Assembly: GCA_036403155.1 (NCBI GenBank)
Contig: DASWRM010000015.1
Span: forward strand, 1-45,682
DNA: 45,682 nt
From: Gaiellales bacterium
Lineage (GTDB): Bacteria; Actinomycetota; Thermoleophilia; Gaiellales; JAICJC01
Reading direction: 5' to 3'
Shown: positions 1-45,682 of the stretch, in pieces
How the letters are laid out: each line of letters begins with the position of its first letter
Numbering within the stretch: position 1 is the stretch's first letter
The notes under the pieces: model-generated
What the model was told of the DNA's origin: nothing
Databases searched by the model: none
The model's input: the letters and a program-made list of their open reading frames with translations, nothing else
Made by a program: the position numbers and the translations under genes

Positions 1-125
1 TGTTCCGCGTCGCCGCCTACGCCTCCCTGATGACCGACACCTACCCACCATTCCGCCTCGACATGGGCGGCGACGAATCACCAACCACCACCACCGCACC
101 AACACCCACACCGATCGCCTCATGA
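1..125 (+). CDS. DUF4389 domain protein, C-terminal end (partial)
   Basis: The window opens inside a gene whose last 40 residues are readable in frame 3. They include AAYASLMTDTYPPFRLDMG and end in a Thr/Pro-rich tail. This matches almost word for word the C-terminus of the complete DUF4389 membrane protein at 25443-26150, so the identification rests on that internal paralogue. DUF4389 proteins are multi-pass membrane proteins without an established biochemical role. The stop codon overlaps the start of the next gene by four bases (ATGA), so the two are probably translated together. The N-terminal part lies outside the window. Confidence 0.85.
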   Translation, partial: FRVAAYASLMTDTYPPFRLDMGGDESPTTTTAPTPTPIAS

Positions 126-868
126 CCAACAGCGAACCAGCGACGCAAGACACCGAACCGCCCGGCCTGCTGTCGGCTGCTCGCGCGTTTGGTGTCGTGG
201 CGGGGGGAACCTTCATCCTGAACGCCGCCGGGGCGGTGAGCGTGGCCGTGGTGGTGCGCTCCGTTGCCCGCCGCCGCCGTCCCAGCGTCCCCGCCACGGT
301 CGGAACCGTGGCAGCGGGTGTCTACTTCGCTGCGGTTCGCCCGTGGATGCGCCGTTGGGGAGCGACCCGGGATGAGGCTGAAACAGCGCTGCCGGGCGAC
401 GAGCTCCTGGCGGACGCGCCTTGGGCCAAGCAAACCAGGGCGATCACGATCGATGCCCCGGTCGACGCCGTCTGGCCCTGGCTCGCCCAGATCGGCCAGG
501 ACAGAGGCGGATTCTATAGCTATGAGTGGCTTGAGAACCTGGCCGGCTGCAAGATGCACAACGCGCAGTGCGTGCACGCCGAATGGCAACACCGGACGGT
601 CGGCGATCAGGTGCGGCTGCACCCCTCCGGCGGCCTACGATTGTTGCGCTTCGATCCGAACGAGGCGTTCGGCATGGAAGGTGGCTGGAACCTTGCCCTG
701 AAGTCGCTTGACCCAGGCAGCTGTCGCCTCTACGCACGCTCGCGCCAGCGCAGGAACACCGCCGGAGCGTTGTACGTCACGCTGATCGAGCTCCCACACT
801 TCATCATGGAACGCAAGATGCTGCTCGGTATCAAACAACGGGCGGAGAAACCCGCTTACCGCGGATGA
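122..868 (+). CDS. SRPBCC-family protein with N-terminal membrane segments
   Basis: 248 residues. Two hydrophobic stretches (about residues 20-45 and 57-75, separated by an Arg-rich turn) suggest membrane anchoring. From about residue 100 the protein has the SRPBCC/polyketide-cyclase-like pattern: AITIDAPVDAVWPWLAQIGQ followed by GGFYSYEWLENLAGC. This START-like fold makes a hydrophobic ligand pocket, but the ligand cannot be read from sequence. The gene starts at ATG 122 inside the stop of the DUF4389 gene and its own stop overlaps the next start (ATGA), so it sits in a coupled operon. Homologues of this type are usually annotated only as SRPBCC family proteins. Confidence 0.8.
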   Translation: MTNSEPATQDTEPPGLLSAARAFGVVAGGTFILNAAGAVSVAVVVRSVARRRRPSVPATVGTVAAGVYFAAVRPWMRRWGATRDEAETALPGDELLADAPWAKQTRAITIDAPVDAVWPWLAQIGQDRGGFYSYEWLENLAGCKMHNAQCVHAEWQHRTVGDQVRLHPSGGLRLLRFDPNEAFGMEGGWNLALKSLDPGSCRLYARSRQRRNTAGALYVTLIELPHFIMERKMLLGIKQRAEKPAYRG

Positions 869-1467
869 ACTCGCCGGCCGCCGTGGATCTGTACTGGCTC
901 CCGCTTGGAGCGGGCGGCACCTCGGTGCGGTGGAACGCGCGGGCCTTCGAAGCGGTCGCCGCGCGGGTGAAGCACCGCTCGGTGCGAGACCTGTATCACT
1001 CAGCGCTCGAGGTGGTACTGCCCGAGACGGGACGCTATGTGATCGAACAGGCACCAGTCCCGGACGGACGCGGCGCCGACCGGGGCGTCGTTATCGAGGG
1101 GTCGGTTGGTACGCGATTGGCCGGCCACGCACGAATCTTCCGCTACGAGGTGCGACGATGGCGTGACGGTGCCATCCCCGATGTCGCCGAAGCCGTCGAA
1201 AGCCCACACAGGCTGACGAACGACCCACGAATCGCTCAGCGGCTATGGGACAGTGTGCCGAGCCTTCCCGCGCCGGCGTGGGGTCGCGACGAACTCGGTG
1301 CCGGCGAGATGTGGAACTCCAACTCGATCGTCTCATGGCTGCTCGTCCGTAGCGGTGTGCCGATCGAGGGGATCCATCCTCCGACTGGGGGCCGTGCACC
1401 CGGCTGGAACGCGGGCATCGTGGTCGCCCAACGAGAACACTCCCGACCGATGGCTCTCCGCCGGTAA
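865..1467 (+). CDS. conserved-looking protein of unknown function
   Basis: 200 residues, soluble, no signal peptide or membrane segment. I do not recognise a named family. The N-terminal half (WLPLGAGGTSVRWNARAFEA) and the C-terminal block GEMWNSNSIVSWLLVRSGV followed by a Gly/Pro-rich GRAPGWNAGI stretch are low in charge and look like conserved motifs. The SNS-W pattern followed by GWNAG resembles active-site blocks of compact papain-like proteins, but no catalytic set can be assigned with confidence. Its start overlaps the SRPBCC stop by four bases (ATGA). The VIT-family gene follows after 10 bases, so it belongs to the same operon. Confidence 0.7.
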   Translation: MNSPAAVDLYWLPLGAGGTSVRWNARAFEAVAARVKHRSVRDLYHSALEVVLPETGRYVIEQAPVPDGRGADRGVVIEGSVGTRLAGHARIFRYEVRRWRDGAIPDVAEAVESPHRLTNDPRIAQRLWDSVPSLPAPAWGRDELGAGEMWNSNSIVSWLLVRSGVPIEGIHPPTGGRAPGWNAGIVVAQREHSRPMALRR

Positions 1468-1477
1468 CATCGGCGGC

Positions 1478-2182
1478 GTGAGCGGCCTGACCCCGCTTGG
1501 CGAACGACACCTCGGTCATCGCACCGGCTGGCTGCGTGCGGCGGTACTGGGCGCCGACGATGGCGTCATCTCGGTGGCGGCGATCATCGTCGGCGTGGCC
1601 GCGGCTCACTCCAGCCGCGCAGCCATTGTCACCGCGGGCGTCGCCGGCCTCGTGGCTGGCGCAGCGTCAATGGCGGCCGGTGAGTATGTCTCGGTCAGCT
1701 CGCAGGCCGACGCCGAGCGCGCCGACCTCGCGCTCGAGCGGCGCGAGCTGGGCAGCGATCCAGTTGGCGAGCGCGCGGAACTGGCCGCGATCTACCGTGG
1801 CCGTGGCCTCTCGGCCCAGCTCGCCGAGCAGGTCGCGACGGAGCTGAGCGCCCGCGACGATCTGGTTTCGGTGCACGCCCGCGACGAGCTGGGAATGACG
1901 AAGCTTTCCCACGCGCGGCCCCTGCAGGCCGCGGCCGCATCGTCTTCCTCCTTCACGGCCGGAGCGGCGTTGCCTCTCCTGGCTGTTGTGCTCGCGCCTT
2001 CCTCGCGTCGGATCGAGGTGACGATGGCCGCAACACTCCTGGCACTGGCGCTGACCGGCTGGCTCGGAGCGCGGATGGGTGGCGCGCCACCCATCCGCGG
2101 GACCTTGCGAGTCCTTGTCTGGGGTATCGCGGCGATGGTGCTAACGATGCTCGTGGGCCGGGCCGTCGGAACCACCGTCTGA
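1478..2182 (+). CDS. VIT/CCC1 family transporter
   Basis: 234 residues. The N-terminus GWLRAAVLGADDGVISVAA is the family signature of VIT1/CCC1 iron/manganese transporters (usual form: AAVLGANDGIVS). It is followed by a Gly/Ala-rich second helix ending in AAGEYVSVSSQAD, also typical. A charged cytosolic helical region (about residues 75-140, with Glu-rich ERREL and ARDEL segments) stands where the metal-binding domain lies in the family. Three more membrane helices follow. The length is normal for bacterial members. I chose GTG 1478 because it places the family signature near the N-terminus and follows the previous stop by 10 bases; no strong Shine-Dalgarno is visible, so coupling is likely. 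The transported ion is inferred from the family. Confidence 0.85.
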   Translation: MSGLTPLGERHLGHRTGWLRAAVLGADDGVISVAAIIVGVAAAHSSRAAIVTAGVAGLVAGAASMAAGEYVSVSSQADAERADLALERRELGSDPVGERAELAAIYRGRGLSAQLAEQVATELSARDDLVSVHARDELGMTKLSHARPLQAAAASSSSFTAGAALPLLAVVLAPSSRRIEVTMAATLLALALTGWLGARMGGAPPIRGTLRVLVWGIAAMVLTMLVGRAVGTTV

Positions 2183-2216
2183 CCAGCCGGTCGCGACAAG
2201 TGGTCACCTGTGAGTA

Positions 2217-2251
2217 CTCGGCGACAACTTCCTACCCCGGGGTACGCCGAG
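2217..2251 (+). promoter_or_regulatory. possible structured leader upstream of mgtA
   Basis: Outer arms CTCGGCG (2217-2223) and CGCCGAG (2245-2251) pair perfectly. They enclose a perfect 12-base palindrome TACCCCGGGGTA (2233-2244). The structure ends 45 bases before the mgtA start. It could be an RNA leader hairpin or, for the inner palindrome, a protein operator. It does not match a known Mg2+ riboswitch that I can recognise, so the role is inference. Confidence 0.35.
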
Positions 2252-2296
2252 CGGCGCGGGCCGCTGAGGCCGACCTCCCGGATCACGGGTTGACCG

Positions 2297-4948
2297 GTGG
2301 GTGAAGTAGCACGAGCAGGCTCCGCGCCACTTGACCTCGTCACCGCCAGTCGCATTCCGTCGCAAGAAGTCCTGAGGCGCGTGGACTCGACGGCGGCCGG
2401 GCTAAACGGGTCGCAGGCGGCGGAGCGTCTCCGAATCTTCGGCCCCAACGTGCTGCTGACGCATCGAGTGACGGCTGGTGGCGTGTTCCTCCGGCAGCTT
2501 CGAAACCCGCTGCTGATCCTCCTGCTGTCGGCGGCCGCGGTGTCCGGGTTCACGGGGGATCCTGCCGGTGCAGCGATCATCGCGGCGATCGTCGTCTTGA
2601 GCGTTGGGTTGGGGTTCGTGAACGAGTACCGGTCGGAACGGGCCGTGGCCGCCTTGCACGCCAACATCCTGCACGAGGCGCTTGTGGAGCGCGACGGGGT
2701 TGAGCAACGGATCGATGTCCGCGACCTGGTGCTCGGCGATGTCGTTTCGCTTCGGATCGGCGATGTCGTCCCGGCAGATATCCGGCTGATGGAGACCGCG
2801 CAGCTCGAGTGCGACGAGGCAGTGCTGACCGGCGAGTCGATGCCTGCCACGAAGTCCGCGGAGCCCGTCGCAGACAGCGGATCGGAGCTGGATCTGGCCT
2901 GCTGCGCGTTCATGGGCACGATCGTGCATCAGGGATCCGCGCGCGGAGTCGTCGTCTCGACCGGATCGGCGACGGCGTTCGGACAGATCGCGGTCGGGCT
3001 TGGTGCACCACCGGCATACACCGCGTTCCAGGCCGGGTTGAAGGAGTTCTCCAAGCTTCTGGTCTTCGTTGCCGCGGTCCTCACCGTCTCCATCTTCGTG
3101 ATCAACGTAGCATTGTCTCGGCCAATCATCGACGCGCTGCTGTTCTCGCTTGCCATAGCGATTGGAATTACGCCACAGCTCCTGCCGGCGATCGTGAGCG
3201 TTAGCTTGGCGACCGGGTCGCGGAGGCTGGCGCGGCGCAGGGTGCTCGTCAAGCGCCTCGTCACGATCGAGGACCTCGGAAATATCGGCCTGCTATTCAC
3301 CGACAAGACCGGCACGCTGACCGCGGGGGTTATCACATTCGAAACGTCCCTGGACGTTGCCGGAGAATGGTCGGCGGATCCCTTGCGGCTGGGACTTGTG
3401 TGCAATGAAGCAACGTCGACCCTGAATGGCGTCGTCGGAGGGAATCCCCTCGATCGGGCGCTGTGGCTCGCCCCCGCCGCAAAGGCAGCCTGTGCCGAGC
3501 CGAACGGGCCCGGCTCCTACCGGCGGCTCGGAATCCTGCCATTCGACCACGAGCGGCAACTGGCGTCCGTCGTGGCAAGAACGGCCGAGGGTGACGGGGT
3601 GCTGGTGACCAAGGGTGCCCCGGAGGCCGTTCTGGCCCGCTGCACCACGGTGCCCGCTGAGGCAACGACGGTGCTCGGGCGACTGTTTGGCGAAGGGGCG
3701 CGGGTCGTCGCGGTCGCCACGCGAGATGCTGGCGGCGTTACAGATCCGCGCCCCCAGGACGAGCGCGATCTGCGGCTCGTGGGATTCCTCGCGTTCAACG
3801 ATCCAGCCAAGGCCGATGCCGGCGCGTCGATCGCCAAGCTCGCCGCGCTGGGCGTGGAGGTGAAGATCATCACCGGCGACAACGGCACAGTCGCCGCCGA
3901 GATATGCCGCAACATCGGCCTCGAAGTCGACCGGGTGCTGAGCGGCGCAGACCTCGAGCATCTCGACGACCACGCGCTGTCGGCGGAGATTCCCCGAACG
4001 ACCGTCTTTGCCCGTGTCAGTCCCGACCAGAAATCGCGGATCGTCAAGATCGCCCGCAGCAAAGGTGACGACGTGGCGTTCTTGGGCGACGGCGTCAACG
4101 ACGCCGTCGCGCTTCACGCCGCCGACGTCGGCATCTCGGTCGACTCGGCGACCGACGTAGCCAAGGACGCGGCCGACATCGTGCTCTTGGACAAGGACCT
4201 GGGCGTGCTCGCAGACGGGGTGCTGGAAGGCCGGCGGATATTCGCCAACACGCTGAAGTACGTGCTGATGGCGACCTCGTCGAACTTCGGAAATATGTTC
4301 AGCGCGGCGGGCGCGTCGCTTTTTCTCTCCTTCCTGCCAATGCTTCCATCGCAGATCCTGCTCAACAATCTGCTCTATGACGCCGGCCAGCTCGCCATCC
4401 CCACCGACCGCGTCGATCGCGAGATCGTCGCCCGTCCCGCGGCCTGGGACATCGGGTTCGTTCGCCGGTTCATGGCCGTATTCGGACCGGTCAGCTCGAT
4501 CTTCGACTTCCTCACATTCTTCGTCATGCTGAGCATTCTCCAGGCCGACCACGCCGAGTTCCGCACCGGGTGGTTCGTCGAATCGCTCGCCACACAAACG
4601 CTCGTGGTGTTCCTCATACGCACGCGCCGCATCCCGTTCTACCGCAGTGGCCCTAGCCGCGCGATGCTGATCACGCCGACCGCCATGGCAACCGTAGGGG
4701 CGATCCTGCCATTCACACCGCTCTCGCACGTCCTGGGATTCAGCACCCTACCGGTCACGTTTTTCCTGATCCTGATGGCGATGGTGGTCACCTACCTCGC
4801 GCTGGTCGAGTTCGCCAAGAGCCGCTTCTACACGCACGAACGAAACAGACCCATCCGCCCGTCAACTACTCATCAGGAGCAGTTCAGCCGACGCATCCGC
4901 CGTCGTGCCGGCCGCTTCATCCAGCACGAGATTGGCCACCTGCCATAA
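2297..4948 (+). CDS. mgtA: magnesium-translocating P-type ATPase
   Basis: 883 residues, the usual length for P3B Mg2+ importers. The actuator motif LTGES is near residue 178. The phosphorylation motif DKTGTLT has its Asp at residue 336. The hinge motif GDGVND lies near residue 597. The segment before the phosphorylation site (IAIGITPQLLPAIVSVSLA, then LVKRLVTIEDLGN) is diagnostic for MgtA/MgtB rather than Ca2+ or heavy-metal pumps. The protein imports Mg2+ across the inner membrane at the cost of ATP. It starts at GTG 2297 with only a weak ribosome binding site. It follows the VIT gene after 114 bases that contain a possible leader hairpin and a TACTCGG box. The nearby metal transporter suggests a cation-homeostasis theme. 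Confidence 0.95.
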   Translation: MGEVARAGSAPLDLVTASRIPSQEVLRRVDSTAAGLNGSQAAERLRIFGPNVLLTHRVTAGGVFLRQLRNPLLILLLSAAAVSGFTGDPAGAAIIAAIVVLSVGLGFVNEYRSERAVAALHANILHEALVERDGVEQRIDVRDLVLGDVVSLRIGDVVPADIRLMETAQLECDEAVLTGESMPATKSAEPVADSGSELDLACCAFMGTIVHQGSARGVVVSTGSATAFGQIAVGLGAPPAYTAFQAGLKEFSKLLVFVAAVLTVSIFVINVALSRPIIDALLFSLAIAIGITPQLLPAIVSVSLATGSRRLARRRVLVKRLVTIEDLGNIGLLFTDKTGTLTAGVITFETSLDVAGEWSADPLRLGLVCNEATSTLNGVVGGNPLDRALWLAPAAKAACAEPNGPGSYRRLGILPFDHERQLASVVARTAEGDGVLVTKGAPEAVLARCTTVPAEATTVLGRLFGEGARVVAVATRDAGGVTDPRPQDERDLRLVGFLAFNDPAKADAGASIAKLAALGVEVKIITGDNGTVAAEICRNIGLEVDRVLSGADLEHLDDHALSAEIPRTTVFARVSPDQKSRIVKIARSKGDDVAFLGDGVNDAVALHAADVGISVDSATDVAKDAADIVLLDKDLGVLADGVLEGRRIFANTLKYVLMATSSNFGNMFSAAGASLFLSFLPMLPSQILLNNLLYDAGQLAIPTDRVDREIVARPAAWDIGFVRRFMAVFGPVSSIFDFLTFFVMLSILQADHAEFRTGWFVESLATQTLVVFLIRTRRIPFYRSGPSRAMLITPTAMATVGAILPFTPLSHVLGFSTLPVTFFLILMAMVVTYLALVEFAKSRFYTHERNRPIRPSTTHQEQFSRRIRRRAGRFIQHEIGHLP

Positions 4949-5056
4949 GCCGTCAGATAGCCGGAGGTTTCACGTTTCGTACTCAGTAGTAGACGGGAGT
5001 TTGCGCTATCCGAGGATGTCTGCGATACTGAATTTGCGCACCACCTGTCGGGTAAT

Positions 5057-5069
5057 TACTCGCCGAGTA
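5057..5069. promoter_or_regulatory. palindrome upstream of ABM-like gene
   Basis: TACTCG-C-CGAGTA is a perfect inverted repeat with 6-base arms. A related TACTCAGTAGTA lies at 4980-4991. Both sit in the 242-base gap before the gene at 5191. Similar TACTCRG boxes occur before mgtA (2215-2221) and, inverted, before the MMPL gene (22840-22846). A response-regulator operator is plausible but unproven. I see no gene in the 4949-5190 gap. Confidence 0.35.
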
Positions 5070-5190
5070 TCGGCGGCCCCGACCTTCTGGGTGTCGCAGG
5101 GTCGCAGTTCCTCACGGTTTCCCCAGGGCAGCCGCATGACTATGCACGACGCGACCGTCGCCCTGGATCTACCGAGGAAGGGAGCAGGAC

Positions 5191-5478
5191 ATGTATGCCC
5201 TGATCCGCCAGTACGAAGGCCTCGATCCCGTTACGCGCGACACCGCGTCGAGGAAGGCCAACACGGAGCTACGTCCGATCCTCGCCAAGTCGCCGGGGTT
5301 CGTCTCCTACGAGTTGTTCGAGCACGAGGGTCAGCCTGAGTCCGTCTCGTCGATCAGCGTCTTCAAGACGCGGGCTGACGCGGAGGCCTCCGGCAAGCTC
5401 GCCGAGGATTGGGTTCACGCGAATCTGCCGTCCATGACCAAGCCCAGCCGGGTCGCCGGCGAGCTGGTCGCCCACTAG
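5191..5478 (+). CDS. ABM-like dimeric alpha/beta-barrel protein
   Basis: 95 residues with a clear ribosome binding site (GGGAGCAGGAC before ATG 5191). The pattern is the ferredoxin-like fold of antibiotic-biosynthesis-monooxygenase/YdhR-type proteins: YALIRQYEGLD at the start, a central SPGFVSYELFEHEGQ strand pair, then SISVFKTRADAEASGKLAEDWV. Such proteins act as small dimeric oxygenases or ligand-binding proteins without a metal cofactor. The substrate is unknown. It stands alone downstream of a palindrome-rich region and is followed 56 bases later by the ANTAR-like gene. Confidence 0.75.
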   Translation: MYALIRQYEGLDPVTRDTASRKANTELRPILAKSPGFVSYELFEHEGQPESVSSISVFKTRADAEASGKLAEDWVHANLPSMTKPSRVAGELVAH

Positions 5479-5534
5479 GGGCTCCGCGCCGGGGAGGGGC
5501 CGCTACGGCGGTCGCCCTCCTCGGCGCTCAAGCG

Positions 5535-5843
5535 ATGACGCTTGCGACAGACAGAGTGCTCGACCACGCGTGGCGTACCGGCATCGGCGTCGCCGCAGCG
5601 GTCATACGCGCGCGTGAGCTCAGCGACCCTCTTGGCTGTGACGCGGTCACGCGAGATGCGACGCTGCTGGTGTCCGGTCACCAGGCGTGCGGTCCCGATG
5701 AGGCGCTATCCCGGCTCGTCTTCGTGGCACGACACACCGATCGCAGGGTTCAGCAGATCGCCGCAGAGGTCGTTGCCGCCGCCACCACCGCACAGGGGCT
5801 GACCGGCGGGGCCGGGTCGCGACCATACAGGTTCACGCTGTGA
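5535..5843 (+). CDS. small ANTAR-like protein
   Basis: 102 residues from ATG 5535. The C-terminal part (about residues 45-90: LVSGHQACGPDEALSRLV, then TDRRVQQIAAEVV) fits the ANTAR pattern of a Cys/Gly turn, a DEA-x-x-x-L helix and a final A-x-x-V-V helix. ANTAR domains bind paired-hairpin RNA and cause antitermination. This protein lacks a recognisable receiver or GAF domain; its N-terminus is a short Ala-rich segment. No Shine-Dalgarno is visible before 5535, so the exact start is unsure; the open frame extends back to 5409. Its stop overlaps the GTG of the next gene (GTGA). Function is inferred from the domain match alone. Confidence 0.5.
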   Translation: MTLATDRVLDHAWRTGIGVAAAVIRARELSDPLGCDAVTRDATLLVSGHQACGPDEALSRLVFVARHTDRRVQQIAAEVVAAATTAQGLTGGAGSRPYRFTL

Positions 5844-6085
5844 CCGGCCCCTCCACGATCTGGATTCGCCGCTGTTCCCGGTGCCGCTCGGTCGACGACC
5901 GTCGTACATGGGAGAACCCCGAGGCCGCCCAAGCCGACACGAGCCTGGCTGAGCGCGCGCGCTGGCATCAGCGCCGTGGCCGGTGGGCCTGTCAAGCGTG
6001 CGCCACGCACAGCTTCACCGTCGAGCCCCGCGACCGCACTTCCGCCGATGTCGATGCATCGCGTGTAGCCGCCGACACGAGCTGA
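5840..6085 (+). CDS. small zinc-ribbon-like protein
   Basis: 81 residues from GTG 5840, overlapping the previous stop by four bases. Two CxxC knuckles (CSRC near residue 12, CQAC near residue 51) are about 40 residues apart with an Arg/Trp-rich middle (RARWHQRRGRWAC), consistent with a zinc ribbon. No named family is recognised. The coupling suggests it is made together with the ANTAR-like protein, but no shared role can be stated. Confidence 0.55.
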   Translation: MTGPSTIWIRRCSRCRSVDDRRTWENPEAAQADTSLAERARWHQRRGRWACQACATHSFTVEPRDRTSADVDASRVAADTS

Positions 6086-6163
6086 TGCAGTGAGCCGGGT
6101 ACCGGCGGCGCGTTGCGCCATTCGACGCGTCTACACTCGTGTGCCAGCGCGACTGGAGGTCGG

Positions 6164-7306
6164 GTGGACGGATTAACGCTTGGCGTGGTTGCGACGTCGG
6201 GTAAGGAGCACGAGCGCCGGCTGCCGATTCATCCCCGGCATCTGGAGCGGATCGACGCCGATCTGAGACGTCGCATCGTGCTCGAGCGCGGCTACGGGCG
6301 GCTCTATGGCCTCTCTGATGAGGAGCTGGCCACGCAGGTCGGTGGTCTTCTCCCGCGCGCACAGCTGCTCGCCGAATGCGACGTCGCCGTCATCGCGAAG
6401 CCGCTGCCCGGCGACCTGGCTGAGTTGCGGTCCGATCAAGTGCTGTGGGGCTGGCCCCACTGCGTCCAGGATGCTGAGCTGACCCAGCTCTGCATTGATC
6501 GGCGGCTCACCGTGATCGCGTGGGAGGCGATGAACCACTGGACCCCGGACGGAGCCTTCAGCCTGCACGTCTTCCACATGAACAACGAGCTCGCCGGCTA
6601 CTGCTCGGTCATGCACGCGCTGCAGCTGTCCGGCACAACGGGCCACTTCGGGCCGCATCTGCGAGCCGCCGTCATCAGCTTCGGCGCGACGGCGCGCGGC
6701 GCCGTTGCAGCGCTTCTCGCTCTCGGCGTTCACGACGTCACCGTGCTCACGCACCGATCCGTCCCGGCTGTCGCATCCCCGATGCCGCCGGCGCGCCTGG
6801 TGCACTACGACCGCAACGACGCCGACCCGGCGCGTCGCCCGGAGTTGACGCACCCTGAGCGCGGCTCGCTGGCCGAGTATCTCGCCCGGCACGACATCCT
6901 CGTCAACTGCATCCTCCAAGACACCGAAGACCCGCTTGTCTTCATCACCAACGACGACGTCGACCGGTTTCAGCGCGGAAGCCTCATCGTCGACGTCTCG
7001 TGCGACGAGGGGATGGGGTTCGAGTGGGCGCGACCAACATCGTTCGACGAGCCCATGTTCACGGTCGGGCACGACGTCCACTACTACGCCGTCGACCACA
7101 GCCCGTCGTACCTGTGGAACTCCGCCACCTGGGAGATAAGCGAGGCCCTCATCCCACACCTGGGCGCAGTGATGGCCGGGCCGGACGGCTGGGCTGAGAG
7201 CGAGACGATCCGGCGCGCGATCGAAATCCGGCAGGGCGTCGTCCAGAACCCCCGCATCCTCTCGTATCAGAAACGCGACCCCGCGTACCCCCACCGCCAA
7301 CTCTGA
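6164..7306 (+). CDS. AlaDH/PNT-family oxidoreductase, N5-(carboxyethyl)ornithine synthase-like
   Basis: 380 residues from GTG 6164, preceded by GGAGGT. The N-terminus GVVATSGKEHERRLPIHPRH is the substrate-domain opening of the alanine dehydrogenase/transhydrogenase superfamily. AVISFGATARGAVAALLALG (about residue 165) is the Rossmann dinucleotide site. Later blocks are ILVNCILQDTEDPLVFI and GSLIVDVSCDEGMGFEWA. The overall length and the HMNNELAGYCSVMHAL block fit the branch often annotated N5-(carboxyethyl)ornithine synthase, which reductively condenses pyruvate with ornithine. Plain alanine dehydrogenase is the alternative. The cofactor is presumably NAD(P)H. It stands apart from its neighbours, 78 bases after the zinc-ribbon gene. 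Confidence 0.75.
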   Translation: MDGLTLGVVATSGKEHERRLPIHPRHLERIDADLRRRIVLERGYGRLYGLSDEELATQVGGLLPRAQLLAECDVAVIAKPLPGDLAELRSDQVLWGWPHCVQDAELTQLCIDRRLTVIAWEAMNHWTPDGAFSLHVFHMNNELAGYCSVMHALQLSGTTGHFGPHLRAAVISFGATARGAVAALLALGVHDVTVLTHRSVPAVASPMPPARLVHYDRNDADPARRPELTHPERGSLAEYLARHDILVNCILQDTEDPLVFITNDDVDRFQRGSLIVDVSCDEGMGFEWARPTSFDEPMFTVGHDVHYYAVDHSPSYLWNSATWEISEALIPHLGAVMAGPDGWAESETIRRAIEIRQGVVQNPRILSYQKRDPAYPHRQL

Positions 7307-7640
7307 GCGATCTGCCGGGATGGAGGCGTCACCATGAACCACGCCTTACGGGTACATCACGAGCGCCGTGCGAGCGAACGTGCATAAGTGGTGTTGCTCT
7401 GGGTCGGCTCCGCGTCTCCTCGACGGCGTCCCATGACTCGGCCCCGGCGCCAGCCGACCACGCATGCTCAGGGCAAGCTCGCCGTCCGCATCGGGTAAGG
7501 CACGAACCGTTCCATGCCAAACGGGCGTCCGCCGAACCCCTCTGCTACGCTCTGAGCGTGGCACCAAATCTCCTCACCTGACTGGCACGCGGCCGCGTGC
7601 CGCCCGTTGTCCGCCGTCGTGTTTGTCTGGAGATCTGTTC
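7307..7640. other. 334-base gap before the MFS gene
   Basis: I find no convincing gene here. The only clear element is an 18-base perfect palindrome at 7584-7601 (annotated separately). A TACGCT at 7546-7551 could be a -10 box, but no -35 fits it. Confidence 0.5.
7584..7601. promoter_or_regulatory. 18-base perfect palindrome, possible operator of the MFS gene
   Basis: GGCACGCGGCCGCGTGCC is a perfect palindrome without spacer, 39 bases before the MFS start. Its position suits a repressor operator or a 5'-UTR hairpin. No regulator gene is adjacent. Confidence 0.4.
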
Positions 7641-8849
7641 GTGACCACTGCACCTACCATCGCAATTCGCCGTCTCGCCGTCAGCCGCGCCATCGCGGTC
7701 ACCGGCTATGAGGCGGGTTGGATTGCGCTCATGGTCGCGATCTACGCGCGCACGCATTCGACGGTGTGGATGTCGGCGGCGCTGTTTGCGGCGATCGCCA
7801 GTTCCAGCCTGGTGGCGCCCGTGGCGGGTGCGCTCGGCGATCGCCATGACCGTCGCCGGGTGATGATCGTCTCCGAGCTGGCGGCTGCCGCGTTCGCCGC
7901 TGCGATGGTGGTTGCACACGCGCCGTGGCTGCTGGTCGCGCTGGCTGCGCTGGTGGGGCTGGCCGAGGCGCCGTTCATGCCCGCGTCGAGCGCTGCTGTG
8001 CCCAACCTGGTGGGAGACGACCGGCTGGAGTGGGCGAACTCGACGCTGGCCGTAGGCCGCAACGTGGGCCAGCTGCTGGGGCCGCTGGTCGGCGGCGTCG
8101 CGGCGGCCGCCGTCGGATCGGCCGCCGTCTTTGGCATCTCCGCCGTCGCCTTCCTCATCTCGGGCGCGCTGGTTGTGTCGGTGTCGGGCCGGTTCTCCGG
8201 CGAGCGCGGCGAGCATCACGATCGCCAGCTTCGCGCCGGGTTCGTGTTCGTCTGGAACTCACCGGCGCTGCGCGGCATGACGGTGGCCTGGATGGTGCTG
8301 CTGTTCCTGCTTGGGCCGGTGCTGGTGGCGGAGCTGCCGCTGGCGCACGAGTTCGGCCAGGGCGCGGCGGGCTACGGCATGATCGCAGCCTGCTGGGGCG
8401 GCGGCGCGATCGCGGGCTCGTTCCTTGGTCGGGTGACCGGCCGCAGGTGGGAGAGCCGGACGATGATCTGGGGCTGCCTGCTGATCGGCGCCGGCTTCGC
8501 CGTCGTCAGCGGCGCGCCGGTGTTCGTGGTGGCGATGGCGGGCATGATCCTGGCCGGCGTCGCGGAGGGCGCGGTCAGCGTCGCCGAGCAGACCATCATC
8601 CAACGCTGCACGCCCGACGGCGTCCGGTCCCGCGTCAACGCGGCCGGCGAGGCGGCCGCGATGGGCGCCTTCTCGCTGTCGTTCCCGGCCGCCGGGTTCC
8701 TGATCAACCTGCTCGGTGTTCGCGGCGCATATGCCATGGCCGCGTTCGGCTGCGTGCTGGCGGCGGCCGTGCTTGTGCCGGCCATGGGCGCGGCCCGCGC
8801 CACGGTCGCTGCCGATGACAGCCCGGTGGAGGAAGCGGTCGCCGCCTGA
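7641..8849 (+). CDS. MFS transporter, multidrug-efflux type
   Basis: 402 residues from GTG 7641, with GGAG 8 bases upstream. Twelve hydrophobic segments are likely. The first loop GALGDRHDRRRVMI carries the MFS motif A signature (G-x-x-x-D-R-x-x-R-R). The A-P-F-x-P-A-x-x-A-A-V-P-x-L-V segment and the repeated Gly-rich helix (GRNVGQLLGPLVGG) place it with the MDR-type, EntS/MefA-like exporters. It probably exports a small molecule or drug with proton antiport; the substrate is unknown. A longer open frame runs upstream to 7464, but those residues are not membrane-like, so 7641 is preferred. A perfect palindrome lies in its leader. Confidence 0.85.
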   Translation: MTTAPTIAIRRLAVSRAIAVTGYEAGWIALMVAIYARTHSTVWMSAALFAAIASSSLVAPVAGALGDRHDRRRVMIVSELAAAAFAAAMVVAHAPWLLVALAALVGLAEAPFMPASSAAVPNLVGDDRLEWANSTLAVGRNVGQLLGPLVGGVAAAAVGSAAVFGISAVAFLISGALVVSVSGRFSGERGEHHDRQLRAGFVFVWNSPALRGMTVAWMVLLFLLGPVLVAELPLAHEFGQGAAGYGMIAACWGGGAIAGSFLGRVTGRRWESRTMIWGCLLIGAGFAVVSGAPVFVVAMAGMILAGVAEGAVSVAEQTIIQRCTPDGVRSRVNAAGEAAAMGAFSLSFPAAGFLINLLGVRGAYAMAAFGCVLAAAVLVPAMGAARATVAADDSPVEEAVAA

Positions 8850-8861
8850 GCGGTGGCGGCG
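8840..8861 (+). terminator. weak hairpin at the end of the MFS gene
   Basis: CGCCGCC and GGCGGCG form a 7-base stem with an 8-base loop across the MFS stop codon. There is no T-tract, so terminator activity is uncertain. Confidence 0.25.
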
Positions 8862-8946
8862 GGCGGCACGGCTCTTGCCATGCCGGTTCTCGACCCTCAG
8901 CCGGCCGGCTCCGCCGGTGAGAAAGGCGATGCCGATGGACACTCCA

Positions 8947-9450
8947 TCACGACGAGCGCTCCAGCCCGGTGCCGCCCGGCTCTTCACCAAGCTTCGACGG
9001 CACCGGCCACAGCACCTCGAACCGCTCCAGCACCACTTCGCTGTTCTCGTCCACCGGGCGGCCTTCGCTCGCGAAGAACTCGATGTGCGCCCGGCGCCAG
9101 TGCGCCAGGCTGCGGTCGCCCTCGCCCTCCGTCCACGCGAAGTTCTCGTCCACCTCGCCGAAGGCACGGACAGACACGTCGGTGGTGCGGATCACGCACA
9201 GCGGCTCGCCGTCGCCGTCCAGCACCACGCTCATATCGCCGACCGCCGGCATCGCCTCGCCGTCGTCGCGGTACCACGAGTAGTTGCTCGCCGTCGCGCG
9301 CTTGGGGCCGTCACGGACGAGCAGCCCGAGCTCGGTTGGGTTGCTGCCAAAGCTCCACGCGGTGTACGGGCCGTCGATCCCGGTGGCGGCGACGAACCGC
9401 TGCCAGAAGCTGCGGACGCGTGGATCGCCACTCGCTGCGTCAGACGCCAC
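8947..9450 (-). CDS. ASCH domain protein
   Basis: 167 residues. The sequence shows the ASCH pattern: an FG-x-N-P-x-E-L-x-x-L-V opening, a Gly-Lys-Arg-Ala-Thr block (DGPKRATASNYSWY), then PAVGDMSVVLDGDGEPLCVI and FGEVDENFAWTEGEGDRSL, ending in the WRRAHIEFF helix. ASCH domains have a PUA-like beta-barrel; members include putative RNA-binding proteins and a small nuclease/amidohydrolase group. The specific activity is not readable. It converges with the MFS gene and lies 113 bases downstream of the membrane-protein gene on the same strand. Confidence 0.85.
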   Translation of the reverse strand: MASDAASGDPRVRSFWQRFVAATGIDGPYTAWSFGSNPTELGLLVRDGPKRATASNYSWYRDDGEAMPAVGDMSVVLDGDGEPLCVIRTTDVSVRAFGEVDENFAWTEGEGDRSLAHWRRAHIEFFASEGRPVDENSEVVLERFEVLWPVPSKLGEEPGGTGLERSS

Positions 9451-9563
9451 CGGACCGAATCTACCAGTCCCAGCGAGATTGGGGCGAGTTCGTCTGATCG
9501 TGAGCTACGGCGAGTCGAAGTCGCATGATCGACGGCCCTGGTGGCCCGCTCTCGACCACAGCA

Positions 9564-10280
9564 CTACTTCGACGTGATGAAGGTCTGCGGCGGCAGGTAG
9601 TCACGTGTTTCGTACGCGTGGGTGACCGCGGTGATGTGCATCGTCGCGTGCATCTCGATCGATCCGATCGGGTTGGCGGTGAGCAGGGTTGGAACCGAGA
9701 TGATGGAGTTGCCGGTTTCGGGGCGGTTGAGGCCGTCCTCCCGGAACTGCGGGTAGCCGAGATGGTAGGTGGCGGTGATCAGCAGTATCAGCGGCACGGC
9801 GAGCGCAGCGAAGCGGATATGACCGCGGAACCCGCCGATGTGGCCGCGGAGCATGGCGTAGGCCACCGCGCAGGGAAACGCCGTCAGCAATAGGGCGTCG
9901 ATAACGCCGTAGCCGAATCCGCGCCACAGCAGTTCGAACATGAAGTAGCCGCCATGTGGCCGTGGCGTGGCGTCGCTGTTGGAAAGCACGTTCCGCGCCA
10001 TGATGAACGCGCCGATGACGCCGAGCCCAACGCTCCACGCCCAGCTGCGCGTGAACATGGCCAGTAGATCGACCTCCTCGGAGCGGGCGTACGCCGCGAG
10101 GAGCCATAGCGTCAACGCGAAGTAGACGCCATAGAACACGTCGTGCTGCAGGTCGAGCATCGACACCCCGATGTATGGGATCAGGAAGGCCACGACGTTG
10201 CCGAATGCGAACCACACCGCGTGGCGTGCGACGTGGTGGGCTTCCAGGGCTGAAGGAGCCTGAGCATGGTGAGTCGTCAT
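9564..10280 (-). CDS. unknown multi-pass membrane protein
   Basis: 238 residues from ATG 10280. The site is preceded by GAGGAGGTGA, one of the best ribosome binding sites in the window, which decides this start over the upstream ATG at 10343. Five strongly hydrophobic segments are visible, at about residues 26-47, 52-70, 82-102, 122-146 and 160-180. The C-terminal 60 residues are soluble and end in ETRDYLPPQTFITSK. A His-rich N-terminus (TTHHAQ, then EAHHVARHAVW) precedes the first helix. I do not recognise a family. The gene is divergent from the SnoaL gene. Confidence 0.65.
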   Translation of the reverse strand: MTTHHAQAPSALEAHHVARHAVWFAFGNVVAFLIPYIGVSMLDLQHDVFYGVYFALTLWLLAAYARSEEVDLLAMFTRSWAWSVGLGVIGAFIMARNVLSNSDATPRPHGGYFMFELLWRGFGYGVIDALLLTAFPCAVAYAMLRGHIGGFRGHIRFAALAVPLILLITATYHLGYPQFREDGLNRPETGNSIISVPTLLTANPIGSIEMHATMHITAVTHAYETRDYLPPQTFITSK

Positions 10281-10442
10281 GGTGATCTCACCTCCTCGTA
10301 TGTGGGACAGCTTCACGGTGCCAACGTGACGGGCAACCGGCATCGGGGCCCCACCCCGGCATGGATGCGGGGAACTACGTGGCTGACCTTCCCGGGTGCG
10401 CCGGGAGTCGTCGCTCCGCGGCCCGGGCGATGCGCCCTTCGC

Positions 10443-10471
10443 TTGAGCTTTCCAACTTCATCGGCCACAAT
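10443..10471 (+). promoter_or_regulatory. promoter of the SnoaL/GcvT-like operon (leaderless start)
   Basis: TTGAGC (10443-10448), a 17-base spacer and CACAAT (10466-10471) form a reasonable sigma-70 promoter. The next gene's ATG is only 7 bases after the -10 box and has no Shine-Dalgarno. The transcript therefore probably begins at or next to the start codon. Confidence 0.5.
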
Positions 10472-10478
10472 CGCGTCG

Positions 10479-10844
10479 ATGGATGCGCAAGAGGCGACTC
10501 GGGCGGTCTGCGAGGCATGGGAACGGGGTGACGCCGAGGGCGTCGCGTCGCTGTTCGCCCCGGACGGCCGCTACGAGGATCCGCTGTTCCCGGACGTGGT
10601 CGTCGGGCCGGAGGCGATCCACGAGGCGGTCGCGCCGGCGATGGACGAGATCCGCAACCTCCGCATTCCGATCACGCATCTCGTCCAGGACGGTGACGTG
10701 GCCATCTGCGAGGCCCGCTTCCTGAGCGAGCTTGCCAGCGGCGAGGGTCGCTTCGACTTCGATTTCGCGATGGTGATCCAAGTCCGCGACGGTAAGATCA
10801 CGCGCCTTCGCGAGTACTTCGACACGCGCCTCCTGGTGCCGTGA
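10479..10844 (+). CDS. SnoaL-like (NTF2-fold) protein
   Basis: 121 residues from ATG 10479. The pattern fits the SnoaL-like/ketosteroid-isomerase-type cone fold: a first helix ending EAWERGDAEGVASLFAPDG, then YEDPLFPDVVVGPEAI, then FDFDFAMVIQVRDGKITRLREYFD. Such proteins are small enzymes or ligand-binding partners. The stop overlaps the GTG of the GcvT-like gene (GTGA), so the two are co-translated. This suggests a supporting role in the same pathway. The substrate is unknown. Confidence 0.8.
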   Translation: MDAQEATRAVCEAWERGDAEGVASLFAPDGRYEDPLFPDVVVGPEAIHEAVAPAMDEIRNLRIPITHLVQDGDVAICEARFLSELASGEGRFDFDFAMVIQVRDGKITRLREYFDTRLLVP

Positions 10845-11986
10845 CGCAGGACTCGCCGACTCGCAGCATGCAGCCGCTGCACTACACGGTGCGCCGCTCT
10901 CCGTACTTCGAACGGACGGTCGAGCTCGGCGCGGTCGAGTTCATGGTCTACAACCACACCTACATGCCGCTCGACTACGGCCGTGATCCGCGGACCGACT
11001 ACGACGCGCTGGTCGAGCGGGTGACGCTGTGGGACGTCGGCGCCGAGCGGCAGTGCGAGTTGCGGGGGCCGGACGCAGTGCGGTTCGCGGATTATCTGAG
11101 CCCCCGGCGGCTGGACGATCTGCCGGTGGGCGGGTGCCGTTTCACGCCCGTGTGCGACGACGACGGCGAGATCATGGCCGACTGCGTCGTCCTGCGGCCG
11201 TGGGAGGACGTGGTCTGGTTCTCACACGGCGACGTCGATCTCGAGCTGTGGGCGCACGGCCTTGCCCGGGCGGGTGGGTTCGACGTCCGCGTCAGCGAGG
11301 CCGACGTCCCGCCGATGCAGCTTCAGGGCCCGCGTGCGCTCGACGTGCTGGCGCCGCTCTGTGGCGCCGATCTGGCCGGGTTGCCACGCTTTCGATGCGT
11401 CGAGACGACGGTCGACGGCGTGCCCGCCGTCGTCTCGTCGACCGGCTGGAGCAAGGAGCCCGGCCTCGAGATCTACCCGCTGGGCAGCCGGCGCGCGGCC
11501 GATATCTGGGACGCCATCGCCGATGCCGGGGAGCCGCATGGCCTCCTCGTCACCGGCCCGAACGTGGTGCGTGCGGTCGAGCAGGGCATCACCGACACGC
11601 AGTACCGGATGAACTCGGGGATGAACCCGTTCGAGGCGGGCATCGGCTCGCTGCTCGACCTCGACCGCACGTCGTTCGTCGGCCGGGACGCGCTGCGGCG
11701 TGTGGCCGCGGAGGGGCCCGCCCGCGTCACCGTCGGTCTGGCGGGGGCGCCGGGTGACGAGTCGATGCCGTGGCTGACCGACTTCTGGCCGCTGGAGCTT
11801 CCCGACGCCACGCCGGTCGGCCTCGTGCGCTGGGCTGTGTATTCGTTCGCCCTCGAGCGGCCGATCGCGATCGCGCTCGTCGACCGTGCTCACGCCGAGC
11901 AGGCCGGCTTCGTCCTGCAGTCGCCGGACGGGCCGATCGCCATGACGCGCCATCCGTTCCCGTTCGTCGAAGCGGCCGCGGCGTGA
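10841..11986 (+). CDS. GcvT-fold aminomethyltransferase/demethylase-like protein
   Basis: 381 residues from GTG 10841. The sequence follows the GcvT/DmdA layout: RRSPYFERTVELGAVEF and YNHTYMPLDYG at the N-terminus; LVERVTLWDVGAERQCELRG, the tetrahydrofolate-domain opening; GWSKEPGLEIYPLG near residue 210; then a C-terminal barrel (GLVRWAVYSFALERPIAIALV). Family members use tetrahydrofolate to accept methyl or aminomethyl groups: GcvT in glycine cleavage, DmdA on dimethylsulfoniopropionate, LigM on vanillate. There is no glycine-cleavage neighbour, and the opening resembles DmdA-type proteins, so a catabolic O-, N- or S-demethylase is likelier than true GcvT. It converges with the oxygenase operon, 25 bases apart. 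Confidence 0.75.
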   Translation: MTQDSPTRSMQPLHYTVRRSPYFERTVELGAVEFMVYNHTYMPLDYGRDPRTDYDALVERVTLWDVGAERQCELRGPDAVRFADYLSPRRLDDLPVGGCRFTPVCDDDGEIMADCVVLRPWEDVVWFSHGDVDLELWAHGLARAGGFDVRVSEADVPPMQLQGPRALDVLAPLCGADLAGLPRFRCVETTVDGVPAVVSSTGWSKEPGLEIYPLGSRRAADIWDAIADAGEPHGLLVTGPNVVRAVEQGITDTQYRMNSGMNPFEAGIGSLLDLDRTSFVGRDALRRVAAEGPARVTVGLAGAPGDESMPWLTDFWPLELPDATPVGLVRWAVYSFALERPIAIALVDRAHAEQAGFVLQSPDGPIAMTRHPFPFVEAAAA

Positions 11987-12011
11987 ACGACCGTCGAACG
12001 GGCTCGCCCGC

Positions 12012-12932
12012 CTACATGGCTCCGTGCGTCACCGCGACCTTCCGGTCCTGCAGCTCCTGATACGTGATCGGCTGATACCGCAACTCCGCACCGTCCGCGA
12101 CGATCGGCTCGATCAGGGCGTCGGGGGCCGGGTTGTAGAAGAACGCGATCGACTGCCGTCTGCTCCCCGCGGCGAGGGCGTCCGGGGGCGTCACGACGCG
12201 GTGCACCGTCGAGACGAACCGGTCGTTGCTCCAGACGCTCATCGCGTCGGCGATGTTGATCACGAAGCAGTCGTCCAGGCCCTGTACGTCGATCCACTCG
12301 CCGTCCCTGCTCTTGACCTGCAGCCCGCCCGCCGAGTCCTGTGACCGCAGGATCGTCAGGCACCCGTAGTCGGTATGCGCGCCCGCTCGCATCTGCATCG
12401 GCAGCGCCCCGACCTGCTCCGGGTAGTTGATCGCCCGCAGGTAGCTCGCGCCGCCGTTTGGCGGGAACAGCGCGTCCAGCAGGCTGCCCGGTTGCCCGAG
12501 CGCCTCGACGAGCACCCGTCTCAGCCGGTCGCCCAGCCCCAACATCGCCTGGAAGTAGCTCTCCATCGCCGGGCGCAGCGCGGCCGGCTCCGCCGGCCAT
12601 GGCCGCCCGCCGTCCGCCGGCCCAAATCCGATCGATTCCTTCAGGTCACCCGGCGTCTTCATACCCAGCCCGGCCGCCAGCGCCTCCTCCTGGAACGGGT
12701 AGTACTGCGGCAGGTTGGGGACCAGCCCCTGTCGGTCGCCCAACGCCAGCGCATGCTTTTCGGACTCCGGCCGGTCGAAGAACGCTCGCGCCGCCTGCCA
12801 CGCCTGCCGGATCACCTCCTCCGGCACGCCGTGGTTCGTGATCGTGAAAAACCCGATCTGCTCGCACGCGGCGCCCACCTGCTCGACCAGCTCCGCCTCC
12901 GACAGCCGCATGTCCACCACCGGAATGCTCAT
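12012..12932 (-). CDS. isopenicillin-N-synthase-type Fe(II)/2-oxoglutarate oxygenase
   Basis: 306 residues. The DIOX_N part opens IPVVDMRLSE and contains the FFTITNHGVPEE motif (about residues 28-39). The catalytic jelly roll shows the iron ligands H186-x-D188 (AHTDYGCLTIL) and H244 (STVHRVV). It also has the R259-x-S261 pair that binds 2-oxoglutarate (RRQSIAFF). All key residues are present, so it should be an active non-heme iron dioxygenase; the substrate is not predictable. It is the last gene of a seven-gene operon. Its ATG lies inside the stop of the BesD-like gene (4-base overlap). The pairing of two oxygenases of different subfamilies suggests sequential oxidation of an imported compound. 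Confidence 0.88.
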   Translation of the reverse strand: MSIPVVDMRLSEAELVEQVGAACEQIGFFTITNHGVPEEVIRQAWQAARAFFDRPESEKHALALGDRQGLVPNLPQYYPFQEEALAAGLGMKTPGDLKESIGFGPADGGRPWPAEPAALRPAMESYFQAMLGLGDRLRRVLVEALGQPGSLLDALFPPNGGASYLRAINYPEQVGALPMQMRAGAHTDYGCLTILRSQDSAGGLQVKSRDGEWIDVQGLDDCFVINIADAMSVWSNDRFVSTVHRVVTPPDALAAGSRRQSIAFFYNPAPDALIEPIVADGAELRYQPITYQELQDRKVAVTHGAM

Positions 12933-13699
12933 GCCACCCTCCCGTAGAACAGCCGCTGCGTCAGCTCGTTCAGCCGCATCCCCGGCTCGTGACCGTACGC
13001 CAGCACTGCGTTTACCCGCACCCGCCCGCCTTCGACCGGACTCACCCGATGCAGCGACCGCCGTCCGCGAAACAGGGTCAGCGTTCCCGGCTGAGGATGC
13101 AGCGAGACCACCTGGTCGCTCCGCTCTTCAAGCACGGCCGCCACCAGCTCTGGACGCTCGTCTGCCTCGGAGCGCACGTTGGGCACGTACTGGAACGCCC
13201 CGCCGCGCTCTGCGGTCTGCAGCATCAGCGTCACCGCGAACTCGCTTCGGTCGAAGTGCCACGCCAGGGTGTCGCCCGGCTCCATGTACGCGTATCCGAG
13301 CGCCGCCAGCGGGTCGTCCAGCCGGTACAGCTCCTCAAGCCCGAGCACCCCGGCCACGAACCGCAGCGTCTCCTCGTCCTCGTACAGCCGCCGGACTGGC
13401 GACGACTCCGGTATCTGGTCGTAGGCGATCTGCTTCTTGGACGAGCGCAGCCGCATCCCGCGCGGATCGCCGGACGGCGCGTCCTCGTCGATCGGTTCGA
13501 AGTAGACCGTGTGCTCCTCGTCGGTGGCGAACCAGTCGCCGGCCAGCGACGCCGCTTCACCCACCGCCTCCTCGACCGCCCGCGGCCGTACGAAGCCGGG
13601 CAGCTCGCACACGCCGTCGCGCGCAAGCCGCTCGTGCAGCTCGGCCACCAGCTCGGCCTGGCCGGACGGGTAGCGGTCGCGGTCGATGACGTCGCTCAC
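12929..13699 (-). CDS. BesD/HalB-family Fe(II)/2-oxoglutarate oxygenase, hydroxylase type
   Basis: 256 residues from GTG 13699. The blocks WHFDRSEFAVTLMLQTAERG, GGAFQYVPNVR and GTLTLFRGRRSLHRVSP are the pattern of the BesD/HalB/HalD family acting on free amino acids. Iron ligands are H148-x-D150 and H217; Arg226 is well placed for 2-oxoglutarate. The radical halogenases of this family replace the Asp with Gly to make room for chloride. Here the Asp is kept, so hydroxylation or another oxidation is predicted rather than halogenation. The gene starts 9 bases after the hydrolase stop and overlaps the following oxygenase by four bases. Substrate (an amino acid or amine?) is inferred from family only. 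Confidence 0.82.
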   Translation of the reverse strand: MSDVIDRDRYPSGQAELVAELHERLARDGVCELPGFVRPRAVEEAVGEAASLAGDWFATDEEHTVYFEPIDEDAPSGDPRGMRLRSSKKQIAYDQIPESSPVRRLYEDEETLRFVAGVLGLEELYRLDDPLAALGYAYMEPGDTLAWHFDRSEFAVTLMLQTAERGGAFQYVPNVRSEADERPELVAAVLEERSDQVVSLHPQPGTLTLFRGRRSLHRVSPVEGGRVRVNAVLAYGHEPGMRLNELTQRLFYGRVA

Positions 13700-13708
13700 G
13701 GCGTGACG

Positions 13709-15736
13709 CTACACCAGATCGCGCGGGATTCGAAAGTCCCAGCCCCGGTTGCACACCGTCTCCCCGGCCGTGCGCGCCACCAACCGCGTTTCGATCTCGA
13801 ACGCCTCGGCGTCGGAGCGCATGGAGCTTTCCACGTGTACCTCCGCCTCCCAGCCGTTGCGGCTGATCCGCACCTGCCGGACGCTTTCGATGGAGGCGGA
13901 CAGGGGATCGCCGTCGGCGATCGTGTAGACGTCCGGGCCGCTCCAGTCGACGCGCGCTCCGCCGTCGATCTGGAGGTCGAAGTCATGTGGGATGTGCGTC
14001 AGCCGGCGCATCGCGCCAAGGTGCTCGACCGTCCGCTCGCCGGAGCGTGACCGCAGCTGTGTGTGCGCCAGCTCGGGCGCCGACTCGGGGTCCAGCGCCG
14101 GCGTGTGCCCATCCACAGCCGAAGGGTTGCGCACCGGCAGCTCGAGCACCGACTCCGGCCCCGCGTGGATCGTCACCGCCGTCCGCTCGGGTGACGGCCA
14201 CAGCCACGGCCATGACCCCGTCGCGATCGCCAACCGAAGCCGTTGCCCCGCCGCAACCGCCTGACCGAGCGACTGCAGCTCGATCGTCACGTCGTATGGT
14301 CGTCCTGGCTCCAGTGGCTCCGGCTGCTCGTGCGAGGCGCGGTGGGCCAGGTTCAACATGCCGGTGGTCAACAGCGCTGAGCTGCCGTCCTGCGACACCG
14401 CGTTCAGTCGTACGGCCAGCTGCGCGAGCGGCCGGTCGCTCTCGAGCCGCACTTGCAATCGGGGCCGTCCCAGCAGCTCGAGCCGCCGCTCCAGGGGGGC
14501 CGTCGTGAAGCAGAGCGACAGCGCCTCCTCGCCGCGCTGGTCGGGCGCCCAGTCGCCGACGTTTCCGAACGGGCACCAGAACCCGCCCTCCATGCCGGCG
14601 TGCATTGGGGAGCAGACCGTCGGCCGCCCGGGTGCGTCGCTTCCGAGCACACCTTCTCCGCCGAGCGCAAGCGACCAGGCCGCCCGGCGGGGCGGCCACT
14701 CGCTCTCCGACACCCACCGTCCCGGCCGCTCCGGGTAGAACGTGGCCGGCTGCGCGGGCTCCTGCATCCATGCCAGCAGCAGCGGCTCGTCCTGGACGCC
14801 CGCCGGCTCGCCCCGCAGCCACTCGTCCCACCAGCGCAGGCACTCCTGGAGGAATCCCATCGCCGGCCCGGGCGCCACGGCCTCGTGCGGGTAGGCGTGT
14901 GACCACGGCCCAATCAGCCCGCGCCGCGGCACCGACAGCCGCTCCAGCATCCGCAGCACGGCGTCGCGGTACCCATCCGACCAGCCGCCAACGGCCATCA
15001 CAGGGCACTGGATCGCGCCGTAGTCCTCGCAGACGGATCCGTGCCGCCAGTAGGCGGTACGGCGCTGGTGCTCCATCCACGGCTCGATCATCGGCCGCGC
15101 GGCCTCGAGCCGCTCCAGCCAGATCTCGCGCCAGCCCTCTCCGAGCACCGCAGGGTCGGGCGGTAGCGTCGCGTAGACCAGCATCGACGTCGCCCAGCTG
15201 TGCTGCGTGTCGGCGAGAAGCGAGCCGCCGACGTAGTGGACGTCGTCCGAGTAGCGGTCGTCGGTCGACATGCACGAGATCACGGCCCGCAAGGCCGCCG
15301 GCCGCCGCGCCGCCACCTGCAGCGCGTTGAACCCGCCCCACGAGATCCCGATCATGCCGACCGCGCCGTCGCACCAGTCCTGCTCCGCGATCCACGAGAT
15401 CACCTCGATGGCGTCGTCCTGCTCCTGGATCAGGTACTCATCGATCAGCACACCGTCGGAGTCGCCGGTGCCGCGCAGGTCGACGCGCAGGCATGCGTAC
15501 CCGTGCTGCGCGAACCAGGCCATCCGGCGCTCGTCGCCCGGCGCGGTGATGTCGTCCTTCCGGTAGGGGATGTACTCGAGCACTGCCGGCGCCGGCGTCC
15601 CCTCCGGCAGCCACAGCCGCGCCGAGAGACGGCAACCGTCTGCCAGCGGGATCCATGCGTGCCGGGGCGCGCTCAGCCGACGGCCTCGGTGTGGGGCAAC
15701 CACGCGCTTGACGGCGTGGCAGGTTCGCTCGAGCAA
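13709..15736 (-). CDS. CocE/NonD-family alpha/beta hydrolase (copy 1)
   Basis: 675 residues, the usual length. Domain order: alpha/beta hydrolase fold with an inserted helical cap (about 1-330), then the C-terminal jelly-roll domain (about 400-675) of the X-Pro dipeptidyl-peptidase class. The nucleophile Ser is S132 in GISWGGF, following LRVDLRGTGDSDG. GWSDGYRDAV and GPWSHAYPHE supply the Asp and His regions. Family members cleave esters and amides (cocaine esterase, glutaryl-7-ACA acylase, X-Pro peptidase). The TTG at 15736 is only the first possible start; GTG 15703 is an alternative, since the AGGAG sits directly against the TTG. It lies 27 bases after potA in the same operon and is clearly paralogous to the divergent gene at 19706. 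Confidence 0.88.
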   Translation of the reverse strand: MLERTCHAVKRVVAPHRGRRLSAPRHAWIPLADGCRLSARLWLPEGTPAPAVLEYIPYRKDDITAPGDERRMAWFAQHGYACLRVDLRGTGDSDGVLIDEYLIQEQDDAIEVISWIAEQDWCDGAVGMIGISWGGFNALQVAARRPAALRAVISCMSTDDRYSDDVHYVGGSLLADTQHSWATSMLVYATLPPDPAVLGEGWREIWLERLEAARPMIEPWMEHQRRTAYWRHGSVCEDYGAIQCPVMAVGGWSDGYRDAVLRMLERLSVPRRGLIGPWSHAYPHEAVAPGPAMGFLQECLRWWDEWLRGEPAGVQDEPLLLAWMQEPAQPATFYPERPGRWVSESEWPPRRAAWSLALGGEGVLGSDAPGRPTVCSPMHAGMEGGFWCPFGNVGDWAPDQRGEEALSLCFTTAPLERRLELLGRPRLQVRLESDRPLAQLAVRLNAVSQDGSSALLTTGMLNLAHRASHEQPEPLEPGRPYDVTIELQSLGQAVAAGQRLRLAIATGSWPWLWPSPERTAVTIHAGPESVLELPVRNPSAVDGHTPALDPESAPELAHTQLRSRSGERTVEHLGAMRRLTHIPHDFDLQIDGGARVDWSGPDVYTIADGDPLSASIESVRQVRISRNGWEAEVHVESSMRSDAEAFEIETRLVARTAGETVCNRGWDFRIPRDLV

Positions 15737-15763
15737 CTCCTGGTCGGCATCAGAGGTCGACCG

Positions 15764-16822
15764 CTACCGCTCAGCCACGATCCACGCCGCCTCCGCCGGC
15801 CAGGACACGTTCACCCTGTCCCCGACGGCCGCCGGCTCCCCGCCGCCCACCGTCGCACGCAGCCGCCCCAGCTCCTCCGTCTCCAGCTCCAGGTGCTTTG
15901 CGGGGCCGACATACGAGACGTCCGTGATCGCCGCCCGCCATCCCTCGTCACCCAGCCGCAGGGACTCCGGACGCACGATCAGTGTCACCGCCGCTCCCGT
16001 CGCGAGCCCCTCCGGGCCATGCGCTCGCACCTGGTGCCCCGACCTGGACTGCAGGGTGTAGCGGCCCTGGCCGAGCGCCTGCTCGACCACCCCCTCCGTC
16101 CGGTTGGACGCGCCGACGAAGTCGGCGGTGAACAGGGTCGCGGGCTCTCGGTACACCTGCTCCGGCGTCCCCACCTGCTCGAGGCGCCCCTCGTGCATCA
16201 CCGCCACCCGGTCGGACATCGAGAACGCCTCCTCCTGGTCGTGCGTCACGTACATGAACGTGATCCCGACTCGCCGCTGCACCGTCTTCAGCTGTCCCTG
16301 GAGCTCCTTCCGAAGCTTCAGGTCGAGCGCCCCCAGGGGCTCGTCCAGCAGCAGCACCTTTGGGTGCTTGACCAGCGCCCGCGCCAGCGCCACGCGCTGC
16401 TGCTGGCCGCCCGATAGCTGCGAGGGCTTCGACCGCTCGCGGCCGGTGAGCTGAACCAGTGCGAGCATCTCGGCCACCCGCTCGCGGATCTCCGCCTTCG
16501 GCCGGCGCTCCTCGATCAGCCCGAACGCGACGTTGTCTGCCACGTCGAGGTGCGGGAAGAGGGCATAGCTCTGGAACACCGTGTTCACCGGACGGCGGTA
16601 GGAGGGCCGCCGCGTGATGTCCTCGCCGCCGACCTCGATCGTCCCCGAGTCGGGATGCTCGAGGCCCGCCACCATGCGCAGCGTCGTCGTCTTGCCGCAC
16701 CCGCTCGGCCCGATCAGCGAGAAGAAGCCACCTTCCGGGATGTCCAGATCGAGGCTCTGTACCGCCACGAGGTCGCCGAACGTCTTTCGCAGAGCTCGAA
16801 GCCTGACCGCTCCCGCCTCCAC
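15764..16822 (-). CDS. potA: ABC transporter ATP-binding protein, PotA-like
   Basis: 352 residues. Walker A is GPSGCGKTT (38-46), the Q-loop is in TVFQSYALFPHL, the signature is LSGGQ (136-140), Walker B ends LLLDEP (158-162), the D-loop is GALD, and the switch His is in YVTHDQEEAFSMSDR. A C-terminal TOBE domain follows from about residue 240. This is the ATPase of the polyamine/opine/putrescine type (CUT1-like) importer. GTG 16822 overlaps the last base of the potC stop, so the genes are tightly coupled. The true solute may differ from polyamines, because the operon continues into a hydrolase and two oxygenases. Confidence 0.9.
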   Translation of the reverse strand: MEAGAVRLRALRKTFGDLVAVQSLDLDIPEGGFFSLIGPSGCGKTTTLRMVAGLEHPDSGTIEVGGEDITRRPSYRRPVNTVFQSYALFPHLDVADNVAFGLIEERRPKAEIRERVAEMLALVQLTGRERSKPSQLSGGQQQRVALARALVKHPKVLLLDEPLGALDLKLRKELQGQLKTVQRRVGITFMYVTHDQEEAFSMSDRVAVMHEGRLEQVGTPEQVYREPATLFTADFVGASNRTEGVVEQALGQGRYTLQSRSGHQVRAHGPEGLATGAAVTLIVRPESLRLGDEGWRAAITDVSYVGPAKHLELETEELGRLRATVGGGEPAAVGDRVNVSWPAEAAWIVAER

Positions 16823-17640
16823 TAGTGCCGCACCTCCGGCAGCGCCAGCGCCTTGCGTGCGCCGCGTCCCATCTGCGTCACCGCGATGAACCCGATGGCG
16901 AACATCGACACGGTGAACAGCATCACGAGCATCCCGATCGCGTTTATCTCGGGTGTGATCCGGAACCGGATCATCGACAGCAGCACCACGGGCAGCGGCG
17001 CGGTCCCGGCGCCCGTCAGGAAGTAGGACGTGACCACGTCATCGAACGAGAAGGTGAACGCCAGCAGGCCGGCCGCGACGATCCCAGGCAGCAGACCCGG
17101 TAAGGTCACTCGCCGGAACACCCGCCACGGGTTTGCGCCCAGGTCGGACGCCGCGTCCTCCAGCGCCGGATCCAGCGTCGCCACGCGCGCCTGAATGATC
17201 AGCGTCGCATACGCGCTGTTCCAGACGACGTGGCCGATCACCACCGCGCTCGTCCCGAGAGGGAACTGGATCTTCGAGAACAGCAGGAACAGCGCCACGG
17301 CGAACACGACCTCGGGCAGCATGATGCGGAGGTAGGTCAGCCCGTCGAACATCCTGCGCGCCCGCGGCGAGGCCCGCCGCCACCAGAGCGCGCCGGTGAC
17401 GGCCAGCACCAGGGAGATGGCCGTCGATCCAAGCGCGATCGTCATCGTCTGCTTGACGCCGCTCTGAACGGTGCCGTTGTGCGCCGCCTGGCTGTACCAG
17501 TGCGTGGTGAAGCCCTTCCAGCTCACGAGCAGCGTGTCGGAGTTGACCGAGTTGATCGCCACGATCACGAGCGGGGCCCACAGGAACACGATCACGATCA
17601 GTCCGATCAGCCCGCTGAACCAGTGTCGACGCAGCCTCAT
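16822..17640 (-). CDS. potC: ABC transporter permease, PotC-like
   Basis: 272 residues with about six membrane helices. The permease EAA loop is readable as EDAASDLGANPWRVFRR-V-TLPGLLPGI (about residues 175-203), the contact site for the ATPase. The opening LIVIVFLWAPLVIVAINSVN and the FTFSFDDVVTSYF helix are typical of PotC/YdcV proteins. ATG 17640 lies within the stop of potB (ATGA). It forms the inner-membrane channel together with the PotB-like subunit. Confidence 0.9.
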   Translation of the reverse strand: MRLRRHWFSGLIGLIVIVFLWAPLVIVAINSVNSDTLLVSWKGFTTHWYSQAAHNGTVQSGVKQTMTIALGSTAISLVLAVTGALWWRRASPRARRMFDGLTYLRIMLPEVVFAVALFLLFSKIQFPLGTSAVVIGHVVWNSAYATLIIQARVATLDPALEDAASDLGANPWRVFRRVTLPGLLPGIVAAGLLAFTFSFDDVVTSYFLTGAGTAPLPVVLLSMIRFRITPEINAIGMLVMLFTVSMFAIGFIAVTQMGRGARKALALPEVRH

Positions 17641-18491
17641 GCCGGCGCTCGCCGCTGCACGACCCGCGCGAGCACGAGCGCGGCCGCCATCACGGCCATG
17701 AGCGCCACCGCGATCGCGGAGCCGAACGGGTAGTCGCCGACCGAGAGGAACTGGTCGGTGATCACGTTGCCGAGCATCAGCGTCTTCCCGCCGCCGAGGA
17801 TCTCGGGGATCACGTACTCGCCGAGCGCCGGGATGCCGACGATGATGCACCCGACCGCGACCCCCGGCATCGCCAGCGGCAGCGTGACGCGCCGGAACGT
17901 GCGCCGCGGATTCGCGCCCAGATCGCCGGCTGCGTCCATCAGGGCGTAGTCGATCCGCTCGAGCGACACGTAGATCGGGAGCACCATGAGGGGCAGGTAG
18001 GAGTAGACGATGCCAAGCGCGATCCCCTTGGGCTGGTAGAGGATGTTCAGCGGCCCGCTCCACACGTGCAGCGTGTGCAGCACGTCCTCCAGAGGGCCGC
18101 CGTTGTCGATCAGGTTGACCATCGCGTACGTGCGCACGATGAAGCTCGACCAGAACGGCACGATCACCAGCACCAGCAGCAGCCGCTGCCACCGCGCCGG
18201 CTGGCGGCTTATGAAGTACGCCAGCGGGAAGCCGAGGAGCAGGCAGCCGACCGTCGCCGTCAGCGAGAGGAAGATCGACCGCGTCAGCGTGTCGAAGTAG
18301 AGCGGATCGTGGATCTGGCGGTAGTTGGAGAACGTCCAGCCGTAGCTGATGTCGTACGTGACCAGGCTGATCGTCGCGAACGAGTAGACGACGATCAGGC
18401 CGAGCGGCACCAGGAAGAACAGCAGCATCCAGGCCAGCGTCGGCAGCGCCAGCACGCTCCGCAGCGCCCGGCCGGCGTACCGCATCGTCAC
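17637..18491 (-). CDS. potB: ABC transporter permease, PotB-like
   Basis: 284 residues with six likely helices. The opening LPTLAWMLLFFLVPLGLIVVYS and the periplasmic segment YRQIHDPLYFDTL are typical of PotB/YdcU proteins. The EAA loop is DAAGDLGANPRRTFRRV-T-LPLAMPG (about residues 192-217). The first start is GTG 18491, with ATG 18485 two codons later as an equal choice. It is separated from potD by 10 bases and overlaps potC by four. Confidence 0.9.
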   Translation of the reverse strand: MTMRYAGRALRSVLALPTLAWMLLFFLVPLGLIVVYSFATISLVTYDISYGWTFSNYRQIHDPLYFDTLTRSIFLSLTATVGCLLLGFPLAYFISRQPARWQRLLLVLVIVPFWSSFIVRTYAMVNLIDNGGPLEDVLHTLHVWSGPLNILYQPKGIALGIVYSYLPLMVLPIYVSLERIDYALMDAAGDLGANPRRTFRRVTLPLAMPGVAVGCIIVGIPALGEYVIPEILGGGKTLMLGNVITDQFLSVGDYPFGSAIAVALMAVMAAALVLARVVQRRAPA

Positions 18492-18501
18492 CCGGACCGG
18501 C

Positions 18502-19632
18502 TCAGGCCGACTTGAACTGATCCCATATCTTGTTGTAGGTGGCCGTCGCTTCGCCCAGGTAGTTCTCGAACTCGACGTTGGCGAGCGTGGCGGGATCCAC
18601 GATCAGCGCCGGGTTGCCCGAGATCGACTTCTTGATGTACGGCGTGGCTGTGTTCGACACGAACGCGGTGCCGGTGGTGTTGACGAAGTCGGCGTATTGC
18701 TTGGGCTCGAGGAAGAAGTTGAAGAACTCTTCGAGCACGCCCAGCTCGGGCGTGTCCTTGACGGCGAAGAAGCCCTCGAGGTAGGCGCTCGCGCCCTCGC
18801 TCGGGAGCACCCACTTGATGTTCGAGTTCTCCGCCTGAGCCAGGGCGATGTCGTAGTCCCAGTCCATCGCGATCACGTATGACCCCTTGGCCAACCCGGC
18901 GCCGATGTTGTAGCTCTTGAGCGCCTGGAGGTGCGGCTTGATGTCGAGCAGCGCCTGCAGCGCCTGCTGGAGCTCGCCCTCGTCGGTGGTGTTGGCCGAG
19001 AAGCCCTTGTACTTCAGCGCCGATCCGATGCAGTCGCGGTCGAGATCCGTGAACACGATCTTGTTCGAGTACTTCTCGGCGAGGTTCCAGACGTCGGCCC
19101 AGCTGGTGATGCCCTCAGGGACAAGGTCAGCGCGGTAGCCGATGCCGGTCTTGCCGTAGTCGGTCGGGATGCCGTGTGGGTAGCCCTTGCGGAACTTCTC
19201 GTCGACGTTCGCGATATTGGGGATCTTCGACCAGTCGAGCGGCTCGATGATGCCCGCCGCCATGCCCTGACCGACGGCGGCCACGTCGCCGAGCGCCGCA
19301 TCGTACGTGGACAGGTTGGCCTTGATCGCGGGCACGATCGACCCGCTCGAGATCGAGCTGAGCGACGCCTGCTTGATGCCGGCACCGGCGTACTTGGCCT
19401 TGAACTCTGCGATGGTGTTCTTCCCCATCCAGCCGTCGTAGTTCAGGAGGACCGCCGTCCCGGTCGGCGGGGCGCTCGACCCGCCGCCGCTGCTGGGCGA
19501 TCCGCTACTGCCGCCGCAGGCCGCGGCAAGGGCGCTCATGGCGGGAAGTGCGACGCCCACCTGGGCCGCGCGGGTCAGCAGGTCGCGGCGACGCAAGGTG
19601 CGGGCCAGGGACGGTCGATACTGGTCGGTCAT
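18502..19632 (-). CDS. potD: extracytoplasmic solute-binding lipoprotein, PotD-like
   Basis: 376 residues. The N-terminus has a twin-arginine-like LRRRDLL motif (13-19), a hydrophobic stretch and a lipobox LAAAC with the acylated Cys at residue 39, followed by a Gly/Ser-rich linker. The mature part shows the family pattern: LLNYDGWMG, IPTDYGKTGIGYRADLVP, SWADVWNLAEKYSNKIV and FLEPKQYADF. It would capture a solute outside the membrane and deliver it to the PotB/PotC permeases. ATG 19632 is preceded by GAGG. A TAGGAT box (19670-19665) 32 bases upstream could be its -10. This is the first gene of the seven-gene operon running to 12012. Confidence 0.9.
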   Translation of the reverse strand: MTDQYRPSLARTLRRRDLLTRAAQVGVALPAMSALAAACGGSSGSPSSGGGSSAPPTGTAVLLNYDGWMGKNTIAEFKAKYAGAGIKQASLSSISSGSIVPAIKANLSTYDAALGDVAAVGQGMAAGIIEPLDWSKIPNIANVDEKFRKGYPHGIPTDYGKTGIGYRADLVPEGITSWADVWNLAEKYSNKIVFTDLDRDCIGSALKYKGFSANTTDEGELQQALQALLDIKPHLQALKSYNIGAGLAKGSYVIAMDWDYDIALAQAENSNIKWVLPSEGASAYLEGFFAVKDTPELGVLEEFFNFFLEPKQYADFVNTTGTAFVSNTATPYIKKSISGNPALIVDPATLANVEFENYLGEATATYNKIWDQFKSA

Positions 19633-19705
19633 TTCGGAACCTCGTTCAGCTCGGCGGGTATGCGATCCTACCGGTTGGCCGCCCCGGTACGCTAACGTCG
19701 TCGCG

Positions 19706-21742
19706 ATGGCCGGACGAAAGGGTGCTCACGCGACTGGTGAACGGCCCGAGCCGGTCGTCCCGGCGGGTGTCATCCGCCACGACAACGTCTGGATCCCGCT
19801 CGCCGACGGCACGCGGCTGGCCGCGCGGATCTGGATGCCGGAGGGCGCCTTGCACGCGCCCGTTCCGGGACTGCTCGAGGCGATCCCGTACCGCAAGGAC
19901 GACACCACCTCGGTCGCCGACGCCGGCCGCCACGGCTACTTCGCCCAGCACGGGTACGCCTCGGTGCGCGTCGACATCCGCGGCAGCGGTGATTCCGGAG
20001 GCCTGCTCCTCGACGAGTATCTCGCCCAGGAGCAGGACGACCTGGTGGAGATCATCGACTGGATCGCGTCCCAGAGCTGGTGCGACGGCTCCGTCGGCAT
20101 GTTCGGGTACTCGTGGGGCGGCTTCGCGGCGCTTCAGGCAGCCGCGCGACGTCCACCCGCGCTCAAAGCGATTGTCAGCGTGGCCTCGACCGACGACCGC
20201 TACGCCGACGATGTCCACTACAAGGGCGGCTGCCTGCTCGCGTACTACCTGCTGTCGTGGGCGACGACCATGCACGTGTACGCCGTGCTACCGCCCGACC
20301 CCGAGGTGGAGGATGCGTGGCTCGATGTCTGGCAGGCGCGCCTGGAGGGCGCTCGTCCGATGATCGAGCCGTGGTTGACGCACCAGCGCCGCGACGACTA
20401 CTGGCGGCACGGCTCCATCTGCGAGGACTACGCAGCCGTCGAGTGCGCCGTCCTGCTGGCCGGCGGCTGGGCGGACGGCTACCGAAACGCGGTCTTTCGG
20501 ATGCTCGAGCATCTCACCTGTCCCCGCAGGGCCGTGATCGGCCCCTGGTCGCACCACTTTCCCAACGATGCCATCCCGCCCGGCCCCGCGATCGGCTTCC
20601 TTCAGGAGTGCGTGTCCTGGTGGGATCGCTGGCTGAAGAACGAGGACAACGGTGTCATGGATGAGCCGATGCTGACCAGCTGGATGCAGGACGCTGCGCA
20701 GCCACGGCCCAGCTACCCGGAGCGGTCCGGCCGTTGGGTGGCCGAGCCGTCGTGGCCGTCGCCGAACGTCGCTCTTCGCTCCCTGTCTCTCGGTGCCGAC
20801 GGCATCGACCGCGGCGGCGGCCGTCCGCTGCTGGTGCGAAGCCCGCAGTCGACCGGCGTCGATGCCGGCGACTGGGACCCCTTCGGCAACCCGGCCGACC
20901 TGCCGCCCGACCAGCGCGCCGAGGACGGGCGCTCGCTTGTCTTCGACAGCCTGCCGCTCGACGAGGACGTGGCGATCCTGGGACTCCCGGCCGTCCGGCT
21001 GGAGCTGGAGTCCGACCGGCCGCAGGCGATCGTGGCGGTGCGGCTCTGCGACGTGTCGCCCGACGGCGCCTCCGCGCTGATCACCCGAGGGCTGCTGAAC
21101 ATCACCCACCGCCACGGCCACGACGATCCACGGCCGATCGTGCCGGGCGTGCGCGAGCAGGTGACGGTGCAGCTGAAGGCGATCGGCCAGATCGTGCCGG
21201 CCGGCCACCGTTTGCGAGTGGCTGTGTCGACGAGCTACTGGCCGTGGGCCTGGCCGTCACCCGAGCCGGTCACGCTGACCGTGCACGGCGGTACGCTCGA
21301 GCTACCCATACGCGCCCCGTGGGAGGGGGAGCCGGTGCCGGCGTTCGCGGAGCCGGAGCAGGCGCCTGTGCCCGAGACCGAGACGCTGGCGTTCGAGCCG
21401 GGCGACCACGCGGTCTCACGCAGCATCGGGCGAAACAGCTCGCAACTGATCCACAGCTACCCGGCCTTCCACACACGCTACGCCGAGAGCGGCATCGAGA
21501 TGCGCTCCCGCGAGCCTGACACGTTCACCATCGACGAGGACGATCCGCTGTCTGCCCGGATCCAGTGTGAGCGGTCGGTGACGGTTGCGCGCGGCGACTG
21601 GAACGTCACCATCGAGGCTCGCAGCACGATGCAGGCGGACGCCGAGTCGTTCCTGGTGACGGCCGATCTGCGTGCATTCCACGGCGGCCGGGCGGTGCAC
21701 GCCGGGGCATGGTCGTTCCGCGTTCCGCGCGACGGCGTCTGA
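19706..21742 (+). CDS. CocE/NonD-family alpha/beta hydrolase (copy 2)
   Basis: 678 residues from ATG 19706. The layout and motifs match copy 1: VWIPLADGTRLAARIW, the oxyanion/strand block VRVDIRGSGDSGG, nucleophile Ser136 in GYSWGGF, GGWADGYRNAV, GPWSHHFPND, then a C-terminal jelly roll ending AWSFRVPRDG. The two copies are collinear along their whole length, so they arose by gene duplication. This copy is transcribed divergently from potD across only 73 bases. That placement suggests shared control and a related substrate. No signal peptide is visible, so hydrolysis should be cytoplasmic after import. The start is chosen by similarity to copy 1; no clear Shine-Dalgarno is visible. Confidence 0.88.
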   Translation: MAGRKGAHATGERPEPVVPAGVIRHDNVWIPLADGTRLAARIWMPEGALHAPVPGLLEAIPYRKDDTTSVADAGRHGYFAQHGYASVRVDIRGSGDSGGLLLDEYLAQEQDDLVEIIDWIASQSWCDGSVGMFGYSWGGFAALQAAARRPPALKAIVSVASTDDRYADDVHYKGGCLLAYYLLSWATTMHVYAVLPPDPEVEDAWLDVWQARLEGARPMIEPWLTHQRRDDYWRHGSICEDYAAVECAVLLAGGWADGYRNAVFRMLEHLTCPRRAVIGPWSHHFPNDAIPPGPAIGFLQECVSWWDRWLKNEDNGVMDEPMLTSWMQDAAQPRPSYPERSGRWVAEPSWPSPNVALRSLSLGADGIDRGGGRPLLVRSPQSTGVDAGDWDPFGNPADLPPDQRAEDGRSLVFDSLPLDEDVAILGLPAVRLELESDRPQAIVAVRLCDVSPDGASALITRGLLNITHRHGHDDPRPIVPGVREQVTVQLKAIGQIVPAGHRLRVAVSTSYWPWAWPSPEPVTLTVHGGTLELPIRAPWEGEPVPAFAEPEQAPVPETETLAFEPGDHAVSRSIGRNSSQLIHSYPAFHTRYAESGIEMRSREPDTFTIDEDDPLSARIQCERSVTVARGDWNVTIEARSTMQADAESFLVTADLRAFHGGRAVHAGAWSFRVPRDGV

Positions 21743-21854
21743 GCTACGGGGACGACGCGCATGGCGCAGCGGGGGCGCGGCCCGAGCGGGAGCCTGCGCC
21801 GGCCAAAGGGGGCCCGCGGGGGCTCTGTCGTCGCTAGGGCCCTTCCCGGGTTCG

Positions 21855-22673
21855 CTACCCGAGCAGCCGGGTGCGGTTTGCCTCGACGTCGGTGAGGAGG
21901 ACCCCGGCAATCCGCTCGCCCGCGATTTCGTATGGTGAGACCACCTCGTCGGCACCGGCGCGACGGAGCTTCGCGGCGGCGCTGTTGTTCGACGCCCGTG
22001 CCACGACGCGCAGATCCGGCCGCAGGCCCTTCGCGGTGAGGACGATATAGGTGTTCGCCGCATCGTCGTCGACGCAGGCGACAAGACCCGCAGCGCGCTC
22101 GAGCCCCGCCCCCGCGAGCACGTCGTCGTCCTCGCCGCTTCCGCTGACGAACGGGTGGCCGAGCTCGGCTGCATGTGCGGTTGCGTCCTCGTTCGAGTCG
22201 ACCACGACGAACTCGCGGCCGGAGCGGATCAACTCCTCCGCGATCGTGCCACCGACGCGGCCGTAGCCGCAGATGATCAGGTGCCCGGTCAGCCGGGCGA
22301 TGCGCGCTTCCATGCGTCTCCTTGTCCATGCGCCGCTGACGACCCCGCCAACGACGAGCTCGATCGTTATCCCAACCGCGTACAGGAACACCGCGACGCC
22401 GCTCATCAGCAGCGTGATGGTGACGATCCGGCCTCCCGTTGTGGTCGCCGGCGTCACCTCTCCGGCAGTCGTGATGGTGTTGACCGTCCGATAGAGGGCG
22501 GCGAGCACCCCCTCGTCCAACACAAGCCGGTAGCCGACCGTTCCGCCTACGACCAAGAGCGTCGCGGCCAGCGCAACCAGCGCGAAATGCGCCAGAGTTA
22601 CCGGCCTGCCGTCGAAGCCGCGCCCGCGGACGCGGCGCTGGATCGGCCGCGGCATCACGAGAGCCTCACGCAT
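21855..22673 (-). CDS. 2-TM channel-like protein with RCK (TrkA-N) domain
   Basis: 272 residues. Two hydrophobic helices (about 27-50 and 84-110) flank a pore-loop-like segment. A Rossmann RCK domain follows, with nucleotide motif IICGYGRVGGTIAEEL (133-148) and VVVDSNEDATAHA. This is the architecture of bacterial K+ channels of the MthK/Kch group. The filter, however, reads NTITTAGEVTP (65-75) instead of the usual T-V-G-Y-G-D. The normal Gly-Tyr/Phe-Gly is missing, so selectivity or even conduction is doubtful. Start 22673 is the first ATG; ATG 22655 is also possible. The gene converges with hydrolase copy 2; I see no terminator in the 112 bases between them. Confidence 0.8.
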   Translation of the reverse strand: MREALVMPRPIQRRVRGRGFDGRPVTLAHFALVALAATLLVVGGTVGYRLVLDEGVLAALYRTVNTITTAGEVTPATTTGGRIVTITLLMSGVAVFLYAVGITIELVVGGVVSGAWTRRRMEARIARLTGHLIICGYGRVGGTIAEELIRSGREFVVVDSNEDATAHAAELGHPFVSGSGEDDDVLAGAGLERAAGLVACVDDDAANTYIVLTAKGLRPDLRVVARASNNSAAAKLRRAGADEVVSPYEIAGERIAGVLLTDVEANRTRLLG

Positions 22674-22832
22674 CCACCTGGTTTCCGTCGCTCGCTGTGC
22701 TCACGGGTCGAGTGTCTCGCGCATGTCCGCGGCCGCCATCGGGGCGTTCGCCTATTCCGCGTACGGAAACACACGTGCGAGCAACGGTGCAACCAGCAGG
22801 TCGACACCGTACTACAGGCTCGCGCCGGTCAC

Positions 22833-22850
22833 CTCCTACCTGAGTAGGAG
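22833..22850. promoter_or_regulatory. inverted repeat upstream of the MMPL gene
   Basis: CTCCTAC-CTGA-GTAGGAG has perfect 7-base arms, about 105 bases before the MMPL start. It contains CTGAGTA, the complement of the TACTCAG box at 4980. A DNA-binding-protein site is likely. The rest of the 22674-22954 gap shows no gene. Confidence 0.45.
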
Positions 22851-22954
22851 ACCACATCACCGGGTGGGAGGAGGCCATTTCAGACTCTGCTCCGACGACA
22901 CGTGCCGCGGCCCGGCGTAGCGTCGCACGGGTCATCAACGCGGAAGGAACGAGC

Positions 22955-25177
22955 ATGTCTCACGCACCACACCACCACAACCTCGCGGCTCGCATGGGCC
23001 GCTGGAGCGCCGGCCACTGGAAGACCGCCACGTTTGGCTGGCTCGGCCTGGTCGTCGTCGCGTTCGCGATCGGCGGCCTGATCGGCACGAAGACGGTCGA
23101 CCCGAACACGTCGGGGCCCGGGGAGTCGGGCCGCATGGACAGGATCCTCGCCTCCAGCTTCAAGCACCCGGCGGCGGAGAGCGTGCTGATCGAGAGCCGG
23201 TCCCTGAAAGCCGGCTCGCCGGCCTTCGACTCGGCGGTCAAGGATGTGCTGAAGCGCGTGTCGGCCGTCGCGGTCGTCCAGAACGTCCGCTCGCCGATTG
23301 AGGCTCGGCATGCCGGTCAGATCTCGAAGGACGGGCATGCTGCGCTCGTCGAGTTCGAGATACGAGGCGACAAGGTCACGGCCGGCGACAGGATCGATCC
23401 GCTGCTGACCGCAGTCGACGATGCCCAACGGTCCCATCCCGGCTTCTTCATCGGCGAGTTCGGCGATGCCAGCTCCGTCAAGGCCGTCGACACGGCGTTC
23501 GCCGACGACCTGAAGAGTGCGGGTGTGTTCTCCATCCCGCTGACGTTGATCATTCTCGTGATTGCGTTCGGGGCGCTGGTGGCAGCCGGAATCCCGCTGC
23601 TGCTTGCCCTGACGGCCGTGTTCGCAACGTTCGGCCTGGTCGCCCTGCCAAGCCACCTGCTGGCGATCGACCCTGCCGCGTCGGCCGTGGTGCTGCTGAT
23701 CGGGCTTGCCGTCGGCGTCGACTACTCGATGTTCTACCTGCGCCGTGAACGTGAGGAGCGCGCCGCCGGCCGCAGCCAGCGCGCCGCGCTCGAGGCCGCC
23801 GCGGCGACCTCGGGGCGGTCGGTGCTGATCTCCGGCCTGACCGTGATGGTGGCGATGGCCGGCATGTTCCTCACCGGCGATGCCGACTTCGCGTCGTTCG
23901 GGATGGCCACCATGATCGTGGTCGCGATGGCGATGCTGGGCTCGTTGACCGTGCTGCCGGCGGTGCTCTCGAAGCTCGGCGATCGGGTCGACCGGCTGCG
24001 GGTTCCGCTCGTCGGCCGGCTGCGCCGCGACGACGGCGAAGGCCGCCTCTGGGGCGCGTTGATCGAACGCGTCCTTCGACATCCGCTGCTCTCCGCCATG
24101 CTCGCGGGCGGAGCGCTGGTGGCGCTTGCCATCCCGGCCACCCAGCTGCGCATGGCAACACCCGGGCCTGACACCTTCCCGAAGTCGCTGGCCGTCGTCA
24201 AGACCTATGACCGCATGCAGCGAGCCTTCCCCGGGAGCGCGCTCCCGGCAAGCGTGGTCGTCAAGGCGCCCAACGTGAACGCGCCGGCGGTCAAGCGCGC
24301 CATCGCAGAGCTGGAGCGCAGAGCCCTTGCCACCGGTCGGATCGAACGGCCGATCACGGTTGCCATCAATCGCGACGCAACGGTTGCCAACATCACCGTG
24401 CCGATCAAGGGCACGGGCAGCGACGCCGAGTCCAACGCGGCGGTCGACGTCCTGCGAAGCACGGTCGTCCCCGAGACCGTCGGGGCACTGCCAACCATCC
24501 AGGAGGCGGGCGTCACCGGCGTGACGGCCGAATGGAACGATTCGCTGGACGAGCTCGAGTCGAAGTTGCCGCTGGTCATCGGCTTCGTGCTGGTGTTCGC
24601 GTTCGTGCTGATGCTGGTCGCGTTCCGGTCGATCGTCGTCGCGATCAAGGCGATCGTGCTGAACCTGCTGTCGGTGGCCGCCGCATACGGCGTCCTGGTG
24701 CTGGTGTTCCAGCACGGCGTCGGCAAGGGCCTGCTCGGCTTCAACTCGACGGACGGCGTGGCGCCCGTCGTGCCGATGCTCCTGTTCGTGATCCTGTTCG
24801 GGCTGTCCATGGACTACCACGTCTTCATCATCAGCCGGATCCGCGAGACGTACGACTCCGGAGCGTCGATGGACGACGCGATCGTCCACGGGATCAAATC
24901 CACGGCGGGGGTCGTCACGAGCGCTGCGATCGTCATGGTCGCTGTCTTCTCGATCTTCGCGACCCTCTCGATGCTCATGTTCAAGCAGTTCGGCGTAGGG
25001 CTCGCAGCGGCGGTCCTCCTGGACGCGACGCTCGTGCGCGGGGTGCTGCTTCCGGCGACCATGCAGCTGCTGGGCGACCGCAACTGGTACCTCCCTCGGT
25101 GGCTGCAATGGCTGCCGCACCTCGAGTCCGAGCCGCCGGTCGACAGCGAGCCGGCCGCGGCCCCCGTCACAGCCTGA
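22955..25177 (+). CDS. MMPL-family (RND superfamily) transporter
   Basis: 740 residues from ATG 22955, with GGAAGGAAC upstream. Two repeats are visible. The first has a helix near residue 25, an extracellular domain, then helices with LIGLAVGVDYSMFYLRRERE (about 250). The second has VIGFVLVFAFVLMLVAFRS and LLFVILFGLSMDYHVFIISRIRE (about 610). The GxxxDY motif in both halves is the proton-relay signature of MMPL proteins. Such transporters export lipids, or drugs and metals in some actinobacteria; the substrate cannot be read. It is followed by a strong hairpin and then by a DUF4389 gene. Confidence 0.92.
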   Translation: MSHAPHHHNLAARMGRWSAGHWKTATFGWLGLVVVAFAIGGLIGTKTVDPNTSGPGESGRMDRILASSFKHPAAESVLIESRSLKAGSPAFDSAVKDVLKRVSAVAVVQNVRSPIEARHAGQISKDGHAALVEFEIRGDKVTAGDRIDPLLTAVDDAQRSHPGFFIGEFGDASSVKAVDTAFADDLKSAGVFSIPLTLIILVIAFGALVAAGIPLLLALTAVFATFGLVALPSHLLAIDPAASAVVLLIGLAVGVDYSMFYLRREREERAAGRSQRAALEAAAATSGRSVLISGLTVMVAMAGMFLTGDADFASFGMATMIVVAMAMLGSLTVLPAVLSKLGDRVDRLRVPLVGRLRRDDGEGRLWGALIERVLRHPLLSAMLAGGALVALAIPATQLRMATPGPDTFPKSLAVVKTYDRMQRAFPGSALPASVVVKAPNVNAPAVKRAIAELERRALATGRIERPITVAINRDATVANITVPIKGTGSDAESNAAVDVLRSTVVPETVGALPTIQEAGVTGVTAEWNDSLDELESKLPLVIGFVLVFAFVLMLVAFRSIVVAIKAIVLNLLSVAAAYGVLVLVFQHGVGKGLLGFNSTDGVAPVVPMLLFVILFGLSMDYHVFIISRIRETYDSGASMDDAIVHGIKSTAGVVTSAAIVMVAVFSIFATLSMLMFKQFGVGLAAAVLLDATLVRGVLLPATMQLLGDRNWYLPRWLQWLPHLESEPPVDSEPAAAPVTA

Positions 25178-25214
25178 CCGTGTCGACGTGATCCCCGTCC
25201 GTTGAGGGGGTGCA

Positions 25215-25254
25215 GCCCTCCTGGGTCGCGAGCGCCGACGCGACCCGGGAGGGC
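25215..25254 (+). terminator. hairpin after the MMPL gene
   Basis: A 15-base stem with one mismatch (GCCCTCCTGGGTCGC against GCGACCCGGGAGGGC) and a 10-base loop begins 37 bases after the MMPL stop. There is no T-tract. It may terminate or attenuate transcription into the DUF4389 gene. Confidence 0.55.
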
Positions 25255-25442
25255 TCAAACCGCTGCGGCACCTACCGTTGGCGGATGCTGCCCTCCCTCG
25301 GCCCGGGGGCTAGCCCCAGTGTGCCTGGTCCGGCATCCCTGTACGGTGATGCACGCACCGACTGCGCGGCCCTCTCGGTCCGTCCGAGACGCCGGTTCGC
25401 AGCCGCACGCGTAGCCCGGATCATCAACGGAAAGGTTCCACA

Positions 25443-26150
25443 ATGGAAACGACCACGGCCGGCTATCCGCTACGACTCAGAGGCGAACTGGCGCCGAAGC
25501 TCAGCCGCGGGCTGTGGCTGGTCAAGTGGCTGCTGCTGATTCCGCACCTGATCGTTCTGTTCGTGCTTGGCATCGGGTTCGTCGCCGTGACGGTTGGCGC
25601 GTTCTTTGCGATCCTGGTGACGGGTCGCTACCCGCGGCGGCTGTTCGATTTCAACGTCGGCGTGTTGCGTTGGTCGTGGCGGGTGGGCTACTACGGCTAT
25701 TCCGCGCTGGGCACCGACGTCTATCCGCCGTTCACCCTCAAGGATGTGGTCGACTACCCGGCCCGCCTGGAGGTCGACTACCCGGAGTCGCTGTCGCGCG
25801 GTCTGGTGCTCGTCAAGTGGTGGCTGCTCGCACTGCCGCACTACCTGGTGGTCGCTGTCTTCGCCGGCGGCGCCTGGGAGGCGTGGACGGGTACCGGCAG
25901 CACGTGGCTGTGGACATCGGGCGGCCTGATCGGCCTGCTCGTCTGCTTCGCAGGCGTCATGCTGCTGTTCGCCGGCCGCTACCCGCGGTCGATCTACGAC
26001 TTCGTCCTGGGCATGAATCGCTGGGTCTTCCGCGTCGCCGCATACGCGACGCTGATGACCGACGAGTACCCGCCATTCCGGCTGGACATGGGCGACGAGG
26101 AGCCGATCGCGGACACCCCGGTGGCAACGCCGGCACCGACTCCATCCTGA
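25443..26150 (+). CDS. DUF4389 domain membrane protein
   Basis: 235 residues from ATG 25443, preceded by GGAAAGG. It contains two similar halves, each beginning LSRGL-x-L-V-K-W and followed by a helix pair, a GRYPR turn and a W-x-x-R-V-x-x-Y block. The halves end LGTDVYPPF and LMTDEYPPFRLDMG. DUF4389 domains have no assigned biochemical function. A paralogue ends at the left edge of the window (1-125). Here the gene follows an MMPL transporter and is closed by a strong hairpin, so it may be co-transcribed with the transporter through the weak terminator at 25215. Confidence 0.88.
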   Translation: METTTAGYPLRLRGELAPKLSRGLWLVKWLLLIPHLIVLFVLGIGFVAVTVGAFFAILVTGRYPRRLFDFNVGVLRWSWRVGYYGYSALGTDVYPPFTLKDVVDYPARLEVDYPESLSRGLVLVKWWLLALPHYLVVAVFAGGAWEAWTGTGSTWLWTSGGLIGLLVCFAGVMLLFAGRYPRSIYDFVLGMNRWVFRVAAYATLMTDEYPPFRLDMGDEEPIADTPVATPAPTPS

Positions 26151-26165
26151 CCGCACACCGGTTCG

Positions 26166-26202
26166 GCCACGTGGGGGGACGACCGCCGTCCCCCCACGTG
26201 GC
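26166..26202 (+). terminator. terminator-like hairpin after the DUF4389 gene
   Basis: A perfect 16-base stem (GCCACGTGGGGGGACG and its complement) with a 5-base loop starts 15 bases after the stop codon. It has no clear T-tract, as usual for high-GC actinobacteria. Confidence 0.75.
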
Positions 26203-26225
26203 GTAACGACACGGCGCGGGAATAC

Positions 26226-26254
26226 TTGCAATAACGAAGAACACATGATACCTT
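26226..26254 (+). promoter_or_regulatory. possible promoter of the 31-residue peptide gene
   Basis: TTGCAA (26226-26231), a 17-base spacer and TACCTT (26249-26254) are acceptable -35/-10 boxes. They sit in a locally AT-richer stretch, 42 bases before the peptide ATG. Confidence 0.4.
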
Positions 26255-26296
26255 CGCCTCGTACCGTTCACGCACCACGACCGAAAGGAGCGCAAC

Positions 26297-26392
26297 ATGT
26301 CGAAGAACATCACGTCGACGCCGGTGTCTGCCCTTTCGGCGTGGAACCCGGCGAGCTCCGGGAACGCGTCGACGTACACCATCGTCGCGTAA
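26297..26392 (+). CDS. 31-residue orphan peptide
   Basis: A short open frame with an excellent ribosome binding site (GAAAGGAGCGCAAC before ATG 26297) and 28 of 30 sense codons ending in G or C. The peptide begins MSKNITSTPVSAL and ends STYTIVA. It is rich in Ser, Thr, Ala and Asn, with one Trp, one Tyr and no Cys. It is bracketed by the DUF4389 terminator upstream and a short hairpin downstream (26432-26447). No modification enzyme, protease or exporter is adjacent, so a RiPP precursor is only one possibility; a small regulatory or structural peptide is another. I do not recognise a family. Confidence 0.5.
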   Translation: MSKNITSTPVSALSAWNPASSGNASTYTIVA

Positions 26393-26541
26393 CTGATTCG
26401 CGACAACCGCTACTGATCTGAACGCCTTCGCGCGACGCTTGCGTCGCACGTTGCGTCACATATGCACCTACGACTCACGAAACGTCAGTGGTCGGCGGCC
26501 GCATGCCTACGTATGTAACCCATGGCGGGAGGTGAATACAC

Positions 26542-26727
26542 ATGTATCTGGATAGCGATAGCCGACTGCGGCTTGGATGTGAACGGCAAGAGGTGCGATT
26601 GCGAGCCGCCGAGCGGCGACGGGTCCTCTGCGAGCTGACAAGGGAAGCCGAGCAGCAACCGCCCTCGCCGAGCCTGCTTCGGCGAGCGCTTCGACGGCAG
26701 GCGGCGATCCACGCGGGCGCACGATGA
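26542..26727 (+). CDS. 61-residue basic protein of unknown function
   Basis: ATG 26542 is preceded by GGGAGGTGA at good distance. The protein begins MYLDSDSRLRLGCERQE. It is mainly charged and helical, with alternating Arg/Glu that could form a short coiled coil (VRLRAAERRRVLCELTREAE). It has two Cys residues and no membrane segment. It converges with the CarH-type gene. No family is recognised; the ribosome binding site and position argue that it is real. Confidence 0.5.
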   Translation: MYLDSDSRLRLGCERQEVRLRAAERRRVLCELTREAEQQPPSPSLLRRALRRQAAIHAGAR

Positions 26728-26829
26728 GGGCTCCACGTGGGCCGCCGGGGAGACGGGCGGCGGCCGCCCTCAGCCGCCGCCCGGCCACGATCGCGCGCGC
26801 CCATCGTCGTGTGCGGTCGCGCACTGTCC

Positions 26830-27732
26830 TCACCGAATGTCCGCCGCGACCCGAGCGGCGGCAGTGACCGGATCCGCATCGAGCAGTATTGCGCCGAGCT
26901 CGTCGGCGATCCCGCGCGTCGCGCCTGTCCCGGCAACCGCCAGCGGCACCGATGTGGGTCGCGCCCCGCGGGCCAGCGCTCGCAGTCGGGACGACCTGGT
27001 CGCCGCCAGCACGATCAGGGTTGGGCTCAGTTCGGCTGCGGCATCGACCAGCGTCGACGGCGGCGTGTCCGCGCCCAGGTAGGTGATGCGCCAGCCGTGG
27101 GCCCGCAAGGCGATCCCAAAACAGATCAGGCCCAGGTCGTGAAGCTCGCCGCTCGGGCATGCCAGCACGACGCGTGGTCCTCCGCCACCGTCCCAGCCGC
27201 GGGCGAGACCAAGCAGGCGGCCGCGGATCACGCTGGTCGCGAAGTGCTCCTCCGCGATCGTCGCGCTCCCGTCCTGCCATCGCTCTCCGAGGTCGACGAG
27301 ATAGGGCACGACCACATCGGAGATGACCGTGGCGACACCCCAACTGGCGAGCAGCCTATCGAGAACGGCGTGGGCATCCGCATCATCGAACCGTGCGAGT
27401 GTGCGTGCGAGACGGGAGCGCTCCTCGTGCAACCCGTGCCCCATTTCGCCGGAAGCGGCGACCGGCGGCGCAGGCGCCTCCCCGGCCGGTGTGGAAAGCA
27501 CCGCCTCGGCCGCCTGCCGGGCCGAAACGCCGGAGCGGAGCAGCGCCTGCATCGCTCGCACGCGCCGCTCGTCGTCCGGTCCATAGAGCCGAAAACCGCC
27601 GGCAGTCCGCACCGGCGAGAGTAATCCGTAGCGCCGTTCCCACGCTCGCAGGAGGGTCGGAGACGCTCCCACGCGATGGCTGAGCTCGCCGATGCGTACC
27701 AGGAGCGCCGATTGCGGTGTGGGGGCTGCCAT
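26830..27732 (-). CDS. CarH/LitR-type B12-dependent photoreceptor repressor
   Basis: 300 residues from ATG 27732. Residues 13-80 form a MerR-type winged helix (LLRAWERRYGLL-SP-VRTAGGFRLY). Residues 100-180 form the four-helix cobalamin-capping domain with the CarH signature W-x9-E-H (W152, E162, H163). Residues 187-300 are the Rossmann B12-binding domain with E-x-H-x-x-G (E196, H198, G201), where H198 is the expected cobalt ligand in the light. CarH proteins bind DNA as adenosylcobalamin tetramers in the dark and release it on illumination. The gene is divergent from a secreted-protein gene across a 112-base region with matching operator repeats. A TATACT box 10 bases before the ATG implies an almost leaderless mRNA. 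Confidence 0.9.
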   Translation of the reverse strand: MAAPTPQSALLVRIGELSHRVGASPTLLRAWERRYGLLSPVRTAGGFRLYGPDDERRVRAMQALLRSGVSARQAAEAVLSTPAGEAPAPPVAASGEMGHGLHEERSRLARTLARFDDADAHAVLDRLLASWGVATVISDVVVPYLVDLGERWQDGSATIAEEHFATSVIRGRLLGLARGWDGGGGPRVVLACPSGELHDLGLICFGIALRAHGWRITYLGADTPPSTLVDAAAELSPTLIVLAATRSSRLRALARGARPTSVPLAVAGTGATRGIADELGAILLDADPVTAAARVAADIR

Positions 27733-27742
27733 CGCCGTGCAG

Positions 27743-27772
27743 AGTATACACACCTTGTACACACGCTTGACA
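27743..27772 (-). promoter_or_regulatory. promoter of the CarH-type gene
   Basis: On the minus strand, TGTCAA (27772-27767), an 18-base spacer and TATACT (27748-27743) form a promoter. The ATG is 10 bases downstream. It overlaps the operator repeats, which implies autorepression. Confidence 0.55.
27745..27772. promoter_or_regulatory. CarH-type operator, three boxes at 11-base spacing
   Basis: TATACA (27745-27750), TGTACA (27756-27761) and TTGACA (27767-27772) end in ACA at exact 11-base intervals on the + strand. CarH operators are described as tandem 11-bp repeats around a TnTACA core that overlap the -35 element of the target promoter. The third box here is also the -35 of the + strand promoter. 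Confidence 0.7.
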
Positions 27773-27795
27773 GGCCAGCACGGGCCGTGTACATT
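27767..27795 (+). promoter_or_regulatory. promoter of the secreted-protein gene
   Basis: A consensus -35 TTGACA (27767-27772), a 17-base spacer and TACATT (27790-27795) make one of the best sigma-70 promoters in the window. The operator boxes cover the -35, so bound CarH should block RNA polymerase. Confidence 0.65.
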
Positions 27796-27844
27796 CCCGC
27801 CGCTCGTGTCCACTGTCTGTCCAAAGTACAAGGAGGTTCCTCGT

Positions 27845-28453
27845 ATGACTTGCAAGCTTCGGTGGCTGGCGCCGTTCCTGGCGCTGGCCGCGATCGCGGT
27901 GGCCGGCCCGGCCGGTGCGGCCGCTGCCCCAACGGTGCGGCTGGACGGCGCCCGCACGACGCTGTGGACGAATCCCGCCACCACACAGGTGCTGCTCGCC
28001 AACAAGATCGTGCCCCTGCCGACCTGGGGTACCGGCGTCGACGTCAAGTGGACGTCCTCCGGCCCGACGATCGGCTACCGGTTCCCGATCTCCGGCGGAC
28101 ACGTCGACGCGGCCACGCTCGCAGGCCGGATCAACCACACCGGCGGGCTCAAGTTCGTCAACCTCGCCAACGGCAAGACCTTGTCACTGACGAGGTTCCG
28201 GATCGTCATCGACGGGCACCCGCGCCTGACCGCCATCGTCAACGGCGACCCGAAGGTGCGCGTGCCGATCCTCCGACTCGACCTGTCCCGGGCCGCAGTC
28301 TCCAAGCCGCTGCCCTACGTCAAGGTCGGCAACGTCGGCGCCTACCTCAACTCGACAGCCGCGGGCGCTCTCAACAACGCCCTGGGCGTCTCGTTCTTCG
28401 CCCCCAACATCAAGCTGGGCACCGCGTACGTCAACGCGCACGTTGCCGGCTGA
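27845..28453 (+). CDS. secreted protein under predicted CarH control
   Basis: 202 residues from ATG 27845, preceded by AAGGAGG. Residues 1-30 are a clear Sec signal peptide (basic start, LAPFLALAAIAVAG core, Ala-rich cleavage region). The mature part has a beta-rich pattern, with TVRLDGARTTLWTNPATTQV, a GYRFPISGGHVDAATLAG block, an NHTGGLKFVNLANGKTLSL block and a C-terminal FFAPNIKLGTAYVNAHVAG. I do not recognise a named family. The repeated G-G-x-V/L-x-F and hydrophobic strand spacing suggest an extracellular beta-sandwich. It is the only gene downstream of the operator on the + strand and ends at a strong bidirectional hairpin. A role in light or oxidative stress at the cell surface is inference. 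Confidence 0.8.
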   Translation: MTCKLRWLAPFLALAAIAVAGPAGAAAAPTVRLDGARTTLWTNPATTQVLLANKIVPLPTWGTGVDVKWTSSGPTIGYRFPISGGHVDAATLAGRINHTGGLKFVNLANGKTLSLTRFRIVIDGHPRLTAIVNGDPKVRVPILRLDLSRAAVSKPLPYVKVGNVGAYLNSTAAGALNNALGVSFFAPNIKLGTAYVNAHVAG

Positions 28454-28463
28454 GCGATCCACC

Positions 28464-28499
28464 GCGGGTGCCTGCGACGCGACCGTCGCAGGCACCCGC
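28464..28499. terminator. bidirectional hairpin between convergent genes
   Basis: A perfect 16-base stem (GCGGGTGCCTGCGACG and its complement) with a CGAC loop begins 10 bases after the secreted-protein stop. It also lies 29 bases beyond the stop of the opposing cNMP gene. Confidence 0.8.
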
Positions 28500-28528
28500 T
28501 CAAGGCGTCCTACCGCCCCGGACGGGCC

Positions 28529-29524
28529 TCAGCCGTCGCCCTGCCGCCCGGCGGCCAGCTCCTCCATGGCGGATCGCTCGATCACGTCGGGGGGGATGAC
28601 CCCGACTCTGCACTTTGTGCGGGCTCGCAGCGTCGCCATGCGGGTGCCGTCGCCCAGCGCGGCTCCCTCGCCGAGGATGGCGCCCGGCCCGATCTCGGCC
28701 ACCTGCTCGCCGTCGACCTCGACGCTCATCACGCCGTCGAGCAGCAGGTACAACTCGTCGCCCGCCTCCCCCTGCTCGACCAGCGTCTCGCCCTCCTTCA
28801 CCGAGCGGCGCTCGAGCGTCACTCCGCGACTCATCATGGTGCGTGCCAGCTCGCGCTCAAGCGCACTCTCGGCGGCGGTCACCAATGCCTCGGACTCCTC
28901 GTCACCCCACGGGGTGTGGCCGCCGTGCGACTCGCGATACCACTTCTTGAAATCGATCGTTCCCGCCTTCTGGCAGACGGCGCCGCTCTCGTCGTAGATC
29001 CAGTGCCTCGGGAAGGGGCTCGCGCCGACGACCTCGTGCGTCGCGGTGCCATCGGCGCTGATGGTGAGGGCGAGCGTCGTCCACGCCGTGGCCGAACTGA
29101 TGCGCATGAACGGCGGCCCGCTGACACGGCGCGGAGCGGGGAACCCGGCGCGGCCGCCCACGGTCTGCACGAACCGGACGGAGTCCTCGCCGACCACCGG
29201 ATCGGGGCGCAACGTCTCGAACGCGATGCCCGCGACACGAATCTTGCCCGGCCCCACCTTGAAGGTGGTCGTACCGACCAGACCTTCGCCGCTGTGCCCG
29301 TGGGCCACGATCCGCCCATCCTCGACGTCGATCCAGGCGGCCAGGTGATTCGCCTCCCGGAACCGGTCTTCGTCGCGCAGCCGCTCCAGGTCGCCGGGCT
29401 CCAGGCGATCCGGCGGTGGCGGGTCGTAGTGCCCGATACCCAGCTCGAACGGGATCTTCGGCATCCCCTCGATCGCCGCCTCGGGAATCCACGAGATGGC
29501 GGTGACTGACGACTCGATCCGCAT
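28529..29524 (-). CDS. cyclic-nucleotide-binding-domain protein with unknown N-terminal domain
   Basis: 331 residues from ATG 29524, preceded by GAGAGGA. This site decides the start over an ATG further upstream at 29614. The C-terminal 100 residues are a CRP-like cNMP-binding barrel: LERRSVKEGETLVEQGEAGDE, LYLLLDGVMSVEVDG, then a GAILGEGAALGDGTRMATLRA block in the position of the phosphate-binding cassette. No helix-turn-helix follows, so it is not a CRP transcription factor. The first 220 residues (FELGIGHYDPPPPDRLEPGD, then FREANHLAAWIDVEDGRIV) form a domain I do not recognise. It is the third gene of the TetR operon, 64 bases after the SRPBCC gene. Confidence 0.8.
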   Translation of the reverse strand: MRIESSVTAISWIPEAAIEGMPKIPFELGIGHYDPPPPDRLEPGDLERLRDEDRFREANHLAAWIDVEDGRIVAHGHSGEGLVGTTTFKVGPGKIRVAGIAFETLRPDPVVGEDSVRFVQTVGGRAGFPAPRRVSGPPFMRISSATAWTTLALTISADGTATHEVVGASPFPRHWIYDESGAVCQKAGTIDFKKWYRESHGGHTPWGDEESEALVTAAESALERELARTMMSRGVTLERRSVKEGETLVEQGEAGDELYLLLDGVMSVEVDGEQVAEIGPGAILGEGAALGDGTRMATLRARTKCRVGVIPPDVIERSAMEELAAGRQGDG

Positions 29525-29588
29525 GGCGTCCTCTCTGTCGACCGGACGACTGTAAACCATCGTCTCGTCGCTGTCACGGCACGGTGCG

Positions 29589-30041
29589 TCAACCTCTGCC
29601 ATCGTGCGCCTCATCGCCGCGTTCCACTCGCTGCTTCAGCGCCGCGTTCATCTGCTCGAAGCCGGCCTGTGTCTTTCGGATCGTCGAGCGGATCAGCGGG
29701 ACGAGCAGGCCGCTGAACGTCTCCTCCTGGATCAGGCGGGTGCCCTCATCCGTCGGTTCCAGGCGAAAGACATGCTCTCCATCGACGATGCGGGGGAGGA
29801 GGAAGCGGCCGAGCCATCGCAGCTCGTCCTCGGAGCGCACGGTGAGCAGGGTCGGGGTGAAGGACAGTGGCCGGGCGTCGGGAGGCTCGATGCGCACGCT
29901 GAGCTTCTGACCTGGCTCCAGCGCGCCGCTGATGTGGGTGATGAAGGGGTTCCATCGCTCATACGAGGCGAAGTCCGTGAGAGCGCCCCACACGTCGCTG
30001 GGGCTGGCGGCAATGTCGGTTGTTGAGCGGATGGTCGTCAT
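29589..30041 (-). CDS. SRPBCC-family protein
   Basis: 150 residues from ATG 30041, preceded by GAAGGAG. The opening TDIAASPSDVWGALTDFASY, then RWNPFITHISGALEPGQKL, is the standard polyketide-cyclase-2/SRPBCC pattern. It continues with LSFTPTLLTVRSEDELRWLG and a LIQEETFSGLLVPL strand. The fold is a single ligand-binding helix-grip domain. Its ATG overlaps the TetR stop by four bases, so it is co-translated with its likely regulator; its ligand may be related to the TetR inducer. Confidence 0.88.
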   Translation of the reverse strand: MTTIRSTTDIAASPSDVWGALTDFASYERWNPFITHISGALEPGQKLSVRIEPPDARPLSFTPTLLTVRSEDELRWLGRFLLPRIVDGEHVFRLEPTDEGTRLIQEETFSGLLVPLIRSTIRKTQAGFEQMNAALKQRVERGDEAHDGRG

Positions 30042-30601
30042 GATCGGTTGCTCCTTCGGGTTGGTGTGGGGGCCGGGCGGAATGCGTCGATCCCTTCGCG
30101 CCACGCGGCCTCGATGTCGGCATCCGGCGGGAAGCGGTTGGTGAGCTCGAGGAGCGCCATCCCGTGGGCGAACGCCCACGCGGCGCGAGCTCGATTGAGG
30201 TCGCCGCCGACCGCGTCGACGAGGGGCCTGCCCGCCCGATCCTCGACTCCGGGCGCCAGCAGATCCCGTTGCAGCTCCCGGCCGGTCATCAGCCGGTAGA
30301 GATGCGGGTGTTCCATGGCGAACCCGCGATAGGCCATCGAAAGAGCGGCGAGCGGGTCGTTCGAATCTCTGACCGCGGCCGTGAAGGCGACCGCCTGCTC
30401 CTCGAAGGCGGTCGAGATGATCGCAGCCTCGAGCGCTCGCTTGTCAGGGAAGTGCTTGTAGAGCGACGGCGCGCGGATTCCGACCTCGTCAGCGATGCGG
30501 CGCATGCTCACCGCCTCCAGGCCTTCCGCCTCGAGGACGCGGCGCGCTGCCGCGACGATCTGCAGGGCCCGCACGCTGCGCGGCCTCTGGACACTGTGCA
30601 T
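30038..30601 (-). CDS. TetR-family transcriptional regulator
   Basis: 187 residues. The N-terminal helix-turn-helix is RIADEVGIRAPSLYKHFPDK (35-54), preceded by IVAAARRVLEAEGLEAVSM. The C-terminal part fits the WHG/TetR_C type ligand domain (PLAALSMAYRGFAMEHPHLYRLMT). ATG 30601 has AAGGGG upstream. Two 17-base palindromes with a shared GCTAAC/GTTAGC core lie in its own promoter, so it should be autoregulated and control the SRPBCC and cNMP genes that follow. Confidence 0.9.
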   Translation of the reverse strand: MHSVQRPRSVRALQIVAAARRVLEAEGLEAVSMRRIADEVGIRAPSLYKHFPDKRALEAAIISTAFEEQAVAFTAAVRDSNDPLAALSMAYRGFAMEHPHLYRLMTGRELQRDLLAPGVEDRAGRPLVDAVGGDLNRARAAWAFAHGMALLELTNRFPPDADIEAAWREGIDAFRPAPTPTRRSNRS

Positions 30602-30629
30602 GATCGGCGTTCCCCTTCCTGGCTCGACA

Positions 30630-30646
30630 GGCTAACAGTGTTAGCC
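30630..30646. promoter_or_regulatory. TetR operator 1
   Basis: GGCTAACAGTGTTAGCC is a perfect palindrome (7-base arms, 3-base centre) covering the expected transcription start of the TetR operon. Confidence 0.75.
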
Positions 30647-30675
30647 ACTCTAGCTAACGCCGTTAGCTTTGTCAA
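30647..30675 (-). promoter_or_regulatory. promoter of the TetR operon
   Basis: On the minus strand, consensus TTGACA (30675-30670), a 17-base spacer and TAGAGT (30652-30647). Operator 2 fills the spacer and operator 1 follows the -10. Confidence 0.7.
30652..30668. promoter_or_regulatory. TetR operator 2
   Basis: AGCTAACGCCGTTAGCT is a perfect palindrome (8-base arms, 1-base centre). Its centre is 22 bases from that of operator 1, about two helical turns, so two dimers could sit on the same DNA face. Confidence 0.75.
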
Positions 30676-30815
30676 GCGCCCAGCCCCGGGTGCGGCCGAG
30701 GCGTAGAATCGCCGCCCACGTCGATCCGGGGGGTGACTGGAAGCAGAACGCTGCGAACGCTCGCTCCGACAGGGCGCGCCACCGCGCGCCGAGACGCCCA
30801 ACAGAAGGTGAACCC

Positions 30816-32456
30816 ATGAGTTCGGTCGAGACCACCACAGAGCTCCGCTTCGAAGCCCCGGGGCCGGGCTCATGGCGCATCGACGCCGTGCACTTCCCGC
30901 GTCCGGTCACGCGCTACTGGGCGGAGATGCATCCCGAGCCGTTCTCGCGCGGCGTTCGCCAGTTCGCCGCGTACTACGGGATGGTCATCAACGGCCCCAA
31001 CCATCAGTACGTCAACGGCTTCGCCTACTCGACGATCGCGCCGGTCGACGAGGCCGAGATCCCGGCCCGGCTCCAGCGCGCCGACGAGGTGTGGGCGCAC
31101 AAGGTCTGGCGCGACCAGCTTCGCGAGTGGGACGAGACGTTCAAGCCGGCCTCGGTGGCCACGCACCGCGAGCTCCAGGCGGTCGACCCCGACGCCTTGT
31201 CCGACGAGGCGCTGGTTGCCTACCTCACCCGCTGTGCCGAGCACCACCGCGAGATGATCTTCCAGCACATGCGCTTCACGGCGGCGCCCTCGGTGCCGAC
31301 CGGCGACTTCGTCGTCCACGTCGGTGAGTGGACCGGGCTCTCACCGTCGGAGATCCTGCCCCTCCTGCGCGGGGCGGCGCCGGTGTCCGCCGGTGCCTCG
31401 GCCGAGCTCGAGCGGCTCCGCGCGGCGCTGGAGGACGACGAGCGGGCCCAGCGGCTGCTGGCATCCGACGGCGAGCCGGCCGGCGTCCTCGCCGAGCTGC
31501 GATCGCTCGACGGCGAGGCCGGCGCGGCGGCGTCTGCGTATCTGGACCTGGTCGGCTATCGGCTGCTCGACGGCTTCGATATCTCCGGGCGCTTCGCGCT
31601 CGAGATGCCCGACGCGCTGCTGCGCGCGATTCGCGTGGCCGTGGCCACGTCGCGCCCTGCCGACGACGGCATCGATCAGCGCATCGAGGACGTGCGCGCG
31701 AAGGTGCCCGAGGAGCACCGCGCGGAGTTCGACGACCTGCTGGCCGAGGCCCGTCTCACCTACCGGATCCGCGACGAGCGAGGCGTTTTCAGCGACATCT
31801 GGGCCTCGGGGATCATGCGGCGCGCCGTGCTCGCGGCCGGCCGGCGAGCCGCCTCCAAGGGCCTCGTGCGCGATCCCGAGCATCTCATCGACGCGACCCT
31901 GGACGAGATGCGGGCGCTGCTGCAGGACGGCAACGGCCCATCCGCGGACGAGCTCGCGCAGCGCAGCGAGGTGCGGCTGTCACTGACCGCGAAGGACGTC
32001 CCGCAGCACCTCGGCGACCCACCCTCGCCGCCGCCCGACCCGTCCGGGCTGCCGCCGGGCGCCCGCCGGGTGATGCGTGCGATGGGCCTCGTCATGGGCG
32101 AGATGCACCTGAGCTCCGAGGCAGAACACGAGGCGAAGCTGGTCCGCGGGCTGGCCGCGAGCCCGGGCACATGCGAGGGCATCGCTCGCCGCGTCGCCGG
32201 CCCAGCCGAGTTCGACCGTATCGTCGAGGGCGACGTCCTGCTCACGGAGGCGACGTCCGAGGCCTTCAACATCCTGCTGCCACTGCTCGGGGCCATCGTC
32301 ACCGACAGCGGCGGGCGGCTGTCCCACGCAGCCATCGTCGCGCGCGAGTACGGCATCCCGGGCGTGGTGGGCACCCGCGAGGGCACGCAGCTGATCCCGG
32401 ACGGCGCCCGCGTGCGCGTCGACGGGAACGCGGGTGAGGTGGCGGTGCTCGATTGA
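30816..32456 (+). CDS. PEP-utilizing-enzyme mobile (His) domain protein
   Basis: 546 residues from ATG 30816, preceded by GAAGGTGA. The last 90 residues are the swivelling phosphohistidine domain of PEP synthase/pyruvate phosphate dikinase: GLAASPGTCEGIARRV, VLLTEATSEAFNILLP, then GGRLSHAAIVAREYGIPG with the catalytic His at residue 504. The first 430 residues are mostly helical, rich in YW and acidic residues (YYGMVINGPNHQYVNGFAYS near residue 50). They resemble the middle substrate-binding region of rifampicin phosphotransferase-like proteins. There is no ATP-grasp domain; it is supplied by the next gene, which overlaps by four bases. The two proteins probably form one ATP-dependent phosphotransferase, with an unknown phosphate acceptor. 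Confidence 0.82.
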   Translation: MSSVETTTELRFEAPGPGSWRIDAVHFPRPVTRYWAEMHPEPFSRGVRQFAAYYGMVINGPNHQYVNGFAYSTIAPVDEAEIPARLQRADEVWAHKVWRDQLREWDETFKPASVATHRELQAVDPDALSDEALVAYLTRCAEHHREMIFQHMRFTAAPSVPTGDFVVHVGEWTGLSPSEILPLLRGAAPVSAGASAELERLRAALEDDERAQRLLASDGEPAGVLAELRSLDGEAGAAASAYLDLVGYRLLDGFDISGRFALEMPDALLRAIRVAVATSRPADDGIDQRIEDVRAKVPEEHRAEFDDLLAEARLTYRIRDERGVFSDIWASGIMRRAVLAAGRRAASKGLVRDPEHLIDATLDEMRALLQDGNGPSADELAQRSEVRLSLTAKDVPQHLGDPPSPPPDPSGLPPGARRVMRAMGLVMGEMHLSSEAEHEAKLVRGLAASPGTCEGIARRVAGPAEFDRIVEGDVLLTEATSEAFNILLPLLGAIVTDSGGRLSHAAIVAREYGIPGVVGTREGTQLIPDGARVRVDGNAGEVAVLD

Positions 32457-33727
32457 GCGCGGTCGTTCCGCTCGCAGACGCGGTCGACACATCGCTGTTC
32501 GGATCGAAGGCGGTGGGCCTGGGCGAGGCGTCGCGCTCGGGCCTGCCCCTTCCCCCCGGGATCGCGATCGCCGGTGAGGTGGTCGAGGCGGTCGCCGCCG
32601 GCGACCAGGCGGCCACCGACCAGGTCCGCGAGCTCGTGCGCCCGCTGGGCGGGCCGCTGGCCGTGCGGTCCTCTGCGGTCGACGAGGACGGAGCGGAGGC
32701 CAGCTTCGCCGGGCAGCACCTGACGCTCCTCAACGTTCCATCGGCCGACGAGGTCGGCGACGCGCTGCGGCAGGTCTGGTGGTCCGCCAACTCCGATTCG
32801 GCGATCACCTACCGGCAGCGCGTCGGGCTGTTCACGCGACCGAGCGTCGGCGTCGTCGTGCAGTCGCTCCTCGACCCGGAGTGCGCCGGCGTCATGTTCA
32901 CGCGAAACCCGATCACCGGCGCCGACGAGCGGGTGATCGAGGCCAGCTGGGGCCTCGGCGAGGCGGTCGTGGCCGGCGTCGTCATCCCCGACAGCTACCG
33001 GATCGACGGCAGCTCCGGACAGGTGCTCGAGCGCACGCCGGGGCTGAAGAAGGTCGCGATCCGGACGCGGCCGGAGGGCGGTACCAGCGAGCAGCCGATC
33101 GCGGCCGAGGACGCGGAGCGCCTGTGCCTCGGCGATGCCGAGCTCGAGGAGCTGCACGCGCTGGCAGCTCGCTGCGAGGAGGTGTATGGGCCGGCACGCG
33201 ACATCGAATGGGCGGTCGCCGGTGGCAATCTGTACCTGCTGCAATGCCGCGCGATCACCCGCTCCGCCGAGGGCGACCGCGGGCCGGGCGCCGGCGATCC
33301 GCGGGTCGACATCCTTCGCGGCACGCGGATCTTCGCCGACCTGGACGCCTCAGAGCTCGACTCGATTGCGGCGCTCTTCAAGGAGCGCCGGTTTGCCGCC
33401 GGGGAGACGGTGATCAAGCAGGGCTCCGGAGGCGCCGCCTTCTACGTGATCCAGTCCGGCGAGGCGACCGTCACCATCGACGGCGAGCAGCGCGCGGAGC
33501 TCGGGGCCGGTGACCACTTCGGCGAGATCGCGCTGCTCGACGAGGGTGCTCGCATCGCGACGATCACGGCGGTCAGCGACATGGTCTGTTACGGCCTCAC
33601 GCTCTGGGAGTTCAAGCCGCTGGTGGAGGGGAACGGCGTCATTGCCTGGAAGCTGCTGCAGACCCTCGGCCGCGAGCTGCGCGCGGCGGAGCAGATGCTC
33701 GGGATGCTCCGCAGCGAGCGCGCCTGA
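32453..33727 (+). CDS. PPDK-type ATP-grasp subunit fused to a cNMP-binding domain
   Basis: 424 residues from TTG 32453, overlapping the previous stop (TTGA) with GTGAGG upstream. Residues 1-270 are the PEP-synthase-type ATP-grasp domain: LFGSKAVGLGEASRSGLPLP, GPLAVRSSAVDEDGAEASFAG, GVMFTRNPITG, IEASWGLGEAVV, DIEWAVAGGNLYLLQCR. Residues 282-420 are a CRP-like cyclic-nucleotide-binding domain: ILRGTRIFADLDASELDSI, ETVIKQGSGGAAFYVIQSGE, then a GDHFGEIALLDEGARIATI phosphate-binding cassette. No swivelling His domain is present; it is on the preceding protein. The layout implies that ATP-driven phosphorylation is gated by a cyclic nucleotide. Confidence 0.88.
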   Translation: MSAVVPLADAVDTSLFGSKAVGLGEASRSGLPLPPGIAIAGEVVEAVAAGDQAATDQVRELVRPLGGPLAVRSSAVDEDGAEASFAGQHLTLLNVPSADEVGDALRQVWWSANSDSAITYRQRVGLFTRPSVGVVVQSLLDPECAGVMFTRNPITGADERVIEASWGLGEAVVAGVVIPDSYRIDGSSGQVLERTPGLKKVAIRTRPEGGTSEQPIAAEDAERLCLGDAELEELHALAARCEEVYGPARDIEWAVAGGNLYLLQCRAITRSAEGDRGPGAGDPRVDILRGTRIFADLDASELDSIAALFKERRFAAGETVIKQGSGGAAFYVIQSGEATVTIDGEQRAELGAGDHFGEIALLDEGARIATITAVSDMVCYGLTLWEFKPLVEGNGVIAWKLLQTLGRELRAAEQMLGMLRSERA

Positions 33728-33750
33728 GCCGCGAGGCGCCGGGGATCGAC

Positions 33751-34845
33751 CTACCCGCGACGCGCGAGGTACCAGCGCTTGAACGCGTCGAGCAGCTCGT
33801 CCTTCTGAGCGAGCACCCCGTCGGTGAATGCGCGCGACCGCACGCCGCGCTGCACGCGCTCGCAGACCACGTAGTCCTGGTGGGCAACGAGCTCGACGAA
33901 GTCGACGATCTCGGACGCGTCGAACCCGTCGGCCGCGATCACGTCCGGCTCGAAGAGGTACTCGGTGATCACGGTGGTGTGTCCAGGGCCGCGCGGCAGC
34001 AGGATGGTCGAGATCGCGCTCGTCCCGGTCACGTCGATGAACATGTTCGGGTACACGGTGCATCCGAACAGGGAGTCCTCGGCGTCCTTCAGCCCCGCCG
34101 TCACGGGCAGTCGCGAGCGTCCGGTCGCGCTGAAGCTGTCACCGCCGCCGGCGATCGCCACTCCGCCGTCGTCGCGTTGCCTGTCGAAGGACGCGCCTGT
34201 GCGAAACGTCGGCACGACGGCCACCAGCTCCGGGTGCACCGTCGGGCAGTGGAGGCACTCGTTGTAGTTGTCGATCAGGATCTTCCAGTTCGCCTGCACC
34301 TCGCTGACCGTGCGATGACCGATCCGCAGGCCGTCCAGCTGGAACCGCGCCATGTGCAGCGGTGAGTCAGGCTGCTCGTCCCGAAGCCAGTCCTCGAGCG
34401 GCACCGGATCCGGATCGAGGTGCACGAACAGGAACCCCTGCCAGACGTCCACGTCGACCGGCCACAGCCCGTGCGCGTCCCGGTCGATCTCGTCCTTGTC
34501 GACCATCGGCGTCCCGATCAGCCGGCCGTCGAACGCGTATGCCCACGCGTGGTAGGGGCACTTCACGGCGCCCTTCATGCGTCCGGCGGTCTCGTCGCAC
34601 AGCCGTGAGCCGCGGTGCCGGCAGACGTTGTAGAAGCCACGCAGCACGCCGTCCTTCCCGCAGACGACGATCACGCTCTCGCCGGCCACGTCGACGGTGA
34701 CGAAGTCCCCGGGCGACTGGAGCGACTCCGCCCTGCCGGCGTAGAACCAGCTGCGCGCGAACACCTGCTCGCGCTCGAGCTCGAACACCTCCGGGGCGTG
34801 GTAGTCCCGCCCGGGCAGTGTCCGCGTCTCCCGCTGTGCCGCCAT
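33751..34845 (-). CDS. Rieske non-heme iron oxygenase, alpha subunit
   Basis: 364 residues from ATG 34845, preceded by GGGGAG. The Rieske [2Fe-2S] ligands are C75-x-H77 (NVCRHRGSRLC) and C96-x-x-H99 (CPYHAW). The mononuclear iron site is in IDNYNECLHCPTVHPE (H199, H204), with D192 as the expected bridging Asp. The overall length and the NYNECLHCPTVHPE sequence fit the branch that includes choline monooxygenase-like and glycine-betaine or carnitine oxygenases as well as ring hydroxylases. The substrate could be a quaternary amine or an aromatic. It would need a separate reductase, which is not in the window. A palindrome lies in its promoter region. Confidence 0.88.
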   Translation of the reverse strand: MAAQRETRTLPGRDYHAPEVFELEREQVFARSWFYAGRAESLQSPGDFVTVDVAGESVIVVCGKDGVLRGFYNVCRHRGSRLCDETAGRMKGAVKCPYHAWAYAFDGRLIGTPMVDKDEIDRDAHGLWPVDVDVWQGFLFVHLDPDPVPLEDWLRDEQPDSPLHMARFQLDGLRIGHRTVSEVQANWKILIDNYNECLHCPTVHPELVAVVPTFRTGASFDRQRDDGGVAIAGGGDSFSATGRSRLPVTAGLKDAEDSLFGCTVYPNMFIDVTGTSAISTILLPRGPGHTTVITEYLFEPDVIAADGFDASEIVDFVELVAHQDYVVCERVQRGVRSRAFTDGVLAQKDELLDAFKRWYLARRG

Positions 34846-34868
34846 GTGGTCTCCCCGTTCGCCGACGA

Positions 34869-34888
34869 TCCTGACTGTGCAGTCAGGA
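34869..34888. promoter_or_regulatory. palindromic operator of the Rieske oxygenase gene
   Basis: TCCTGACT-GTGC-AGTCAGGA has perfect 8-base arms. It lies 24 bases before the gene's ATG and immediately downstream of a minus-strand TACACT (34896-34891) that could be the -10. The position suits repression. Confidence 0.6.
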
Positions 34889-34955
34889 CCAGTGTACGCC
34901 AAACGGCGGCGCGCGCGGCGGGCGATGATGATGTCATATGTGACAACGCGGACGC

Positions 34956-34983
34956 TTGACCTGCGGCGGGCGGGTGCTATCGT
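34956..34983 (+). promoter_or_regulatory. promoter of the gamma-glutamyltransferase gene
   Basis: TTGACC (34956-34961), a 16-base spacer and TATCGT (34978-34983). TGTCA-TATG-TGACA at 34932-34945, just upstream, is a further imperfectly spaced palindrome. Confidence 0.45.
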
Positions 34984-35048
34984 TGCCGCCGCAACCGCCC
35001 GGGCATGGGGCGGCGGGGCAAACCGGTCACGACCTGAGGGGGGTACAG

Positions 35049-36938
35049 GTGAGACGATTCACTGGTGCACGGCTTGCGGTGCTCGCCGGAGTGCTTGGAG
35101 CGCTGGCGTTCACGGCGATCGCTGCGGCCTCCGGCACGGGCATCTCGCCGACGCCGTTCGGCACGCCGACCGCGGGGATTCCGGATCCCGCGCAGCACAT
35201 CACGGCGGTTCGCGGCGATCGCATGTGGGACTGGACGGAGCAGACGCGCTCGGAGGTGCTCGCGCGCCACGGCATGGTCGCGACCAGCCAGCCGCTGGCG
35301 ACCGAGGCGGGCCTGGACATGCTCCGCAAGGGCGGAAACGCCGCCGACGCGGCCGTCGCCACCGCGGCCATGCTGGGGCTCGTCGAGCCCGAGAGCGCCG
35401 GCATCGGCGGCGACATGGAGGCGCTCTACTACTCCGCCAAGGATGGCAAGCTCTATGGGCTGAACGCGGCCGGCTGGGCGGCGGCTTCGGAGACGCCCGA
35501 ATACTTCCACCGCAAGGGGCTCGATGAGGTGCCGTTCTACGGCGTCGACAGCGTCACCGTGCCGGGCACGGTCGACGGCTGGAGCCGTTTCATCACGCGC
35601 TTCGGGCGCATGTCGCTCGGCCAGGTGCTGCAGCCGTCCATCGAGGCCGCGACGCAGGGCTTCGGGCTGTCGGAGCGTGTGCGCGGCGACTGGAAGAGCT
35701 ATGACAGCTTCTACGTCGACATGCTGAAGCAGGATCCCGAGTCGCGCAAGGTGTTCCTGCGAAACGGCCACGTGCCGCCGCTCTACAGCAACTTCCGAAA
35801 CCCGGACCTCGCGCGTGCATACCGCCTGATCGCGCGGGACGGCGCGAAGGCCTTCTACGACGGCCCGATCGGCCGCGCGATCGTGCGTCGCGTCAACGCC
35901 GGGGGAGCGGACTGGAAGATGTCCGATCTGCGCACGTTCCGCTCGCAGTGGGTGACGCCCATCTCGACCACGTACAAGGGCTACCGCGTGTTCCAGATGC
36001 CGCCCCAGACCCAGGGCTTCGCCACCCTCGAGATGCTGAACATCCTCGAGCAGTGCGCCGGCCCGTCGGGCTATGACCTGCGGGCGCTCGGCCCGCGTTC
36101 GGCGGAGTTCTGGAGCGTCCTGGTCCAGGCCAAGCGCCTCGCATACGCCGACCTGGCGAAGTACAACGGCGACCCGCGCTTCGTCAACGTGCCCGTGCAT
36201 CGGCTGATCTCGAAGCACTACGCCGCATCGCTGTGCGACCAGATCACACCCGACCACGCGCCGTCCTCGGTGGCGGCCAAGGCGGCGGCCGGATCGGCGA
36301 CGCCGAAGGTGACGATGCGCGAACGCGGTGACACGGTCTACCTGACCACCGCGGACCGGTGGGGCAACATGGCGTCGTTCATCTACAGCATCTACGACTA
36401 CTTCGGGTCGTCGGTCTCGGTGCCCGGATACGGGTTCCCGCTCAACGACCGCGGCTCGTTCTTCAACCTCGACCCGTCGTCCGCGAGCGTGGTCGCGCCG
36501 CACAAGCGGCCGTTCCTGACGATCATCCCGGCGTTCGTGACGAAGAACGGGCAACCGCTGCTCGCCTTCGGGAACATGGGGGGCGACGAGCAGGCGCAGG
36601 CGCAGGCAACTGAGCTGGTCAACATGATCGACCTGGGGATGAACGTCCAGGCGGCCGGCGACGCGGCGCGGTTCCACCACAGTCAGTCGCAGGACCAGGT
36701 GGATCTCGAGTCCAACCTGTATGGCCTCGTGGGCGCCAAGCTGAAGGCGATGGGGTACAACGTCCGGCGCGTGGCAGGAGACGACGACGTCTTCGGCGGC
36801 TACCAGGCGATCTTCTTCGATCGCATACCGGGGCTGCGGCCGCCGCCGGAATGGCGCACCGCCGGCGATTCGCCGGTGAACGGCATCTACCGCGGCGCCT
36901 CCGACTTCCGAAAGGACGGCCAGGCGTCGGGCTGGTGA
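35049..36938 (+). CDS. ggt: secreted gamma-glutamyltransferase
   Basis: 629 residues from GTG 35049, with GAGGGGGG upstream. Residues 1-25 form a Sec signal peptide. Family blocks are GMVATSQPLATEAGLDMLRKG, GNAADAAVATAAMLGLVEPESAGIGGD, and YGVDSVTVPGTVDGW. The autocleavage and nucleophile Thr is T429 in GDTVYLTTADRWGN, aligned to the usual D-T-T-H-x-S-V-V-D; the second Thr and the His are replaced. The small subunit continues with PGYGFPLNDRGSFF and FGNMGGDEQAQAQ. The protein would hydrolyse or transfer gamma-glutamyl groups, for example from glutathione, outside the membrane. The altered motif occurs in a common bacterial subgroup, so activity is still expected. Confidence 0.88.
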   Translation: MRRFTGARLAVLAGVLGALAFTAIAAASGTGISPTPFGTPTAGIPDPAQHITAVRGDRMWDWTEQTRSEVLARHGMVATSQPLATEAGLDMLRKGGNAADAAVATAAMLGLVEPESAGIGGDMEALYYSAKDGKLYGLNAAGWAAASETPEYFHRKGLDEVPFYGVDSVTVPGTVDGWSRFITRFGRMSLGQVLQPSIEAATQGFGLSERVRGDWKSYDSFYVDMLKQDPESRKVFLRNGHVPPLYSNFRNPDLARAYRLIARDGAKAFYDGPIGRAIVRRVNAGGADWKMSDLRTFRSQWVTPISTTYKGYRVFQMPPQTQGFATLEMLNILEQCAGPSGYDLRALGPRSAEFWSVLVQAKRLAYADLAKYNGDPRFVNVPVHRLISKHYAASLCDQITPDHAPSSVAAKAAAGSATPKVTMRERGDTVYLTTADRWGNMASFIYSIYDYFGSSVSVPGYGFPLNDRGSFFNLDPSSASVVAPHKRPFLTIIPAFVTKNGQPLLAFGNMGGDEQAQAQATELVNMIDLGMNVQAAGDAARFHHSQSQDQVDLESNLYGLVGAKLKAMGYNVRRVAGDDDVFGGYQAIFFDRIPGLRPPPEWRTAGDSPVNGIYRGASDFRKDGQASGW

Positions 36939-36944
36939 GCTGAT

Positions 36945-36985
36945 GCAGGGGTGCGGCCGCCCGTCCGGGGGGGCCGCACCCCTGC
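36945..36985. terminator. terminator hairpin between convergent genes
   Basis: A perfect 14-base stem (GCAGGGGTGCGGCC and its complement) with a 13-base loop begins 6 bases after the gamma-glutamyltransferase stop. It can serve both converging genes. Confidence 0.7.
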
Positions 36986-37006
36986 TCACGACCCAACCAC
37001 GCGCCG

Positions 37007-37867
37007 CTAGGGCTGCAGCTGCGCCTGGCGGACGCGCCGGAACCCGGCCGCGCCCAGCACGTCGGAGTCCACGAGCCGGCACATCCAGCCATAGCCGCTG
37101 TCGGCGCGGTGCTCGTCGTCACCCTGTCCGAGCGTCGCGAACACCCTGCCGCCGCGGAACTCCCACCGCTCGATCTGGTCGCGGTCGCTGCCGATGTCGT
37201 CGCGGAACCGCTCGAGATCCTCGCGGAGCCGTCCCTTTGCGATGTCGAGCCACGTCGAGCGCCGGTCGTTGTCGAAGTCCACCCCGCACAGCTCCAGCAG
37301 GTCGTCCCCGAGCTCCTCGAGCACGAGTGAGTCGACGAACCGGAACGCCTCCTCCCAGTCGGCCGCCTGGCCCGGCTCGAGCGCCACCAGCTCGATCGAT
37401 ATGCCGCTCGCCTGGGCGCGGGCCACCGCGGGCGGCGCGGCCTCGTCGCGGTCGGTCGCGTGCTCCAGCTGGTGGTCGGGCAGCAGGTCCGCCTCGCTGA
37501 AGTCGCGCTCGGCCACGTACTCGACGAACGGCCGGTCGTCCTCATCCCGCGCGAGGCGCTCGCCGCGCACCGTCCAGCTGATCGTCGACCCCTCGGCCAC
37601 CGTCGTCAACTGGTGCCCCGGAACGGGCGCGTCGGCGCGGTAGCGACGCAGCGCGCCGAGCTCCTCCCGGCCGTCCGGGTGGCGAAGCGTGAGGCGATAG
37701 CGCGCCGGCGAGGCCTGTGCGCGCGCCCCGTCGACCTCGCCGACCAGCCAGTGCCGTCCGGCGATCTCGACCACCGACCCGGCAACGAGCCCGTCCTCGC
37801 TCAGGTACGGGTGCACGCGCTCGCGACCGCTCGGGGCCTGCACGACCATGTCGTATGCGACGCTCAT
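37007..37867 (-). CDS. unknown acidic protein
   Basis: 286 residues from ATG 37867. No strong ribosome binding site is visible; an ATTAAT 10 bases upstream suggests an almost leaderless mRNA. The first 100 residues look like a small beta-barrel (AGSVVEIAGRHWLVGEVDG, ARYRLTLRHPDGREELGALRRY). The rest is strongly acidic and helical (DLLPDHQLEHATDRDE, FRFVDSLVLEELGDDLLELCG, GRLREDLERFRDDIG). The last 40 residues contain aromatic-rich GYGWMCRLVDSDVLGAAGF. No family is recognised. Its transcription converges on the gamma-glutamyltransferase gene. Confidence 0.65.
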   Translation of the reverse strand: MSVAYDMVVQAPSGRERVHPYLSEDGLVAGSVVEIAGRHWLVGEVDGARAQASPARYRLTLRHPDGREELGALRRYRADAPVPGHQLTTVAEGSTISWTVRGERLARDEDDRPFVEYVAERDFSEADLLPDHQLEHATDRDEAAPPAVARAQASGISIELVALEPGQAADWEEAFRFVDSLVLEELGDDLLELCGVDFDNDRRSTWLDIAKGRLREDLERFRDDIGSDRDQIERWEFRGGRVFATLGQGDDEHRADSGYGWMCRLVDSDVLGAAGFRRVRQAQLQP

Positions 37868-37980
37868 GCTGCAGTGATTAATGCCACGGTCCCGTCGCTC
37901 GTGCCCGCCGGTCGCGATGAGCGATGAATCGCCCGCCCGGGCGCGGTCATAACTCCGACACCGAACGGGGAGGAACGGAC

Positions 37981-38586
37981 ATGACCAAGGTGCTGGCAAT
38001 GATCACGACCTCGGTGGACGGGTACATCACCGGTCCCGACGACGGCCCGGGCAAGGGGCTCGGCGAGGGAGGCGAACGGCTGCACTACTGGGTGTTCGGC
38101 GGCCCGTGGACGTACGACGGGGGCACGCGCGGCGAGCCGTCGGGGGAGGATGCCGCCTGGCTGGAAGCGGGGGCGCGCCGGATCGGCGCGGTGGTCGGTG
38201 GCCGGTGGACGTACGAGGCGGCAGGGCACTGGGGCGACGAGAACCCGTGGGGCGTACCGTTCTTCATCGTCACCCACCGCCCCGAGGAGCAGCCACCGGG
38301 CGATGCCTTCCGGTTCGTGGACGGTGTCGAGCAGGCCGTCGAGCGGGCACGCGACGCGGCCGGCGATAGGGACGTGGGCCTCATGGGCGGCGCCGACGTG
38401 ATTCGCCAGTCGCTGGCCGCGGGGCTGATCGACGAGCTGACGATCATCGTCGCGCCTGTGGTGCTCGGTGGTGGCAAACGGCTGTTCGAAGGGTTCGATC
38501 GCTCGCTGGAACTGGAGCAGCTCGGCGTCCGCCAGTCCCGTTTCGCGACGTTCATCGACTATCGCATCGCCTCCTCCTCCGCGTGA
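37981..38586 (+). CDS. dihydrofolate-reductase-fold (RibD C-terminal family) protein
   Basis: 201 residues from ATG 37981, with GGGGAGGAAC upstream. The pattern is that of the YyaP/YwjB branch: MITTSVDGYITGPDD at the start, GAVVGGRWTYEAAGHWGDENPWGVPFFIVTHRP in the middle, then VGLMGGADVIRQSLAAGLIDEL and IIVAPVVLGGGKRLFEG. These are predicted NADPH-dependent reductases related to RibD. The substrate is not known, and folate or riboflavin genes are not nearby. It reads divergently from the unknown gene at 37007. Confidence 0.85.
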   Translation: MTKVLAMITTSVDGYITGPDDGPGKGLGEGGERLHYWVFGGPWTYDGGTRGEPSGEDAAWLEAGARRIGAVVGGRWTYEAAGHWGDENPWGVPFFIVTHRPEEQPPGDAFRFVDGVEQAVERARDAAGDRDVGLMGGADVIRQSLAAGLIDELTIIVAPVVLGGGKRLFEGFDRSLELEQLGVRQSRFATFIDYRIASSSA

Positions 38587-38626
38587 TTCCGGGTTTCGCC
38601 GCAGCGGCGCAGGGAACCTCGGTGTG

Positions 38627-38833
38627 ATGGGACATCGGTCGGATCCGGACGGCGAGCGCCGTGTGCGCGACGACCTCGTGGAGGCCGCGCGACAGTCCGA
38701 CCGCTCCCACACCGTGACCGCTCCCGAGCCGCCGCTGCCGCCGGCGCGGGCGGTGACCGACGAGGAGCTCGACGAGGTGGTGGAGGCGGCGAAGCAGCGC
38801 TCTCCGACCACCGAGACGGGCCAGGCCGGCTGA
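38627..38833 (+). CDS. 68-residue acidic protein of unknown function
   Basis: ATG 38627 follows the reductase gene by 40 bases with an AGGGAA upstream; GTG 38624 is also possible. The protein begins MGHRSDPDGERRVRDD and carries an acidic helix near its end (TDEELDEVVEAAKQR). It is probably disordered between, with a PEPPLPPAR stretch. No family is recognised. Confidence 0.45.
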   Translation: MGHRSDPDGERRVRDDLVEAARQSDRSHTVTAPEPPLPPARAVTDEELDEVVEAAKQRSPTTETGQAG

Positions 38834-38849
38834 CGGCTCCGGCCGCTCC

Positions 38850-40232
38850 CTACGCCGAGCGCCGCGTGCGCGCCCGCACCGGTCGCACACCGAAGCTGAG
38901 CGGCGAGGACGCCACGTGCGGCGTACCGCGCGAGCCGTCCTCTCCGTCCGGCGGGTCGAGCACCCGGCTGCCGGCCAGACGGTCGCCGTAGCCGCTGAGC
39001 CACGCGGCGACCGGCGGCCGCAGCCGGTATGCCGGCAGCTCGCCGGCCGGGACTCCCGCCGCGGCGAGCCGGTAGCTGGCGGACATCGAGGATTCGCGCC
39101 TGTCGAGATGCTCGTCCAGCCAGTGCACGCCGACCGGATCGATGTTGCCCTCGCACCGCGCGAGCAGCGAGTCCCAGTCGCACGAGTCCACGAACGGGAA
39201 CCAGCAGTACGCCTCCATCGGCACGCCGGCGTCCCGCGCTCGTTCGCATTCGGCGAGGGTGTACCGCAGCCAGGTAGCGCGGTCGGAGGCGTACCCGCGG
39301 ATGTTGGTCTCTGACAGCATCACCGGGAGCCGGTACCGCTCCCAGTACTCCGTCGCGAGCGACGCCAAACCGCGCGGTCGAGGTGACGGCGCGACTCCGC
39401 CGTTGGCGTCGTAGAACCATTCCGAATGGGCGTAGTAATCGAGCCCGAGCACGTCCACGCGGCCCGGGGGCAGCGTCAGGAGTTCGTCGCCCGCCGCGTC
39501 GACGAGCTGCTCCACGAACGGGCGGCCGGCCGCCTCGCACCGCCCCAGCATGAGGTCGAGCACGACGAACCGGCGGTCATTGCAGAGCGCGGCGTGCCGC
39601 ACGGCGCCGTCGTCGGCCGGGTCGGCCGAGTGGTGTTCGCAGGTGTCCACCCAGACGTGTCTCGCCTCGGGGAGCAGATCCGCATAGAGGCGGCTCGCCT
39701 CCGCCACGGTCGGCAGGACGTTGCGCAGCAGCCGTGCCAGTCCCTCCACGCCGCGGCCGTACGGCGGCCATGCACCCTCGCCGCCGCAGAGGAAGAGCGT
39801 GGCGAACGGCTCGTTGAACAGCGTGTATTCCCGCACCCATGGGTACCGCGTGGCGAAGCGCTCGGCGTAGCGGAGGTAGGCCGATGCGAACCGGCGGTCG
39901 GCGAAGCCTGCGTGCAGCCAGCGGGGGTAGCTGGTGTGGTGGACGAGGTCGACGATCGGCCGCAGGCCTTGCTCGGCCATGTGCTCCATGACGGCGTCCG
40001 TCTGCGCCCAGTCGTAGCGCCCGGGCGCACGCTCGATCCTGTGCCAGCGGATCGGATAGCGCAGGCGCGTCACTCCCGCCTGACGCATCAGGGCCAGATC
40101 CTCGCGCCAGCGCTCGTCGTGCCCGGTCGTCTCGGTCACGTCCACGTCGTGCGCCGGCATGTACGTGCTCTCGAACCCGCCGATCATCTCGATCGGTCGT
40201 CGTGCCGGCCGGGCCGGGGTCCGCTCGCTCAT
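38850..40232 (-). CDS. GH1-like glycoside hydrolase
   Basis: 460 residues. The N-terminus GGFESTYM and the RWREDLALMRQAGVTRLRYP block are the first strands of a TIM barrel of the GH1/clan GH-A type. The acid/base Glu is E141 in YTLFNEP and the nucleophile is E308 in VMLSETN (the usual motif is TENG). RPIVDLVHHTSYPRWL and GLDYYAHSEW are the sugar-contacting loops. Both catalytic Glu residues are present, so activity is expected. The C-terminal 60 residues beyond the barrel are low in conservation signals. The start at 40232 overlaps the GT-UGM stop by four bases, so it probably acts on the same glycan as its neighbours. Confidence 0.82.
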   Translation of the reverse strand: MSERTPARPARRPIEMIGGFESTYMPAHDVDVTETTGHDERWREDLALMRQAGVTRLRYPIRWHRIERAPGRYDWAQTDAVMEHMAEQGLRPIVDLVHHTSYPRWLHAGFADRRFASAYLRYAERFATRYPWVREYTLFNEPFATLFLCGGEGAWPPYGRGVEGLARLLRNVLPTVAEASRLYADLLPEARHVWVDTCEHHSADPADDGAVRHAALCNDRRFVVLDLMLGRCEAAGRPFVEQLVDAAGDELLTLPPGRVDVLGLDYYAHSEWFYDANGGVAPSPRPRGLASLATEYWERYRLPVMLSETNIRGYASDRATWLRYTLAECERARDAGVPMEAYCWFPFVDSCDWDSLLARCEGNIDPVGVHWLDEHLDRRESSMSASYRLAAAGVPAGELPAYRLRPPVAAWLSGYGDRLAGSRVLDPPDGEDGSRGTPHVASSPLSFGVRPVRARTRRSA

Positions 40233-42568
40233 GCTCGCTCCCTACGCCCGCCCGACCCTGCGCCCGGAGCGGGCGTCGTGCGGGTGACCCGGCTGCGCGC
40301 CGGAGTGGCGGACGGTTCGGCGGTGTGGCGGGCGGCCACCTTCAGCGCCTGGGCCACGACCTGGTCCATGTTGTAGTACCGGTATGTCCCGAGCCGGCCC
40401 AGGAACGTCACCCCGGGCGTCTCCTCGGCGAGCTCCTGGTACCTGCGGTAGAGCTCGCGGTTCTCAGGCCTGGGCACCGGGTAGTACGGGTCGCCGCCGT
40501 CGCGCGGGAACTCGTACACGACGGTGGTCTTCGCGTGCTCCTGGCCGGTCAGGTACCGGAACTCGGTGATCCGCGTGTACGGGTGGTCGTTCGGGTAGTT
40601 GACGACCGGTGCAGGCTGAAACTGCGGCGTGTCATGCGTCTCGAACCGGAACTCGATCGAGCGGTATGGCAGAGGCCCGTAGCGGAAGTCGAAGAACTCG
40701 TCGACCGGGCCCGAGAAGAACACGTGGTCGGTGGGCATCAGCATCACCTCCCGGTAGTCCGTGTTCAGCATGACCTTGATGTCGGGGTGGTCGAGCATGT
40801 TCTCGAACATGCGCGTGTAGCCGTGCAGCGGCATCGCCTGGTGCGTATCCGTGAAGTAGCGGTCGTCGTGGTCGAAGCGCGTCGGCACGCGGGCGGTCAC
40901 GCTCGCATCGAGCTGGGACGGGTCGAGCCCCCACTGCTTGCGGGTGTACCCCCGGAAGAAGAGCTCGTACAGCTCACGGCCTACGGTGCCGACGACGACG
41001 TCCTCGGCCGTGCGCGGACGGCCGACGTCCTCGGCCCGCTCGGCGAGGAACTGGCGCAGACCCTCGGCGTCGAGGTCGAGGCCGTACAGCTTGTTGACCG
41101 TGTCCAGGTTGATGGGCATCGGGAGCAGCTGCGATCCGACGCTGGCGACCACTCGATGCTCGTATGCGCGCCATGCCGTGAAGCGCGACAGGAACGAGAA
41201 CACGTCGTCCGAGTTGGTGTGGAAGATGTGCGGCCCGTACTTGTGCACCAGCACGCCGGCATCGTCGTAGTGGTCGAAGGCGTTCCCCGCGATGTGCGGC
41301 CTGCGGTCGACGACGAGCGTCCGGTGCCCGGCCTCGGCAAGCTCGCGGGCCACCGTTGCGCCCGCGAACCCCGCGCCCACGACGATCGCGTCGAAGCGGC
41401 GGATCGGCTCTCTGCGGCCGCGGCCGCGCTGACGCTCACGTCCCGTGATCGCTCCGTGAACGAGATCGCGCATCCGGACGAACGTCTCGTCCCACGACGT
41501 TTCGGACAGCGCCTGCTCCACGCCGTCTGCCCACCCGTCCGCGGGGTCGCCCAGCGCCAGGTCGCACGCGGCCGCGAACTCGTCGTGCCCGGACGCGGCA
41601 TGGACGAGGCCGTTCGCGGCGTACGGCTCCACGACGTCGGCGATCGGCGTCGAGACGACCGGGCGGCCGCCGGCAAGATATTCGAGCGTCTTGGTGGGGC
41701 TGATGAAGCGCGTCGCGTCGTTCTGCGCAAAGGGCATCAGGGCGACGTCCCAGCCGGCGAGGTACGCGGGCAGCTGGCTGTAGGGCTTCGCTCCGAGGTA
41801 GTGGATGTTCGGGCGCTGCGGCAGCTGCTCGGTGTCGATCTTGACAACTGGCCCGACCATGACGATCTGCCAGTCGGGCCGTCGATCGGCCACCGCCGCG
41901 ATCAGCTCGTAGTCCAGCCGCTCGTCGATCACCCCGAAGAACCCGAGCCGCGGGTGCCCGATGGCGCGCTGATCGTCCGGCTCGGGGAGGTCTTCGCGGG
42001 CGCGGGTGAAGTGCGCGTGGTCGACGCTGCTGGGGAACGGGTGGACGCGGGGGTGATGCTCCCGCTTGGCGCGGTAGAGGCTGTGCCCGCCGGTGAACAC
42101 GAGGTCGGCCCGGTCGAGGAGCTGCCGTTCGCGTTCGAGCAGCTCCGGCGGCGCCTGGTCAAACAGTGAGAGCTCGTCCATGCAGTCGTACACGGTTGCC
42201 ACCGGAGACAATCCGTCCGTCACCGGAAGCGCCATGGGCGTGTACATCCAAAGCAGGAACCGCTCGATTCCGCGGTCGTCCAACATCTGTGTGAGCAGCT
42301 CGCGCTGTATCCGCTCGGACTCCTCTCGGGTCGCCGACGCGGGGACGAACGGCACGGCGACGCTGACGCGGTTCTCTCGAGACGTCAGCTGCATCCGCGG
42401 AGGGCCGTCGTGATCGACCGGCTCCTCGACGAACAGCACGCGGTGTGTGCGGCCCCAGCGTGCCATCAGGTGCTGCGGGCGCTGGTAGGCGAAGTCCCAG
42501 CGAAGATGCGAGAGACAGACGACGTCGAACCGGCCGGCCGCCTCCTGGAATGTGAAGGTCGTAGGCAA
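40229..42568 (-). CDS. glycosyltransferase fused to UDP-galactopyranose mutase
   Basis: 779 residues from TTG 42568, with AAGGGGAG upstream. Residues 1-380 are a GT4/TuaH-like glycosyltransferase: VVCLSHLRWDFAYQRPQHLM at the start, GHPRLGFFGVIDERLDYEL, then FISPTKTLEYLAGGRPVV, the UDP-sugar-binding E-x-x-A-x-G-x-P-V-V element. Residues from about 388 are UDP-galactopyranose mutase (Glf): FAD motif IVVGAGFAGATVARELAEAG, YGPHIFHTN, NLDTVNKLYG, FFRGYTRKQWG and PMPIN. Mutase makes UDP-galactofuranose, so the fusion could deliver it straight to the transferase half. The linker is Arg-rich (GRERQRGRGRREP). There is no signal peptide. Confidence 0.88.
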   Translation of the reverse strand: MPTTFTFQEAAGRFDVVCLSHLRWDFAYQRPQHLMARWGRTHRVLFVEEPVDHDGPPRMQLTSRENRVSVAVPFVPASATREESERIQRELLTQMLDDRGIERFLLWMYTPMALPVTDGLSPVATVYDCMDELSLFDQAPPELLERERQLLDRADLVFTGGHSLYRAKREHHPRVHPFPSSVDHAHFTRAREDLPEPDDQRAIGHPRLGFFGVIDERLDYELIAAVADRRPDWQIVMVGPVVKIDTEQLPQRPNIHYLGAKPYSQLPAYLAGWDVALMPFAQNDATRFISPTKTLEYLAGGRPVVSTPIADVVEPYAANGLVHAASGHDEFAAACDLALGDPADGWADGVEQALSETSWDETFVRMRDLVHGAITGRERQRGRGRREPIRRFDAIVVGAGFAGATVARELAEAGHRTLVVDRRPHIAGNAFDHYDDAGVLVHKYGPHIFHTNSDDVFSFLSRFTAWRAYEHRVVASVGSQLLPMPINLDTVNKLYGLDLDAEGLRQFLAERAEDVGRPRTAEDVVVGTVGRELYELFFRGYTRKQWGLDPSQLDASVTARVPTRFDHDDRYFTDTHQAMPLHGYTRMFENMLDHPDIKVMLNTDYREVMLMPTDHVFFSGPVDEFFDFRYGPLPYRSIEFRFETHDTPQFQPAPVVNYPNDHPYTRITEFRYLTGQEHAKTTVVYEFPRDGGDPYYPVPRPENRELYRRYQELAEETPGVTFLGRLGTYRYYNMDQVVAQALKVAARHTAEPSATPARSRVTRTTPAPGAGSGGRRERA

Positions 42569-42702
42569 ATGCGCTCCCCTTGTATGCAGCGGGGAGACGC
42601 CTCCTGGTCAGCCTGCCCCGGTTGGTGCGGCTGTCATCTCAACCCCCCACAGCGGTTCCCATGCAGTGGCGCGTGGAAACGCGCTCCAACGAGGCCGCGT
42701 CG

Positions 42703-42948
42703 CTAGTCGCGGCCGGGGTGGTTCACGGCGCCGCAGGCGACGCAGCGGTAGAGCGGTGCGGCCGTCGCGTCCTCGGCATCGACGTGGTCGAGCAGCGTGC
42801 GGCCGCAGGATCCGCAATCGAACGACAGACCGCCGTTTCGCCGCATGAGCACCGGGCCGGCCCCGACGTGGATCGGGTTCGACGCCCCGGGCGCGACAAC
42901 GCGCATGGACACGTGGGGGCAGTCCGAGATGTCGGCTTGACCGTTCAT
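42703..42948 (-). CDS. small zinc-ribbon protein
   Basis: 81 residues from ATG 42948, preceded by AAGGAACG. Two CxxC knuckles, CGSC (near residue 45) and CVAC (near residue 70), about 25 residues apart, indicate a zinc ribbon. The N-terminal part (DCPHVSMRVVAPGASNPIHV) contains an extra Cys and His. Function is unknown. It lies 69 bases after the GH43-like gene and 134 bases before the GT-UGM gene. Confidence 0.65.
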   Translation of the reverse strand: MNGQADISDCPHVSMRVVAPGASNPIHVGAGPVLMRRNGGLSFDCGSCGRTLLDHVDAEDATAAPLYRCVACGAVNHPGRD

Positions 42949-43017
42949 CGACGTTCCTTGCTGGACGGCGGCTGACTGCGCAATTCAGCGGCGGGCATAC
43001 CCCTGAGCCGGCGTCCG

Positions 43018-44532
43018 CTAACGCGCGAACAGCTGCACGTCGGTGACGACCGACCCGCTCTCGTGCGCCTCGATCGCAAGGCGGTCGACGGCCTCGGCGC
43101 GGAATGTCACAAGCTCGAACGTCGGGCTGTCGATCCGCCGCTCCTCCGTGCCGGCCCGGAGCGTCAGCCGCCCGCGGGCCGCGGCCACGATCTCGACCTC
43201 GCCGCCGCCGCCCCATGGCCATTCCAGCACGCAGCCCGCCGGGAGCACGTACCACTGCTCGTCGTCGACGTGCGACGTCGTCGTCTCGTGAAGGACGTCG
43301 CCGGCGATGGCGGAGCCGCCGAGTGGCGGGCCCACGTGCCGCAAGACGCCGCCCACGCGAAGAGCGAACAGTCCCCGGCTGTGCCGTATCTCGAGCTGGT
43401 GGATGACGTCCGGCGGATCGAGGGCGAAGCGCACGCCGTGCACCGCGACCTCGGCGCCGTGCACCCACGCCTCGGTCTTTGCATGCGGGACGTCCGGGTC
43501 GTGCACCGGTTGCGGCGGGTGGGGCTGCGGCGCGGCCGTCGGCCCGCTGATCAGCGGGCGGTCGCCGCGCCAGTGGAAGCGGTCGAGGTGCACTTTCCGT
43601 CCCGCCGCGACGTCGCCGAGGTATCCGTGATACACCGCGTAGGCGGTCGCCGTGTCGGGGCCGAGCACCAGGCTGTGGTGCCCGACCCCGGTGATCCTCC
43701 CGCTGCTGGTGAGGATCGGGTTGTCGGGGATCTTCAGCCACGGGCCGCGAAGGTCATCGGCGTACGAGACGCCCACGGCGTAGGACAGGTTCTCGAAGTG
43801 CCCGCCCGAGTACATCTGGTAGTAGCGCCCGCGGCGTTTGACGACCCAGGCCCCCTCGTTCCATGCCCAGTTGCCGTCCGGCGCGTATTCCCAGGCCTGG
43901 CTGGGATAGGCGACGATCGTCGGCTCGCCTGCCAGCCGGTCGTGGCCGAACAGCCGGTCGACGACGTTCCCCGTGCCTCCGCGGCCCTCGCGGAACCAGG
44001 CATCGTTGATGCGCCGGTTGTAGAACATCCACAGCGTCCCGTCGTCGTCGCGAAACGGGTGACCGTCGATCGACCAGTCCTCCTTGACGAGCGGCTCGGG
44101 GTCCCAGACGAACGGGCCGAGCGGGTCATGGGACCGGGCGACTCCGAGCTGCCGCATGCGGTGCCCGGCGGGAACCCCGCTTGCCCGCTCACGTGCCGCC
44201 GCCACGTACATGTAGAACGTGCCTTTGTCGTAGAGCACCTCGGGCGCCCACACGTCCGTGTGCGGCCATCCGGTCGCGGAGGGCTCGAGCGCGACTCCGC
44301 GGTGGTCCCATGTGACCAGATCGCGCGACGCGTACACCGTGATCCCCTTGCGCCCGGCCGTCTCGCCGCTGTGGTAGAGGTAGAACGTGTCGAGGTACTT
44401 GACGACCATGGGGTCGCCGTGGTCGACACGGTCGCCACCGCCGATGACGGGGTTCTGGAAGAGCCGCGCCGTCAGCAGCGGCCGGCCCCGTCGGCCGGCG
44501 TCATCCGGCGCCAGCTGAGCTCTCCGTCGCAC
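43018..44532 (-). CDS. GH43-like five-bladed beta-propeller glycosidase
   Basis: 504 residues from GTG 44532. Propeller signatures are HGDPMVVKYLDTFYLYHSG, with the likely catalytic Asp in GDP, DVWAPEVLYDKGTFYMYVAA, SIDGHPFRDDDGTLWMFYN (pKa-modulating Asp), and NEGAWVVKRRGRYYQMYSGG, with Glu in NEG as candidate acid. The C-terminal 170 residues form a beta-sandwich accessory domain. GH43 and relatives cleave arabinose- and xylose- or galactose-containing glycans. The start overlaps galK by 61 bases; it is the only standard codon that keeps the first propeller blade. Galactokinase next door suggests it releases galactose-type sugars. Confidence 0.82.
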   Translation of the reverse strand: MRRRAQLAPDDAGRRGRPLLTARLFQNPVIGGGDRVDHGDPMVVKYLDTFYLYHSGETAGRKGITVYASRDLVTWDHRGVALEPSATGWPHTDVWAPEVLYDKGTFYMYVAAARERASGVPAGHRMRQLGVARSHDPLGPFVWDPEPLVKEDWSIDGHPFRDDDGTLWMFYNRRINDAWFREGRGGTGNVVDRLFGHDRLAGEPTIVAYPSQAWEYAPDGNWAWNEGAWVVKRRGRYYQMYSGGHFENLSYAVGVSYADDLRGPWLKIPDNPILTSSGRITGVGHHSLVLGPDTATAYAVYHGYLGDVAAGRKVHLDRFHWRGDRPLISGPTAAPQPHPPQPVHDPDVPHAKTEAWVHGAEVAVHGVRFALDPPDVIHQLEIRHSRGLFALRVGGVLRHVGPPLGGSAIAGDVLHETTTSHVDDEQWYVLPAGCVLEWPWGGGGEVEIVAAARGRLTLRAGTEERRIDSPTFELVTFRAEAVDRLAIEAHESGSVVTDVQLFAR

Positions 44533-45545
44533 CCGGCCTCGTCGCGAAACCGGTCGACGACACGCTCGGCCACCTGCCGGTGGACGTCAGCGCGCACGAG
44601 GGCGACCAGCGAGCCGCCGAATCCGCCGCCGGTCATGCGGGCAGCCAGCGCGCCGCTCTCGTAGCACAGGTCGACCAGACGGTCGAGCCGCGGCGTCGTG
44701 ACCTCGAAGTCGGTGCGGAGGGACTGGTGGCTCGCATGGAAGATCGCTCCGAGATCGTCATACCGGCCGCGCCGGAGCGCGTCAACCGTTGCGCGGACCC
44801 GTTCGTTCTCCGACCGCACGTGACGGAGCCGGCGGTGGCTGACCTCGCCGTCGTCTCCGGCGAGGCCGCGTTCGACCTCCCTCCTGCGGTCGGCATATCC
44901 GGATGCCGCAAGCTCGCGACGCTCGCCCGAGTCGATCACCACGACGGCGAGCTCCTCCGGGATCCCGACGTACTCGTGCTCGAGCGTGCCGCAGTCGAGC
45001 ATGAGTGCGTGGCCGGCACGGCCCAGCACGATTGCGGCCTGGTCCATGATGCCGCACGGGACGCCGACGGCGCGCATCTCGGCGCGCTGGCACAGCGCCG
45101 CCAGCTCGAGGCCGCCGAGCGGGAACCGTGCCACGTCGCACAGGGCCACGGCCAGGCAGACCTCCAGGCCGGCGGAGGAGGAGAGCCCTGCCCCGTCCGG
45201 CAGATCCGAGGTGAGCGCGCCGGCGAGGCCGATCGCCGGCCTGCCGGCGTCCGCGAGCTCCCGGGCGACGGCGGCCGCGTAGGCACCCCAGCCGTCGGCC
45301 GTGCCGGTGCCGTCGGCGTTCAGCTCGACCACGCCGGAGGCCCGATCGGACTCCAGCCGCAGCTCGGCCGACGGCGACGCCGTCAGGCAGATGTGGCGGT
45401 CGACGGCACACGGCAGCACGAGCCCGCCGGCGTAGTCGGTGTGGTCGCCGATCAGGTTCACCCGGCCGGGGGCCCGGTAGCGCCGCCGCCTGCCCGGCGC
45501 TGGACCCCACTCGGCGTGAACGCCGGCCGGTGTCACGAAAGGCAT
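44472..45545 (-). CDS. galK: galactokinase
   Basis: 357 residues from ATG 45545. GHMP-kinase motifs are all present: RAPGRVNLIGDHTDYAGG (24-41), the galactokinase signature, with Asp in place of the usual Glu before HTDY; GAGLSSSAGLEV, the phosphate loop; and ARMTGGGFGGSLVALV near the C-terminus. The enzyme phosphorylates galactose at C1 with ATP, entering the Leloir pathway. Upstream frame residues 45546-45653 lack homology signs, so the start follows the signature spacing; the Shine-Dalgarno is weak (GGGG). It heads the minus-strand galactose block. No galT or galE is seen inside the window. Confidence 0.92.
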   Translation of the reverse strand: MPFVTPAGVHAEWGPAPGRRRRYRAPGRVNLIGDHTDYAGGLVLPCAVDRHICLTASPSAELRLESDRASGVVELNADGTGTADGWGAYAAAVARELADAGRPAIGLAGALTSDLPDGAGLSSSAGLEVCLAVALCDVARFPLGGLELAALCQRAEMRAVGVPCGIMDQAAIVLGRAGHALMLDCGTLEHEYVGIPEELAVVVIDSGERRELAASGYADRRREVERGLAGDDGEVSHRRLRHVRSENERVRATVDALRRGRYDDLGAIFHASHQSLRTDFEVTTPRLDRLVDLCYESGALAARMTGGGFGGSLVALVRADVHRQVAERVVDRFRDEAGCDGELSWRRMTPADGAGRC

Positions 45546-45603
45546 GACGCAGGCGCCCCAACTCTTGGAGACCAAGTCGTTCGCGGCGGGTGTTGCACGG
45601 CTG

Positions 45604-45682
45604 TCAGACGCGCGTGACGGCGGCCGGGATGGTTGGGCTGATCGCCGCCCCACCCCAACCCCCGGTGACCAAGTCGATCGGG
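45604..45682 (-). CDS. possible end of an upstream gene (partial)
   Basis: On the minus strand an open frame enters from outside the window and ends at TGA 45606-45604, 58 bases before galK. Its 25 residues include DLVTGGWGGAAISPTIPAA. Gene spacing on this strand makes a real C-terminus plausible, but the piece is too short to identify. Confidence 0.3.
   Translation of the reverse strand, partial: PIDLVTGGWGGAAISPTIPAAVTRV

What the first reader, a model, noticed from the sequence alone, without database searches (positions are those of the whole stretch)
26830..28453. Intact CarH-type light/B12 switch controlling a secreted protein of unknown function
The regulator has MerR, W-x9-EH and E-x-H-x-x-G signatures of B12 photoreceptors. 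The divergent gene encodes an exported beta-rich protein, not a carotenoid or photolyase gene as in classic cases. This may be an undescribed output of CarH signalling.
Basis: partly seen in the sequence, partly recalled or inferred. Interest (0 to 1): 0.62.

Follow-up and report, generated by a model that had tools for sequence, protein, structure and literature searches.

The report
B12 light switch for exported protein
An uncultured actinobacterium carries an intact vitamin-B12 light-sensor repressor whose only strong binding site in the genome sits on the promoter of a neighbouring exported protein rather than a pigment or DNA-repair gene, which widens what this class of light switch may control.

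Summary
Window 26830-27732(-) encodes a 300-aa CarH-type regulator: MerR domain, both B12-binding domains and all four published light-receptor signatures. Window 27845-28453(+) encodes a 202-aa exported protein distantly related to the HtaA domain. New evidence ties them together. A triple 11-bp direct repeat of CarH-operator type (27745-27777) overlaps the -35 box of the secreted gene and is unique in the 3.2-Mb genome. It scores 32 bits with a matrix built from other genomes; the best site elsewhere in the window scores 5.8. The pair is conserved in a second genus, and in a third genome the unlinked secreted gene carries its own five-unit operator. The genome lacks detectable phytoene synthase, photolyase and fasciclin genes but has a cobalamin adenosyltransferase. 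Across this CarH clade, envelope or secreted proteins (DUF378, fasciclin, DUF4397) are common partners, so a secreted output is recurrent and the HtaA-like protein is an unusual member of that set. The residue matching Thermus His132 is Gln here and is not His in any clade member compared, so the light-release step may differ. Light and B12 dependence are inferred, not shown. New variant of a known kind.

The parts
26830..27732 (-). CarH-type regulator, 300 aa: MerR HTH, B12-binding_2 four-helix bundle, B12-binding Rossmann domain
   Evidence: signatures GxxW, EH, GxxH, GxxxP all present; residue matching Thermus His132 is Gln
27745..27777 (+). CarH-type operator: three tandem 11-bp units TATACACACCT, TGTACACACGC, TTGACAGGCCA
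   Evidence: unique in the genome; 32.0 bits with a matrix built without the window
27767..27795 (+). Sigma-70-type promoter of the secreted gene: TTGACA (27767-27772), 17 nt, TACATT (27790-27795); the -35 box lies in the third operator unit
   Evidence: 1 found; shuffles mean 0.0
27788..27798 (+). Additional single operator-like unit TGTACATTCCC over the -10 box, not in 11-bp register with the triple
   Evidence: 9.1 bits for one unit; weak on its own
27802..27823 (-). Two inverted operator-like units, TGGACAGACAG and TGGACACGAGC, just before the ribosome-binding site
   Evidence: 8.9 and 5.6 bits; 11.5 bits as part of a triple; weak, possible second site
27830..27836 (+). Ribosome-binding site AAGGAGG of the secreted gene
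   Evidence: sequence
27845..28453 (+). Exported 202-aa HtaA-like protein; residues 1 to about 28 form a signal-peptide-like stretch
   Evidence: cleavage position judged by eye

Best explanation
This is a B12-dependent light switch with one strong operator, aimed at an exported protein. In the dark, adenosylcobalamin-loaded CarH oligomers sit on the three tandem 11-bp repeats at 27745-27777, covering the -35 box of the secreted gene and the region where carH's own promoter must lie, and repress both. Light cleaves the Co-C bond, CarH lets go, and the exported HtaA-like protein and carH are transcribed. The exported protein probably acts in or outside the cell envelope as part of a photo-stress response, in the place that fasciclin-domain proteins hold in related genomes. 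Shown: gene anatomy, light-receptor residues, operator and its uniqueness, conservation of the pair. Inferred: repression, light and B12 response, autoregulation, protective role.
For: Domains and residues; light signature from PMC11796333. Tandem 11-bp direct repeats overlapping the promoter are the known CarH operator form (PMC8156234). The operator overlaps the only promoter-like site and is unique in the genome, reversed control zero. Matrix from 25 other sites: 32.0 bits here, next best outside this promoter 5.8; best in 8.8 Mb of shuffled sequence 18.6. In 399 genomes of the class the triple pattern gives 20 hits against 1 reversed control, 19 of 20 beside a CarH gene. Pair conserved in G004, operators 28.6 and 28.8 bits. 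In G094 the unlinked secreted gene has a five-unit operator, best triple 22.1 bits, not used to build the matrix. Cobalamin adenosyltransferase present.
Against: No experiment. The residue matching Thermus His132 is Gln; the Thermus H132A variant stays mostly tetrameric after illumination in one study, against an earlier report of disassembly (PMC10442372). The NCBIfam CarH equivalog cut-off is not reached (141 of 400 bits). Only two genomes show physical linkage. Weaker operators elsewhere in the genome could be missed by exact patterns.
Confidence: 0.74

Rival explanations
1. The regulator controls the secreted gene but senses adenosylcobalamin level or redox state rather than light.
For: Gln at the His132 position here and no His at it in this clade; in Thermus this His drives bis-His ligation and tetramer release (PMC10442372).
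Against: All four published light signatures are intact, and light-responsive SasPcob has Gln and CtMerR has Arg at this position (PMC11796333); photolyase genes neighbour carH in several relatives.
Confidence: 0.17
2. The regulator controls only itself and unlinked genes; the secreted gene is a chance neighbour.
For: Only two genomes show the two genes side by side.
Against: The operator sits on the -35 box of the secreted gene, is the only strong one found in the genome, and the unlinked copy in G094 has its own operator.
Confidence: 0.05
3. The exported protein is an HtaA-type hemophore, so the switch links light to heme or porphyrin handling outside the cell.
For: Sub-threshold HtaA match here, above-threshold matches in relatives; CR domains bind hemin (PMC12494546).
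Against: No tyrosine is conserved over 46 domains of this family, while CR domains need an axial tyrosine; the family's conserved motif is GxIxHSGG instead. The heme region of HtaA is not covered by the match.
Confidence: 0.08

Closest known systems
Thermus thermophilus CarH (PDB 5C8D, 3WHP)
   Same: Domain order over the full length, W-x9-EH, lower-ligand His motif, tandem triple 11-bp repeat operator that overlaps the promoter
   Different: Distant (E about 1e-30); Gln in place of His132; the target is an exported protein rather than carotenoid genes
Class II LitR of Pseudomonas (PplR1, PmlR2; PMC9758184)
   Same: MerR-type light repressors with TGTACA-type half-sites that control photolyase, SDR and other non-carotenoid genes
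   Different: Those lack the full B12-binding region and take the light signal from a LOV protein; operator spacing is TGTACA-N12-TGTACA
Light-induced genes of Mycobacterium kansasii (phrB-tspO-mmpL2, fasciclin mpk83/mpk70; PMC9861118)
   Same: An actinobacterial light response that includes fasciclin-domain and MMPL genes, the same classes found beside CarH in this clade
   Different: CarH is not mentioned there; the window protein is HtaA-like, not fasciclin
HtaA/ChtA CR domains of Corynebacterium (PF04213)
   Same: Distant sequence similarity; exported single or tandem domains in actinobacteria
   Different: Below the Pfam cut-off; no conserved axial tyrosine in this family

Membership tests
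CarH / class I LitR (AdoCbl photoreceptor repressors) | MerR DNA-binding domain followed by B12-binding_2 and B12-binding domains | tested here: met
   all above Pfam cut-offs
CarH / class I LitR (AdoCbl photoreceptor repressors) | W-x9-EH and the lower-ligand His motif; signature GxxW, EH, GxxH, GxxxP | tested here: met
   GERW, EEH, GELH, GADTP
CarH / class I LitR (AdoCbl photoreceptor repressors) | Operator of three or four tandem 11-bp TnnACA repeats overlapping the promoter | tested here: met
   27745-27777
CarH / class I LitR (AdoCbl photoreceptor repressors) | Binds AdoCbl; light breaks the Co-C bond and releases DNA | not testable with these tools
   needs purified protein
Thermus-type CarH light state (bis-His ligation) | Upper His132 | tested here: not met
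   Gln here; no His in the clade members compared. The position varies in confirmed photoreceptors, so it does not define the family
NCBIfam NF052513 CarH equivalog | Score at or above 400 bits | tested here: not met
   141 bits, best family in that library
HtaA (PF04213) hemophore domain | Pfam gathering score of 24 bits | tested here: not met
   15.5 bits; some relatives pass, up to 35.5 bits
HtaA (PF04213) hemophore domain | Axial tyrosine in helix 1 with a helper His or Tyr | tested here: inconclusive
   no conserved Tyr in 46 aligned domains, but the N-terminal part is not covered by the HtaA match and no usable structure model was obtained

The most novel reading that the evidence does not exclude
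An actinobacterial CarH clade lacks the upper histidine used by Thermus CarH yet keeps a working light switch by another release step, and its core output is extracytoplasmic: fasciclin, DUF4397 and HtaA-like exported proteins plus DUF378. In this genome the regulon has shrunk to one strong operator and one exported protein.
Probability: 0.35. Interest if true: 0.66.

Novelty: new variant of a known kind. Interest (0 to 1): 0.54.

Why it matters
CarH is described mainly as a switch for carotenoid genes. Here a bacterium without detectable phytoene synthase or photolyase genes keeps the receptor and one strong operator, aimed at an exported protein. That points to an extracellular side of bacterial light responses and gives a minimal promoter-receptor pair to test it. 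It also offers natural CarH proteins without the upper histidine, useful for the open question of how the light state lets go of DNA.

Tried and rejected
A genome-contig scan with the secreted protein found no relative, and a viral-contig scan with the family alignment could not be set up. PDB searches with the secreted protein, its family or a tandem relative gave nothing significant. The idea that the neighbouring MMPL and Rieske genes belong to the unit was dropped: about 32% identity to the G004 counterparts and no operator elsewhere in the window. A hemophore role was considered and downgraded.

Full report
What is there. On the minus strand, 26830-27732 encodes a 300-aa protein with a MerR DNA-binding domain (PF13411, 48.1 bits), a B12-binding_2 four-helix bundle (PF02607, 43.2 bits) and a B12-binding Rossmann domain (PF02310, 40.5 bits), all above Pfam's cut-offs. 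Its best solved relative is Thermus thermophilus CarH, matched over residues 11-284 with E about 1e-30. The NCBIfam CarH equivalog is the best family in that library, but its cut-off is not reached (141 of 400 bits), so this is a CarH-type protein outside the narrow equivalog. On the plus strand, 27845-28453 encodes a 202-aa protein with a signal-peptide-like N-terminus and a sub-threshold match to HtaA (15.5 bits, cut-off 24).

Photoreceptor residues. The published light signature for cobalamin-binding domains is GxxW, EH, GxxH, GxxxP (PMC11796333). The window protein has GERW, EEH, GELH and GADTP: all four are intact. One residue differs from Thermus CarH: the position of His132, the upper ligand of the light state, is Gln. 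None of the compared members of this regulator clade has His there (Gln, Glu, Ser, Ala, Lys or Asp). In Thermus the H132A variant stayed mostly tetrameric after light in one study, against an earlier report that it disassembles (PMC10442372). The position varies in receptors that do respond to light: Gln in SasPcob, Arg in CtMerR. Light sensing is thus plausible, but the release step may not be the Thermus one.

The operator. Between the two genes lie three tandem 11-bp units, TATACACACCT TGTACACACGC TTGACAGGCCA (27745-27777). The third unit contains the -35 box of the only promoter-like site found in the region, TTGACA-17-TACATT. Known CarH operators are three or four tandem 11-bp direct repeats with a TnnACA core that overlap the target promoter (PMC8156234). 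The pattern TNNACAN5TNNACAN5TTGACA occurs once in the 3.2-Mb genome, here, with no hit for the reversed control; the two-unit pattern TRTACAN5TTGACA also occurs only here. A position matrix built from 25 promoters of CarH genes in other genomes, without the window, gives this site 32.0 bits. The next best is an inverted site in the same promoter (11.5), then 5.8 bits elsewhere in the window. In 8.8 Mb of first-order shuffled sequence the best score was 18.6 bits. In 399 genomes of the class the triple pattern gives 20 hits against 1 for the reversed control, and 19 of the 20 adjoin a CarH gene (in one of these, L181, only the N-terminal part reads open).

Conservation of the pair. Relatives of the secreted protein at about 50% identity or more occur in 3 of 101 genomes searched around the window: its own, G004 (same family, other genus) and G094 (another family of the order). 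All three are among the 16 genomes with a CarH of this clade; by hypergeometric count p is about 0.003, with thresholds chosen after seeing the data. In G004 the order is carH, divergent DUF378, then the HtaA-like gene, SDR/DUF2867 and MMPL, with operators of 28.6 and 28.8 bits in the divergent region. In G094 the HtaA-like gene is on a different contig from carH, yet a run of five 11-bp units (L037 9364-9413; best triple 22.1 bits, not used to build the matrix) ends just before its ribosome-binding site. The CarH proteins of these three genomes also fall in one clade of a quick tree (supports not examined). The same-genus genome G001 lacks the secreted gene and has no CarH of this clade. Physical linkage is shown in only two genomes; the G094 operator is the independent support.

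What the clade controls. In the CarH clade the divergent or adjacent genes are repeatedly DUF378 membrane proteins, secreted fasciclin-domain proteins, SDR or SDR/DUF2867 proteins, MMPL proteins and photolyases, including cultured Conexibacter arvalis (L094: carH, DUF378, fasciclin). A Nitriliruptoraceae locus (L091) has a secreted DUF4397 protein behind a 32-bit operator. Envelope or exported outputs are therefore common in this clade, and the HtaA-like protein is an unusual member of that set. Light-induced fasciclin, mmpL2 and phrB genes are reported in Mycobacterium kansasii (PMC9861118), without mention of CarH. A search of the open-access library found no paper joining CarH to bacterial fasciclin proteins; most subscription papers are not held.

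The window's genome. It is a 98.4%-complete draft in the same order as Gaiellaceae bacterium KatS3mg012 (G009 and record BPGK01000001 agree in contig length and CarH position). Profile searches find no photolyase FAD domain, no fasciclin domain and no squalene/phytoene synthase, while each rang in control genomes. An ATP:cob(I)alamin adenosyltransferase is present, so the chromophore can be made from cobalamin. Absence from a draft is not proof.

The secreted protein. It belongs to a family found in 66 of 299 genomes of the class, often as tandem domains, some of which pass the HtaA cut-off. A GxIxHSGG-type motif with a His in 45 of 45 rows marks the family, and no tyrosine is conserved over 46 domains. 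Hemin-binding CR domains use an axial tyrosine (PMC12494546), so a heme function is not supported. Its role is inferred only from its export and its position in place of fasciclin proteins. The other members of this family whose flanks were fetched show no CarH operator, so CarH control is a property of this subgroup.

Verdict. Repression in the dark and release by light are inferred from family knowledge. It is a new variant of a known kind.

Noticed in passing
26297-26392 (+): 31-codon ORF MSKNITSTPVSALSAWNPASSGNASTYTIVA with a good ribosome-binding site, between the DUF4389 gene and carH; possibly a small peptide gene.
   Followed up: no
26542-26727 (+): 61-codon ORF with a GGGAGGTG ribosome-binding site; no Pfam match.
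   Followed up: partly
28529-29614 (-) and 32453-33727 (+): Two nearby proteins appear to carry cyclic-nucleotide-binding domains: the first matches PF00027; the second looks by eye like a PEP-synthase N-terminal domain followed by such a domain.
   Followed up: partly
L038 3123-3150 and L047 4948-4921: CarH-type operators (20.2 and 21.5 bits) lie upstream of fasciclin genes that are not directly divergent from carH, so fasciclin proteins are likely targets in their own right.
   Followed up: partly
L052 4691-4729, L088 6939-6912, L098 10483-10510: Further distal operator-like sites (22 to 30 bits) near SRPBCC and other genes suggest larger CarH regulons in some relatives.
   Followed up: no
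L043 8088-8996 (-): A clade member with Tyr in place of the signature Trp (GERYARNEVSVAQEH) and no divergent partner gene; its light response may be altered.
   Followed up: no
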